This document shows, one piece after another, positions 1 to 64,000 of a DNA stretch of 64,000 nt. Within the stretch, counting starts at the first letter, position 1. Each line of letters starts with the position of its first letter. Below the pieces are notes generated by a model that searched no databases, was not told the DNA's origin, and was given only the letters and a program-made list of their open reading frames with translations. A program made the translations under genes and the position numbers. This DNA is from Lacinutrix neustonica. GTDB lineage: Bacteria; Bacteroidota; Bacteroidia; Flavobacteriales; Flavobacteriaceae. The stretch is taken from positions 2,149,501 through 2,213,500 of the forward strand of contig NZ_CP113088.1 in the NCBI RefSeq assembly GCF_026625145.1. The letters are read 5' to 3'.

Positions 1-164
1 CTGTTTTTTGAAGTATTTTCAACCTCCGGCACTCCTACAACTATCGTCTTAGCTTCCGCTTTTTGAGCATCCCAACAGGATTTACAACATAAAAAATAGT
101 ACAGAATGATACCAAGAATAATCGTTAAAAAAACACCGAGAAGATAGCCGGTTTTTTTATTCAT
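1..164 (-). CDS. N-terminal fragment of a membrane-anchored protein, probably OmpA family
   Basis: The gene reads leftward from an ATG at 164 and runs off the window edge, so only about 54 residues are seen. They start MNKKTGYLLG and form one strongly hydrophobic segment (residues 6-26) followed by the Cys-rich stretch CCKSCWDAQK and a polar region. In flavobacteria an N-terminus like this usually belongs to an OmpA/MotB-type envelope protein anchored in the inner membrane, but the diagnostic C-terminal OmpA domain lies outside the window, so this is inference. A CCGAGA string inside the gene (about 136-141) is in frame as Leu-Gly and does not look like one of the window's motif errors. Confidence 0.55.
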   Translation of the reverse strand, partial: MNKKTGYLLGVFLTIILGIILYYFLCCKSCWDAQKAEAKTIVVGVPEVENTSKN

Positions 165-301
165 TATGATATTGATTTATATGTTAGTGACTGTCAAGTT
201 ATTAAATTTAAAATCAAATTTTCACACTTACAATAACAAATAAAAAATCAAACGATCGAAATTCGACCAACACAACAAAATAAGCGATTAAACTCCTATT
301 A

Positions 302-335
302 AATAAAAAAAGCCACATCTTTCGATGTGGCTTTT
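302..335 (-). terminator. Rho-independent terminator of the aldehyde dehydrogenase gene
   Basis: Perfect 8-bp stem GCCACATC/GATGTGGC (312-319 and 324-331) with a TTTC/GAAA tetraloop. On the minus strand it is followed by a run of seven T (complement of 305-311). It lies just downstream of the aldehyde dehydrogenase stop codon at 356. Confidence 0.85.
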
Positions 336-355
336 CCAATTTGAACTAATACGTC

Positions 356-1908
356 TTATAAATCAAATTTAATACCCTGTGCTAAAGGTAGTTCATCTGA
401 ATAATTTACAGTGTTTGTTTGTCTTCTCATGTACACTTTCCATGCGTCTGATCCGGACTCACGTCCACCACCAGTTTCTTTTTCACCTCCAAAAGCACCT
501 CCAATTTCGGCACCGAAGTTCCAATATTTACGTTTGCAATACCACAATCTGATCCTGAGAATGATAAGAATTTTTCAGCTTCTTTCATTTCGTTAGTCAT
601 AATTGCAGACGATAATCCTTGTGCAACACCGTTTTGAGCTTCAATAGCATTTTCAACCTCTCCTGAATACTCCATTAAGTATAAAATTGGTGCAAAAGTT
701 TCGTGTTGTACAATTTCAAAACTATTTTCTGCTTCAATAATTGCTGGTTTTACATAACATCCGGATTCGTAACCTTCACCTTCCAAAACACCACCTTCTA
801 CTAATACGTTTCCGCCCTCAGCTTTTGCTTTTTCAATAGCCGCTAAATAGGTGTTCACAGAATCTTTATCTATTAATGGTCCAATATGATTTTTTTGATC
901 TAAAGGGTTCCCAATAGTTAATTGTCCATAGGCTCCAACAATAGCATCTCTTACTTTATCGTAAACAGATTCATGAATTATTAATCGTCTTGTTGAAGTA
1001 CAACGTTGTCCACAGGTTCCAACAGCTCCAAACACAGCACCAGGTACTACTACTTTTAAATCTGCAGTTGGTGTAATAATAATGGCGTTGTTTCCTCCTA
1101 ATTCTAATAACGATTTTCCAAAACGTTCTGCAACAGTGGTTCCCACAATACGTCCCATTCTTGTAGAACCTGTAGCAGATATTAATGGAATTCTTTTGTC
1201 AGTAGTCATCATTTCACCTACTTTATAATCTCCATTAATAATACAAGAAATACCTTCTCGCAAATTATTTTCTTTTAATACGCCTGCAATAATATTTTGA
1301 CAAGCTACTGAGCAAAGGGGTACTTTTTCTGAAGCTTTCCAAACACAAACATCACCACAAACCCACGCTAAAGCCGTGTTCCATGCCCAAACTGCCACTG
1401 GAAAATTAAAGGCTGAAATAATACCTACAACACCAATAGAGTGCCATTGTTCTCTCATGACGTGCCCTGGACGCTCAGAAGGCATGGTTTGACCGTTTAA
1501 CTGGCGCGATAACCCTACCGCAAAATCACAGATATCAATCATTTCCTGAACTTCACCGTAACCTTCTTGTAAAGATTTACCCATTTCATAAGACACCAAT
1601 TTTCCTAATGGCTCTTTTAACTCTCTTAATTTATTACCAAACTGGCGAACAATCTCTCCTCTTTGAGGTGCTGGCATCGCTCTGAATGTTGGAAAAGCAG
1701 TGGTTGCTGCTTCCATCATTTTGTCGTAGTCTGCTTTTGTTGTGGTTGTTACTTTTGCTATTAAAGACCCATCTGTTGGTGAATAAGATGAAATCATCTC
1801 CCCACTTCCAAAGCTTTTAGATCCTGTAGAGGTTCCGTCATTTACATCTTTAATACCTAACTGTTGTAAGGCTTCTTTTATTCCGAAATCAGCTGAAACT
1901 GCTATCAT
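356..1908 (-). CDS. NAD-dependent aldehyde dehydrogenase, ALDH7 (antiquitin-like) family
   Basis: Cytosolic NAD(P)-dependent oxidation of an aldehyde to an acid. ALDH7 members act on alpha-aminoadipate or piperideine-6-carboxylate semialdehyde in lysine breakdown, so that is the likeliest substrate class. The catalytic Glu region [11 protein letters not shown] and the nucleophile Cys in [13 protein letters not shown] are clear, and TSTRRLI is typical of ALDH7. Restored length is 517 aa, normal for the family. The frame breaks near 514: the tail [10 protein letters not shown]...QGIKFDL lies in another frame, and adding the missing base to give CCAGA (TCTGG, Ser-Gly on the coding strand) joins the two exactly. 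The gene stands alone, with a terminator downstream. Confidence 0.93.
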
Positions 1909-2026
1909 ATATAATCAATTTTTACGAATTATTTAATTTTGAGGCAAATATACTAATAAATGTGCGTTTTAAAGGTTATAGCTTTCTTAAAAATAGTAAC
2001 TTTAATGCGGATAAAACCAAACCAAA

Positions 2027-3100
2027 ATGAAAAAATCACTCAGCGTACTCTTTGTTTTTTTAGTGCTACTCAATTGTGGAGAGCTCATTCCCAAGCCAAA
2101 CGACAATTCTAAAAACACTACTAAAGCACCCCGAAAAAAGAACAAGTAAACGAATTTGCCATTGTTATTCATGGTGGCGCGGGTACTATTCTTAAGGAAA
2201 ACCTGTCTGATGAAAAGGAAGCAGAATACAGAGCAACATTGGAAGCAGCCATTCGTGTGGGGCACACCATTCTTAAAAATGGTGGAACAAGTCTTGATGC
2301 GGTTGAAAAGACCATTACTGTTTTAGAGGACTCTCCATTATTCAATGCTGGAAAAGGTGCCGTCTTTACTAATGCAGAAACAAATGAGCTCGATGCTTCA
2401 ATAATGAATGGAAAAGACTTAAATGCAGGGGCTTCGGCAGGTACTAAAACCGTAAAAAACCCCATTAGTTTAGCAAGAAAAATTATGGAAAATTCACCAC
2501 ATGTTATGATGGCTGGTGAGGGCGCAGAAAGTTATGCAAAAGAACAAGGTTTAGAATTGGTCTCTCCGGAGTATTTCTATGTTGAAAGTAGAATGCAATC
2601 CCTAAAAAGAGTAAAGGAAAAAGAAGCACAAAAAGAAAGTGATAATGCCTCGGCATTTTACGATGCAACTATTAAAGACAGTAAATTTGGTACTGTTGGT
2701 TGTGTCGCCCTAGATAAAAATGGCAACCTTGCTGCGGGAACGTCTACTGGCGGGATGACAAATAAAAGATATGGTCGTGTTGGCGATGTGCCAATTATTG
2801 GAGCTGGAAACTACGCCAATAACGCGACTTGTGCTGTATCTCGGTACGGGATGGGGCGAGTTTTTTATTCGTGCAACAGTAGCCCATGACATCTCTGCGT
2901 TAATAGAATACAAAGGAGTATCATTAAAAGAAGCCGCGAACGAAGTCATTCAGAAAAAAGTCCCTGAACTGGGAGGAGATGGCGGCATCATTGCAGTGGA
3001 TAAATATGGAAATATGGAAATGAATTTCAATACTGCTGGCATGTATCGCGCCGCTATGAATGATAAGGATGAATTGGTTATTGGTATTTTTAAAGAGTAA
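2027..3100 (+). CDS. Isoaspartyl peptidase / L-asparaginase (plant type), lipoprotein
   Basis: Ntn-hydrolase of the plant-type asparaginase family, which cleaves isoaspartyl dipeptides and asparagine. The precursor normally self-cleaves before a Thr to give two subunits; here the site is in KFGTVG, about two thirds along. Also visible are the start VIHGGAGTI, the substrate loop STGGMTNK and the C-terminal GDGGIIAVD. The N-terminus MKKSLSVLFVFLVLLNC is a lipoprotein signal with lipobox LLNC, so the enzyme is probably periplasmic or membrane-anchored. Two frame breaks: a deletion at 2132/2133 (CCAGA to CCGA) and an insertion at 2842 (TCTGG to TCTCGG). With both repaired the protein is about 357 aa, including AVSGTGWGEFFIR. 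Confidence 0.9.
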
Positions 3101-3331
3101 ACTTCAATAGCAGAACGTTACATGTTAATATTAAAAGCTAGTATGCCCTATAAACCCGTTGCACTTAGAACTATTTCACATGGATATGCCCTTCCATTAA
3201 AGTCGAGTGCATTATCAAAAAGAAAACGAATCCCATTAAGAATCACACGGATACTCTTTTGTTAGTCACGTTTGATACATCTAATCTAGAAATTGCAATA
3301 CTTTCTACTAATTTTATCGAAAACAGAAAAC

Positions 3332-6300
3332 ATGAGATTACATCCACTCTTTGCCTTATTCCTCTTCATTATTCTTGTAACCTCTTGTAAAAAAGAAGTC
3401 GTTGAAACCGATAATCTCTTTAAATTTAGAGACTATATTAGCTACACCACTTCGGGGCGCGTTTCTGTTACTAAACCAATTACTATTAATCTACACAAAG
3501 CCGTCGAAGGCTGGGAACTAAATCAGGATATCAAAGATAACATTGTCTCTTTCAATCCTGATGTTTCAGGACGGTTAGTTACTAAAAGCAAACACTCATT
3601 ATTATTTTATCCCGATGAGCCATTAGATCCGGATACAGAATATACAGTGACCGTAAAATTGGGGGCCATTTATTCTGATATGCCTTCTGGATTTGAAAAC
3701 TATACCTTTCAATTTAAAACCATCACACCCAATTTCAATGTTGTTACCAATGATTTGCAATCTTACAGTAAAGCATGGCAATACCTATTAGGCGTTGTAA
3801 AATCTGCTGATGATATAACCATTGAAGAGGCAAAGCAGCTCGTCCACGCGACACAAGATGGTAAAAAATTGAATATAGAATGGAATGAATCCCAGTTACC
3901 TCAGCGGGTTTTCGAATTTAAAATCGATAGTATTAGTCGTAACGTCGAAGATTCAGAAATTGAAGTGACGTGGAACGGAAAAGCCATTAAAGCCGATAAC
4001 GCTGGCAGTAATATGGTAACGATTCCAGGTAGAAATAATTTTACCATTACACGCATTGAAGTGGTTCAAAATCCAGAGCAGTATTTGCTTATTAATTTTT
4101 CCGATCCTATTAAAAAACAACAAAATTTTGATGGATTGGTGACCATTCAAAATACTAAAAACCCAAAATACATTGTTGAAGGTAATATTTTAAAAGCCTA
4201 TCCGAGACACCAAAATAAAGGGTGCGGTTCAGGTCGATGTTTTTCAAGGCATTAAAAATAACGAAGGCTATAAATTAAAACATCCTTTTTCTGAAACCAT
4301 TTCTTTTGAAGAAGTAAAGCCACAAGTGCGTTTGGTAAATAACGGGGTTATCTTACCGAACTCTCAAGAATTAAAATTTAATTTTGAGGCCGTCAATTTA
4401 AAGGCCGTAGACCTTCGAGTGATTAAAATTTTTGAAGACAACATTCTTCAGTTTTTACAGGATAATGAATTGTCTAGTAGCAATGAGAACAGCATTCGTC
4501 AAGTAGGTCGTCGCATTGTAAAAAAAACCATCCTTCTCACTAGTGAAGCGGCACAGGATAACGAGCAATGGAAAACCTACAGTGTTGATTTATCAAGTTT
4601 GTTTAAAGCAGATCAAGGCGCTATTTATCGTGTGGAAGTCGAATTTAAAAAAGAATACGCACTGTACGATTGTAGTGTAAACAGAAACATTACAAACACT
4701 GAAAATAATGACGATTATTACCACGACGATTATTACTACGATGAAAACACCACGAGCACAACCGAAGACGAAGCGCTCCGTGAAGAAGCCTATTGGGATA
4801 ATGTAACCTACCGCTATAGAAATAACAATTACAACTGGCGTGAACGCGACAACCCCTGTCATGAGGCATACTATAATTCAGATCGTATGGTCTCTCAAAA
4901 TTTAATGGCATCAAATCTAGGTGTCCTTGTTAAAAAAGGCACGACTAGCGATTACTATTTTGCCGTTACTAATCTTCTAAATACTAATGTGGAAGCCCAA
5001 GCTTTGGTTAAAATTTATAACTATCAGCAGCAAGAAATTGCGAGTGCCAAAACAAATGCAGAAGGCTTGGCTACCATTAGATCCGACAAACGTGCAGCTT
5101 TTGCTATCATTTCAAAAGATAACAGTCATACCTATATCAAGCTTGGAGATGGTAATTCGCTCTCCTTAAGCAAATTTGATGTGTCTCGGAAATCAATTAC
5201 AACGCGGCCTTAAAGGTTATATTTATGGGGAACGCGGCGTTTGGCGTCCTGGAGACTCATTACATCTGTCTTTCATTTTAGACGATAATGGCAACAAACT
5301 ACCTAAAGGACATCCTGTAAAAATGGAAGTGACAGATCCTAACGGTAAACTCACTTACCAAAAGGTAATAGGTGATAATATAAATAATTTCTACAGCTTT
5401 ACGGTACCCACAGCGGTCGAAAGCAAGACTGGGAATTGGAACGCCAAAGTTAGTGTTGGAGGTGCGACTTTTTATAAAGGTTTAAAAGTAGAAACCGTAA
5501 AACCTAATCGACTTAAAATAAAAGTCGATTTCAAAGATGACATTCTATCCGGGTTTGCACCGCTTAATGGAGCACTCCAAGTAAACTGGTTACATGGAGC
5601 GCCAGCAAAACGTGTAAAGACTGAAATTAAAGCCAAATTCAGTAATGCGTATGCCCCGTTTAAAAACTACAAAAATTACGTGTTTAGTGATCCCTCTCGC
5701 ACCTATTCCGGTGAAGAAATTACCGTATTCGAAGGCCAGGTAAACGAAGAGGGCTTTACAGAAATCACGAATCAATTAAGTGTTGGACAAAATGCGCCTG
5801 GGATGTTAAACGTACAGTTTCTTGTGCGTGCTTTTGAAAATGGTGGCGATTTTTCTATGGATGCTTTTTCCAAGCCATATGCCCCTTATAAATCTTTTGT
5901 AGGTTTAAAATCCCCACAAGGTCGCGCTTATGGTTCGTTTTTTACAGATGAAGATCAAACTTTTGATGTTGCAGTCGTCGACGACCAAGGCAAACCCATA
6001 AAACGTGACGGATTAGAAGTCACCGTCTATAAAGTAGAATGGCGCTGGTGGTGGAATGCCTCTAACGACAACTTATCAAAATATACGTCAAGTTCTTTTC
6101 ATAAACCATTTATGGCTCGCACCATTAATACAGATGCAAAGGGTAAGGCTAATTTTAAAATTAATGTGCCTGAAGCAGAAGGTGGGCGCTATTTAATTCG
6201 TGTTTATGATCCTAATAGTGGGCACGCTACTGGTCGCACAGCCTATTTTTACAAAAACTGGTGGAAAAAACAACCATCAGGTGATAAGGAAGCTGCAAAA

Positions 6301-8902
6301 ATGCTAGTCTTTGCTGCCGATAAAGAAGATTACCAGGTTGGTGAAACGGCTAAAATTACATTTCCAAGTGGTACAGAAGGCCGTGCCTTAATCTCCATTG
6401 AAAATGGCACAGAAGTCATTGAACACAAATGGATAAAGACCACTCAAGGAGAAACGGTTGTGAACATTCCAATAACAAAAAAAATGGCGCCTAATGTATT
6501 TATCAATATTTCATTGTTACAACCACATATAACGACAGCTAACGATTTACCCATTCGTTTATACGGTGTCATTCCGCTAATGGTAGAAGACCCAAATACG
6601 AAATTAGAGCCTGAAATTAGAATGCCTAGCGTATTGCGCCCCGAAGAAACATTTACCGTGACTGTTTCAGAAAAAAACAATAAACCCATGACTTATACGC
6701 TTGCTATCGTTGAAGAAGGCTTGCTCGACCTTACCCGTTTTAAAACACCAAACGCGTGGAATGAATTTTATGCGCGTGAAGCTTTAGGTGTAAAAACTTG
6801 GGATATGTTTGATGATGTCATTGGCGCTTATGGCGGCAGTATTGATCAGGTTTTTGCTATTGGTGGTGATGGGAGTGCTACAGGAGGGAAAAATAAAAAA
6901 GCAAACCGATTCAAGCCTGTTGTAAAATTTTTAGGCCCTTTTAAAATGGATGTTGGTGAGAAACAATCGCACACCATTAAAATGCCAAATTATATTGGTG
7001 CTGTTCGTACCATGGTTGTCGCAGGACATGTGGACCATGAAGCTTACGGAAGCGCAGACCAATCGGTGGAAGTAAAAAAACCTTTAATGGTATTGGCAGC
7101 CTTACCTAGAAAATTGAGCCCCGGCGAAAAAGTAACGCTACCGGTAACTGTATTTGCCATGGAATCTAAGTTGAAAAATGTAAACATTCAACTAAAAACA
7201 AGTGCTGGTATTTCGGTTGTTGGTACGTCTTCCAAAAACTTAAGCTTTTCAAAACCAGATGAACAGATGGCGTTCTTTGAACTAGACGTGAGTAAAGCGA
7301 ACGGTAATAACACCGTTGAGGTCATTGCCACTGGAAACGGAGAAAAAGCAACCTATAAAGTGGCATTGGATGTGATGAATCCCAACCCGATAACATCGAA
7401 AGTACGCGATGAAACGCTACAAGACCGCGCTCCTAAAGCTTTAGACTTTTCAACCTTTGGAGTCTCCGGAAGCAACAGTGCGACCGTAGAGTTTTCAACC
7501 ATGCCGCCTATGGATTTCTCACGTAGGTTACAATATCTCGGTACAATACCCACATGGTTGTGTGGAGCAAACAACATCCGGTGTCTTCCCGCAGTTATTT
7601 TTAAACGACATTTTCGATTTACCATTGAAGAAAAAACAAGACATTCAGGAAAACATTACCAATGGTATTAAACGTTTAGGAAACTTCCAAAGGCCAAACG
7701 GTGGCATGAGTTATTGGATGGGAGAAAATAACGCCAGCGATTGGGGAACCAGCTATTCCGGGCATTTTATGATAGAAGCCGAAAAACAAGGGTATGTATT
7801 ACCCTTAACCTTTAAAAGCAACTGGATTAAATACCAAACGCAAGCAGCGCGCGAATGGCGGCCAAGCTATAAAACCCAAAATAGTGATTTAGCACAGGCC
7901 TATAGACTATATACCTTAGCATTAGCTGGGCGTCCGAGACTTAGGCGCCATGAATCGCTTACGCGAATTTACCGAAATTTCTAACGAAGCAAAATGGCGA
8001 TTAGCAGCAGCTTATGCCTTAGCTGGACAAAAAGAGGCTAGTGAGCAGATTTCGCAAACGGCAAACATAGAATTTCAGCCACCTCGCTACAACTATTATA
8101 CCTATGGTTCATTGAACAGGAATCGTGCCATGGCTTTAGAGACGATGATTTTAACCAAAGATACGCGTGCACGAGAACTTTCAGAAAGCATTGCAAAAGC
8201 ACTATCTAGTAATCGCTGGATGAGCACACAAACGGCAGCCTATAGTTTACTAGCCATGGCCAAAATGGTCAAAGCCAATGGTGGGAAATCTGTGAATCTA
8301 GAATACACGATGAACGGTAAAACCCAAACCATTAACACGAAGAGCGCCATTGCCCAACGGGAGTTAAAGGTCAAAGAAGGCAACAACAGCTTATCCTTTA
8401 AAAACAATCAAGACAATGTCGTGTATGTGCGTGTTTTAAATTCGGAAAACTACCCTTAGGAGAAGAAATCACGGAGCAACGGGGCTTGAGTATCAGTGTC
8501 GCTTATAAAGATTTAAAAGGAAGCACCATCGATATTAGCACCTTGCAACAAGGTCAGGATTTTATGGCTACAGTAACGGTTTCCAACCTTAAAAATGAAC
8601 GTGTGAGTGACGTCGCACTCACTCAAATTTTCCCCTCAGGGTGGGAAATTGTGAATACCCGATTTACGGCTTTTGGAAGCAATACAACCAGTCAAGCCCG
8701 CTTTACAGATATTCGTGACGACCGGGTGAATTTCTATTTCGATTTGAATAAAAAGGGGCAATACGGAAGCAATACATTTAATGTGATGCTGAATGCCTCC
8801 TATTTGGGCACCTATTACTTATACGGGGTTCAAGCGGAAGCGATGTATGACCATGACTTCTTAGTGCGAACAAAAGGACAATGGGTGACTGTTGAGAAAT
8901 AA
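3332..8902 (+). CDS. Alpha-2-macroglobulin family protease inhibitor, lipoprotein (YfhM-like)
   Basis: A very large (about 1855 aa restored) bacterial alpha-2-macroglobulin. These trap proteases that enter the periplasm and normally pair with penicillin-binding protein 1C, which sits just downstream here. Start MRLHPLFALF... ends its signal in the lipobox VTSC. Macroglobulin domains follow; YIYGERGVWRPGD marks the MG3-like region, and the thioester motif GCVEQ lies in PHGCVEQTTS (near 7556). The C-terminal complement-like domain closes the protein. Five motif-linked frame breaks split the gene: insertions at 4204, 5186, 7539 and 7936 and a deletion at 8443/8444. Each is repaired by CCAGA/TCTGG. 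An Asp/Tyr/Glu-rich loop (about 4710-4860) looks like a lineage-specific insert. Confidence 0.92.
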
Positions 8903-8986
8903 ACAATTACAACTGACAGGATTTTAAGAGTCCGCGTTATTTTAAATTAAAGCGTACCGTCTTCACGGAACTAAAAAAAGAAATTA

Positions 8987-9295
8987 ATGAAAACCTTTAA
9001 GCCCTATTACGCTGTCATTTTCACGTCAACAAGAACCGAGGAGATTACCGGTTATGCCGAAATGTCTGAACTCATGGAAACATTAGCCAAAAAACAAGAG
9101 GGTTTTATTAGCATGGATTCTGCAAGAAGTGACGTAGGTATTACCGTAAGCTATTGGAAAACTTTAGATGCCATAAAAAACTGGAAACAACAAACCGAAC
9201 ATGTTATAGCGCAGAAAAAGGGAATACAGGAGTGGTACAGTTGGTATCAGGTACGAATATGCAAAGTAGAACGTGAGTATGATTTTAACAAATGA
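8987..9295 (+). CDS. Small antibiotic-biosynthesis-monooxygenase-like (ABM fold) protein
   Basis: A 102-aa protein resembling the small dimeric alpha-beta barrel (ABM) proteins: YYAVIFTSTR at the start, then LMETLAKKQEGFISMDSAR and SYWKTLDAIKNWKQQTEH, the usual layout of strand, helix, conserved Trp. Family members include heme-degrading and quinone-oxidising enzymes, but no substrate can be read from this sequence. Its stop overlaps the pbpC start by 4 nt (ATGA), so it is translationally coupled to pbpC in an operon with the macroglobulin. Confidence 0.75.
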   Translation: MKTFKPYYAVIFTSTRTEEITGYAEMSELMETLAKKQEGFISMDSARSDVGITVSYWKTLDAIKNWKQQTEHVIAQKKGIQEWYSWYQVRICKVEREYDFNK

Positions 9296-11642
9296 AAATA
9301 ATCACCTACATAACACGTCACAAAATAAAAGCGCTACTCCTAGCAGGTCTTTTGGTTGCCTATTATTTTTGCCTACCCCAACAACTATTTAAAGACCCAA
9401 CAGCGACTGTTATTACTAGCGCAACTAACGATTTGCTAGGCGCCCAAATCGCAAACGATGGCCAATGGCGATTTCCAAAAAACGCCGTTGTTCCGGAAAA
9501 AATTTAAGAGTTGTGTCGTTAATTTTGAAGATGAATATTTCTATCAACATCCTGGTTTCAACCCGGTTTCAATTTATAAGGCACTTAAACAAAATATCAC
9601 GTCAGGTGAGGTCAAACGCGGCGGAAGCACACTTACCCAACAAGTGATTCGTCTCTCTCGAAAAGGTCAATCGCGCACCTATTTTGAAAAAATAAAAGAA
9701 CTCCTTCCGGCCACCCGCCTTGAATTGAGATATAGTAAAGAAACCATCTTGGTTTATTATGCAAGTTATGCCCCTTTTGGGGGCAACGTGGTTGGTCTTG
9801 ATGCGGCATCCTGGCGCTATTTTAATAGAGATGCCAACGAATTATCATGGTCTGAAAGTGCCACACTAGCCGTTTTACCGAATGCCCCAAGTTTGATTTA
9901 TCCCGGCAAAAATCAAGAAAAACTACTTGAAAAACGCAATCGTTTATTAAAAAAACTTCTCAATAAGCAAATAATTGACCGCTTGACGTATGAGTTGTCC
10001 ATCGCAGAAGACTTACCACAAAAACCATATCCTTTACCACAAAGAGCCCCACATTTATTGCAAAAAGTGTCGAAAACACATGCTGGTGAACGCGTACGAA
10101 CCACCATAAACACCAAACTACAACAACAAACAAATACCATTGTATTTAACCACCACCAGCTTTTAAAACAAAATGAAATTTATAATATTTCAGTGTTAGT
10201 GCTAGATGTTAAAACACGTCAAGTGTTATCTTACGTGGGCAATGCACCAACCGATAAAGCCCATCAAAAAGATGTAGATATCATTAATAAACCACGAAGT
10301 ACAGGGAGTATTTTAAAACCTTTTCTATATGCGGCCATGCTGGACGCTGGTGATTTACTACCCAACACATTAATTCCGGATGTGCCCTCACAATTCGGGA
10401 ATTACGCACCTCAAAATTACAATAAAACGTTTGACGGTGCGGTACCGGCAAGTCGTGCGTTATCACGCTCGCTAAACGTGCCCGCAGTACGCATGCTTCA
10501 AGATTTTGGACTCGATCGGTTTCATCACTATTTAAAGGCCTTAGAACTAAAAGATATCACATACGATGCTAATCATTATGGCCTGTCCTTAATTTTAGGT
10601 GGTGCCGAAAGTAACTTGTGGGACCTCTGTAAAAGCTATGCAAATTTTTCATCAACGCTCAATCACTTCAATGAGACCTCAAGCGAGTACTTTTCAAATG
10701 AATTTTGTGAACCGACGTTTTTAGCCTCGGAATCTATTGACTTCGGCAAAAAAACATCAGAAAAAACGCTCTTTGATGCCGCTTCCATTTACCTTACTTA
10801 CGAGAGTTTAAAAAAAGTAAACCGCCCTGAAGGTGATGAAAATTGGGAGTTTTATGATGACTCAAAGCAAATCGCATGGAAAACGGGGACCAGTTTTGGT
10901 TTTCGTGATGCCTGGGCCATCGGCACAACAAAGGAGTATGTTGTAGGTGTTTGGGTGGGCAATGCCGATGGAGAAGGGCGCCCTGGCTTAGTTGGCGTGC
11001 AAACGGCTGCACCCATTTTATTTGATGTTTTCGATGTGCTTCCTAATAGTCCTTGGTTTGATAGGCCCTTTGATGACATGCGAGACATTGAAATTTGCGC
11101 AAAAAGTGGCTATCGTGCGAATGAAAACTGTGATGAAGTACTCCAGCAATTTGTTCAAATGAGCGGACTAAAAACAAAGCCTTGTCCTTATCACCGGCGT
11201 GTTCACTTAGATGAAAATGAATGGCATCAGGTGAATTCCTCTTGTGAAGCTATCAATAAAATGACTCATAAATCCTGGTTTGTATTGCCACCGTTAATGG
11301 AATTTTATTACAAAATAAAAAATCCGTTTTATAAACCATTACCGCCTTTTAGAAAGGATTGCATTGCCACTGCAACCACAAGCATGCAGTTTATTTACCC
11401 AAAAGCATCGAGCACCATTTTTCTTCCAAAAGATTTTGACGGTAAAACCAACGCTCTCATTTTAAAAGTAGCCCATTCAAAACCGTGAATCTACATTATA
11501 CTGGTATTTAAACGACAGCTTTGTAGGAACCACTAAAGACATTCACGATATGGCCATTACGCCTTCTGAAGGGAAACATCTAATAACTGTAGTCGATCCA
11601 TTTGGAAACGCCATTACAAGAAGCATAGAGATTAGTAAGTAA
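9292..11642 (+). CDS. pbpC: Penicillin-binding protein 1C (bifunctional glycosyltransferase/transpeptidase)
   Basis: Inner-membrane peptidoglycan synthase, about 782 aa restored. One N-terminal membrane helix (IKALLLAGLLVAYYF) is followed by the GT51 domain (EDEYFYQHPG, RGGSTLTQQ), the transpeptidase domain (STGSILKPF with the SxxK serine, SRSLN, KTGTS) and the PBP1C-specific C-terminal domain. Partner of the alpha-2-macroglobulin upstream. Two breaks. Near 9493-9500 one extra base appears in CCGGAAAAAA, either an A-run error or a corrupted CCAGAAAAA. At 11483-11488 CCAGAA is read as CCGTGAA, cutting off the last 50 codons, which resume as ESTLYWYLNDS and end at 11642. Confidence 0.92.
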
Positions 11643-11702
11643 ATGAGGGCAAGATAATCTCCTGGTTTAACTACACAGGATATTAACGCTCATGACCTTT
11701 TT

Positions 11703-12230
11703 TTATCTTAAACCATACCCTTTTGCTGCCCACCAAGGATGCATCTCGATTTCTAAACGTCCCGCTTTCACCATGGGATCAGCATTTGCTAAGCTATCTG
11801 CCAAAGCACGTGTTGGCACGTTATAAATTGTAATGCCTCTAATATCACCATCGTCACTAAAAGGCCCGTAAATATCTGCATAGCCTAGAGCATACATTTC
11901 TGCTAAATGGTCGAGGTGTTCTTGCTGTAAAATTGCGGCCTCTTCTTCATTTTGAGTAACAATAGGACCCTTTTTTAAAAACGCCATAAAATATTGTTGC
12001 ATGATCACGGTGTCTTTTGTTTGCTCATCTACATAATTAAATGTTTCAAAACCTTTCGATTTTAACGTTTCAAGTATTTCTTTTGCTGTTGGTTCGACCG
12101 GAGTTTCGACCGCCTCTATTGGCGTTTCCATTGGGGTTTCAGCTGGTGCTTCTTCGGGGATTTCAATCGCTTTGGGTTCCTCTTTACAAGCTAAAACAAT
12201 GAGTAATAAAATTAAAAGTGCTTTTTTCAT
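11703..12230 (-). CDS. YCII-domain lipoprotein
   Basis: A 175-aa lipoprotein: MKKALLILLLIVLAC is a short signal peptide with lipobox VLAC, followed by a Pro/Glu/Thr-rich linker (residues 18-48, repeated ETP/EAP units), then a YCII-related domain (FMAFLKKGPIV, HLDHLAEMYALGYADIYGPF, DPMVKAGRLEIEMHPWW). YCII domains carry conserved His/Asp residues and are thought to be enzymatic, but no reaction is established for this subgroup. It converges with pbpC, whose stop is 60 bp away. Confidence 0.8.
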   Translation of the reverse strand: MKKALLILLLIVLACKEEPKAIEIPEEAPAETPMETPIEAVETPVEPTAKEILETLKSKGFETFNYVDEQTKDTVIMQQYFMAFLKKGPIVTQNEEEAAILQQEHLDHLAEMYALGYADIYGPFSDDGDIRGITIYNVPTRALADSLANADPMVKAGRLEIEMHPWWAAKGYGLR

Positions 12231-12288
12231 AACATAAGTGTTTTTATTGTCGTGATCTCAAAACCTGAGATAGACAACGGTTAGTGCT

Positions 12289-12757
12289 TTACCATTTAGA
12301 AAATGGATGTTTACTTATCTCGGGAATTATAATATTTAGGCTCTCCAGTAACTTCTCTGCCTAGCCAATCTGGTTTTGAAAAGGTTTCCTTTTCTGAAGT
12401 GAGCTCTACTTCAGCAATAATTAAACCCTTATTGTCTTCAAAAAACTCATCAACTTCAAAGGTGTGCAGGTCTACTGCTATCTCGTATCGCATTTTATCA
12501 ATGATTCCCTTTTTACAAAGCTTCAACAACGCCTCAGCTTCAGGTTTAGAAATTTCCTTTTCCCATTCAAAACGCGATAAACCATTTTTTGAAGACGCGC
12601 CTTTAATCGTTAAAAAACCTTGTTCGCCTTTTAATCTCACACGTACAGTTCGTTTTTTATCTGTGCTTAAAAAGCCTTGAATGATTCGTGTGGCATTAGA
12701 GGCTTGCTTTTTAAAAGCTTCAGAATTTACTAAAAATTTACGTTCTATCTCTATCAT
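12289..12757 (-). CDS. CYTH domain triphosphatase-like protein
   Basis: CYTH (CyaB/thiamine triphosphatase) fold, hydrolysing triphosphate groups with divalent metal. Signature MIEIERKFLV (the ExExK motif) at the start, then TVRVRLKGEQGFLTIKG and EVDEFFEDNKGLIIAEVEL, the acidic and basic residues of the tunnel. As printed the frame ends early in YYNSRDK at about 12310. Removing one inserted base near 12321 (TCTGG to TCTCGG) gives YYNSQISKHPFSKW, the expected family terminus, ending at 12289 and giving 155 aa. Start is the ATG at 12757. Confidence 0.88.
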
Positions 12758-12791
12758 ACGTATTTACCCTTGGAGCAGGAACCCCATGTAA

Positions 12792-13391
12792 TTAATTGAT
12801 TTTCTCTATTTGAAAATTATGTATTCGACTTAAAAAAACTAAGGCGAAAACAGCTCCAATGGTAGCATATAACATGTCCGATTGGGTATCCCATACATAA
12901 CCTTGTGTACCTAAAAAGGAGTCTCCCCCTTCACCTGTAAAAACAGAAATAAACCATTCTATAAACTCGTAAGTTACACTAATTGCCATGGCAATACAAA
13001 CCGTTATAAAATTTCGCCAACCACTTCCATTAATGATCTGTTTTCTTATTAGTAGCTCTCTAATAATCATAGCAGGCACAAAACCTTGTGCAAAATGACC
13101 AAGCTTATCGTAATTGTTTCGGGTTTGATGAAAGGCTTCTTGGAGGTCATTAAATAGCGGCACCTCAGCATAGCTATAATGCCCTCCTATAATTAAAATA
13201 ACACAATGAATAAAAATGAGAATATAAACCAAGTTGGTAAATCGAAAACGAGTAAATGTAAATATTAAAATCAAAATACCCAATAACGCAGGTAACACTT
13301 CTAAAAACCAGGTAAAATACTCGAAGGGTTTTATTCCGGACCAAATAAGCAACAAAACGATAAAAACAAGCAACGTATATATTAGTTTCAT
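12792..13391 (-). CDS. DUF2238 (YjdF-like) integral membrane protein
   Basis: 199 aa with about six hydrophobic segments: an N-terminal pair (YTLLVFIVLLLIW, VLPALLGILILIF), LVYILIFIHCVILIIGGHY, and later ITVCIAMAISVTYEFIEW. The conserved DKLGHFAQGFVPA and GTQGYVWDTQSDM motifs identify the DUF2238/YjdF family of inner-membrane proteins, of unknown function. It lies 5 bp from the next minus-strand gene (13397), suggesting a small operon of NAD(P)-binding protein, DUF2238 and CYTH protein. Confidence 0.82.
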   Translation of the reverse strand: MKLIYTLLVFIVLLLIWSGIKPFEYFTWFLEVLPALLGILILIFTFTRFRFTNLVYILIFIHCVILIIGGHYSYAEVPLFNDLQEAFHQTRNNYDKLGHFAQGFVPAMIIRELLIRKQIINGSGWRNFITVCIAMAISVTYEFIEWFISVFTGEGGDSFLGTQGYVWDTQSDMLYATIGAVFALVFLSRIHNFQIEKIN

Positions 13392-13396
13392 TGGCT

Positions 13397-14056
13397 TTAA
13401 TCTTTTCCCAGTTGCTGAATAACATCTGATTCTATCCTGCCACTTTCATACCTGTGGTTTGCCAACCATACCATAGCATTGACGATGGTTTTAGGTGCAA
13501 TGGATTTATATTTTTTTAAGCGTCCAATTAAAAAGGGGTTTACTAATGTCATAACTATTTTAGCGACATATTCCCCCAAACGCTTCTCCTCGCGTTGTCC
13601 GCCAATGAGTGCCGGTTGCAACACATATGTCTGTTTTATCTTTTCTGACAACACTTTATTTTCCATAAGGCCTTTCGTTCGATTATAAAAGAGTTTACTA
13701 TTCGCATCTGCGCCTAAAGCAGATATTACGATGAAGTTTTCAATACCATTTTCTGCTGATAAGTGTGCTGCTGCAACGGGAATCCCATAATCTATTTTGG
13801 TATATTGGTCATTGTCTTTTGTTTTTGCTTTGGTTGTTCCAATGCAGCAAAAGACATCATTTGCAACAAACTCTTTTTTGTAAGTTTCCAATTGAAAAAG
13901 ATCAATAAGATGCTCTTGAATTTTAACATGGTTTATACCACAAGTGTTTCTACTAAATAATATAATCTTTGAATACCGGGCATCTTTTAAAAGCTGTTGT
14001 AACAATATGCCTCCGGTTAATCCAGTGGCTCCTAAAATAATTGCCGATTTGCTCAT
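13397..14056 (-). CDS. NAD(P)H-binding oxidoreductase, atypical SDR (HTATIP2/YwnB-like)
   Basis: 219-aa Rossmann-fold protein with the dinucleotide loop GATGLTGGILLQ near the N-terminus, a GTTKAK segment after strand 4 and FIVISALGADANSKLFYNRTKG, where S and YxxxK take the SDR positions. It belongs to atypical short-chain dehydrogenases that sense or use NADPH; no substrate is evident. It is first in a short minus-strand operon and divergent from dinB, sharing a 41-bp intergenic region. Confidence 0.82.
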   Translation of the reverse strand: MSKSAIILGATGLTGGILLQQLLKDARYSKIILFSRNTCGINHVKIQEHLIDLFQLETYKKEFVANDVFCCIGTTKAKTKDNDQYTKIDYGIPVAAAHLSAENGIENFIVISALGADANSKLFYNRTKGLMENKVLSEKIKQTYVLQPALIGGQREEKRLGEYVAKIVMTLVNPFLIGRLKKYKSIAPKTIVNAMVWLANHRYESGRIESDVIQQLGKD

Positions 14057-14085
14057 TTCTAAAATTCTTTTTGCTAAAGATATTA

Positions 14086-14093
14086 TAAATTTG
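14086..14093 (+). promoter_or_regulatory. Candidate -7 element for dinB
   Basis: TAAATTTG matches the Bacteroidota -7 consensus TAnnTTTG. It ends only 4 nt before the dinB ATG at 14098, so a transcript from it would have almost no leader. No good TTTG -33 box at proper spacing was seen. Confidence 0.45.
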
Positions 14094-14097
14094 TGTT

Positions 14098-15199
14098 ATG
14101 CATGAAGCCTTACCCATAAGAAAGATTATCCATGTCGATATGGATGCCTTTTATGCCTCTGTTGAACAAATGGATCATCCCGAATTAAAAGGGAAACCTT
14201 TAGCTGTTGGAGGTGGTGGAACACGAGGCGTCGTCAGTGCCGCGAGTTACGAAGCTCGAAAATTTGGAGTAAAAAGCGCGATGAGTGGTGTTCTAGCCGG
14301 ACGCTTATGTCCGGAGCTTATTTTTGTAAAGACAAGATTTGAACGCTACAAAGAAATATCTTCTAAAATTAGAGCGATTTTTCATGATTATACTGACTTG
14401 GTGGAGCCGCTATCGTTAGATGAGGCTTATCTTGACGTCACAGAAAACAAAAAAGGAAATCCGAGTGCTTCCATGTTAGCTGAAGAAATCCGTGCCCGTA
14501 TTTTTAATGAAGTTGGGTTAACAGCTTCCGCAGGTATTTCTATAAACAAATTTATCGCCAAAGTCGCGAGTGATTATAACAAGCCTAACGGACAAAAAAC
14601 AGTAACCCCGGAAGAGGTTTTAGCATTCTTAGAGGCTTTAGATATAAGAAAATTCTATGGCATTGGTAAAGTGACTGCAGAAAAAATGTACCAAAAAGGA
14701 ATCTTTACTGGCGTAGATTTAAAGTCTAAATCGTTAGATTTTTTGGAGCAAAATTTCGGAAAATCGGGAAGGTACTATTACTATGTGGTACGTGGTATTC
14801 ATAACAGTGAAGTGAAACCAAATCGTATTAGAAAAAGTTTAGCTGCCGAGCGTACCTTTAATGAAAACTTATCTTCAGAAATTTTTATGCTGGAAAAACT
14901 AGAGCATATCGCAGAAGAAGTTTCCGAGACGCTTAAAAAAAAGTAAAGTTGCCGGAAAAACAGTGACTTTAAAAATAAAATATAGTGATTTTACGTTGCA
15001 CACGCGCAGTAAAACCTTGCCTTACTTTATTAGTGACAAAGACATTCTGCTTGAAACGGCAAAAGACTTACTCTACCAAGAAAAATTGGATAATTCGGTA
15101 CGCTTATTAGGCCTCTCTCTCTCAAATTTAAACACTGAAAAAAAGACTAAACAAGAAGAACCAAATACAGTTAGTGTACAATTAAAATTTGGGTTTTAA
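14098..15199 (+). CDS. dinB: DNA polymerase IV (Y-family translesion polymerase)
   Basis: Error-prone lesion-bypass polymerase, about 366 aa restored. Palm motifs HVDMDAFYASVEQ and SLDEAYLDVT carry the catalytic acidic residues; GISINKFIAKVASDYNKPNG and the fingers and little-finger domains follow. The frame breaks at 14926, where TTCCAGACGC has become TTCCGAGACGC. With the extra G removed, the little finger reads EEVSRRLKKSKVAGKTVTLKI, as expected, and runs on to 15199. The promoter-like TAAATTTG lies immediately upstream. Confidence 0.94.
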
Positions 15200-15318
15200 A
15201 AAACCCGTACAACAAAAGTGACGGGTTTAATTATACATGCTTTATTCTCGGTTCGCGCTAACCTTTATTAATCTATTTAATTTGAGTCAACACGGTCCCC
15301 TAAAAGGAAACCCATAAA

Positions 15319-16746
15319 CTATATTTCGGTCACACGTAACGTATTCACCATGCCTTTTTCTTGAATTGGCATGGCTGCTAAACTGACTAGCATGTCTCCC
15401 TTTTTAAGGTAGCCCATCTCTTGTGCCATCTTATTAACATCTTCTATAGTTTCATCGGTACTTACAAACTTATCATAAAAGAAGGCTTTAACGCCCCAAA
15501 GCAAATTGAGCTGTGTTAAAATACGCGTATTTGAGGTAAAGACTAAAATGTGTGCACTGGGTCTCCATGCCGAAATTTGAAACGCCGTATAGCCACTGTT
15601 TGTCAAGGTAGAAATACCATTGGCATTAATTTCGTTAGCCATAAGCGAGGCGTGGTAACAAATAGACTTAGTGATATATCGCTTAGTACGAATTTGTGGC
15701 GGTTCTTGAGGCACATTAATTAAATCGCTGTCTTCTACACTGCGTATAATACTGGCCATTTGTTTAATAACTTCTACAGGATATTTACCAACACTGGTTT
15801 CTCCCGAAAGCATCACGGCATCGGCACCATCCATTACAGAATTAGCCACATCATTAACCTCAGCACGTGTTGGTGTTAAGCTATCAATCATGGTCTCCAT
15901 CATTTGTGTCGCAATAATTACTGGAATTCTTGCTCTTTTAGCGCGTAAAACGAGTTGCTTTTGTACTAAGGGTACTTCTTCTGCTGGAATTTCTACCCCT
16001 AAATCTCCACGGGCTACCATTAAACCATCACAATACGCCACAATTTTATCAATATTCTCTACGCCTTCTGGTTTTTCAATTTTGGCAATAATTGGTATTT
16101 TATGGTCACTGTGTTTCTTAATCAACTCTTGTAACACCATTAAATCTTCGGCATGTCTTACAAAAGACAAGGCCATCCAATCGACTTGTAATTCACATGC
16201 AAATATGGCGTCTTCTATATCTTTTTCAGTCAACGCTGGTTGAGAAATATTTGTATTTGGTAGGTTTACTCCTTTTTTAGATTTTAGTGGCCCCCCTTGA
16301 ATGACTCCGGCTTTCACTTCCGTTTTTTTATCGGTAGATACCACTTCAAAAATTAATTTTCCATCGTCTAACAGAATGCGTTCTCCTGGTTTGGCATCTT
16401 GCGGAAAATTATCGTAAGTCATGTACACCCGTTTTTTTGTGCCTTCAAAACGTTTGCCAGTAGCAAAAATAATTTCGTCACCTGGATTCACAATAACCTC
16501 TCCTTTCATTACGCCCACGCGAAGCTTTGGACCCTGTAAATCTGCCAAAATACAAGCGTTATACCCAAATTCGGCATTGAGCTCACGAATCATCTTTACG
16601 CGTTCCTTTACGTCATCATAATCGGCATGTGAAAAGTTAATTCTGAACACATCGGCGCCTTCTTCCAGCATGGCTTTTAAAACGGCTTTTGAACTGGTTG
16701 CTGGACCTAAGGTAGCAACAATCTTTGTTTTTTTTCTTTTTAACAT
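15319..16746 (-). CDS. pyk: Pyruvate kinase
   Basis: Last step of glycolysis (PEP plus ADP to pyruvate plus ATP), 475 aa, intact. Visible are KIVATLGPAT at the N-terminus, RINFSHA, the active-site block IPIIAKIEKPEGVENID with the catalytic Lys and Glu, GDLGVEIPAEEVP and MLSGETSVGKYPVE. The start codon overlaps the stop of the IPExxxVDY gene by one base at 16746, an arrangement typical of flavobacteria. An intact CCAGAAGG lies in the KPEGV region (16067-16071), so that motif context was not corrupted. Confidence 0.97.
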   Translation of the reverse strand: MLKRKKTKIVATLGPATSSKAVLKAMLEEGADVFRINFSHADYDDVKERVKMIRELNAEFGYNACILADLQGPKLRVGVMKGEVIVNPGDEIIFATGKRFEGTKKRVYMTYDNFPQDAKPGERILLDDGKLIFEVVSTDKKTEVKAGVIQGGPLKSKKGVNLPNTNISQPALTEKDIEDAIFACELQVDWMALSFVRHAEDLMVLQELIKKHSDHKIPIIAKIEKPEGVENIDKIVAYCDGLMVARGDLGVEIPAEEVPLVQKQLVLRAKRARIPVIIATQMMETMIDSLTPTRAEVNDVANSVMDGADAVMLSGETSVGKYPVEVIKQMASIIRSVEDSDLINVPQEPPQIRTKRYITKSICYHASLMANEINANGISTLTNSGYTAFQISAWRPSAHILVFTSNTRILTQLNLLWGVKAFFYDKFVSTDETIEDVNKMAQEMGYLKKGDMLVSLAAMPIQEKGMVNTLRVTEI

Positions 16747-17240
16747 TAGTTAAATATTAGTTGGTCTTTAGATTTTAAGGCATCGGTAGCAATACTATAC
16801 GCTGTAATGACATGATCTATATTTAGTATTTTTTCTAAAATGAGTTTTTCCTTTTTAGAATTTAACCCATTATTTATTTTAAGTAAGAAATTAGCTTTCT
16901 TGTATTTTGAAACTAAATGGTGCGTTTCTGTGGTGATTTCATTAAAACGAAACAGCGAATCTAAAGTTTCATGGCTTTGATTACAAACAATTTTACAGGT
17001 ATTAGACACTAAATGCCACGTTTTAAACTGAGCATGATCTTCCCATTCAAAAATAGAAAAAGTCGTCTTTGAATTGTTATTATCGATATCACTATCTTTT
17101 CTTGTAAGTCTAATATCTAAAGCGGTATTCAATAAAAAAGCTAACCTGTAATCTTCTATCGTGCAATGAATACCAATTAGAGAGAAATGTTCTTCCTCAC
17201 AAAAGTCATCTAAAACGAGTTTTTTTATCGCCATACTCAC
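16746..17240 (-). CDS. IPExxxVDY family protein
   Basis: 164 aa, cytosolic, of unknown function. It shows the family's N-terminal layout with the IHCTIEDYRLAFLLN block and lies directly upstream of, and coupled to, pyk. The family is named for a motif in other members; here the assignment rests on that N-terminal block and the conserved pyk neighbourhood. No catalytic residues are evident. Confidence 0.75.
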   Translation of the reverse strand: MSMAIKKLVLDDFCEEEHFSLIGIHCTIEDYRLAFLLNTALDIRLTRKDSDIDNNNSKTTFSIFEWEDHAQFKTWHLVSNTCKIVCNQSHETLDSLFRFNEITTETHHLVSKYKKANFLLKINNGLNSKKEKLILEKILNIDHVITAYSIATDALKSKDQLIFN

Positions 17241-17756
17241 AACAGAATTAATTGTAAATATAGTATTTAAAATCGTTCAAAACATTGCATTTTAGTAGAA
17301 ATAGTAACGCAAACGTTGTAGTATACCTTGTTTTTAATTACCAGGCATCTAGGTGAAGGATACTAATAATAAGCATTGAAAAACGGAGATTTACACACCA
17401 CACCTCTGCAGTTATTTTATTAAATACACTTATACACTTTAGTACCTAATAAAAAGAACAGTATCTCTAGGCCTTACCCTTTCTTGAAATTTCATAGTAT
17501 CCCCGAAATTATATTTTCATTTTTTCTGTTCTTTAATATATTATATAATGAGTGAAATGCCTTATAATTAAACTTATTAATTTTACAAAAAAAAACTAAA
17601 ACTGGTAATTATAACGGGTATTTTGTTTGTTTCTGAATACTAGATTTAACTAATTATGCTCCTCTCACGTCATAAATCACCGTTTAAACACTATTTTTTA
17701 CCGTTAAAGCTCTTTTTTTTTGGATTAGTAATACGTTTTTTCTTATATTGCGGGGG
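17241..17756. other. AT-rich intergenic region, no gene found
   Basis: About 515 bp between the divergent IPExxxVDY and surface-protein genes. No open frame of note, no tRNA and no strong terminator hairpin. It contains long A and T runs (for example near 17586-17600 and 17711-17720) and probably holds promoters for both flanking genes, but no clear TAnnTTTG with a matched TTTG box was identified. Confidence 0.5.
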
Positions 17757-18505
17757 ATGAAAATTTTAAAAATAACTTGTTTTTTAGTCGTTTCGCTAAC
17801 AGTTATTCACCAATCTTTCTCCCAAGTTGGTATTAACACGACTACACCGGATGCCTCGGCAGTTTTAGATGTAAGTTCTACAACTCAAGGTATGTTAACT
17901 CCTAGAATGACAACCGTACAGCGTGTAGCCATTGCCAGTCCAGCTCAAGGGCTATTAGTTTTTGATACTGACGACACTGTTTTTTATTTTTACGATGGAG
18001 CAACTTGGTTCCCAATTGTCTCCGGAAACAATGCAAATGACTATACTGGCTGGGCAGATTATGTTGATGGTACTTATAACTCGGAAATCCGCTCACATTG
18101 ACAGGAGGGATTAAAGTCACGCTTCCAAATGACGCTGCTGGTGGTATTGATACTCAAAAACCGATTGACATAGCAACTTTCTATGATGCTACTAATCAAA
18201 CCATAACGGGAAGAAATGGGGACGGTTTAAACATAGTCATAGAATTTAAAGCTAGACCAACAACAGCTGCGAGCACACGCCTAACGGTAGCCATTGATAT
18301 TGGTGGGGGTATAGGAGAAATTTATAAAAGAGATTTTGTATTATCTAAAGGTAACGCAATAGAACATTACTATTTGAGTTCTTTTACAGGCTATACCTTA
18401 GGGACTTGGCAAGCCAATGGCGGTACTGTTAAGATCGTATCTACTGCTTCGACTGAAATTTACGACATTCGGTACGTGCTCACAAGAACGCATAAAGCGA
18501 GATAG
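17757..18505 (+). CDS. Secreted surface protein with tail-fibre-like N-terminal region
   Basis: About 249 aa restored. Signal peptide MKILKITCFLVVSLTVIHQSFSQ is followed by VGINTTTPDASAVLDVSSTTQGMLTPRM, a segment common in secreted Bacteroidota proteins and resembling phage tail-fibre head regions, then LVFDTDDTVFYFYDGATWFPI. The C-terminal 130 residues are beta-rich and unrecognised. I chose the ATG at 17757, after GGGGG, over an upstream TTG. A frame break at 18082/18083 (TCTGG to TCGG) is repaired to NSGNPLTLTGG. It sits, in opposite orientation, inside what is usually a continuous acpP-fabF-rnc-IPExxxVDY-pyk block. Confidence 0.7.
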
Positions 18506-18534
18506 CTATTATTTGGCTTAAAGAATAAGGCTGT

Positions 18535-19279
18535 TTATAAGAATGCCTTAGAAATTTGATTTTGAAACACAAAAAAGGCACGCTTAGAAGCCTTTTCTTC
18601 GGCTTTCTTTTTTGAAGTCGCCCGACCTTTAGACACGATTTTATCATCTATAGATAGTTTTACCGAAAAGTGGCGAATGTCATCATTTCCAGTATCTTCG
18701 TATACATTATAATCAAAGGTTTTCTTTTCCTTTTGGCACCATTCTATAAGCAAACTCTTATAGCTAATCACCTTGCCTTCTAATTGTTCTATATCTACAA
18801 ACGGTGTAATTACGCGCTTATAAATAAATTTTTCGCAAGCTTTATAACCGCCATCCGAGATAAATAGCACCTACTAAGGACTCAAATAAGTTGCCATGAA
18901 TGTTGTCTCCAAATTGTCCTTTTGGAATTTTACTCTCTACTAAATCAATTAGTTTTAAATCGCGACCCAACTCATTAAGATGTTCTCTACTCACAATTTT
19001 AGAACGCATTTTAGTTAAATACCCTTCATCACCGCTAGGCACTTCTTCATAAAGATGATGAGCAATAACAGCGCTAAGCATGGCATCTCCCAAAAACTCT
19101 AAACGCTCATAATTTACAATATGGCCTTTCGTGTTTTTAATGTTCATAGAGCGATGCGTAAAGGCCGTATTAAAATGCTTGACATTTTTTGGCTTATAAC
19201 CTATAATCTCTGAAATAGTGGTAAAAAAAATCCCGTTATCTTTATTACGGGATCTAAATATGTTTCGAATGCGTTTCAT
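18535..19279 (-). CDS. rnc: Ribonuclease III
   Basis: Double-strand RNA endonuclease processing rRNA and structured RNAs, about 247 aa restored. The catalytic signature NYERLEFLGDAMLSAVIAHHLY (Glu and Asp metal ligands) and a second acidic site in FESLVGAIYLD are present, followed by the C-terminal dsRNA-binding domain (SKGRATSKKKAEEKASKRAF). The frame breaks at 18857: ATCCAGATAA has become ATCCGAGATAA, and removing the G gives GAIYLDGGYKAC. Downstream of fabF and acpP on the same strand, the usual order. Confidence 0.95.
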
Positions 19280-19374
19280 TTGATGACTACTATTTCATTA
19301 CATAAATCAGAGGTAATGAACCAAATATTTTTATTAATAGAGAAATATTTTGTCATAATTATTTCATTCGAGCG

Positions 19375-20625
19375 TTAGTCTAATTTTTTAAATAACACAC
19401 AGGCATTATGTCCGCCAAATCCAAAAGTATTACTCATGGCAACCTTTATTTCTCTTTTTTGAGGAGTGTTTAACGTTAAGTTTAAACTAGGATCTATCGA
19501 ATCATCAAAAGTGGTATGATTAATTGTTGGTGGCACGATACCATGTTCCATGGCTAATATAGAGGCAATAGACTCAATAGCTCCCGCAGCACCTAACAAA
19601 TGACCCGTCATCGATTTTGTAGAATTAATGTTAATGTTTTTAGCATGACTACCAAAAACTTCAGAAATGGCTTTCAATTCGGCAACATCTCCTAAAGGCG
19701 TCGATGTACCATGTGTATTTATATGATCTACATCTTCCGGTTTTAAACCCGCATTTTCCAAACAGTTTCTCATTACAGCTATAACACCAATACCATCTGG
19801 ATGTGGTGCTGTCATGTGGTAGGCATCACTTGACATTCCGCCACCTACAACTTCAGCATAAATTTTTGCCCCTCTTGCTTTGGCGTGCTCATATTCTTCT
19901 AAAATAATGGCGCCAGCGCCTTCCCCCAACACAAAACCATCTCCTGGTGGCATCAAAAGGTCTTGAGGCTGTTTCGGGCTTTCGTTACGCGTTGATAACG
20001 CATGCATTGCATTAAAACCGCCCATGCCTGCTATAGTTACAGCCGCTTCACTTCCTCCAGTGACAATAACATCACACTGCCCTAAACGAATATAATTTAA
20101 AGCATCTATCATGGCGTTTGCAGAAGATGCACAAGCAGAAACCGTCGTATAGTTAGGCCCCATAAATCCATTTTTAATAGAAATGTTACCTGGTGCAATA
20201 TCTGCAATCATTTTTGGGATAAAGAAGGGATTGAATCTTGGTGTTCCATCGCCTTCTGCAAAGTTGAGCACTTCGTTTTGAAAGGTTTCAAGACCTCCAA
20301 TTCCTGCACCCCGGATAACACCAACCCTAAGTTTGTTGATGGCATCTAAATCTAGGTTCGCGTCCGCAATAGCCTCATCAGATGCGACCATTGCGTACTG
20401 CGTGAACCTGTCCATTTTTCGCGCTTCTTTTCTATCAATAAAATCAGTCGCGACAAAGTTTTTTAACTCACAAGCAAATTTTGTTTTAAACTTTTCAGTA
20501 TCAAAATACGTAATAGGCGCAGCACCGCTTTTTCCTTTAATAAGGGCGTCCCAATATTCATCTTTGGTGTTTCCTATAGGTGTAAGAGCGCCTAGACCTG
20601 TTACTACAACTCGCTTAAGTTCCAT
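19375..20625 (-). CDS. fabF: 3-oxoacyl-[acyl-carrier-protein] synthase II
   Basis: Condensing enzyme of type II fatty-acid elongation, 416 aa, intact. The Cys-His-His triad is visible: active-site Cys in VSACASSANAM, His in HINTHGTSTPLGD, His in SMTGHLLGAAG, with the glycine-rich NTFGFGGHNACVLF near the C-terminus. The gene starts 12 bp after the acpP stop, in a conserved acpP-fabF-rnc operon. Confidence 0.97.
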   Translation of the reverse strand: MELKRVVVTGLGALTPIGNTKDEYWDALIKGKSGAAPITYFDTEKFKTKFACELKNFVATDFIDRKEARKMDRFTQYAMVASDEAIADANLDLDAINKLRVGVIRGAGIGGLETFQNEVLNFAEGDGTPRFNPFFIPKMIADIAPGNISIKNGFMGPNYTTVSACASSANAMIDALNYIRLGQCDVIVTGGSEAAVTIAGMGGFNAMHALSTRNESPKQPQDLLMPPGDGFVLGEGAGAIILEEYEHAKARGAKIYAEVVGGGMSSDAYHMTAPHPDGIGVIAVMRNCLENAGLKPEDVDHINTHGTSTPLGDVAELKAISEVFGSHAKNININSTKSMTGHLLGAAGAIESIASILAMEHGIVPPTINHTTFDDSIDPSLNLTLNTPQKREIKVAMSNTFGFGGHNACVLFKKLD

Positions 20626-20637
20626 AAATATTAGTGC

Positions 20638-20872
20638 TTATTTTGCAGCTTCAATGTATGATACAGCTTGACCTACTGTTGCAATGTTTTCTGCTTGGTC
20701 GTCTCGGAATTTGGATATCGAATTCTTTTTCGAATTCCATGATTAATTCAACAGTGTCTAATGAATCTGCGCCTAAGTCGTTTGTGAAGCTAGCTTCTGT
20801 TACAACTTCGTTTTCATCAACACCCAATTTGTCTACGATTATCGCTTTTACTCTTGATGCAATGTCTGACAT
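20638..20872 (-). CDS. acpP: Acyl carrier protein of fatty-acid synthesis
   Basis: 77-aa carrier of the growing acyl chain. The phosphopantetheine Ser lies in [17 protein letters not shown]. As printed the frame is lost after IQIP because of an inserted base at 20705 (TCTGG read as TCTCGG). Removing it gives [23 protein letters not shown] and a stop at 20638-20640. AcpP is indispensable, so this lesion is one of the strongest arguments that the frameshifts are not real. Confidence 0.96.
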
Positions 20873-20903
20873 AATTTTAATTTTTTTAGTTTTAATTAAG
20901 TGG

Positions 20904-20911
20904 CAAAAATA
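20904..20911 (-). promoter_or_regulatory. Candidate -7 element of the acpP-fabF-rnc operon
   Basis: Read on the minus strand this is TATTTTTG, matching TAnnTTTG, 31 bp upstream of the acpP ATG. The -33 region has only a weak T-rich match. Confidence 0.5.
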
Positions 20912-21053
20912 AAAAACTTTACTTGAAAAAACATCTTTATGTTAAAAATGTCTTCGTAATTTAATAATTAATCCTGAAGAAATTCTCTTTTACCCTATAA
21001 TTGTTAATAATTATCCTTTTTTTTGTTTGAATATTTAACATGGAAACTAGAAA

Positions 21054-21621
21054 ATGAAACGTGTAGTAATTTTTGCGTCCGGGAGCGGAAGTAATGCTGA
21101 AAATTTAATTCGGTTTTTTCAAAATAGCGACGATGCGTCTGTTATTCAAGTACTCACAAACAATCCTCATGCCAAAGTGTTAGAGCGCTGTAAAAAACTA
21201 AACGTTAGCGCGTTATCATTTAATAAAATTGCGTTTACTGAAACCGAAGATGTTCTCAATATTTTAAAAGCCTCCCGTCCTGACTTAATTGTTCTCGGCT
21301 GGTTTTCTTTGGAAATTTCCGAGAGAACATTTTGAAGCACTTTCCAAATAAAGTCATAAATATCCACCCCGCTTTACTCCCAAAATTTGGTGGAAAAGGC
21401 ATGTACGGCATGCATGTGCATCAAGCCGTGGTAGACCAAAAAGAAATGGAATCGGCATCACTATTCACTACGTAAATGAACATTATGACGACGGCGCTGT
21501 TATTTTTCAGGCAAAATGTGAGGTTTTAGCTACAGATTCTGCCCAAACGGTTGCCGAAAAAATTCATTTATTGGAACAGGAGCATTTTCCCAAGGTGGTT
21601 AAAAAATTATTGAATGCGTAA
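21054..21621 (+). CDS. purN: Phosphoribosylglycinamide formyltransferase
   Basis: Third step of purine synthesis: formylates GAR using 10-formyl-THF. About 188 aa restored. Visible are VVIFASGSGSNAENLI, the folate-site segment INIHPALLPKFGGKGMYG with the catalytic Asn-His region, and GITIHYVNEHYDDGAVIFQ. Three frame breaks: insertions at 21296 (VLAGFLWKF restored) and 21321 (FPENILKHFPNKV restored) and a deletion at 21453/21454 (ESGITIHY restored), all at CCAGA/TCTGG. Divergent from acpP across 181 bp. The end overlaps the next small gene by 8 nt. Confidence 0.94.
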
Positions 21622-21838
21622 TTTATTAGATATCATTATTATTGCTATAGGGGTTTTCATTATAATTCTTGTTTTCAATGTTATCATTAGAAAAATCGCT
21701 TACCAAATAAAAAGTAAAAAGAAAGCTATAAAGCGCTTAGAAAACGATCCGGTTATGACATCAAAACCTGAGTTTGCAGAGACTTCTGAAGAAGATGGCC
21801 ATGAGATGAATGCTACATCTAATGAAAAACGTGACTAA
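21614..21838 (+). CDS. Small single-pass membrane protein of unknown function
   Basis: 74 aa. Residues 5-26 form one hydrophobic helix (LLDIIIIAIGVFIIILVFNVII), followed by a Lys-rich cytoplasmic stretch (KIAYQIKSKKKAIKRLEN) and an acidic tail. It begins inside the last codons of purN and ends 44 bp before the RNase HI gene, so it is probably co-transcribed. No family recognised. Confidence 0.55.
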   Translation: MRNLLDIIIIAIGVFIIILVFNVIIRKIAYQIKSKKKAIKRLENDPVMTSKPEFAETSEEDGHEMNATSNEKRD

Positions 21839-21882
21839 AACAGTACCACTCCCAAAAAGCCAAAACGGCATAAATAACAATA

Positions 21883-22524
21883 ATGGGCAAAAAAAAGAAA
21901 AAATACTACACCGTTTGGAAAGGACATAAGTCCGGAGTTTTTGAATCCTGGAATGATTGCAAAGCACAAATTAAAGACTATGAAGGCGCGCAATACAAAT
22001 CTTTCGCTACGTTTGATGCCGCAAAAGCAGCTTTAAAAGGCAACTATTTTGATTATATAGGTAAGAACAAAACTTTTAAGAGTGAACTTTCAACTGAACA
22101 ACTTAAAAAAATAGGGCGTCCCAATTACAATTCTATAGCCGTTGATGCTGCTTCTAGTGGTAATCCTGGAATTATGGAATACCGTGGTGTGGACACTAAA
22201 ACAAAAAGACAACTGTTTATTCAAGGACCATTTGCTGAGGGCACAAACAATCTCGGCGAATTTTTAGCTTTAGTTCACGGCTTGAGTTATTTAAAAAAAC
22301 ACAATAGTAATCGCATCCTGTACACCGACTCAAAAACAGCTATGAGTTGGGTAAGAAAAAAGACCTGTAATTCTAAGTTAGTACGTAATGCAAAAAACAA
22401 ACCGGTGTACGATTTGGTAGATCGTGCGGTTAACTGGCTTATAGAAAACGATTACAAAACCACCATTGTAAAATGGGAAACCAAAGCCTGGGGAGAAATT
22501 CCTGCCGATTTTGGGCGGAAATAA
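21883..22524 (+). CDS. rnhA: Ribonuclease HI with N-terminal hybrid-binding domain
   Basis: 213 aa. The first 45 residues (KKKYYTVWKGHKSGVFESWNDCK...YKSFATFDAAKAAL) are the viroplasmin/RNase H hybrid-binding domain seen in eukaryotic RNase H1 and some bacteria. The catalytic RNase H fold follows (SIAVDAASSGNPGIMEYRGV, NNLGEFLALVHGL, ILYTDSKTAMSWV), with the acidic D-E-D residues in those three blocks. It degrades RNA in RNA:DNA hybrids. Intact; downstream of the small membrane protein. Confidence 0.92.
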   Translation: MGKKKKKYYTVWKGHKSGVFESWNDCKAQIKDYEGAQYKSFATFDAAKAALKGNYFDYIGKNKTFKSELSTEQLKKIGRPNYNSIAVDAASSGNPGIMEYRGVDTKTKRQLFIQGPFAEGTNNLGEFLALVHGLSYLKKHNSNRILYTDSKTAMSWVRKKTCNSKLVRNAKNKPVYDLVDRAVNWLIENDYKTTIVKWETKAWGEIPADFGRK

Positions 22525-22561
22525 GTGTTATTTCTTTTCTCACTAATCCTCTAAAAAATCG

Positions 22562-22569
22562 TATCTTTG
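22562..22569 (+). promoter_or_regulatory. -7 promoter element of the PfkB kinase gene
   Basis: TATCTTTG is an exact match to TAnnTTTG and is followed by GC, a common flavobacterial form. It lies 23 bp upstream of the ATG at 22593. Confidence 0.65.
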
Positions 22570-22592
22570 CCGCTTAAAATTAAAACGCTTAC

Positions 22593-23529
22593 ATGAGTAA
22601 ACTAGTAGTAGTAGGTACAGTAGCCTTTGATGCTATTGAAACCCCTTTTGGAAAAACAGATAAAATATTAGGAGGCGCAGCTACATATATTGGGTTGTCG
22701 GCCTCTAACTTTAATGTTGATACCGCAGCTGTTTCGGTTGTTGGTGGCGATTTTCCACAAGAATACCTTGACCTTTTAACCGATAGAGGTGTTAATATAG
22801 AGGGTGTTGAAATTGTAAAAGAAGGCAAAACATTTTTTTGGAGTGGTAAATACCATAACGATATGAATTCTCGTGACACCTTGGCTACTGAGCTTAATGT
22901 CTTAGAACATTTTACTCCTGTAGTTCCTGAAAGTTATAGAGATGCCGAGATTGTGATGCTCGGGAATTTACATCCGCTGACGCAACAAAGTGTCTTAGAT
23001 CAGATGTCAAAAAAACCAAAGTTGGCTATTTTAGACACCATGAACTTCACGGATGGATATCGCATTAGACGATTTACGCTCTGTAATAAAAAATGTAGAT
23101 GTCATTACTATTAATGATGAAGAAGCAAGACAACTCACAGGAGAATATTCTTTGGTAGTTGCCGCTCGTAAGATTCATGAGATGGGCCCTAAGTATGTGG
23201 TGATTAAAAAAGGAGAGCACGGTGCTTTACTTTTTCATAATGAGAATGTATTCTATGCTCCGGCCTTACCTTTAGAAGAAGTGTTTGATCCAACGGGAGC
23301 AGGCGACACGTTTGCTGGTGGTTTTGCTGGTTATTTAGCTAAAACAAGAGACACCTCCTTCGAGAACATGAAAAATGCGGTGATTTATGGGTCAACCTTA
23401 GCCTCCTTTTGCGTTGAGAAATTTGGCACAGAACGCATGTTAACTCTAAAAGACAAAGAAGTATATAAGCGTTTACAGCAATTTAAAGATTTAACACAAT
23501 TTGAAATTGTTCTAACAGATGTTCAATAA
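22593..23529 (+). CDS. PfkB-family carbohydrate/nucleoside kinase
   Basis: About 311 aa restored, ribokinase fold. It shows the N-terminal GGAATYIGLSA and the C-terminal PfkB signature DPTGAGDTFAGGFAGY, with the catalytic Asp in GAGD. Family members phosphorylate sugars or nucleosides; the exact substrate is not readable. The frame breaks at 23047-23052, where TTCTGGATGG is printed as TTCACGGATGG. Restoring it gives the family sequence DTMNFWMDIALDDL. A terminator follows directly. Confidence 0.9.
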
Positions 23530-23530
23530 C

Positions 23531-23564
23531 AAAAAAACGCGCTCCTTCATTGAGCGCGTTTTTT
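23531..23564 (+). terminator. Rho-independent terminator after the PfkB kinase gene
   Basis: Stem AACGCGCTC (23536-23544) pairs with GAGCGCGTT (23552-23560) around a CTTCATT loop, followed by T's. Upstream A-run makes it potentially bidirectional. Confidence 0.88.
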
Positions 23565-23645
23565 ATAACTATATTTTTATTATTTCTGCTCCTGCAGAAA
23601 TCTTTTATATTTTTAAATTAATAAACAACTCACAACACAACAACA

Positions 23646-25543
23646 ATGAGTGATGCTTTAAAACACGAGTGCGGAATTGCACACATTAGACTTTTAAAAC
23701 CTTTAGAATACTACAAAGAAAAATATGGAAGTGCGTTTTACGGCGTAAACAAAATGTACTTATTAATGGAGAAGCAGCACAATCGTGGTCAGGATGGTGC
23801 TGGTTTTGCAAGTATAAAATTAGACACGAAACCTGGTGAACGTTATATTAGTCGTGTACGCTCTGTAGCTCAACAACCTATTCAAGATATCTTTGCTCAA
23901 ATTAACGAACGTATTAATAAGGAATTAACAGAGCACCCGGAGTACAATGATGATGTGGCGTTACAAAAACAAAACATTCCATATATAGGGGAAGTGCTTT
24001 TGGGGCATGTACGTTACGGTACCTTTGGTAAAAACAGCGTGGAAAGTGTACATCCGTTTTTAAGACAAAATAACTGGCAACACAGAAATCTTATTTTAGC
24101 TGGTAACTTTAATATGACCAATGTTAAAGAACTCTTTAGCAATCTGGTAGAACTGGGACAGCACCCCAAGGAATATACAGACACCATTACCATAATGGAG
24201 AAAATTGGCCATTTCTTGGATGATGCGGTAAGCAAAATTTATAAAGATTTAAAAAAAGAAGGATATAATAAAAATGAGTGTTCGCCTTTAATCGCAAAAC
24301 GTCTAAAAGTAGGGAAAATCCTTAGAAAAGCCGCGAAAAATTGGGACGGCGGGTATGCTATGGCCGGCTTATTAGGGCATGGCGATTCGTTTGTTTTAAG
24401 AGACCCGGCAGGTATACGCCCGGTGTATTATTATAAGGATGACGAAGTTGTTGTCGTTGCTTCAGAACGTCCTGTAATACAAACGGTCTTTAATGTTGCG
24501 TTTGAGGATGTAAAAGAATTAGAACCAGGTCACGCGATTATCACTAAAAAATCGGAGAAGTTTCTATTAAAAAAATATTAGAACCCTTAGAACGAAAAGC
24601 CTGCTCTTTCGAACGTATTTATTTTTCTCGTGGTAGTGATGCCGAAATCTATCAAGAGCGTAAAATGTTAGGTCGCTTATTAATGCCTGAAGTATTAAAA
24701 GCTATTAATCATGACACGGCAAATTCAGTCTTTTCATACATACCAAATACAGCAGAAACCTCTTTTTACGGCATGATAGAAACCGTAGAAGAATATCTCA
24801 ACGAACGAAAAACTCAAGCCATTTTAGAAGGCAACGGGAAGCTCTCCAAGGAACGTGTTATTAATATTCTCAAAGAGAGACCACGTATTGAAAAGATAGC
24901 TATTAAAGACGTTAAGCTTAGAACGTTTATAACGGAAGACAGCAGCAGAGACGACTTAGTGGCCCATGTGTACGATGTGACCTATGGTGTTATTAAACCC
25001 ACAGATAATTTGGTTATCATAGACGATAGTATTGTTCGGGGTACCACTTTAAAGAAGAGTATTATTAAAATGATGGATAGGTTACATCCCAAAAAAATAG
25101 TCGTTGTATCCTCTGCACCACAAATACGTTATCCTGATTGTTATGGTATAGACATGGCTAATTTGGAAACCTTAGTGGCTTTCAATGCCGCTTTATCCTT
25201 ATTAAAGGAAAATAATAAATACCATATCGTTGATGACGTTTATAAAAAATGTAAAGCACAGCAGAAGCTAAAAGATCACGAGGTAAAAAACTTTGTAAAA
25301 GAAATTTACGATCCGTTTACACCCGAGGAAATTTCAGCTAAAATATCAGAACTATTGAGTGATGATTCTGTTCGTGCCAAAGTTGAAATCATTTTTCAAC
25401 CAGTTGAGAACCTCCATCAAGCCTGTCCTAAAAATTTAGGGGACTGGTATTTTACAGGAAACTACCCTACGGCTGGAGGAAATAGAGTCGTTAATAGAGC
25501 CTTTATCAATTTTTACGAAGGCAATAAGGAACGCGCATATTAA
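23646..25543 (+). CDS. Amidophosphoribosyltransferase-like protein (class II glutamine amidotransferase)
   Basis: 632 aa restored. The N-terminal amidotransferase domain starts with the nucleophile region KHECGIAHIRL and has GHVRYGTFGKN and NRGQDGAGFAS. The C-terminal phosphoribosyltransferase domain carries the PRPP loop VIIDDSIVRGTTL. It resembles PurF (PRPP plus glutamine to phosphoribosylamine), but its inserts and length place it with the longer flavobacterial PurF-like proteins, so it may be a paralogue. The frame breaks at 24553/24554 (TCTGG to TCGG); the repair reads KKSGEVSIKKILEPLERKAC. Confidence 0.88.
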
Positions 25544-25626
25544 CAGTTGTTAATCACTTTAACAGATATCAATGCTTTTAATCTAAAAGATTTTTCTGTA
25601 ACTGTTTTTTAATATATATTTAAGTC

Positions 25627-25700
25627 ACCATAACATAAGTAGGTTAAGTTCATGGTAGATTTGGGGCAAAAAAAGCTGGACTCTCGTCCGGCTTTTTTTA
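25627..25700 (+). ncRNA. Candidate small RNA, copy 1 of a tandem pair
   Basis: A roughly 73-nt unit nearly identical to copy 2 at 25842. It can fold as an imperfect hairpin: ACCAT/ATGGT, AAC/GTT with a bulged C, an A-A mismatch, then TAA/TTA around a GTAGG loop. A single-stranded AGATTTGGGGC plus A-run follows, then a terminator hairpin GCTGGAC-TCTC-GTCCGGC and T7. A -7-like TATATTTA lies 5 nt upstream (25615-25622). No open frame. No family recognised; it could be an unlisted flavobacterial sRNA. Confidence 0.65.
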
Positions 25701-25828
25701 TGCTTAATAAAACCAATGACATTTAATCTAACTACGTATAAAAATATTCAACAGCGTCGATAAAATGCATTTTATCAGATATTTTTACCATTTATCTAAA
25801 AAAAACAATAAATCAATTTATATGTCGT

Positions 25829-25836
25829 TATATTTG
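25829..25836 (+). promoter_or_regulatory. -7 promoter element of the second small RNA copy
   Basis: TATATTTG, an exact TAnnTTTG match, ends 5 nt before the first conserved base of the repeat at 25842, just where transcription would be expected to start. Confidence 0.6.
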
Positions 25837-25841
25837 AACTT

Positions 25842-25912
25842 ACCATAACATAAGTAGGTTAAGTTCATGGTAGATTTGGGGCAAAAAAGCTGGACTCTCG
25901 TCCGGCTTTTTT
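25842..25912 (+). ncRNA. Candidate small RNA, copy 2 of a tandem pair
   Basis: About 71 nt, differing from copy 1 only in the length of the internal A-run (6 versus 7) and the terminal T-run. Conservation begins at the predicted transcription start and stops at the terminator T's, while the DNA between copies (25701-25841) is unrelated. That pattern fits a discrete duplicated transcript better than a dispersed DNA repeat. It lies between the PurF-like gene and, convergently, sodA. Confidence 0.68.
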
Positions 25913-25931
25913 ATTTTTAAAACTTTATAAA

Positions 25932-25962
25932 CAAAAAAAGAGCCAGTTATTACACCAGCTCT
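25932..25962 (-). terminator. Probable terminator of the superoxide dismutase gene
   Basis: Short stem AGAGC/GCTCT (25939-25943 and 25958-25962) with a long loop, followed on the minus strand by a run of T (complement of the A's at 25933-25939). The stem is weak. Confidence 0.5.
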
Positions 25963-25986
25963 CTTCAATACTATATAGCGTTCAAA

Positions 25987-26595
25987 CTATTTTGCCAAAG
26001 CAAAACGTCTTTCTACTTCATTCCAGTTAATCACATTAAAAAACGCATCAATGTAATCTGGTCTTCTATTTTGATAATTTAAATAATAAGCATGCTCCCA
26101 TACATCTAATCCTAAAATTGGAGTTCCACCACAACTAACGCCAGGCATTAAGGGGTTGTCTTGATTAGGTGTAGAACACACCTCTACTTTACCTCCTTTA
26201 TGCACGCACAACCAAGCCCAACCGAACCAAATTGAGTAGCAGCAGCTTTAGAAAAAGCATCTTTAAAGGCATCTACAGATTTAAAGGCTACTTCAATGGC
26301 CTCCTTTAATTCACCGAGATAACTGCCCTTTATCTTCAGGATTCATTACCTCCCAAAATAGAGAATGGTTGTAAAATCCGCCACCATTATTTCGAACGGC
26401 TTTATTCTCCATATCAACATTTGCCAAGATATTTTCAATGGTTTTTCCCTCTAAGTCGGTGCCTGCAATAGCATCATTTAATTTGGTGGTATACCCATTG
26501 TGATGTTTAGAATGATGTATTTCCATGGTACGCGCATCTATATTTGGTTCTAAAGCGTCGTATGCATATTTTAATTTCGGTAATTCGAAAGCCAT
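25987..26595 (-). CDS. sodA: Fe/Mn superoxide dismutase
   Basis: Cytosolic superoxide detoxification, 202 aa. Metal ligands are visible: His in [12 protein letters not shown], His in [11 protein letters not shown], and Asp and His in [12 protein letters not shown]. Motifs do not settle Fe versus Mn, though the triple Gly before NHSLFW is common in Mn/cambialistic forms. Two lesions cancel in length: an insertion at 26316 (GQLSGELKEA restored) and a deletion at 26223/26224 (TQFGSGWAWLCV restored), both at CCAGA. As printed, the middle of the enzyme is out of frame. Confidence 0.95.
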
Positions 26596-26800
26596 AATTT
26601 TATGTGTTTTTTGGTTAATAATTCGTTGAACGTAAATTTAATGCTTTCACATTTCAATTAAAAATTTAAACAATACTAATCCGCTCCTTTTAATAATAGT
26701 TTAACATCATGAATTGAAGTGAATTTCCTTTTCATACGAAAAAAATAAAAATCTAGGCGGCATCATCCGATTTGTTTTTATCTTGTAGCAGATAACACTT

Positions 26801-29800
26801 ATGACTACACCTTCTCCATTTCAAGTATACAATGCCTCTGCGGGCAGCGGTAAAACCTTTACTTTAGTAAAAGAGTATCTTAAGGTTTTATTTTCAGCAT
26901 CTACACAGTATCAGTTTAAACACATTCTTGCTATTACTTTTACTAATAAAGCAGTAGCTGAAATGAAAGCGCGCATTTTAGACATGTTAAAGGCTTTTTC
27001 TGAAGTTGAAATTCGGAAAAACCTAACCCCATGTTTTCTGCCATGGCCGAAGAATTAAAGCTAAAACCGGAAACACTTCACCATAAGGCAATAATCATTT
27101 TAAATACCATCATGCATAATTATGCTGCTTTTGATATTTCAACCATTGATGGATTTAATCACAGACTCATTCGCACCTTTGCTCATGATTTAAAATTACC
27201 CCTAAATTTTGAAGTCGAGCTCGATACAAAATCATTACTCGCCGAAGCCGTTGATCGTTTAATTTCAAAGGCTGGCACAGACAAGACATTAACTAAGATA
27301 TTAATCGCTTTCGCCATTGAAAAAGCCGATGATGATAAAAGCTGGGATGTTTCCGGAGATTTTAATGCCATTGCCCAATTGCTTTTAAAAGAAAGCGACA
27401 TTGAATACATAAAATTACTTGATGATAAAACACTAGATGATTTTGAGATTTTAAAAAAACAGTTAGTTACTGAAAAAACAACTACCGAAAAACAAATTGT
27501 AGAAGAAGCCAACGCACTACTATCTCTATTAGAATCCAACGGATTAGACTTCAGTGATTTCTCAGGCGCCTATTTGCCCAAACATTTTGAAAAATTAGCC
27601 AATAATAACTTCTCTGTTAGTTTTGAATCAAAATGGCAAGAAAACATAGATACTAATACTTTATACCCAAAAAGAGTTTCGACAGCTATCGCGGAAACAA
27701 TTGAAAATTTACAACCTCAAATAGCAAAATCTTTTAATGATACTAAAGCCGGTATTTTCCATTTAAAATTCCTCAAAACATTTGCAAAAAACTTAACACC
27801 GCTTTCGGTTTTAAAAGCAATAAGCCAAGAGCTTTTAACAATAAAAACGGAAGAAAACAAAATGCTAATTAGTGAGTTTAATGCCATCATTAGCGAGGAA
27901 ATAAAAGGACAACCCACCCCTTTTATTTATGAGCGTATGGGTGAAAAATTTAAACATTATTTTATAGATGAGTTTCAAGACACCTCGAAAATGCAATGGG
28001 ATAATTTAATTCCTTTAATCGCCAACCCCTTATCTGCTGAAAATATAAGAGCTGAAAAAGGAACAGCCATGCTTGTTGGTGACGCAAAACAAGCAATATA
28101 TCGCTGGAGAGGTGGTAAAGCAGAGCAGTTTATGGGGCTTTTTAATGGCACAGAGCGCCCCTTTCATGTTGAACAAAACGTTCAAAACCTGGAATCAAAC
28201 TACAGAAGCTCAAAGACGATAGTTGCTTTTAACAACGCCTTTTTTAAACACGTCTCCGCTTCCGTTTTTAGCAACGCTTCATATGGTGATTTATACGACA
28301 AGGCGTTTCAACAACCTTTTAAACAAGAAAATGGCTATGTCAATCTTAACTTTATAGACTTTGATAAAGATGATAATAAAGATAAAGTCTATACAAATAA
28401 GGTCTTACAAACCATTCTCTCCTGTCAAAATAACGGGTATCGCTTAAAAGATATTTGTGTATTAGTACGAAAGAAAAAGCAAGGTATTGCTATTGCAGAA
28501 CATTTGAGCAGTCAAAACATAAACATTACCTCTAGTGAGACCATGCTAATTAATAGAGCTCCGAAGTTCAATTAATTAATAATATCCTCTCATTACTTAT
28601 AAAACCCAATGACAATGAACGTAAAGTCTCTATTTTAGATTTTATTGCTGAAAAACATAGCATCGAAGACAAGCATGCCTTTTTTAACAGTTCTATACAT
28701 CTAGATTTAGAAGCGTTTTTTGAGGGTTTAAAAAAATTTGATATTTGTATCAATCCTAAAACAATAGTACAGGAAGCACTATTTGATATTGCAGAAACTA
28801 TTATTAGAGGCTTTAAATTAGTCAGTCATTCAAACGCTTATGTTCAATTTTACCTCGATACGGTATTAGATTATTCGCAACATAACAGTTCAGATATTTC
28901 CTCTTTTCTAGAGTATTTCGAGACTAAAAAAGACACGTTAAGTATCGTTTCGCCTAAGGAGCAAGAGGCTGTTCAGATTATGACCATTCACAAATCTAAA
29001 GGCTTAGAGTTTCCTGTGGTTATTTTTCCATATGCTGACATTAACGTCTACGAAGATATAGAACCTAAAGAATGGCTTCCAATTAACCCTAAACAATACC
29101 AGGGTTTTTCGTATACCTTATTAAACTACAATAAAGATTTCGAGTTTTATGGCGCCGTTGGTAAAGAAATCTACCACAGACATCAAGCAGAACTAGAATT
29201 AGACAGTTTAAATTTATTGTATGTTGTCTTAACGCGACCTATTGAACAATTATATGTGATTGGTAAAAAAGATCTCGGAAGTAAAACTAATCCAAGTACA
29301 AAATCCTATTCATCATTGCTCATAGAGTACTTAAAGGAGGCAGGGGAATGGGAAGACACAAAAACGATGTATAGTTTTGGTTCAAAAGAAAGAACCGAAA
29401 AACCGAAAACCATCACTACATTAGAAACCCTTGAACAAACCGCATTCATTTCAACATCTAAAGCTTCGCATAATATTAGTATCATTACTAACTCGGGCTA
29501 CCTTTGGGATACCCAACAAGAACAAGCCTTAGAAAAAGGAAACCTAGTGCATGATTTAATGGAACACATTAAAACCGAAAAAGATGTTGACAAGGCCATC
29601 AGTCATTTTTTAAGTACAGGAATAATTAATGAAGAACAAGCCAGCATTTTAGGGATTTTAATCCTTGAAATCATACGTCATCCGAGACTTAAGTAAATAT
29701 TTTTCTAAAGGCCATACCGTTTACAATGAGCGTGATATTCTTTCAAGAACAGGAAAAATTTATCGCCCGGACCGCCTGGTAATAAATAATAAAAAAGAAG

Positions 29801-29952
29801 TGGTTATTATAGATTATAAAACAGGCTTACATAACCCTAAATACCAGCATCAATTACAAGACTATCAAGATGTTTTAGAGGAAATGAATTATAAAATCAC
29901 TAAAAAAATATTAATCTATATTAATGAAGGGGTTAAGATTCAAACATATTAA
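26801..29952 (+). CDS. UvrD/RecB-like helicase-nuclease (AddA-like)
   Basis: About 1050 aa restored. It has the N-terminal Walker A YNASAGSGKTFTLVKEY, motif Ia ITFTNKAVAEMK, motif II FIDEFQDTSKMQWD, VGDAKQAIYRWRGG, a late TIHKSKGLEFPVV (motif V) and a C-terminal PD-(D/E)XK nuclease with VVIIDYKTG. This is the architecture of AddA/RecB, which processes double-strand breaks for recombination with the AddB-like partner at 32854. Three breaks: deletions at 27014/27015 (EILEKPNPMF restored) and 28562/28563 (RAPEVQLINN restored) and an insertion at 29684 (RHPDLSKYF restored). Confidence 0.9.
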
Positions 29953-30059
29953 CAAACACCCATACTTTTGAACACCTGAAATAACCTATATATAAAAAAG
30001 GAGGTTGTTTGTATCTCTAACGTAAAAAAACATTCTAAATTTGTAAAAAAGCAATTCAC

Positions 30060-31256
30060 ATGTACGGTAAAATTCAAAAACATTTACAACAAGAAATAAC
30101 AGACATAAAAGACAACGGACTTTATAAACAAGAGCGCATTATTACTTCGCCACAAGGGGCAGAAATCACGCTGAGTACGGGCGAAACGGTTTTAAATTTT
30201 TGTTCCAATAACTACTTAGGCTTGTCCTCGCATCCCGAGGTTGTAAAGGCCGCTCAAGAGGCCATGGATACCCACGGATTTGGAATGTCTTCAGTCCGTT
30301 TTATTTGTGGAACTCAAGACATTCATAAAGAACTCGAGCAAAAAATTGCAGACTTCTATGGCACTGAAGACACCATTTTATATGCCGCAGCTTTTGATGC
30401 CAACGGCGGTGTATTTGAACCTCTATTAGGAAAAGAGGACGCCATAATTTCAGACGCTTTAAATCACGCCTCTATTATTGATGGTGTGCGCTTATGTAAA
30501 GCGGCCCGCTATCGTTATAAAAACAGTGATATGGCAGATTTAGAAGAACAACTAATTACTGCCAACGAGAATGGTGCTCGTTTTAAAATTATAGTCACAG
30601 ATGGGGTGTTTTCCATGGATGGCATCGTCGCTCCTTTAGATAAAATTTGTGATCTCGCAGACAAATATGATGCTTTAGTCATGATAGACGAATGTCACGC
30701 TGCGGGATTCATAGGAGAGACAGGAATAGGCACCCTTGAGGCCAAAGGTGTTTTAGGACGTATAGACATTATTACCGGAACCTTAGGAAAAGCACTTGGT
30801 GGTGCGATGGGTGGTTATACTACTGCCAAAAAAGAAATTATAGACCTATTAAGGCAGCGTTCAAGACCCTATTTATTTTCAAATTCTTTAGCACCTGCTA
30901 TAGTTGGAGCCTCAATTAAAGTGTTCGACATGCTCAAAAATGACACCTCGTTAAGGGACAAACTAGAAAGCAACACCCATTACTTTAAAAAAGAAATGAA
31001 AATGGCCGGTTTTGATGTCATCGATGGAGATTCAGCAATTGTCCCGGTTATGTTGTATGATGCAAAATTATCACAAACTATGGCAAATATGCTTTTAAAA
31101 GAAGGAATATATGTTATAGGTTTCTTTTTTCCTGTTGTGCCTAAAGAAAAAGCAAGAATACGCGTTCAGCTCTCAGCAGCGCACCAAAAGAAACATCTAG
31201 ACAAGGCGATACAAGCCTTTATTAAAGTTGGAAAAGCCTTGGAAATCATTAAATAA
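30060..31256 (+). CDS. kbl: Glycine C-acetyltransferase (2-amino-3-ketobutyrate CoA ligase)
   Basis: 398 aa, intact PLP enzyme of threonine degradation, converting 2-amino-3-ketobutyrate plus CoA to glycine plus acetyl-CoA. The PLP Lys lies in [29 protein letters not shown] and [13 protein letters not shown] are typical of the alpha-oxoamine synthase family. The window shows no threonine dehydrogenase next to it. It lies between the AddA-like gene and ompA. Confidence 0.95.
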
Positions 31257-31275
31257 TTGTTATAAACTTTAACAA

Positions 31276-31308
31276 TTTGTCAGAATAACCAATATTTTTA
31301 TATATTTG
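31276..31308 (+). promoter_or_regulatory. Promoter of ompA
   Basis: TTTG at 31276-31279 and TATATTTG at 31301-31308 are separated by 21 nt, matching the Bacteroidota TTTG/TAnnTTTG arrangement. The ATG is at 31378, giving a leader of about 60 nt. Confidence 0.65.
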
Positions 31309-31377
31309 TCTTTGTTAATAATGATTAACAACTTATTTTTGCTTCTAATTAACACTTAAAAATTAAATTTTTTGAAT

Positions 31378-32781
31378 ATGAAAAATCTTAGCAGATTATT
31401 ATTCACACTAGTACTTGTAGTAAGTTTTAGTAATGTGAATGCACAAGACCAAGACAATCCTTGGGCTATTAGTTTCGGAGTTAACGCAGTAGACTTTTTC
31501 TCAGGTGAGGAATCGTTTGATGCTGGTGTTTTCGATGAATACTTTAACGCAACTGACCACTGGAATATTCTTCCTTCTTTATCAACAATTAGCGTGTCGA
31601 AATACTTAGGAGAAAATTTTTCTTTACAAGCGGCTGGTTCTATCAACAAAATCGAAAAGTACGGTGATGTTTCAGTTTCAGACTTAAACTACTATGCTCT
31701 TGATGGAAATGTAAGATACAGTCTTTCTAGCGTATTAAACACCAAAAGACTAGTTCCACATGTTGGAGTTGGTGGTGGTTATACTTGGATAGAAGAAGGT
31801 CCTTTTAATACTAATAGTGCTTCCGGTAATAATAATGTTGGTGCTGGAACTTTAAATGGTTCTTTAGGTTTAACTTATTGGTTTACTGATAACGTAGGTT
31901 TATATGTTGAGTCTAAATATAAGCATGCTTTTGAAGATTACTTAACAACTCACTTCCAACATTCTGCAGGTTTTACTGTTAGATTTGGTGGAAAAGATAC
32001 TGACGGTGATGGAATCTATGACAAAAATGATGCCTGTCCGAAGTATTCGGTTTAGAGGCTTTCAACGGTTGTCCTGATACAGATGGTGATGGTATTGAAG
32101 ATTCTAAAGACTCTTGTCCAAATGAAGCTGGTTTAGCTGAATTTAACGGTTGTCCTGATACAGATGGTGACGGTGTTGTAGATGGTAGTGATGAATGTCC
32201 TACTGTTAAAGGTCTTAAGGCTTTAAACGGTTGTCCAGATGCTGATGGTGACGGTGTTGCTGATAAGAATGATACATGTCCTAACGAAGCTGGTCCAGCT
32301 GCTAATAATGGATGTCCTTGGCCGAGATACAGATGGTGATGGTGTTTTAGATAAAGACGATCAGTGTATTGATGTTGTTGGAACTGTTGCAAACAACGGT
32401 TGCCCGTAAATTGTACAACCAACTCAAGAAGTTATAGATCAATTAAATGAGTATGCAAGAACAATTTTATTTGATACAGGAAAATCATCTTTCCAAAAAC
32501 AATCTTACGAAGTATTACAAAACATAACTGCTATCTTAAAAGAATATCCAGATTCTAACTTTACATTAGAAGGACATACTGATAGCGTTGGTTCTAAGTC
32601 TTCTAACCAGTTATTATCTGAAAGAAGAGCTAATGCAGTAAGAGATTACTTAATAGCTAATGGAATTAACAGTGATAGATTAACTGCTTATGGATTTGGT
32701 GAAGAATACCCAGTAGATTCAAATGCAACTAGATCTGGAAGAAAAAACAACAGACGTACTGAGATTAAACTTAAAAAATAA
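31378..32781 (+). CDS. OmpA-family outer membrane protein with thrombospondin type-3 repeats
   Basis: 467 aa restored. Signal peptide ([22 protein letters not shown]), an eight-strand-type beta barrel to about residue 205, then five calcium-binding type-3 repeats (DTDGDGI..D..D.CP), then the OmpA peptidoglycan-binding domain ([30 protein letters not shown]). It links the outer membrane to peptidoglycan. Three lesions fall at CCAGA sites: a deletion at 32039/32040, an insertion at 32324, and a same-length change CCAGAAA to CCGTAAA at 32404-32410 giving an in-frame TAA. Restored, that last site reads [14 protein letters not shown]. Confidence 0.92.
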
Positions 32782-32814
32782 GTTTCTCAATACTTTTAAA
32801 TAAGTTTTTATAAA

Positions 32815-32842
32815 AACGCCTCGGTTTACCGAGGCGTTTTTT
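32815..32842 (+). terminator. Terminator after ompA
   Basis: Perfect stem CGCCTCGG (32817-32824)/CCGAGGCG (32829-32836) with a TTTA loop and a following T6. It ends 12 bp before the addB-like ATG, so it separates the two transcripts or attenuates the second. Confidence 0.9.
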
Positions 32843-32853
32843 ATTTTTATAAA

Positions 32854-35609
32854 ATGAAAAGCTTTATTTTAGATGTACTTGAAGACCTAAAGACTAACGG
32901 TGAAAATCTATCAGATTTAATATTTATTTTACCAAGTAGACGTGCTGGTGTGTTTTTAAAAAAGGAGTTATTTAATGTCTCAGATAGCACCCTTTTTTCT
33001 CCCACTATAATTAGTATTGAGGAGTTTGTAGAAGACCTCGCCCAGCTTAAGTCGATCACTAACACAGAGTTGCTTTTCGAATTTTACAATACGTATACGC
33101 ATCTTACACCAAGCCAAGAAAGAGAGTCTTTTGAAAGCTTTGCTAAATGGGCACAAATCCTTCTCCAGGATTTTAATGAAATTGATCGTTACCTCATCCC
33201 GCAAAATAATATTTTTGACTATTTAAGCGCTATAAAAGAATTAGAGCATTGGTCTACAGAAAAAGACCAGGACCGAATTTGTAGAAAATTATCTCAAATT
33301 CGGAATAAGCTCAAGCGCTATTATTCACACTACACATCCACTTTAATCGATAAAAAATTAGGCTATCAAGGACTCATCTATAGAGAAGCTGTAAAAAACA
33401 TTGAAAATTATTGTGCGGGTAATACCAACCGCCATATCTTCTTAGGTTTTAACGCTCTAAATACAGCCGAAGAGACCATAATTCAAGAACTCTTGCTTAA
33501 CAACATGGCCGAAACGTATTGGGACATCGACCAGGTCTTTTTAAGCAATCCCATACATGATGCCGCCCTTTTTACCCGACAGCACAAGGACAATTGGAAA
33601 CATTTTAAAAAGCACCCTTTTAAATGGGTTACTAATCACTATTCTGAAGAAAAAAATATTCAAGTGTTTGGGATTCCAAAAAATGTAGGACAGGCTAAAA
33701 CTATTGGTACCCTGTTAAAACAAATAGCACAAACTAATCCGAATTAAAAAACACGGCTGTAGTCCTTGGTGATGAAAATTTATTAATCCCAGTACTTAAC
33801 TCAATACCTTCAACTATTGAGAATATAAACATCACTATGGGTTTCCCATTGCGTTTAATTCCACTAGCCTCCTTATTTGATCTTTTATTTACCGTTCAAA
33901 AGAAAGCAACAGACCGCTATTACTATAAAGATATTATTGAAATCGTATCCCATCAATTTATAAGACCTTTATTACAGGTAAACACTATAGATTATGCTTC
34001 CGCAATTATTGAAAATATTCAAAAAAACAATGTTGTCTATCTAACCCTACTGGACTTGAAGTCTTATGATCAAAGCAAAACGGACACTATTGGATTACTT
34101 TTTGAACCTTGGAAAAATAATCCACAAAAGGGCATATCACAGTGCTTTATAATCATTAACAAAATCCAAGGCGTTCTTACTGAAGATAAAGAATCTCAGA
34201 CCTTGGGATTAGAGTATTTATTTCGCTTCAACACCCTGTTTAATGAACTTTACAGACTAAATGAATGTTATCACCATATTAATGACATTTCCGCTTTATA
34301 TAGTATATATAAGGAGCTCCTAACATCGGAAACTTTAGATTTTCAAGGCGAACCACTACTAGGTTTACAAGTTATGGGCATGTTGGAATCTCGTGTTTTA
34401 GATTTTGAAACCATTATTATTTCTAGTGTCAATGAGGGCGTGTTACCTTCGGGAAAGTCAAATAACTCCTTTATTCCATTCGATGTGAAACTGGAAAACA
34501 AACTACCAACATATAAAGAAAAGGACGCTGTTTATACGTATCACTTTTACAGGTTACTCCAACGCGCGAAAAACATTTATATTCTATATAATACAGAAGC
34601 CGATATATTAACGGGCGGCGAAAAAAGTCGATTCATAACCCAATTAGAATTAGAAGGGATCCATAATATAAAACACAAAATAGTTGTCCCCCACGTTCCC
34701 AATGTAGTTCCAAAATTAAAAGAGATAAAGAAAACAGAATTGGTTTTAAATCAATTAAAAGCCATTGCTAAAAAAGGCTTTTCGCCATCTTCTCTAACAA
34801 ATTATATACGAAATCCTATAGATTTTTATTATCAAAAATTACTAGGAATTAAAGAGCTAGAAGAAGTTGAGGAAACGGTAGCAGCCAACACCATGGGAAC
34901 TGTAATACATGACACCTTAGAGGCCTTATATCAACCCTTTTTAGGCCAGTATTTAACCCTTGATGGTCTTAAAATACTCAAGAAAAAAATCGAGAAAACC
35001 ATATTACATTTCTTTAATTCTATCTATAAGGATGGTGACATGACCACTGGTAGAAACCTCATCATTTTTGAAATCGCAAAACGCTATGTTCTTAATTTTA
35101 TAAACCTTGAAATCGCAGAATTAGAACAAGGCAACACGATAAAGATTGTTGCATTAGAAACAAAATCAACCGTATGTTTAGATATTCCTGAATTAAATTT
35201 TGAGGTGAACATGAACGGTACAGTAGATCGAGTCGACGAATATAATGGTGTAACACGAATTATAGACTACAAAACAGGCAAGGTTTTAGAAAACGAGGTT
35301 TCCATTGTTGACTGGCAAGACCTAACGACCGATTATAAAAAGTACAGTAAAAGTTTTCAAATATTGGCTTACGCCTACATGCTAAATAAAGAGAAACCAC
35401 TTGAATTCCCGTTAGAAGCAGGTATTATTTCCTTTAAAAATTTACATTCCGGTTTTTTGAAATTTACAAAAAAGGAGCAAGTTCGAGGTGGAAACAAATC
35501 GACACTAATAACAGAGGATACCTTAGCAAGTTATTTTGAAGAACTTAAAACGCTCATTATTGAAATCTACAATCCAGATATTAATTTTATAGAAAAAGAG
35601 CTGAAATGA
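32854..35609 (+). CDS. AddB-like PD-(D/E)XK nuclease, inactivated-helicase subunit
   Basis: About 918 aa restored. The N-terminal half has FILPSRRAGVFLKKEL and a degenerate helicase fold, a central ISSVNEGVLPSGKSNNSFIPF block typical of AddB/RexB-like proteins, and a C-terminal nuclease with GTVIHDTLEALY and TRIIDYKTGKV. It probably forms a complex with the AddA-like protein at 26801 for break repair. One deletion at 33740/33741 (CCAGAATT to CCGAATT) splits it; the repair reads AQTNPELKNTAVVLGDEN. Its ATGA stop/start overlap couples it to the hydrolase at 35606. Confidence 0.87.
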
Positions 35610-36448
35610 TTCTCAAAAACCAAATTTTAAGTCGTGCTGGTCAAAAACCAATCATTTTTGATCTTTTTTACAAAAAAACTAAAAAACCAAAACCCCTAAT
35701 CATTTTTTGTCATGGTTATAAGGGCTTTAAAGATTGGGGCGCATGGAATTTAATGGCTAAAGCCTTTATGAATGCCGATTTGTTTTTTGTTAAATTAAAT
35801 TTTTCGCACAATGGAGGCACCGTTGAAAATCCCATTGATTTTTCAGATTTAGAGGCCTTTGCAGAAAACAACTATACCAAAGAGATCGCTGATTTAGATG
35901 TTATTTTAACTCACTGCTTATCAGAAGGCACTAATTTTACAATGGAAATAGACCCAACTAACGTCACTGTCATTGGGCACTCCCGGGGTGGTGGAATTGC
36001 AATAATTAAAGCCTCGGAAGATTCAAGAATTACAAAATTAATAACACTAGCGAGTGTTTGTGACTTTGCTAAAAGAACAGCAATAAGTGGAGATTTAGAT
36101 GCGTGGAAAAAAGAAGGCGTTAAATATGTACTAAACGGAAGAACAAAGCAGCAAATGCCCCACAACTACCAGTTTTATGAAGATTTTAAAGCGCACGAAA
36201 CACGCTTGAATATAGAGCAGGCGGAAAAATCATTGGTCATCCCACACGCTATTATTCATGCGATAGACGATCCCTCTGTAAATTATAAAGAAGCAAAATT
36301 ATTAAAACAGTGGAATCCAAAAGCGACATTAATTTCTGTGGAAAACAGTGATCATGTCTTTGGAGCTAAGCATCCATGGCACGACGAGAGAATGCCCCCA
36401 GTACTAAAACAAATCACTAAAATGGCTTTAAGCCTAATTAAAGATTAA
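35606..36448 (+). CDS. Alpha/beta hydrolase
   Basis: 280 aa, intact. Alpha/beta-hydrolase fold with PLIIFCHGYKGFKDWGAWN (oxyanion region), nucleophile elbow VIGHSRGGG, late Asp in HAIDDPSVNY and His near NSDHVFGAKHPW. Resembles dienelactone-hydrolase or peptidase-S9-like esterases; substrate unknown. Coupled to the addB-like gene by a 4-nt overlap. Its stop codon overlaps the convergent histidine kinase stop at 36445-36448. Confidence 0.85.
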   Translation: MILKNQILSRAGQKPIIFDLFYKKTKKPKPLIIFCHGYKGFKDWGAWNLMAKAFMNADLFFVKLNFSHNGGTVENPIDFSDLEAFAENNYTKEIADLDVILTHCLSEGTNFTMEIDPTNVTVIGHSRGGGIAIIKASEDSRITKLITLASVCDFAKRTAISGDLDAWKKEGVKYVLNGRTKQQMPHNYQFYEDFKAHETRLNIEQAEKSLVIPHAIIHAIDDPSVNYKEAKLLKQWNPKATLISVENSDHVFGAKHPWHDERMPPVLKQITKMALSLIKD

Positions 36449-38803
36449 GCGATCTTTAGAGGCCTCGTTTTATGCTTATTAATTTTATTGAAAAGCAAAT
36501 CCCTGTTTACTGGTTTGCTAATATAATCGTTCATTCCTACCGCGAGCACTTTTTCTCTTGCCGCCTCTGTGGTATCGGCTGTTACTGCTATAATTGGAAT
36601 GTTTTTATGCTTGTGTTTTAAATTACCATTCCTAATATTAGTGGTCGTTTCATACCCATCCATAACCGGCATTTGTAAATCCATTAAAATAATATCAAAG
36701 GTATGCTTGTCTAAAAGCTCAAGCGCGACCTGTCCGTTAACGGCCATTTTAAAATCTGTTATCGATAAGGTGGTCAATATTTTTTTCATAATTAATTGAT
36801 TCATCATATTGTCTTCTACTACTAATACTTTTAAAGCCTGAGTACTAGTCTCCTTAGTATCGTTATCATTAATGGGCATGCTTAGCGCGATCACGTTAAG
36901 CACTATAACCATGGTTACCTTAGTTCCACGAGTGTCTTCACTTTCAATAGAGATGGTACCGCCAAATAGTTTGATTAAATGGTTTACTATGCTTAAACCC
37001 GGACCTACTCCACCAAAACGGCGCTTATCATTTGACCGCATTTGACCGAAACTATTGAATAAGTCGGCTTTTTTATTATTACTAATTCCAACACCGGTAT
37101 CTAATACAGTCATAATAAATTCTACTTCGCCGGATGGTTTTACTGTGCTTTTTATTTGAAACACTACTTTACCGAATGCCGTAAACTTTACCGCATTACT
37201 TAAAACATTATTAATGATTTGCATGAAACGATCTGCATCACCGGCAACAGAATAAGGCAAAGTGTTCGCTATTTCGAGACTATATTTCAATCCTTTTTTT
37301 TCGGCCATACGCTGCCAGTTCCTGCTAATTTGCTCAATCGCCTCTTTAGGATTAAAGTGTTCTGTTCTTAATTTTAAGGTACCTTTCTCTATTTTTTCAA
37401 AATCTAAAATATCGTTAATATTACTCAGAAGACTTAGTGAAGCATGTCTAATAATCTCATAATTCTTATGCGCTTCGTGGTTTGTATTGTTCATTAATTC
37501 GTCCTCGGCGATCCCCATAATGGCATTGATTGGCGTACGTAATTCATGACTAATATTAGACATAAAGTAACTTTTAAGTTCACTAATTTCTTCCGATTTA
37601 TTAAGCGCAATAAGTTGAGATTGTTCATTTTCTAAACGCAAATCTCGAATTAAATGCGTCATAGACAACGATAAGAATACCACCTCGAATCCGATACCAA
37701 ATTTAGCGCTGTTAAGAACGATAAAGTTGTTTGGAAGCAAGCCTAAGTTATTCATAACAAAACCTAAAAGCCCAATAACTAAGAAGAAAATACCTATTGA
37801 GAAAAAAGGATCTATAGTTATACCTTTATACCGTAAATAAAAAAGAGTGCCCAAAATTAAAATGAGACTTAAAAGGCCATTCAAATTACTCATAGGATAT
37901 ACCAAGGCCATAGTTTTATCGTTAATAAATAACATAACACCCAATCCAAGAATTATGGTATAAACAAATTTATATCCGTATTTTAAAGTTTTACTTCGCA
38001 AGGACACTTTTAGAAAATGTTCGCAATATTTTAACAAGAAAAAATTAGAAAACAAGGCCGTAATTAAAACCGCTCTATCATTTAAATATCCTCCAAAAGG
38101 CAATAGATATTGAAACATAAAACCATCTAAAGCTGATTGTAATAATGCTATCGAAAACACATAAACACTATAATACAAGAAGGTTTTATTCGATAAACTG
38201 GTATAGAAAAAAAGATAAATTAAACCGGCTAGAAATAATAACCCATAAAACACACCTAAAAACAATTGCTGATTATAATTGGCTTTCCGTGAAATCCTCT
38301 TCTGTATATAACTTAAGTGGAAGATTAAGCGTTTCCCCATCACTTTTTAAATGTAAATAAAATTTCTGAACTGTATTTTGAGGCAATTGTACTTTAAAAA
38401 CAGTTTCTCGATGGGACACTTGTCGGTCTTCAAAAGCTATGCCGTCTCCACTACTAAATTTTGTTATTTTTCCATTTTGGAGCTGGTATAAATAAGCGAC
38501 ATCTGTAACGGGTCTAGCTGTCTCGAGATAATACGTTTTTTCATTTGAGGCACTGTTTTCTAAACGAAAGGTCACCCAATAATCGTCTGAAGTAAAACCA
38601 ACACTTTGATTCTCTGAACTTAAGTTTTGAAACTCGAGTTGGTTTTGTTTAGTAATAAGCTCTTGAACATCTGTTATTGGAGCTTTTGTAAACATGGCGT
38701 ACTCAAAGAGCTTTCCTTTGCTTTTTAAAGGGTTATACACGTTGTTTTGTGCAACCGCGAAGAATGAAGTAAAAATGATAAAAAAGAGTAATACTTGACG
38801 CAT
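36445..38803 (-). CDS. 7TM hybrid sensor histidine kinase with receiver domain
   Basis: About 785 aa restored. Signal peptide (MRQVLLFFIIFTSFFAVAQ), a periplasmic 7TMR-DISM extracellular domain, seven membrane helices, HisKA (SHELRTPINAI, the phospho-His), HATPase (N, G1, G2 boxes) and a C-terminal receiver whose phospho-Asp is in DIILMDLQMPVMDGYE. I chose the ATG at 38803 over 38845 because it begins the signal peptide. Lesions: CCAGAAA read as CCGTGAAA at 38287-38292 (DFWKANYNQQ restored) splits the gene. The G2 box reads GVGPGLS where Leu is expected, consistent with CCAGAC read as CCGGAC at about 36998-37003. Confidence 0.9.
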
Positions 38804-38924
38804 TTTTGGTTGATTTAGGTGGTGATCAAAAAAAATCAAGTACAACTATTCAAAAGGAGGGAACAAATAGCTGAACACTATATACTAACGTAATATATAT
38901 CACGTTGGTTTTACAAAAAAAATG

Positions 38925-38998
38925 TGGAGAAGATGGGACTCGAACCCACGACCTCTTGACTGCCAGTCAAACGCTCTAGCCAACTGAGCTACATCCCC
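38925..38998 (-). tRNA. tRNA-Ala, anticodon GGC
   Basis: 74 nt. On the minus strand: acceptor GGGGATG, D arm GCTC/GAGC, anticodon stem TTTGA/TCAAG with loop CTGGCAG (anticodon GGC), T arm GTGGG/CCCAT with TTCGAGT, acceptor CTTCTCC and discriminator A. The G3-U70 pair, the alanine identity element, is present. A T-T mismatch occurs at 6-67. The 3' CCA is not encoded. Confidence 0.95.
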
Positions 38999-39003
38999 GA
39001 ATA

Positions 39004-39801
39004 TTATTTTAATCCACTTAACACTAAAACAGGAAAGCCAGTAATATGAAAATCCTTTTTTAAGACGATATTATTTTCCCAAAGTTTAGTAAAGAATCCG
39101 CGTTTGCGTCTTACTACACACAATAAATCCGGATTAAATTCTTTATAGTGTTCCAATACGCCTTGATACGTTGTTGCGTTTTCCGTCTCTTTAGAGGAGC
39201 TAATGATCGCTTTTAATGCTTGATTTATAACGGTATCTTCCTTAGTATAAAACGGTGTCTTAACAATCAATAAATTTACCTTAGCGTTAAAATCTCTAAT
39301 CAAAACATTTAAAGGTCTTAAAGCCTCTTCCTTTTTAATAATAGCCGACTTTATAGCCATCAATATAGAACTAATAGGCTTAAAAACAAAACCCTCGGGC
39401 ACTATTAATGCCGGAATATTCGTTTGTTTTATAATTTTACCGGAGGTCTTTCCTAAGAACACTTCGTCTTTTATAGAATTGGTTCTAGGTTCTAGAATAA
39501 TTAAATCAACACTGAGGGATTTACAAACCAATTCTAAAGTATCTATTAATTTACCTTTAAAGGTCTTCGTAATAATTTCAACCCCTTTAGACTCGATTTC
39601 TGAGACATGACGCTCTAAAAACTCTTTACTTTCACGCTCAAGAATATCGTCTATTTTTATCATTGTTCCAGCCTTGGTGTATACATTATAAATTTGTACA
39701 ACATACAGCTTTGCGCCCGTAGCCTTTGCGAAATCTACAGCATATTGCAAATGACTTTTAGCGTTTTTTGATGAGCCAACTGGAACCAGAATGTTTTTCA
39801 T
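39004..39801 (-). CDS. Universal stress protein, two UspA domains
   Basis: 265 aa, intact, cytosolic. The first UspA domain begins MKNILVPVGSSKNAKSHLQYAVDFA, and the second half (residues 145-265) is a diverged repeat beginning ISSILMAIKSA. Such tandem UspA proteins bind nucleotides and respond to stress; the ATP-binding GxxG(S/T) pattern is only weakly seen. It lies 5 bp from the tRNA gene on the same strand. The start region contains an intact CCAGAATG (39786), one of the sites not corrupted. Confidence 0.87.
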   Translation of the reverse strand: MKNILVPVGSSKNAKSHLQYAVDFAKATGAKLYVVQIYNVYTKAGTMIKIDDILERESKEFLERHVSEIESKGVEIITKTFKGKLIDTLELVCKSLSVDLIILEPRTNSIKDEVFLGKTSGKIIKQTNIPALIVPEGFVFKPISSILMAIKSAIIKKEEALRPLNVLIRDFNAKVNLLIVKTPFYTKEDTVINQALKAIISSSKETENATTYQGVLEHYKEFNPDLLCVVRRKRGFFTKLWENNIVLKKDFHITGFPVLVLSGLK

Positions 39802-39894
39802 AATTATAGCGTGTGAAACAATTTAGAATACAAAAATACATTTTTTTATACTAAAAGTTTCCGAACTTAGCCAAATAGCCATTAAATAAAGAAA

Positions 39895-41197
39895 TTGAGC
39901 ACAAATATAAGCTTAAAACACATTAACACTTTAGCAATACCTGCCTTAATTGCTGGGATTTCAGAACCTATCTTGTCATTAACAGATGCCGCGATAGTAG
40001 GTCATGTGGATTTAAACGCTACAGAATCTTTAGCCGCCGTTGGTATCGTTTCTACCTTTCTCTCCATGCTCATATGGGTTTTTGGGCAAACCGGAAGTGC
40101 CATTTCATCTCTTGTATCACAGTATTTAGGGGCGAACAAATTAGACGACATCAAAAACCTGCCCGCACAAGCCATTTTTATTATTACCGCTCTAAGCATT
40201 CTCATTATTCTTGGCACCTATCCGTTTGTACAAAGTATCTTTAAACTCTATAATGCCTCGGGCTTGATCTTAGACTATGCTGTTGACTATTATAAAATAC
40301 GGGTGTTTGGTTTTCCTTTTACCTTATTTACTATTGGTGTTTTTGGTGCCTTTCGGGGGTTACAGAACACCTACTACCCCATGATTATAGCGATAATTGG
40401 TGCTTTAGCAAACATTATTTTAGATTATGCGTTGGTCTATGGTGTCTCCTGGCCTTGTTCCTTCCCTGCATATTAAAGGTGCTGCTTACGCCAGTATTTT
40501 GGCACAAGTACTAATGGCAGTGCTTTCTGCTTATTATTTATTAAAAAAAACAGATATTCCATTATTAATTACTTTTCCATTTAACAAAGAAATTAAACGT
40601 TTTTTGATCATGATAGGAAATTTAATTATTAGAACGTTGGCCTTAAATACTACTTTATTCTTAGCGGTTAGATATGCAACAGGTTATGGTGATGAATATA
40701 TAGCCGCGTACACAATAGCCATAAATTTATGGTTTTTAGGTGCTTTTTTGATCGATGGTTACGCCAGCGCGGGTAACATTTTGTCGGGTAAATTATATGG
40801 TGGTAAAGAATACAGTAAACTTATTGCCCTTAGTAATAGACTGATAAAAATTGGAATTATTATAGGTATTATAATCGCCTTTTTAGGTGCCTTCTTGTAT
40901 TACCCCATAGGAAAAATTTTCACTAATGAGCCGGAAGTTTTAAATCAATTTTATACGATTTTTTGGATTGTTCTCGCCATGCAACCTTTTTGTGCCCTTG
41001 CCTTTATCTTTGATGGTATGTTTAAAGGACTTGGTAAAATGAAAACCCTCAGAAACCTCCTATTAGTCTCAACGCTTGCCGTTTTTATTCCAATCTTATA
41101 TATTCCGGACCGTCTAGACTTAAAATTATACGCCGTTTTTATCGCTTTTACCTTTTGGATTATCGCCGAGAGGACTACCATTAATCATAAAATTTAG
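39895..41197 (+). CDS. MATE-family multidrug/Na+ antiporter
   Basis: About 433 aa restored, twelve predicted membrane helices, inner membrane, cation-coupled export. The N-terminus IPALIAGISEPILSLTDAAIVGH and GQTGSAISSLVSQYLGA are typical of MATE proteins. The start used is TTG at 39895; no in-frame ATG lies nearby before the family's first helix. The frame breaks at about 40448, where TCTGG appears as TCCTGG (a variant insertion). The repair reads DYALVYGVSGLVPSLHIKGAAYAS. Confidence 0.9.
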
Positions 41198-41265
41198 AAA
41201 AGAATTTTTACCCCGTACCCAAAACCATTAACTTTGACGCCTAAAGTATATTTAATTATAAATTT

Positions 41266-41367
41266 ATGGATATTCTCAATTTTTTAGGAGGCAGCGGTAT
41301 GTTCGCTGTATTAGCTTTTGCGCTTATCATAATCTATTTAGTAAACCGTTTTAGAAACCGCAGATAA
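41266..41367 (+). CDS. 33-aa single-pass membrane peptide overlapping queD
   Basis: ATG at 41266, TAA at 41365-41367. The sequence starts MDILNFLGGSG, has a hydrophobic helix MFAVLAFALIIIYLV, and ends basic (NRFRNRR). Its last base is the first base of the queD ATG (TAATG), which suggests translational coupling. No family recognised. Too short for statistical certainty, but helix, basic tail and overlap argue for a real small protein. Confidence 0.5.
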   Translation: MDILNFLGGSGMFAVLAFALIIIYLVNRFRNRR

Positions 41368-41816
41368 TGGGAAACATTCGTATTACAAAATTATTTTCAT
41401 TCGAAACTGGTCACGCTTTATATGGCTATGATGGGAAGTGTAAAAATGTGCATGGCCACAGCTATAAATTATCTGTAACCGTTTTTGGTCAACCCATTAA
41501 GGATAATACTCATGTAAAATTTGGGATGGTCATCGATTTTACGGATCTTAAAAAAATAGTAAAAGAAGAGATTGTTGACGTGTTCGACCATGCGACGGTC
41601 TTTAATAAAAACACCCCTCATGTAGAACTTGCAAAAGAGCTTAAAGACAGAGGACATAATGTGTTACTTGTTAACTACCAACCCACTAGTGAAATGATGG
41701 TTATTGATTTTGCTGAAAAAATCAAGAAGCGATTACCTAAAAGTATTCAGCTGCACTCCCTTAAATTACAAGAGACAGAAAGCTCTTATGCCGAATGGTA
41801 CGCCAGTGAAAACTAA
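41367..41816 (+). CDS. queD: 6-carboxytetrahydropterin synthase (PTPS/QueD family)
   Basis: 149 aa, intact. Converts dihydroneopterin triphosphate to 6-carboxytetrahydropterin in the queuosine/7-deazaguanine pathway, or acts as a PTPS homologue. Zn-binding histidines are visible in FSFETGHALYGYDGKCKNVHGHSYKL, and a later catalytic block has FDHATVFNKNTP. The Cys of CKNVHGH matches the QueD type. No other queuosine genes are in the window. Confidence 0.9.
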   Translation: MGNIRITKLFSFETGHALYGYDGKCKNVHGHSYKLSVTVFGQPIKDNTHVKFGMVIDFTDLKKIVKEEIVDVFDHATVFNKNTPHVELAKELKDRGHNVLLVNYQPTSEMMVIDFAEKIKKRLPKSIQLHSLKLQETESSYAEWYASEN

Positions 41817-42013
41817 CCGCGTAATTTTTTTGGTGTTTCCTAAAGTTGAGGCTTTGTGAGAAACTCCAACAATTGCTTAACTATAAAATAATCGTGATTT
41901 ACTTCTTAGTAAAATGACTGCGTAATCCCTAACCCAACTACTGAGGGTGCATTCAAACTATGAAAATTTAAATCATTAGATTCCTTCCTGCTAAGGAATT
42001 ATTATATTTACAC

Positions 42014-42765
42014 ATGCAAATTCCAAAAGGAAAGAAAATATATTTCGCTTCAGACAACCATTTAGGAGCTCCAACAAAAGAACAATCGTTTCCGCGTGAA
42101 CAAAAATTTGTTGCCTGGTTAGATTTGGTAAAGGAAGATGCTGCAGCTATTTTTTTATTAGGTGACTTATTTGATTTTTGGGCAGAATATAAAACCGTGG
42201 TGCCAAAAGGCTTCACAAGAACCTTAGGTAAACTTGCAGAAATAAGTGATTCGGAATCCCTATCTATTATTTTGTTGGAAACCATGATCTATGGATGAAT
42301 GGCTATTTTGAAGAAGAATTAAACATTCCGGTTTACCATAGCCCACAAGAATACACCTTTAATGATAAAACCTTTTTTATTGGTCACGGAGATGGCTTAG
42401 GCCCAGGCGACAAAGGGTATAAGCGTATGAAAAAGGTATTTACAAACCCCGTTGCTAAATGGTTTTTTCGTTGGTTACACCCGCACTTAGGCGTGCGTTT
42501 GGCACAATATCTTTCAGTAAAGAATAAACTCATTTACGGTGACGACGATATTACATTTTTAGGTGAAGACAACGAGTGGTTGGTACAATATTGCAAACTA
42601 AAACTAAAAGACAAACACAGAGACTTTTTTGTGTTTGGCCACAGACATTTACCTCTAGACATTGAGTTAAACGAGCACTCCCGATATGTGAATTTGGGTG
42701 ATTGGATTTCCTACTATACCTATGGTGTTTTTGATGGTGAGCATTTGGAATTGAAAGAATACTAA
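42014..42765 (+). CDS. lpxH: UDP-2,3-diacylglucosamine diphosphatase
   Basis: About 250 aa restored; calcineurin-like phosphoesterase of lipid A synthesis at the inner membrane, removing UMP. Metal-binding motifs: FASDNHLGA, LLGDLFDFWAEY, GNHDLW, IGHGDGLGPGD and VFGHRHLPLD. The frame breaks near 42269-42277, where a run of T's is one short; restoring it gives IIFVGNHDLWMNGYF. This is a homopolymer error, not a CCAGA site. Confidence 0.9.
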
Positions 42766-42935
42766 ATTACTTAAGAAAAGTTTATTTAGAGTTACTAAAT
42801 ATAGTATTTCGTTAGCAAATAATTTTTTTATAGAGAACTCTTCAAAGCTCTTGAGGGCGTGTTTTTTCACAAAACATTGGGTTGCGTTTAAAGTCAAAAG
42901 ACTAATGAATTGGAAGAAAAACACACACGAAACGA

Positions 42936-44225
42936 TTAATGGGTTTCATTCTCTTCAAAATCTTTCCTCAAGTCTAGTTTTCTAAAAGAGGGTAATACAA
43001 TTCCCGTGGTTATTACGGTAATTAAAGTCATGGTGCCACCAAAAACCACTGCCGTAACAGTACCCATTAATTTTGCTGTTACACCACTTTCAAAAGCCCC
43101 TAATTCATTTGATGAACCAACAAACATAGAATTGACAGACGCCACACGACCACGCATATGGTCCGGTGTTTTAAGCTGAAGAATGGTTTGACGAATCACC
43201 ATGGAAACGCCGTCTGTAACACCACTAAAAAACAAGGCTACTACCGAAATCCAAAAGACAGAAGACAAGCCAAAGACGATAATACACACACCAAAACCAA
43301 AAATAGCCGCTAGTAATTTCATACCCGCATTTTTACTTATAGGAATGTAGGCTGTGGCGACCATAGTTATAATCGCACCAACAGAAGGAGCGGCTCTTAA
43401 CACACCAAAACCTTCACTACCTACTTTTAAAATATCCTGAGCAAAAATGGGTAAAAGCATAACAGCTCCACCAAATAAAACGGATATCATGTCTAAAGTC
43501 AATGCTCCTAAAATAGCTTTAGTTTTAAAGACGAAACGAATACCTTCACTTAAACTTTTTAATATAGGTTCATTAATTTTTGTGTTTAATATTGGTTTTT
43601 TAGAAATCTGCGTCACTGTGATTAAGGAGAGCATCACTAAACCAAAAACAATACACAAAGACCAATGCACACCAAACCAACTTATAGAGAAACCAGCAAA
43701 ACCAATACCTATAATTGAAGCCATTTGCCAAGTACTACTGCTCCAGGTTGCAGCGTTTGGAAATACTTTTCTTGGTACAATTAAAGCAACTAAAGAAAAC
43801 AAGATCGGTCCAAAAAAGGAACGCAAAAAGCCACCAAAAAAGACTAAAGCATAGATAGAATATAACACAGAATTAGTGGACCACTCTTGAGTAACACTAG
43901 GGCTCGTTAATAAAAACAACCCCAAACTAATTATTGAAAATGCAGCAATACAAAGAATGAGTAAGTTTCGTTTTTCTTTTTGGTCTACAATATGTCCAGC
44001 AAATAAAGCCATAAAAAAAGCAGGGAAAAACTCCATTAAACCTATAATACCCAGCGATAACGGGTTTTTAGTAATAGAATACACTTGCCATTCTATAACG
44101 ATAAACTGCATAGACCAGCCAAAAACTAATAAAAAACGCATTAATAAAAAGATGTTGAACTCTTTAAAGCGCAATGCTGCGTAGGGGTCGTTTTTTTGCA
44201 AATCTGTTAAATATTGAAACCTCAT
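42936..44225 (-). CDS. MFS transporter
   Basis: 429 aa, intact, about twelve membrane helices, inner membrane. It starts MRFQYLTDLQ and has the cytoplasmic loop GHIVDQKEKRNLL after helix 2, a variant of MFS motif A, and MRGRVASVNSMFVGSSNELG, typical of the DUF894/enterobactin-exporter-like (EntS) group. Substrate unknown. Confidence 0.87.
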   Translation of the reverse strand: MRFQYLTDLQKNDPYAALRFKEFNIFLLMRFLLVFGWSMQFIVIEWQVYSITKNPLSLGIIGLMEFFPAFFMALFAGHIVDQKEKRNLLILCIAAFSIISLGLFLLTSPSVTQEWSTNSVLYSIYALVFFGGFLRSFFGPILFSLVALIVPRKVFPNAATWSSSTWQMASIIGIGFAGFSISWFGVHWSLCIVFGLVMLSLITVTQISKKPILNTKINEPILKSLSEGIRFVFKTKAILGALTLDMISVLFGGAVMLLPIFAQDILKVGSEGFGVLRAAPSVGAIITMVATAYIPISKNAGMKLLAAIFGFGVCIIVFGLSSVFWISVVALFFSGVTDGVSMVIRQTILQLKTPDHMRGRVASVNSMFVGSSNELGAFESGVTAKLMGTVTAVVFGGTMTLITVITTGIVLPSFRKLDLRKDFEENETH

Positions 44226-44267
44226 CTGTTTTAATCCCGATATTCCGGGACTCTGAGGTTTAATTAA

Positions 44268-45959
44268 TTATTCTTTTATATCTCGCAACTTCAATTGCAA
44301 AGACACCTGCCCTTGCCATTCATTTTCATCTATGGAGTAAGCCGCTTTAAACGTTTTATTTCCTTCAATAAGGCTTAGCCTTTCACCCAAGCCAAAGCCA
44401 ATACATACTATTTTAGCACTCTTAGGCTGCTTTACTGTAATACGTAAATGTGTTTCATCTTCACCAACACATTTACCATAGCCCGTATCCATAAGATTAT
44501 CACTCATAAATACAGGAGACATATTTCCTGGGCCACAAGGTGCAAACTGGCTTAAAATTCTATAGAATTTAGGGGTGATTGTGTTAAGTTCTATTTGAGT
44601 ATCTATTGTGATTTACGGTGTTAGTAATCTTTTATCTATGGTGGCTTCTACAACTGCTTCAAATTTTTGTTTGAAAGCCTCGTAATTTTCTTCTTTCAAC
44701 GTGAGTCCGGCAGCGTATTTATGTCCGCCAAATTGTTCAATATGCTCAGCACAAGCTTCTAAAGCATTATATACATCAAAGCCTTTAACAGAACGCGCCG
44801 AAGCCGCTAGTTTATCGCCACTTTTTGTAAATACTAGTGTTGGACGGTAATAGGTTTCAATAAGCCGAGAAGCCACAATCCCAATCACGCCTTTGTGCCA
44901 GTTTTCGTTATAAACAACGGTAGTAAAACGTTCCCGTTCTTTTTGGGTTTCAATGTGTTCCAAGGCTTCTATGGTGATTTGCTTATCTGCTTCCCGTCGG
45001 TCGGTATTAAATGCTTCAATCTCTTTCGCGTATCTCTCAGCGGTTTCCACATGGGTTTCCGTTAGTAAATCCACTGCATATTGCCCATGTTTCATACGTC
45101 CCGCAGCATTAATTCTTGGGGCAATGATAAATACAACATCTGTAATGGTTAAGGTCTTCTTTTTAATCTGATTAATAATCGCTTTAAACCCAGCGCGTGG
45201 GTTGTTATTAATCACTTGTAAACCAAAATAAGCGAGCACTCTATTTTCTCCTGTAATGGATACAATGTCTGCTCCTATTGCTGTGGCAACCAAATCTAAA
45301 TAAGGCACTAAATCTGCTATGGTTTGCCCTTTTTTAGACGCCAAAGCTTGGATTAGTTTAAAACCAACTCCGCAGCCGCATAACTCATCAAAAGGATAAT
45401 GACAATCCTCTTGTTTTGGATCTAAAACGGCGATTGCATTTGGTATTTGTTTTCCTGGTCTGTGGTGATCACAGATAATGAAATCTATGTTTTTCTCTGC
45501 TGCGTAAGCGACTTTATCTATGGCTTTAATACCACAATCGAGCGCAATAATGAGTGAAAACCCATTGTCTTCAGCAAAATCAATCCCTTGGTATGAAATC
45601 CCATAGCCTTCATCATAACGGTCGGGAATATAGGTTGCAACATTAGAATAGTCTCTTAATAAATAGCTAGATAACAAAGAGACTGCGGTAGTTCCGTCAA
45701 CATCATAATCACCATAAACCAATATGTTTTCGTTGTTTTCAAAGGCTTTTTCGATGCGTTCAACTGCCTTTTCCATATCTTTCATTAAGAATGGATCATG
45801 CAAATGTTCTAGGCTAGGTCTAAAAAACAACTTCGCGTCTTCATAGGTTTCAATGCCTCTTTGAACGAGAAGTGTTGCAATAGAAGCTTCAATATTTAAA
45901 GCCTCTTGCAGAGCGTATACGGTATCAAGATTTGGTTTGGGTTTAAGAGTCCAGCGCAT
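44268..45959 (-). CDS. recJ: Single-stranded-DNA-specific exonuclease RecJ
   Basis: 563 aa restored; 5'-3' ssDNA exonuclease of recombination and mismatch repair. DHH motifs: VYGDYDVDGTTAVSLL, ALDCGIKA, CDHHRPG and the DHHA1 block FGGHKYAAGLTL. As printed it ends at an in-frame TAA at 44613-44615, followed in the same frame by 110 more codons of the C-terminal domain. CCAGAAATC read as CCGTAAATC makes the stop; the restored text is KRLLTPEITIDTQIEL. Confidence 0.94.
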
Positions 45960-46014
45960 GAATTAAATATCGTGTTTAAGTTGAAGCATTATACAACGAA
46001 GATTACTCCATATC

Positions 46015-46437
46015 TCAATGATTATGAAAATGTGTCTTTGTTTTCACTTGAGCAAATTGACGAAACATTTCCATGACCCCGCAATATTTATCAACCGAAA
46101 GGGCTATGGCCTTATTAATCTTGCTTTCGTCTAAATCTTTACCATAGAAATGATAATCTACAGAAACCGTATGATACGTCTTTGGGTGCTCCTCTGTAAG
46201 CTCACCTTCCACTTTAATTTTTAAGTCATTAAATGTTATTCTCATTTTTTCAGCCAAAGAAACGATGTCTAATCCCGAGCAGGCTGCTAAAGACGATAAC
46301 ATGACCGCTTTAGGTCTTAACGGTTTATATGGATCGTTATTTTCTTCCGTTTGGCCTAAATTAAATGAATAACCACCAGGGTTATCGCTTTCGAAAATCA
46401 TTTTTTCTTTCCAAACGGTTGTGACTTTATGTGTCAT
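46015..46437 (-). CDS. OsmC family peroxiredoxin-like protein
   Basis: 140 aa, intact. OsmC/Ohr fold with KAVMLSSLAACSGLDIVSLAEKM, which carries the first redox Cys, and VDKYCGVMEMFRQ, which carries the second. The two-Cys spacing supports organic peroxide reduction or detoxification. Stands between recJ and the divergent peroxidase-like gene at 46496. Confidence 0.88.
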   Translation of the reverse strand: MTHKVTTVWKEKMIFESDNPGGYSFNLGQTEENNDPYKPLRPKAVMLSSLAACSGLDIVSLAEKMRITFNDLKIKVEGELTEEHPKTYHTVSVDYHFYGKDLDESKINKAIALSVDKYCGVMEMFRQFAQVKTKTHFHNH

Positions 46438-46495
46438 AATTGAAGAATTTTTCGTTAATTGATACTTTCAAAAATACTACTAAAAAAACAAAAAT

Positions 46496-47086
46496 ATGCC
46501 CTTAGTAACACCTTTAGATGCCGAACATGATTTAGAAACTAAAAAATTGGCAGAATTTTTTAATGAGACCTTGGGTTTTTGTCCAAACTCTGTACTTACC
46601 ATGCAACGCAGGCCTGACATTTCGAAGGCTTTCATTACTTTGAATAAGGCTGTTATGGCCAACGAAGGGCGCGTGACTTCTGCCCTTAAGCGAATGATCG
46701 CATGGGTAAGCAGTAATGCCACCGGTTGCCGTTATTGCCAGGCACATGCCATTCGTGCTGCGGAACGCTATGGTGCAGAACAAGAGCAATTAGATAATAT
46801 TTGGGAATATAGAACCCATCCTGCCTTTAGTGAAGCAGAACGTGCCGCTTTAGATTTTTCTTTAGCAGCATCACAAGTACCCAACGCTGTTGATGCTACC
46901 ATAAAAAAACGCTTACATGAGCATTGGGATGAAGGGGAAATTGTAGAAATGCTTGGTGTGGTCTCGTTATTTGGCTACTTAAACCGATGGAATGATTCTA
47001 TGGGAACCACACTAGAGGGCGCTGCTATAGAAAGTGGCAACCAATTTCTAGGCAAACATGGCTTTGAGGTTGGAAAGCATGTTTAA
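46496..47086 (+). CDS. Carboxymuconolactone decarboxylase/AhpD-like peroxidase
   Basis: 196 aa, intact. The AhpD-like motif ATGCRYCQAHAIRAAERYG holds CxxC plus a catalytic His, typical of alkylhydroperoxidase-type members of the CMD family. Divergent from the OsmC gene with 58 bp between, so the two may form an oxidative stress pair. Substrate not readable. Confidence 0.85.
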   Translation: MPLVTPLDAEHDLETKKLAEFFNETLGFCPNSVLTMQRRPDISKAFITLNKAVMANEGRVTSALKRMIAWVSSNATGCRYCQAHAIRAAERYGAEQEQLDNIWEYRTHPAFSEAERAALDFSLAASQVPNAVDATIKKRLHEHWDEGEIVEMLGVVSLFGYLNRWNDSMGTTLEGAAIESGNQFLGKHGFEVGKHV

Positions 47087-47250
47087 ACGGTGCCCGTATT
47101 AAAGCACTGCACTTTTGGATACGTTAGAATAGAACATCCTTAGGACCCGAACTTTGTAGCTGTGGCCTTTTTTTATTATATTGTGATTACAAAAGGCCCT
47201 TAGCTGTTGGCTACTAGAACACTAAAAAGACCTCCAACAAAAAAACCCTC

Positions 47251-48372
47251 ATGAAAACCAGCCCCCTACTATTTGTCCTATTCTTTATTGTCTTCTCTTA
47301 TTCACCGCTCTTAAGTGCACAAACGCCTTATGGCAATGCTGGTGATCACACGCCAGTAATACTAGGCCGTCCGGAAACACCTTTTGGCTATTACGAATAT
47401 CTACCAACCTCCTTTGATGCCTCTTCCAGTACAACTTACCCTCTTGTTTTATTTTATCATGGTTTGGGAGAAAAAGGGAATGGCACTACTGAATTAAATA
47501 AAGTTTTGGCTAATGGCCCGCCAAAACTCATTGAACAAGGCACCGACTTTGAAGCTATTATAATTTCTCCACAAAGTGCTTACGGTTGGTTTAGTCCCGC
47601 AAATTTTTTGAGTTTGTATACTTATTTAACGGCTCACTATCCTATAGATACTAATCGCGTTTATGTTACAGGATTAAGTGCCGGTGGAGGGGGCACATGG
47701 AATGCTTTAAAAGGACATCATGAGAAAATTGCTGCTGCTTTACCCATCTGTGGGGCGGGTAGCGTTAGCGACCCGGCAGCTTTTCTTCAACAAACCCCGA
47801 TCCGGGCACATCATAATTTTAATGATGGCGTGGTTGGTAAAGGCCAAACAATTAATAACATGAATCGCATTGCCAACACGGGGTCTTCTGTGATGAGCGT
47901 TTATCCCTACGGTAGCAGTAATTCTGTAGCTGATGCGGATTATTCCATGCAATTTGACACCAATACGCAAACGTGGTCTGCAAGCGTAGGAATCCATGCC
48001 CCTAACGACAAACTCTCCTTTACCCTATACAAAAATGGCAATCATGATGCCTGGACCAAAACTTATAATAATCAAGAGGTGTGGGATTGGTTATTTGCGC
48101 AACGTTTAAATACATTGGGTACTAATGATGACAATTTAGAAATCTCTTTTAAAATATACCCAAACCCGACTTCAAACAAAGCGACTATTATTACAGCAAA
48201 TACTACTGAAAAAAAGGTGGAAATTTATAACCTCCTTGGCACAATAATATATAGTCATGTATTATTTAAAGAACTTGATATGAACGTGAGCACCTATGCT
48301 TCAGGCGTATATATCGTAAAAGTTAGTGATGCGAATAATAATCAAAAAACCATACGCATTATAGTAAACTAA
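47251..48372 (+). CDS. Secreted esterase (PHB depolymerase/phospholipase-like) with T9SS sorting domain
   Basis: 373 aa, intact. Signal peptide MKTSPLLFVLFFIVFSYSPLLSA, then an alpha/beta-hydrolase domain with LVLFYHGLGEKGNG, nucleophile elbow VTGLSAGGGGTW and a His in GNHDAWTKTYNN. The C-terminal 70 residues (KIYPNPTSNKATI...LASGVYIVKV-type pattern) are a type A type IX secretion sorting domain, so the enzyme should be exported across the outer membrane and released or surface-bound. Confidence 0.9.
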   Translation: MKTSPLLFVLFFIVFSYSPLLSAQTPYGNAGDHTPVILGRPETPFGYYEYLPTSFDASSSTTYPLVLFYHGLGEKGNGTTELNKVLANGPPKLIEQGTDFEAIIISPQSAYGWFSPANFLSLYTYLTAHYPIDTNRVYVTGLSAGGGGTWNALKGHHEKIAAALPICGAGSVSDPAAFLQQTPIRAHHNFNDGVVGKGQTINNMNRIANTGSSVMSVYPYGSSNSVADADYSMQFDTNTQTWSASVGIHAPNDKLSFTLYKNGNHDAWTKTYNNQEVWDWLFAQRLNTLGTNDDNLEISFKIYPNPTSNKATIITANTTEKKVEIYNLLGTIIYSHVLFKELDMNVSTYASGVYIVKVSDANNNQKTIRIIVN

Positions 48373-48537
48373 TAAGACCTCACCTGTTTACTACAAGTTC
48401 CAAACTAGAAGCAAATCAGTAATCCGTTCTCGATTGTAAATAAGCGTTCTTGTTCTCACTTTGGGAGTATTCCTCAGTAAATTGTATTGCGCTATAAACA
48501 ATCGCTTCAATATAAACCGTAATAAATAAATAGCTAT

Positions 48538-49897
48538 TTATTTATCAGCCAGCATGTATTTCAAATCATTACTATACGAGGGATAAGTAAAAATCATACG
48601 TTTAAATTCTGAAACCGTCATCTTATTATTTATAGCTACGGTAAGCAAGTTGATGTTTTCATTAGCTTCATGTCCTAAAATATGAGCACCCACAATCTCT
48701 TCTGTACGTTCATTCGCTATAATTTTATAAGCATAGGTGCTTTCATTTGCTTTTTTTGCATTAAACCATTCTTGCGCCTCTCCTTTAAACACCAGTATGT
48801 TTTTGTAGCGTTTTTTAGCTTCTGCTTCTGAAAGGCCTACAGCAGAAAGATTGGGTTGTGTAAAAACAGTTGAGGGCACTAAGGGATATTGAAATTCTTT
48901 TTTATTTCCGTTTATAATGTTTTCACTAGCAATGTGGCCTTGTAAACCGAGATAACGGTGTTAAAGGCAGGGACAAATTAGAGACATCTCCACAGGCATA
49001 GACTTTTTTATTTGAAGGACTCCGGAGAAAATCATTGACAACAACACCAGCCTCATTATAATCAATATTTGCCTTTTCAAGTTCTAAACTACTAATGGAC
49101 GGGACACGTCCGGCTGTATTAAATACATGTCGGCTTTTGTGTCGCTTTTTACTGCCATTAACCGCGTATTTGATTCTTATGTTTTTACTTAATTTTTCAA
49201 TGGCCGACACCTCAGCATTAAAAATGAATGCAACCCCTAATTTTTCCATTTTGGCAATTAGTTTTTCAACCAAAAGCGCATCAAAATTTGAAAGTGCTGT
49301 AGGCCCGTGCTCAAAAATGGTGACTTTACACCCTAATACGGCCAACATGGTAGCGAATTCCATACCTACATACCCCGAACCTATAAAACTTACAGATTTA
49401 GGAATCTTTTCCAGATCAAGAATGGCATCACTGGTTTCTAAGTATTTTTTTCCTTTTATATTTAGTGCTCTAGGTATTTGCCCTGTTGCAATAACAAAAT
49501 AATCTGCAGTAATGGTTTTTCCTTCTACTGTAATTTCATGCTCTGAAATAAATACCGGTGATTGATGGTATAAGTCAATACTTAATTCTTTTAACCTGTC
49601 TTCAATGGATACTGGAAGTTTCTGAGTAAACTCCTTTTTAAAATCTTGAACCTGCTTCCAATTTATCTTGGGTAATTTTGAAACTCCTAAATGATGTAAA
49701 CGGTTGGATTGCTCTAATAAAGAAGAAAACTGAAGCATCACTTTTTTGGGGTCACAACCTCTGTTTGCGCAAGTACCTCCGTATTCACGATTATCGGTAA
49801 TAGCTACCGTTAATTTGTTTTTTGCACAGGCCTCGGCAGCGGTTTGTCCAGCAATTCGAGAACCAATGACAAAGACATTATAGTGTTTCGTTTTCAT
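48538..49897 (-). CDS. FAD-dependent dithiol oxidoreductase (glutathione/mercuric reductase-like)
   Basis: About 452 aa restored, pyridine nucleotide-disulphide oxidoreductase class I. FAD-binding VFVIGSRIAGQTAAEAC, redox disulfide GGTCANRGCDPKK, NAD-binding SFIGSGYVGMEFATML and the second FAD motif VYACGDVSN are clear, and a dimerisation domain follows. The frame breaks at 48949, where ACCAGATAAC is read as ACCGAGATAAC. The repair reads LSGLQGHIASENI. The usual His-Glu near the C-terminus is not obvious, so the physiological disulfide substrate is uncertain. Confidence 0.88.
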
Positions 49898-50075
49898 GTG
49901 TTTATGTTTACTGCTCTTTTTAAGGACACATGCTGTTCGCTATTAATCCTTTTTATAGGTGACAAATTTTTGAACATGCTCGTTTCTTTTTTAAAAATGA
50001 AGATAACAAAGAAACCATCATTATTATATTAAGAAGAAACTAAAGTTTAACTGCATAAAAAAAAGTGGTGCTTTA

Positions 50076-51815
50076 TTACTGATTAATTTGTGCTACTATG
50101 CGTTGCGATGCATCTCGAATACGCTTTTGAGACGATTCTATTACGTTTTTTATAGTGGATATGTCTTTAACCATATCACTTGTTGTTGCAATAGCCTTGA
50201 CGTACCAATCTTCCCAAGCGTGGATTATTGCTAATTGTGTTTTTAAATCTTCTCCGTTGTCTAACGCTATTTTACTTTGTTTTAATTCTTCGTTTAATCT
50301 TTCTATTGCAGCAGATTCTATTTGCAAGATCATTTTTTTCGCTAATATTTCATCTGAATTTAAAAGCGTGTAAGCAGAAACCAATGATGCTATTCCTACG
50401 TTTTTAAGTGTTGCTTTAGATACTTTATCTAATCGATCATTATCGGTATGATAAAATTGATCTGTAAAATGCCAAAACAAAACACTTGGTATATTGGCGC
50501 TTAAAAAGGGCACATGATCGCTCCCTCCTTCAAAGGGATTTGTATTGACTGTCCAGTTGGCTCGTTTCCCTTGTGCCTTGAATATATCAATTAGAAAATC
50601 GTTTAAGTAATGCGGTTTCATTTGTTCTAAACTCATTTTCATACCGCCCCATTCGGTGTGTTTATCCTTGCCTCTAGTCCACACCGCACTTGGATCAGGC
50701 ATTTTTTCAATTAAAAAAGAGCCTCCTGTTATTGAGGTGTTTTCACCAACCATATCCAAGCTGATGCCCCATTTAATGTTATTTGCGCGTGTTTTATCGT
50801 CTTCTACATACCGTTTTGTAGATATCATTTCATCACCCCAAAGGAAAGTTAGTGTCCGTTTTGGCGACCATTTGTTCTCTGCAATTAAGGTTGCTGTTAC
50901 CGAAGCTATTTCTAGAGCAACTCCTACTCCAGTAGCGTTATCGTTTGCACCTGGCTCTTGAATATGAGCACTAAACACCAAGCGCTCTTCTGGTACTGTT
51001 GCCCCCTTGATATCTGCTATAATGGTTAATTCTTCTGAATCATAGATTTTGGTGTCAATAGCAACATTCACGGTCACTTCCCCCTGACTCAAACGGTTTT
51101 TTAGTCGTTCTTTAGCTTCGTAAGACATGGCAATGGCCCAGCCTCTTGTTTCTTGATTCAAAGGAATTGAGCGAAATTGTATAGACGTTGTATTCTTTTA
51201 CGGTTGTAAATAGTTAGGATTGCTGTAAGATAATACACCTAATGCACCACCTTCAATCACCGCCTTTTGGAACACACTTGCAGGACTAGATTCTACAAAA
51301 ACAATTTTTCCTTTTAAATTCTGCTCTTTTAATGTCTTTAAATCTTTTATATAAACGACCTCAGCAGTAACGCCTTCTTTTGTTGTGCTATACGAATTTA
51401 AAGCCACCATATTTCGATTCGTTTTTTGCTGTAGTAATGGGGCTTTTTCGCCTTGAATCTTTACATGGGCTGAGACCGGTTCCCAAGTTGGATCTTTTAG
51501 AGGACGTTTTTCTATGCGGTAGGTTAAAACCGTTTACGGCAACGCTTTTTCTTCTAAAACGAAACCTGCTTTTTCAAGTTGTCCGGCTATTTCATAAACG
51601 CTTTCATTAAAGCCCGTGTTACCAACAACACGCCAATATTTTTCAACAAAAGCGGTCGTTTTATAGGCGATACCTCCCGTAAATCGTTGATTAACTAAAT
51701 CGAAATAATTTAACTCTGAACTGGCTTCATTTTTAAAGTCTGATGCCTTTCGCATAGAATGACAGCTCATTGCCACGACTAAAATAACGATGAGAAGTCC
51801 TGTTTTTTTTAACAT
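50076..51815 (-). CDS. M28 family metallopeptidase (aminopeptidase), lipoprotein
   Basis: 579 aa restored. MLKKTGLLIVILVVAMSC is a lipoprotein signal. A PA-domain-like insert precedes the M28 catalytic core, with Zn ligands in FSAHIQEPGANDNATG, WGDEM, SLDMVGE and FEGGSDHVPF. It releases N-terminal amino acids in the periplasm or at the surface. Two in-frame TAA codons (51198-51200 and 51534-51536) interrupt it. Both arise from CCAGAAA read as CCGTAAA, and the frame is otherwise continuous; the restored junctions are NYLQPEKNTT and EKALPETVLT. Confidence 0.9.
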
Positions 51816-51855
51816 TTTTTTGATACATTTTAAGGCTATTTAAATAAGCCTGTCA

Positions 51856-52526
51856 TTACTTTTTGCCCCCTACCACTATCACGATTTCACCTTTAGGTGG
51901 TTTATTTGTATAATGTTCTAGTACTTCTTTTGCGGTGCCACGAATGGTTTCCTCATATAATTTTGTCAATTCTCGTGACACCGAAACCAGTCTGTCTTCA
52001 CCAAAAAACTCACAGAAGTGACCTAAAGTTTTAATGAGCTTATGGGGGCTTTCATAAAAAATAATCGTTCGGGTTTCTTCTGCTAGTAACAACAAACGTG
52101 TTTGTCTTCCTTTTTTTACTGGCAAAAACCCTTCAAAAACAAACTTATCGTTTGGGAGGCCTGAATTTACTAAGGCAGGGACAAATGCGGTGGCTCCCGG
52201 CAAACAATCGACTTCTATATTATTCTCTACACAAGCCCGCGTGAGTAAAAACCCAGGATCTGAAATCGCTGGTGTGCCCGCATCACTAATTAAAGCAATC
52301 GTTTCTCCACCTTGTAATCGCTCTATAAGTCCGGCTACCGTTTTATGCTCATTATGCATGTGGTGACTTTGCATGGGGGTTTTAATCTCAAAATGCTTTA
52401 GGAGCTTACCGAAGTTCCGGTGTCTTCGGCTAAAATATAATCGGCAGACTTTAAAACTGAAATGGCCCTAAAGGTCATGTCTTCCAAATTACCTATGGGT
52501 GTAGGCACTATGTAGAGTTTACTCAT
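51856..52526 (-). CDS. rsmI: 16S rRNA (cytidine1402-2'-O)-methyltransferase
   Basis: About 223 aa restored, SAM-dependent tetrapyrrole-methylase fold. [21 protein letters not shown] is the family start (ATG at 52526, preferred over an upstream in-frame ATG), followed by [20 protein letters not shown] and [18 protein letters not shown]. One deletion at 52410/52411 (CCAGAAGTTCC to CCGAAGTTCC) breaks the frame after DTGTS; the restored text is [19 protein letters not shown]. Confidence 0.93.
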
Positions 52527-52659
52527 GGTGTTGTAATTACTTTTGTAAAAGAATATGATAGCATGACAGTTTCTAAGCTTGCGGCTGTCCAAGGCATACT
52601 TGTGTGCATCATCATAGATTATGGTTCATTCGTTTTTTTTGCACAGTTTTAATGTACTA

Positions 52660-53397
52660 TTATTTAAACCGTGCTTCAATAACTTCCATAAAACGCTCTG
52701 AGACTTCTTCTTTCCCGGTCCGAGAAATTGTACTCCGGCTTTATTTGAGTTTGAATAAATTGTACGGCTTCATCAAAACTTTCGGTGGTATTCAATTGTG
52801 ATATCACCCGATGGTAATCTTCCGGTTTACCATCAAATAAAAATTTGATAAAGGCCAATTTATCATTTAGCCCTATTTTTAACCCCAGTATTTTAGTTTA
52901 TCATTTAGCGATTTCTTTTCTGCTTCCGTTTTTTCATTACCCACTTTATCAAATACTGGTACTTTATTAAAATCGGCTGTGATCTCATCGAAATCATTTT
53001 TATGGAATTTGATTCTCGCATTGACCTCATCAAAAATAGCATCAACCGCTTGTGTTTCCTGCGGCATTTGTGCTACCATATCCTTTATTTTTTCAATTAA
53101 CGGCTCGGTAATTGATTCTTCATCAGAATCATCCAGGTTTACATACGTTTTATTTCCTACCTCTATGTTATCACTCACCTTATTATTAAACGCCGTATCC
53201 AACATGTCAAAAAAGGAGGAGTCGTTTCCAATCGTGGGAAGATGGTCATCAAAATTTTCTTGAGCAAATTTTAAAACCGTTAATTTTTCATAAAGTGCTG
53301 CCACTTGTGCGTGCATTTTATTTATATCATCCTTACCGCTCAGTTTAAGAATCTTATGAGCGATACTCATTAATTCGGATTCTAACTTCTTCTTCAT
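52660..53397 (-). CDS. Conserved flavobacterial protein of unknown function
   Basis: 245 aa restored, cytosolic, mostly helical and acidic, no recognised domain. It begins MKKKLESELMSIAHKILKL and ends SERFMEVIEARFK. Two lesions: a missing G in a GGGG run near 52886 (KLKYWGLKIGLNDKLAFIKFL restored) and an insertion at 52722 in CCAGA (PEYNFWTGKEE restored). Proteins with this pattern are commonly found next to rsmI and opposite tdk in Flavobacteriaceae, as here, but no role is known to me. Confidence 0.75.
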
Positions 53398-53515
53398 TAC
53401 TTTAAATTTTATAATTATTTGTATTTATTGCAATTTAGCCTTTTGATTTTTAATAAATTTGAGCCACCTTTATCAAAACGATAAATGCGTTTCATTCTAG
53501 TGTTAAAATTACGAA

Positions 53516-55261
53516 ATGTTTCTTGAAAATACAGTAAATCAAAAAGAACAATTTGGTTGGATCGAAGTCATTTGTGGCTCCATGTTCTCTGGTAAAACAG
53601 AAGAACTCATTCGCAGACTCAAACGCGCCCAATTTGCTAAGCAAAAAGTAGAAATATTTAAGCCAGCTATAGATGTGCGTTATGACGACGAAATGGTGGT
53701 CTCACACGATGCCAACGAAATTCGCTCAACACCTGTTCCTGCGGCTGCAAACATCCCTATTTTGGCAGACGGATGTGATGTGGTAGGCATTGACGAGGCG
53801 CAATTTTTTGATGATGAAATAGTGCGCGTTTGTAATGATTTGGCTAATAAAGGGGTTCGCGTCATTGTAGCGGGATTAGACATGGATTTTAAAGGCAACC
53901 CCTTTGGTCCCATGCCTAATTTAATGGCCACTGCAGAATATGTTACTAAAGTACATGCTGTTTGTACTCGAACAGGAAATTTAGCCCAATTTAGTTATAG
54001 AAAAAACAAAAGTGAAGATCTGGTTCTTTTAGGTGAAACCGAGGAGTATGAGCCTTTAAGCCGTGCTGCGTATTACAAAGCAACCATGCGTGAGAAAATA
54101 AAAACCATGAAGGTGAAAGATGCAGAAGACCTTACCGCCAAACAAAAAAACCGGATGCCTAAAGCGCAGGAGACCCTTCTTGAAATAGATTTAAAGGCGC
54201 TAACCCACAATGTTGCCTTTATTAAATCTAAACTAAAAAACGACACAAAATTCTTGGCTGTTGTTAAAGCCTTTGCCTATGGTAGCGATGCTGTGGAAAT
54301 CGCAAAACACCTAGAACATTTAGGAGTAGATTATTTTGCCGTGGCTTATATAGACGAAGGTATTGCTTTGCGCGAGGCGGGAATTAGCACTCCTATTTTA
54401 GTCTTGCATCCACAACCCTTCAATTTTAAAACCTTAATTGAACACTGCCTAGAACCTAGTCTCTATTCGCAACGCGTTTTAAATGCGTTTATTACCGTTG
54501 CCGAAGAACTGAAGCAAAAAAATTACCCAATACATATTAAATTTAATACAGGATTAAACAGACTCGGTTTTGCAGAAGCCGAAATTGAAACCATTCTCTC
54601 TTTGCTAAAAAATAGTGCCGCTATTAAGGTGAAATCTCTCTTTTCACATTTAGCGGCCAGTGAAGTTATTGAAGAAAAAGCGTTTACCCTAAAACAAATT
54701 AACACCTTTACTAACATAGCACGAACAATAACTAAAGCTTTAGGATACCAACCCCTATTACATCAAAGTAACACCTCAGGACTTTTAAATTTTCCTGAAG
54801 CTCATTTTGATATGGTACGTAGCGGTATTGGGTTATATGGTTTTGGCAATGAACGAGAATTTGATAACTATTTAAAACCAATTGCCACTTTAAAAACGGT
54901 GATTTCTCAAATACATACTTTAAAAGCTGGTGATACATTAGGATATAACCGTGCATTTAAAGCAAACACATTAACAAAAACAGCAACGTTACCTATTGGT
55001 CATGCCGATGGGATAAGTAGACAGCTTGGAAACGGAAAAGGCTTTGTATTTATTCAGGGTAAAAAAGCACCCATTCTAGGGAATGTTTGTATGGATATGA
55101 TCATGGTAGACATCACGACCATTGATTGCCAAGAAGGTGATGAAGTGATTGTTTTTGGACGAGAACATACTGCAGAACAGCTTTCAGATAGTATAAACTC
55201 TATTTCATATGAAATTATTACTGCTGTGTCTCAGCGCGTGAAACGCGTATTTGTTCGATAA
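53516..55261 (+). CDS. Thymidine kinase fused in frame to alanine racemase
   Basis: 581 aa. Residues 1-213 are a type II thymidine kinase: P-loop [42 protein letters not shown] and [15 protein letters not shown]. From the Met at about residue 214 (54155) the sequence is alanine racemase: [17 protein letters not shown]-Lys in [24 protein letters not shown] and [11 protein letters not shown]. The two are normally separate. The junction reads [11 protein letters not shown] with a CCGGATG that could be a miscalled CCAGATG. Neither version creates a stop, so the fusion may be real or may hide a lost stop or indel. Confidence 0.85.
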
Positions 55262-55346
55262 TTGACACTTCACTCGTTTTAATTTTCACAAGTTTTAACT
55301 AAATTGGAATCCATTTAAATGATCAACCCACTTAAAATTTATAATT

Positions 55347-55749
55347 ATGCTCAAAGAATTTAAGAAATTTATTATGACAGGCAATGTCATAGATTTAGCA
55401 GTTGCCGTATTACTCGCAAGTGCCATCGGACTTGTAGTTAGTGGCTTTGTATCCGATATTATGATGCCTATTGTTGGACATTTCTCCGGCGGATTAGATT
55501 TTGCAGATATGAAAATAGTGCTTGATGAAGCTATAGTGGCGCCGAGACGGCAGCATCACTAAGCCCGAAAATGCTATTATGTATGGAAAATGGATTAATG
55601 CTATAATCAATTTAATTATTGTCGGTTTCGTATTATTCATGATTGTTAAGGCTTACAATAAAACGAAAACCCCTCCAGCTCCTAAAGCACCCGCTGGTCC
55701 ATCAGAAATTGATTTGCTAAAAGAAATTAGAGATGCTTTAAAAAAATAA
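55347..55749 (+). CDS. mscL: Large-conductance mechanosensitive channel
   Basis: 133 aa restored, inner-membrane osmotic release valve. TM1 is preceded by KEFKKFIMTGNVIDLAVAV and followed by FVSDIMMPIVGHF; TM2 is WINAIINLIIVGFVLFMIVKA, with a Lys-rich helical tail (EIDLLKEIRDALKK). The frame breaks at 55544, where GCGCCAGACGG is read as GCGCCGAGACGG. The repair reads IVAPDGSITKPENAIMYGKW. Confidence 0.94.
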
Positions 55750-55774
55750 ATAGCTTTTAACCGTGACTCGTTAA

Positions 55775-55806
55775 ATCGGTGTTGCAAAAGCAACACCGAT
55801 TTTTTT
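55775..55806 (+). terminator. Terminator after mscL
   Basis: Perfect 11-bp stem ATCGGTGTTGC/GCAACACCGAT (55775-55785 and 55790-55800) with an AAAA loop and T6. Confidence 0.9.
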
Positions 55807-55930
55807 ATGCTTTAGTTTTTGAAAAAAATTATGAGGTTTTAACCTGTAAAACAGAGAAATATAATAGCTTTGTAACTGGTTTGATGAGAAGAATTTTTTG
55901 TCTCTATAAAAATAAAAGAATAAATTATTT

Positions 55931-56932
55931 ATGAAATTAGCTGTAGTTGGTGTCACAGGCATGGTCGGTGAAGTGATGCGTAAAGTTTTAGAAGAACGTC
56001 TTTTTAATATTACGGAGTTTATTCCCGTAGCCTCTGAGAAATCGGTAGGTAAAAAAGTGACCTTCAAAAATGAAACACACACCATTGTTAGTCTTGAAAC
56101 GGCCGTAGCAATGCAACCAGATATCGCCTTATTTTCGGCAGGTGGCACTACGTCACTAGAATGGGCTCCAAAATTTGCCGCTGTTGGCACAACGGTTATT
56201 GATAATTCTTCGGCATTCCGAATGGATCCTGATAAAAAATTGATTGTTCCAGTAAATTAATGCTTCTGCTTTAACAAAAAGCGATAAAATTATAGCTAAT
56301 CCTAATTGCTCCACCATTCAAATGGTGATGGCATTAGCTCCTTTGCACAAAAAATATAAAATCAAACGTATCGTTGTTTCAACCTATCAATCCATTTCTC
56401 GGAACTGGTGTCAAAGCAGTTCAGCAATTAGAAAATGAATTGGCTGGTATAAAAGGTGAGATGGCATACCATTATCCTATTAATAGAAACGCCATTCCGC
56501 ATTGTGATGTTTTTGAAGAGAATGGTTACACGAAAGAAGAGATGAAACTGGTTCGTGAGACCCAAAAAATTCTTGATGATAAAACGATTGCTGTTACGGC
56601 TACTGCTGTAAGAATTCCAACAGCAGGAGGACACAGTGAAGCGGTGAATGTAGAATTTGAAAACGACTTTGACGTCAATGAAGTCAGACAACTACTAAGC
56701 CGAGACCGATGGAGTTACGGTACAAGATAATTTAGACACCAATACCTATCCTATGCCATTATACGCTAACGGAAAAGATGATGTTTTTGTTGGCCGTATT
56801 CGTCGTGACGGGTCGCAACCCAATACATTAAACTTATGGATCGTAAGTGATAATTTACGTAAAGGGGCTGCCACAAATACCGTGCAAATTGCCGAGTATC
56901 TCGGTGGCAAACAAATTGGTATAGCTGTTTAA
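55931..56932 (+). CDS. asd: Aspartate-semialdehyde dehydrogenase
   Basis: About 332 aa restored; second step of the lysine/threonine/methionine/diaminopimelate pathway. NADP-binding [12 protein letters not shown], catalytic Cys in [11 protein letters not shown], and [18 protein letters not shown] with the active-site His. Three insertions: T at 56253 (CCAGAAA to CCAGTAAA, PEINASAL restored), C at 56400 (SISGTGVKAV restored) and G at 56702 ([13 protein letters not shown] restored). All are at CCAGA/TCTGG. Since diaminopimelate is needed for the wall, the gene cannot really be broken this way. Confidence 0.94.
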
Positions 56933-56948
56933 CATAAGTATTGACCAA

Positions 56949-56985
56949 AAAAGCGCTTGTGTATTAATCACAAGCGCTTTTTTGT
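56949..56985 (+). terminator. Terminator after asd
   Basis: Stem AAGCGCTTGTG (56951-56961)/CACAAGCGCTT (56969-56979) with loop TATTAAT, followed by T's. Confidence 0.88.
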
Positions 56986-57014
56986 TTACATTTATGTCAT
57001 CAAATAAAAATTTC

Positions 57015-59181
57015 ATGAAAAAAACAGCGCTTTGCTTACTAATACTTTCAGCACTCATGTCTTGTAAAGAAGAACAACAAACACGAAAAGAAATCACTGT
57101 AAACTATCCACACACAAACACAGTCGATACCGTAACTACTCATTTTGGAACAGAAGTAAAAGACCCTTATCGATGGTTAGAAAATGACAGAAGCCCTGAG
57201 ACTGAAGCTTGGGTAAAGGCACAGAACAAAACGACTTTTGGCTATTTAGATAAGATTCCTTTTCGTGAGGAATTAAAGGGCCGTTTAGAAAAATTATGGA
57301 ATTACGAAAAAATAGGAGCACCATTTAAAGAAGGCGATTACACCTATTTTTATAAAAATGACGGGCTTCAAAATCAATATGTCATCTATCGTTATAGAAC
57401 AGGTGAAGCCCCGAAACAGCAACTGTATTTCTAGATCCAAACACCTTTAAAGAGGACGGGACGATTTCTCTTGGAGGCCTAAACTTTTCTAAAGATGGAA
57501 AAACCTTAGCCTATTCGATTTCTGAAGGCGGAAGTGATTGGCGAAAAATCCTGATCATGAATGTTGAAACTAAAGAAATTATTGAAGATACTATTGTTGA
57601 CGTTAAATTTAGTGGCATGTCTTGGTATAAAAACGAAGGGTTTTATTATTCAAGTTACGATAAACCAAAAGGAAGTGAGCTATCTGCCAAAACAGATCAA
57701 CACAAAGTCTATTATCATAAACTAGGCACCTCACAAAAAGACGATGCAATAATATATGGTGATAAACCGGAAGAAAAGCACCGATATATCTATGGTGGCG
57801 TTACCGAAGATAACAGGTATTTATTTATCTCTCCGCGTATCTCAACGTCTCGAAACAAATTGTATATTAAAGATTTAACACAAGCGAATTCAAAATTTGT
57901 TGAAATCATTGGTGACACAGATAGTAACACTTACGTTATTGAAAACGAAGGGTCAAAATTATTCTTGGTAACCAATCGAGAAGCAGCAAACCAAAAGATT
58001 GTAACTGTTGATGCCTCTAATCCAACACCGAGACCAATGGAAGGATTTTATTCCCGAAACGGAATACGTGCTCAGCCCATCTACTGCGGGTGGTTACTTT
58101 TTTGCTGAATATATGGTGGACGCGGTGTCTAAAGTGATGCAGTATGATTTCAATGGAAAACTAATAAGAGAAGTCACTTTACCAGGCATTGGCTCCGTAG
58201 GCGGTTTTGGTGCTAAAAAGGAAGAAAAAGAACTGTATTACTCTTTTACAAATTATGTGACTCCTGGTAGCATTTACAAGTATAACATTGAAAAAGGATC
58301 TTCTGAATTGTTCCGTAAGCCCGCGATAGATTTCAATCCGAGAAGATTATGAAAGTAATCAAGTGTTTTATGCTTCTAAAGATGGCACAAAAATACCAAT
58401 GATCATTACACATAAAAAAGGAATGGCTCTTAATGGCAAAAACCCAACCATACTTTATGGTTATGGTGGTTTCAATGTAAGTTTAACACCCTCTTTTAGC
58501 ATCACCAACGCCGTTTGGATGGAACAAGGTGGTGTTTATGCCGTGCCAAATCTTCGTGGTGGTGGAGAATATGGAAGGGAATGGCACGATGCCGGGACAC
58601 AGTTAAAAAAACAAAATGTGTTTGATGACTTTATTGCTGCTGCTGAATTCCTGATAGAAAAAAATTATACTTCATCAGACTATTTAGCGATTAGGGGTGG
58701 TTCTAATGGCGGTCTATTAGTTGGCGCAACAATGACACAGCGTCCGGATTTAATGAAAGTCGCATTGCCTGCCGTTGGGGTCTTGGACATGTTACGCTAC
58801 CATACCTTTACTGCAGGTGCTGGTTGGGCTTATGATTACGGTACAGCCGAAGACAGTAAAGAAATGTTTGAGTATTTAAAAGGGTACTCGCCGCTACACA
58901 ATGTAAAAGAAGGGGTAGCATATCCTGCGACTTTGATAACAACAGGCGACCATGATGATCGTGTGGTACCAGCGCATAGTTTTAAATTTGCTGCCGAGCT
59001 ACAAAGCAAACAATCAGGAAATAACCCCACTTTAATTCGTATAGAAACGGATGCTGGGCATGGTGCTGGGACTCCTGTAAGTAAAACGATAGCACAATAT
59101 GCCGATATTTTTGGCTTTACACTATACAATATGGGATTTGATATTTTACCAAGTAAAATGAAAGCGGAGTTTAAAGACTAA
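57015..59181 (+). CDS. Prolyl oligopeptidase family serine peptidase, lipoprotein
   Basis: About 721 aa restored, S9A family. [17 protein letters not shown] is a lipoprotein signal. The beta-propeller half ([12 protein letters not shown]..., [11 protein letters not shown]) precedes the hydrolase domain: nucleophile in [12 protein letters not shown], Asp in [11 protein letters not shown], His in ETDAGHGAG. It cleaves proline-containing peptides in the periplasm. Three breaks: a deletion at 57412/57413 ([12 protein letters not shown] restored), and insertions at 58030 ([14 protein letters not shown]) and 58340 ([12 protein letters not shown]). Confidence 0.92.
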
Positions 59182-59214
59182 CGCTTTCACGGTACTCTTT
59201 TATAAAAATGATGA

Positions 59215-59243
59215 AACCACTTGCGCTGCAAGTGGTTTTTTTT
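59215..59243 (+). terminator. Terminator after the prolyl oligopeptidase gene
   Basis: Stem AACCACTTGC/GCAAGTGGTT (59215-59224 and 59228-59237) with a GCT loop and a T-run to 59243. Confidence 0.88.
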
Positions 59244-59262
59244 ATACTATTTTTGCAGGGTT

Positions 59263-60189
59263 ATGCTAAACGTAAAAAAACCTCTCTTTTTCTTATCAAA
59301 AAACACCTGTTTTAAAAGACCTCTCTTTTCAAGCAACAACAGGCGAGTCTATCGCTATTATTGGTGAAAGTGGCTCAGGAAAAAGTACCCTTCTAAAAGT
59401 TTTACGTGGTGAATACGATTTAAATCACGGACAAATATTTTGGAAAACGGAAGCCATTCTAGGGCCTAAACATCATCTTGTTATTGGTTACGATTTCATG
59501 AAATACGTCGCCCAAGAATTTGAATTAGATCTTTTTATTTCGGTTGTAGATAACATTGGTAAACACCTATCTAATTTTTACAAAGAAGAAAAAAAGAGCG
59601 TATTTCAGAATTGTTAGACGTTGTAGAATTATCCGCTTTTGCAAATACCAAAGTAAAATTACTAAGCGGCGGACAAAAACAGCGGGTCGCTTTGGCGAGA
59701 GCTTTAGCTAATGCCCCGGAGATTTTATTACTAGATGAACCTTTTAGCCACATTGATAACTTTAAAAAACAAACGCTCCGTAGGAATATTTTTAGGTATT
59801 TAAAGGACAACAACATAACCTGTATTGTTGCAACTCACGACAAAAGTGATGTTTTAGGCTACGCAGATACGATGATTGTTTTAGACCAAAACAAAATAGT
59901 AGCAAAACGAACACCTCAGGAATTGTACAACAACCCTAAAACAGCTTTAATCGCTTCGTTTTTTGGAGAATTTAATGTTATTAATGGCGCTATTATTTAT
60001 GCCAACCAGCTAAAAATTGTGGTGCATTCTCATTTAAGAGCCACAGTAAAACAAAACTATTTTAAAGGTGCTTATTATTTAATTGAAGTAGATTTGGATG
60101 GTGAAACCGTGTTTTTTGAGAGTGATTTAGAAGTTGAAAAAGGACAAATTTGCTTCCTTGAAGCACAGTACAAAACGTCTACTTACTAA
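59263..60189 (+). CDS. ABC transporter ATP-binding protein
   Basis: 308 aa restored. Walker [15 protein letters not shown], signature [16 protein letters not shown] and Walker [13 protein letters not shown] are intact, with a C-terminal TOBE-like extension ([12 protein letters not shown]..., residues 230-308) as in ion and polyamine importers. No permease or binding protein lies beside it in the window. Two homopolymer errors split the gene: one extra A near 59273-59280 ([12 protein letters not shown] restored) and one missing A near 59589-59596 ([11 protein letters not shown] restored). Neither is a CCAGA site. Confidence 0.88.
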
Positions 60190-60261
60190 ACTTCACCTTA
60201 TTGATTACGTTATTTAAGTTATATTCGTAAGAAATATCGCCCAAAATTAACCTACTTCATT

Positions 60262-62429
60262 ATGAAAAAATTAATCTTCACCCTTTTCTTAGGACTACTC
60301 ATTACCAATACTTTTGCTCAAAAAACAATTGAAAATCCGAATACGGACTTTGTACCGTTCCTGGCTCTTTAACTAAAATTGAGTTGTTGGATGACGCTAC
60401 TGTTTTGTACTTTCATATTAAATATTATCCAAATAGTGACCTATCTGTTTCCAAAAAAAGCTATATCCAAGCGCGAGGTAGTGAAGAGAAACTATTTGTA
60501 ACTAAAGCTGTGGGAGTAGAACTAGGAGGTGAAAATAACAAAACGTCAGACTATGGAGAATTGTTCTATTCTCTATATTTCCCTAAACTAGACACTAACG
60601 TAAAAGTCATAAGTTTTGGTGAAGTTAAAACCGATGAAGCCGCAGCCGATACTGGTTTTATTGACCATATTCTTATAGACGAAGATTCGCCAATGCTGCC
60701 AAAAGCACTGCGTGGTGATTGGTTGTTAACTGATGGTGGTAACCGTTGGGATTATGGTTTTCATTACGACAAAGCGATTGTAGACAGAGCCGTTTGGAAC
60801 TATAAATCTGTTACCAATAAAGGGAAGCAGTACACGATTACATTAGAAAGACCAGGTGCTTTAAAAACCGTTTACGCCGAACTTCATAAAGATGGGCAAG
60901 TCGATTTTGGAACTAACCCGAAAGTACTAAAAACTTATAGTTTAGAAAAAACACACAACCCCAATTACACATTTGAAAATGATGTGCCTTACGCAGCAGA
61001 ATCTTTACTCAAAGTAAGCTCCACCACATATTCGGGCGTAATAAAAGGCTATACAGAAGCGGTAAAGGATAAGGTGAAAATTAAAATAGTTACTCAAGAT
61101 TGCTTTACTTTAAAAGTAGATTTCCACAAAGTTGAAATAAATGATGACGGCAGTTTCTCCATAGAATTCCCTGCAAATTACCCACAAACTATTCTTGTTA
61201 TGTCACCTTATGAATCTCAACAAGAAGTTTATGTAGAACCTGGAAAAGAAACCTTTCATTTTATTACAGATAAAGAAGATCTTTTTATGGGAGATGTCGC
61301 AGCATTAAATACTGGTTTTCAAGAAATTAAATTAGAATTCCGTCATAAAGACAACATTGAAGACCTTAAAATTGTGCGTTCTTCTATCAAAAAATCTCCG
61401 GAAGAGTATAAACTAGAAAGTCTAATATTTAAAGACAAACAATATAAAGCACTTGAAGCACTAAAGAAAAAACAGTTTATAAGTAAGAAAGCGCTTCAAG
61501 TAAAACAGATTAAAATTGAATTAATCTCCCTTATAAGAATTCTCAATTATAACCGTTCTAAAAAAATGTTGATTGATGAATTAAATGAAAAGGAGAAAAA
61601 TGAGGCTAACAAGCTGGAATACAAAGCCTCAAATGTGGATGCCGCTTTTTTTGATTTTGTCCCTGAAGAAATTTTAAATAGTCGTTTACCAATTGTCGTC
61701 TCACCTTGGCTTGGGTTTGCTACAAAAAAACTATCTGAAAATTCTGCTTTTAAAAACGAAAATAGCACTGATAAAGAATTGGAAAACAACATTAAAACGC
61801 ATTTTGAACTCACTAACAGTTTTATGCTTGATTTTATAAGATTTCAAAACGCTTATAAAAAGTTTTTAAATAATTATGATACTTACACCGATGCTGAAAT
61901 AATAAAATTACAACAAGAAATTAAAGATCCTTTTATATCAGAATATTTAGTCACCGCAAACAATAAAGCTAAAGCCTACATAAAGGAAAATAATATAAAA
62001 ACAGGCTACAACATTAATACTGTAAAAAAAGCAGCAGGTGAAGACTTGTTTGAGTCTCTAATTAAACCATTTAAGGGCAAAGTTATTCACGTGGATTTTT
62101 GGGCCACTTGGTGTGGCCAATGCATACCTAAAATTAAGGCTATTGAGCCACTTAAAGAAGAAATGAAAGATGATGCTATTGTGTTTTTATATATTACAAA
62201 CGAAAGATCTCCGGAAGGTCAATGGAAGGATGCGGTTTCGAATATAAGAGGGGAGCATTATAGAGTTACTAATGATCAATGGGAAAGTTTATTAACGAAA
62301 TTTAATTTTAGAGGAATTCCACATTATGTTTTAGTAAATAAAAAAGGGGCCGTTGTGAATACAGATTTAGGACATCCTACTATTAAACAACTAAAAACCA
62401 TATTAGAAGAAGAAATCGCAAAAGAATAA
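60262..62429 (+). CDS. Periplasmic TlpA-like thioredoxin-fold protein with long N-terminal region
   Basis: About 722 aa restored. Signal peptide MKKLIFTLFLGLLITNTFA, a long beta-rich and then coiled N-terminal region of unknown fold, and a C-terminal TlpA/ResA domain with VIHVDFWATWCGQCIPKIKAIEPL and FRGIPHYVLVNKKG (cis-Pro). The redox motif is WCGQC instead of the usual WCGPC. Probably a disulfide reductase acting on envelope proteins. A deletion at 60338/60339 (CCAGAATA to CCGAATA) breaks the frame early; the repair reads IENPEYGLCTVPGSL. Confidence 0.85.
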
Positions 62430-62462
62430 AAAGTATTTAGCGTTCCTAATGGGTAAACAGGT

Positions 62463-63035
62463 TTAATAGGCAAATCCTGAAAACCGTCCACAATGGGTCA
62501 AAGAGAATGAGGTTGATAGTTTCAAAGCATTGCTAAATACTTGTGGAACACCAGCTGCTGTCTTTTTAATGTCTAACGTTTCAAAAGCTACCCCTTCCTT
62601 TTTAGAAATTGCTTTTAGGAAGTTATGTTTTAAGGTGTCACTTTGCGTTTTGTAAGCTGGGTATTCCGTTTTGAACATTGAGGTGTTTACCTTTTGAGCC
62701 TTGTCTTGCTTTGCAATTGTGTAGATGTAATCTTTAGTGATTTCTGAACGGGTAAAATAGGTGTCGTCACCTATTGAAACAAGTCCTTTTTTAATAGAAA
62801 GAAGCTTGCATTCTAATCGTTTCGGATTAAAAAAACGTGTTCCAAACTGCTGTACCTGCACTTTATACGCCGCTTCTTTCATACTCCAAAGCAGCCAAAC
62901 CCTTTGGTGAGGATCTTCCGCAGAAAAAATATAATCTTGTTCTTGTTGTGTGAACACTTTATCTAAAAAACGAGGTCGCTTCCAGTTCGAATCTGTAGCG
63001 GCTTGTTCTAAATCGACAATATCATTGCCTATCAT
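62463..63035 (-). CDS. 4'-phosphopantetheinyl transferase
   Basis: 190 aa, intact. The AcpS/Sfp-type signature IGNDIVDLEQA at the start and RVWLLWSMKEAAYKVQVQQ (the W/F-x-x-KEA metal/substrate motif) show it transfers phosphopantetheine from CoA to a carrier protein. It overlaps the upstream ACP gene by 4 nt, so its natural substrate is probably that ACP. Confidence 0.9.
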   Translation of the reverse strand: MIGNDIVDLEQAATDSNWKRPRFLDKVFTQQEQDYIFSAEDPHQRVWLLWSMKEAAYKVQVQQFGTRFFNPKRLECKLLSIKKGLVSIGDDTYFTRSEITKDYIYTIAKQDKAQKVNTSMFKTEYPAYKTQSDTLKHNFLKAISKKEGVAFETLDIKKTAAGVPQVFSNALKLSTSFSLTHCGRFSGFAY

Positions 63036-63286
63036 GTTGCGGCTAACTTTTCGTTTACAAGGTCCATGGCTGCTTTTACAGAGATCATTTTTTCCATATC
63101 ATCATTTTCAATGCGAATGTCAAATTCATCTTCAACATCTAAAATAACATCGACCAAATTGGCAGAGTTTATTTTTAAGTCGTTGATGAAATCTGTGTTT
63201 TCATTAAGATTTTTAAAGGCGTCTTCGTCTTGAATATAAGGCTGGACGATGGTTTTTAGTTTGGCGATAAGTTCTTCTTTTGTCAT
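63032..63286 (-). CDS. Acyl carrier protein, second type
   Basis: 84 aa, intact. Acidic helical carrier; the phosphopantetheine Ser is in FINDLKINSANLVDVILDVEDEF, differing from the canonical DSL. It is coupled by a 4-nt overlap to a dedicated PPTase, unlike the housekeeping acpP at 20638. In flavobacteria such ACP/PPTase pairs often belong to flexirubin- or aryl-polyene-like pathways, but no other such genes are visible here. Confidence 0.86.
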   Translation of the reverse strand: MTKEELIAKLKTIVQPYIQDEDAFKNLNENTDFINDLKINSANLVDVILDVEDEFDIRIENDDMEKMISVKAAMDLVNEKLAAT

Positions 63287-63357
63287 AGGTTATTTTATCA
63301 TTTTTTATTCTTGAAACTTCAAGAATTTAATGTTTTCTAAAGATCACTATTTTTTAG

Positions 63358-63381
63358 CACTTCGACAAGCTCAGTGTGACA
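63358..63381. repeat. Dispersed intergenic repeat, forward copy
   Basis: Contains CACTTCGACAAGCTCAGTG followed by TGACA. The same core recurs at 63969-63992, and related forms occur at 63438-63456 (degenerate), 63523-63544 (inverted) and 63888-63936. It resembles a repeat common in the intergenic DNA of Bacteroidota. Confidence 0.8.
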
Positions 63382-63522
63382 TCTTATCTTCTAATTGGCA
63401 ATGTTGTAATTCAGGTAAAACTGAAATTATTAGTAGGTCTAAGCTTAGTGTAACAGCTGTGTTTTTATTTGTTTGGGTTCTTTTTAATTTCATGACGAAA
63501 TGAAGCCAATTCTGAAATTGAA

Positions 63523-63544
63523 TGTCAGTCTGAGCCTGTCGAAG
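63523..63544. repeat. Dispersed intergenic repeat, inverted copy
   Basis: TGTCAGTCTGAGCCTGTCGA plus AG is an inverted, slightly diverged copy of the CTTCGACAAGCTCAGTGTGACA repeat, 12 bp downstream of the GIY-YIG stop. Together with 63358-63381 it forms an inverted pair. Confidence 0.7.
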
Positions 63545-63555
63545 ACTCTAATCCC

Positions 63556-63861
63556 TTAAATACGATTATTATTTTGAGTATAATTTTTTGAAAATTCAAT
63601 GAGGTCTTGCCAATTTTCTTCAATCAATGCTTTTTTCTTTCTTTGAGACCATCCTTTAATTTGCTTTTCAATTTTAATAGCTTCTTTTGGGTTTTCACAC
63701 TGTAAATACCAAAGTAGCTTAACAGGTAATCTAGATGCTGTATACGATTCTTTTTTGTGACCCGATTTATGTTGAATCAGTCGTCTTTCTAAATCATTCG
63801 TCATCCCCGTGTAATAGGTTTTATCTGCACATAAAAGGATATAGACGTAATAGAATGTCAT
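63556..63861 (-). CDS. GIY-YIG nuclease family protein
   Basis: 101 aa, intact. Minimal GIY-YIG domain: YYVYILLCADKTYYTGMTND (the second motif reads YTG), the Arg in NDLERRLIQH and the metal Glu in PKEAIKIEKQIKGWS. Stand-alone proteins of this YhbQ/UPF0213 size have no proven role. The gene is bracketed on both sides by the CTTCGACAAGCTCAGTG repeats and by little else, suggesting either a mobile cassette or a repeat-associated nuclease. Confidence 0.9.
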   Translation of the reverse strand: MTFYYVYILLCADKTYYTGMTNDLERRLIQHKSGHKKESYTASRLPVKLLWYLQCENPKEAIKIEKQIKGWSQRKKKALIEENWQDLIEFSKNYTQNNNRI

Positions 63862-63887
63862 TTTAATACTTCTTTATTTGGATTATA

Positions 63888-63936
63888 CACTTCGATACTT
63901 CGACTTCGCTCAGTACAAGCGAAGCTCAGTGGGTCG
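63888..63936. repeat. Dispersed intergenic repeat, hairpin variant
   Basis: Composite of CACTTCGA and CTTCGACTTCGCTCAGTAC units. It can form a hairpin CTTCGCT/AGCGAAG (63904-63910 and 63918-63924) with loop CAGTACA. It lies 27 bp upstream of the GIY-YIG start. Confidence 0.7.
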
Positions 63937-63968
63937 TTCACAATTTAATTTATAAATAGCGATAGATA

Positions 63969-63992
63969 CACTTCGACAAGCTCAGTGTGACA
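63969..63992. repeat. Dispersed intergenic repeat, forward copy at right edge
   Basis: Identical over 24 bp to the copy at 63358-63381 (CACTTCGACAAGCTCAGTG plus TGACA). The two identical copies flank the GIY-YIG gene in direct orientation, 611 bp apart. Confidence 0.8.
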
Positions 63993-64000
63993 GCGACACT

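Follow-up and report, generated by a model that had tools for sequence, protein, structure and literature searches.

Analysing a 64,000-nucleotide stretch of the Lacinutrix neustonica genome (hereafter the window), we identified two tandem units that are probably the genes of one trans-acting antisense small RNA (sRNA), likely repressing an unlinked small-protein gene through pairing with its mRNA. These units belong to an sRNA family unlisted in Rfam, and the small gene to a newly uncovered micro-protein family, for which searches in Pfam, NCBIfam, PHROGs and PADLOC returned no convincing match. Each unit would be transcribed into an RNA of ~ 71 nt from its own sigma-A-type promoter, where a LytTR-type activator at two direct-repeat boxes, 20 bp apart, would replace the -33 box, and the near-invariant first 45 nt would pair with the mRNA of an unlinked gene encoding a protein of 26–44 residues. 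As far as literature searches show, few flavobacterial small RNAs have been characterised so far; if true, this reading would add an sRNA shared across the family, whose location and promoter logic are defined and for which candidate targets exist.

Anatomy and promoters of the two units

The features of the locus are as follows (window coordinates).

24665..25543, + strand: 3' part of a purF-like gene, upstream, a conserved synteny partner split in the assembly (NCBIfam purF match)
25554..25583, + strand: operator-like direct repeats of copy 1, TCACTTTAAC (25554-25563) and GCTTTTAATC (25574-25583), period 20, by eye
25615..25622, + strand: -7 box of copy 1, TATATTTA (sequence; family consensus TAnnTTTG)
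25627..25699, + strand: sRNA copy 1 (sequence, BLASTN, folding), with 5' hairpin 25627-25656, single-strand segment ~25657-25674, terminator stem 25675-25681/25686-25692 and T-run
25767..25796, + strand: operator-like direct repeats of copy 2, GCATTTTATC (25767-25776) and ACCATTTATC (25787-25796), period 20, by eye
25829..25836, + strand: -7 box of copy 2, TATATTTG (sequence; family consensus TAnnTTTG)
25842..25912, + strand: sRNA copy 2 (sequence, BLASTN, folding), with 5' hairpin 25842-25871, single-strand segment ~25872-25888, terminator stem 25889-25895/25900-25906 and T-run
25987..26595, - strand: Fe/Mn superoxide dismutase (SOD) gene, downstream and convergent, split in two frames (Pfam Sod_Fe_N and Sod_Fe_C)

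The near-identical tandem pair of ~ 71 nt proposed by the sequence-only reading was borne out: the copies share 99% identity (BLASTN with copy 2 as query, E 1.7e-27) and are the only two in the 3.9-Mb assembly, where the same search found no dispersed copies devoid of promoter and terminator. Both units fold better than 200 of 200 shuffles (z -4.1 and -4.8) into two stem-loops, carry GGGG inside a purine-rich single-stranded segment, and end at the T-run following a GCTGGAC/GTCCGGC stem, so that the architecture first read from the letters (5' hairpin, GGGG single-strand segment, terminator) holds on inspection and folding. By itself, the 5' hairpin region reaches a modest z of -1.5, equalled by 14 of 200 shuffles.

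Each unit was also said to possess its own -7 element and terminator, which was confirmed: the -7 boxes of both fit TAnnTTT(G/A) and stand 4 and 5 nt ahead of the conserved start, a distance (4 or 5 nt) kept in 231 of the 241 distinct upstream regions of the family from which the consensus was drawn. A conserved -33 TTTG was not seen among these 241 regions, which contain two degenerate GCNTTTNATC boxes with a 20-bp period, the nearer one starting 41 bp ahead of the -7 box. The spacer of ~ 141 bp between the copies, described earlier as unrelated, is not wholly so: it includes the operator-like boxes of copy 2, which resemble those of copy 1. Two direct repeats of ~ 9 bp, 11–13 bp apart and upstream of a core promoter, are the arrangement of LytTR-type promoters, and this is what the units display; the rule on site length and spacing, as given in PMC6193735, includes Treponema repeats with an 11-bp spacer. 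From repeat length and spacing, we infer a LytTR-type activator as the candidate regulator. LytTR-domain matches number 12 in the genome, with some pieces of one gene counted separately, and the closest is at 57 kb from the sRNAs.

Within the same genome, the operator pattern gave 25 matches versus 8 for the reversed control, and 11 of the 24 matches examined overlap an open reading frame (ORF) of more than 90 aa. We claim no genome-wide target list, since CCCAAATCTACCAT, searched with up to two mismatches, was not enriched in this genome (39 matches vs 48 in the control). An operator-like direct repeat was also observed ahead of a short gene starting MTNNDIFKKLRVAHKL (locus L382, own genome, G000), a putative regulon member that we take to resemble YehS/DUF1456.

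Conservation and synteny in Flavobacteriaceae

In a BLASTN search of 99 relatives, 47 of the 60 that belong to the same family carried the unit (E<=1e-13) and two more gave weak matches; in the 39 genomes from other families of the order, there were only three weak matches. A class-wide search of 395 genomes with RNA model R1 (7 pairs, terminator left out), run under stricter filters, returned 10 matches, all in Flavobacteriaceae, the family representing 14 of the 30 genomes listed and the other 365, which had no match, being taken by list order as outside it. Genera among the matches listed in a pattern scan include Flavobacterium, Winogradskyella, Formosa, Aquimarina, Salegentibacter, Salinimicrobium, Aequorivita and Tamlana, with others. 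Between 2 and 6 copies occur in 37 of 49 loci from related genomes (family range 1–6 per locus), and several copies would raise the sRNA dosage.

The copies usually sit at the same place in Flavobacteriaceae, between a purF-like and a SOD gene: when genes of at least 100 aa are counted, 115 of 133 loci have a purF-like gene as closest upstream neighbour and 90 of 133 a SOD-type gene as closest downstream neighbour, these loci combining named and unnamed sets with some genomes in both. Since each copy is equipped with a promoter and a terminator of its own, we rejected a role of the units as purF 3'-UTR. No viral contig contained the sRNA core as an exact pattern, and phage and plasmid collections gave no match to it at E 0.1; the SOD protein, searched against viral contigs, had relatives at 80 loci.

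In the window, the purF-like piece at 24665..25543 has an NCBIfam purF match far under the cut-off and no Pfam match. Split genes, in overlapping or adjacent frames, were observed at 18535-19279, 22593-23529, 23646-25543 and 25987-26595, a pattern suggestive of an assembly rich in frameshifts; completeness is given as 84% for this genome. The first two of these genes, named from their translations, are presumably RNase III-like and pfkB-like.

The first ~ 45 nt are almost invariant in 61 aligned units (from 73 units differing by more than 10%), and a strict core string is kept in 213 of 251. A fully paired terminator stem of at least 6 bp followed by a T-run was found in 247 of 248 units examined, a count made with no shuffled control, and the 5' arm of the stem takes 59 distinct strings, some nested in one another. 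For the 5' hairpin, where covariation had been proposed as a check, pairing is kept (98.4% of cells, attained by 28 of 500 shuffles) and covariation is weak because the sequence barely varies; its structure is not proven by covariation, since the one pair with changes on both sides is matched by 221 of 500 shuffles. It is the sequence, more than the structure, that has been conserved, which suggests that the RNA base-pairs with partners that are conserved as well. The initial proposal of a duplicated trans-acting sRNA is supported by the joint conservation of promoter, 5' segment and terminator, and by conserved complementary sites in unlinked mRNAs.

The final ~ 20 nt of a dispersed repeat of ~ 95 bp (GCGCCCTATGCTGTTTTTA...ACAGCATAGGATCC) are part of the sRNA core, TAAGTTATGGTAGATTTGGGG; the repeat occurs in several copies in Salegentibacter flavus (G103, G019; L473-L478), as well as in G019 and G043 (L126, L127). 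It may represent either a mobile element which has taken up the sRNA or a sponge.

Complementarity to an unlinked small-protein gene

Starting from weak matches to the unit, on the same strand, in other genera, we arrived at one intergenic region, flanked by genes for a 3-oxoacid CoA-transferase subunit B and an oligopeptide-type ABC ATPase, where an unannotated gene of 26–44 codons with the typical end ...LTKKVFML lies on the strand opposite to the sRNA-like match. In the Lacinutrix genome, it is found outside the window (G000 C1:2438118-2438240), 263 kb from the sRNAs (C1:2175127-2175415). Several genomes of the window's genus (L307, L315, L316, L318) have a further open frame, with an MRIKTL or MRIRTL start, in the interval from the CoA-transferase gene to the small gene.

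This antisense placement bears on the alternative that the RNA titrates a protein in the manner of CsrB, with GGGG and GTAGG as protein sites and mRNA complementarity as a secondary feature. Such a role would suit a multi-copy RNA with a strongly conserved purine-rich single-stranded segment, but mimicry would place the related motifs in sense, whereas they lie antisense to the small gene, as pairing predicts, and we consider protein titration most improbable.

The small gene is coding and under purifying selection: its last 22 codons show a pooled pN/pS of 0.23, with pN<pS in 43 of 45 pairs (the pairs being non-independent). It was detected in 38 of 99 relatives at E<=1e-3, as a single match each, with a disrupted copy in G017. 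Among 60 family genomes, 37 have both sRNA and small gene, 10 the sRNA only, 1 the gene only and 12 neither (Fisher p 5e-6, not corrected for phylogeny), and the single gene-only genome carries a diverged sRNA. The small gene was not detected in any of the 15 Flavobacterium genomes searched. The five peptides examined have a helical moment of 0.26-0.64 with a mean hydrophobicity near zero in that segment, and look amphipathic, not clearly membrane-spanning.

The small gene and the sRNAs would be co-regulated via the same promoter repeats: an operator model derived from the sRNAs exceeded the 99th percentile of shuffles at 28 of 31 small-gene promoters vs 1 of 79 other ORF starts, the repeats standing, by eye, about one helical turn nearer to the -7-like box than at the sRNAs.

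Computed complementarity between the sRNA and the leader, start or first codons of the small gene reached a median z of -6.2 in 31 of the 38 small-gene genomes, the other seven comprising five loci that were not fetched and two (G007, G027) where no ORF was selected. None of 200 shuffles equalled the real pairing in 28 of these 31 genomes, while the result was less distinct for G013, G023 and G030, where 4, 2 and 1 of the 200 shuffles did as well. Pairing energies of -34 kcal/mol or lower were obtained for 28 of 31 targets and for none of the 281 other ORF starts taken from these genomes. Small-gene mRNAs paired no better with their own sRNA than with Flavobacterium sRNAs (15/31). Among 18 named genomes, a set overlapping the 31 (at least Xanthomarina is the same as G050), 16 beat 100 of 100 shuffles, 12 of which have a duplex spanning the start; in two Aquimarina genomes, complementarity was slight or absent (z -2.7 and -0.3).

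The position of the best duplex varies among the 31 genomes: it covers the start codon in 16, and in the other 15 it lies within the first codons (6) or the leader (9). From these positions, a block of ribosome loading is expected, leader sites perhaps helping capture. Eight of the nine leader duplexes, at about -133 to -51, belong to the window's genus, where 8 of 10 genomes have their best duplex far ahead of the start codon; in the Lacinutrix genome itself, the best site is at -93..-56, and the start-codon site is weaker (-25.4 kcal/mol). Outside this genus, the start codon is spanned in 15 of 21 genomes. The prevalence of upstream sites in the window's genus would also agree with the opposite direction of control, where pairing would turn the small gene on, e.g. 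through the opening of a leader structure that inhibits it. A duplex over the start codon, as in the 16 of 31 genomes and in 12 of the 16 clear named ones, would however occlude initiation, which makes activation very unlikely.

The same upstream sites, together with the more than one complementary stretch present in several small-gene leaders, would also suit a leader acting as a sponge that titrates the sRNA, whose main targets would be other mRNAs, for envelope or surface proteins. Persistence of the sRNA where the small gene went undetected (the 10 family genomes and the 15 Flavobacterium mentioned above) is in line with this alternative, as is the second candidate target presented below. 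By contrast, purifying selection on the coding sequence indicates that the locus is not only a sponge, and the start-codon duplexes prevailing outside the window's genus also argue against it; we judge this explanation unlikely and retain repression of the small gene by mRNA pairing as the probable role of the sRNA.

A second candidate target and comparison with known RNAs

In some Flavobacterium genomes, the start of a CAP-domain lipoprotein gene coincides with sRNA-like matches in antisense, and its mRNA may carry a pairing site in this genus. With the genes located by protein similarity, CAP leaders were strongly complementary to the sRNA in 9 of 12 Flavobacterium (z <= -5.5, 0/100 shuffles), F. 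aciduliphilum (no CAP match) and F. silvisoli (partial matches only) being left out; the other three gave z of 0.2, -0.4 and -2.5, the start of the ORF with z -0.4 being probably mis-called. All nine strong leaders favour their own sRNA variant over that of the window (p 0.004), and taken with the small-gene results this suggests one conserved sRNA switching targets between genera. Two further strong Flavobacterium-type genomes (L464; L465 and L466) were chosen for their sRNA-like match, and are not independent evidence.

Outside Flavobacterium, support from CAP leaders was moderate to absent (z -1.1 to -5.5 over 9 genomes), after two loci with no ORF, two repeat ORFs and one wrong ORF were dropped from the same survey. 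A survey of the orthologues of relatives covered 30 loci from 42 matches, 10 of the 30 being dropped (seven with no ORF passing the filter, two without sRNA in hand, one wrong ORF), and gave z <= -3 in 11 of 17 usable leaders, three CAP paralogues being negative (z -1.4, -0.7 and +0.1). The CAP leader of the window's own genome is weak (z -1.4). CAP promoters fit the 20-bp operator model in 4 of 21 cases (three of the 21 being paralogues), and an operator-pattern match in the window's genome falls before the CAP-gene orthologue, but reads away from it.

Among known systems, type I toxin-antitoxin pairs, such as Sib/Ibs, ZorO-OrzO and others, resemble this arrangement in that an sRNA is complementary to the mRNA of a protein of fewer than 60 residues, which is what the computed complementarity and the coding signature of the small gene predict here. 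In type I pairs, the sRNA and the small gene are adjacent or overlapping, whereas here they are 263 kb apart. Type I peptides are also typically hydrophobic, membrane-spanning and toxic once unrepressed. Tentatively, and with more doubt than confidence, we propose that Flavobacteriaceae share a vertically inherited circuit resembling a type I toxin-antitoxin system with unlinked genes, in which one regulator would drive both a membrane-active micropeptide and, elsewhere on the chromosome, a bank of 1–6 near-identical antisense RNAs gating this peptide; Flavobacterium would have lost the peptide and re-used the RNAs on the CAP-domain surface lipoprotein.

Several near-identical sRNAs under one response regulator are also known from the csRNAs under CiaR and the Qrr sRNAs, which differ from the units by belonging to other phyla and having other targets, the regulator here being a predicted one. 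Closer in phylogeny is FopS (RF04319), described in PMC11697453 as multi-copy Bacteroidota sRNAs of ~ 65–70 nt that have promoters of their own and base-pair with envelope-gene mRNAs at the translation-initiation region. According to the same paper, FopS copies are intergenic, antisense and 3'-UTR-derived, use a canonical sigma promoter and pair with susC-type mRNAs through a 5' seed, whereas the units described here lie mostly in one tandem cluster, have direct-repeat boxes and yield a predicted sRNA able to pair along most of its non-terminator length. RbpB binding is a further FopS feature, and the FopS Rfam model scored the units at 17.7 bits for a gathering score of 56, i.e. no match. Most likely, judging from the sequence features compared, the sRNA works like FopS-type or type I antitoxin RNAs, being a member of neither.

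Another flavobacterial sRNA, Rfp18 of Flavobacterium psychrophilum, pairs through a third stem-loop with metalloprotease targets according to PMC9723704, and is set apart by this description from the unit with its two stem-loops. Literature searches, which did not extend to the supplementary tables of PMC9723704, found no description of this RNA or of the small protein, and an Rfp transcript of that study may be the F. psychrophilum copy of the sRNA.

Flavo-1 (RF01705), a small RNA element of Flavobacteriaceae that had been suggested as the first comparison, did not match: a scan of the window at gathering scores assigned the units to no Rfam family, and at a permissive E of 10 the units had 36 weak matches, none near a gathering score and none to Flavo-1, which was not found elsewhere in the window either. 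In 20 related loci, Rfam detected only tRNA and Flavo-1 elements, the latter away from the units. The same library does find Flavo-1 near sRNA clusters in two Flavobacterium genomes (L261:5781-5861 and L200:3536-3614).
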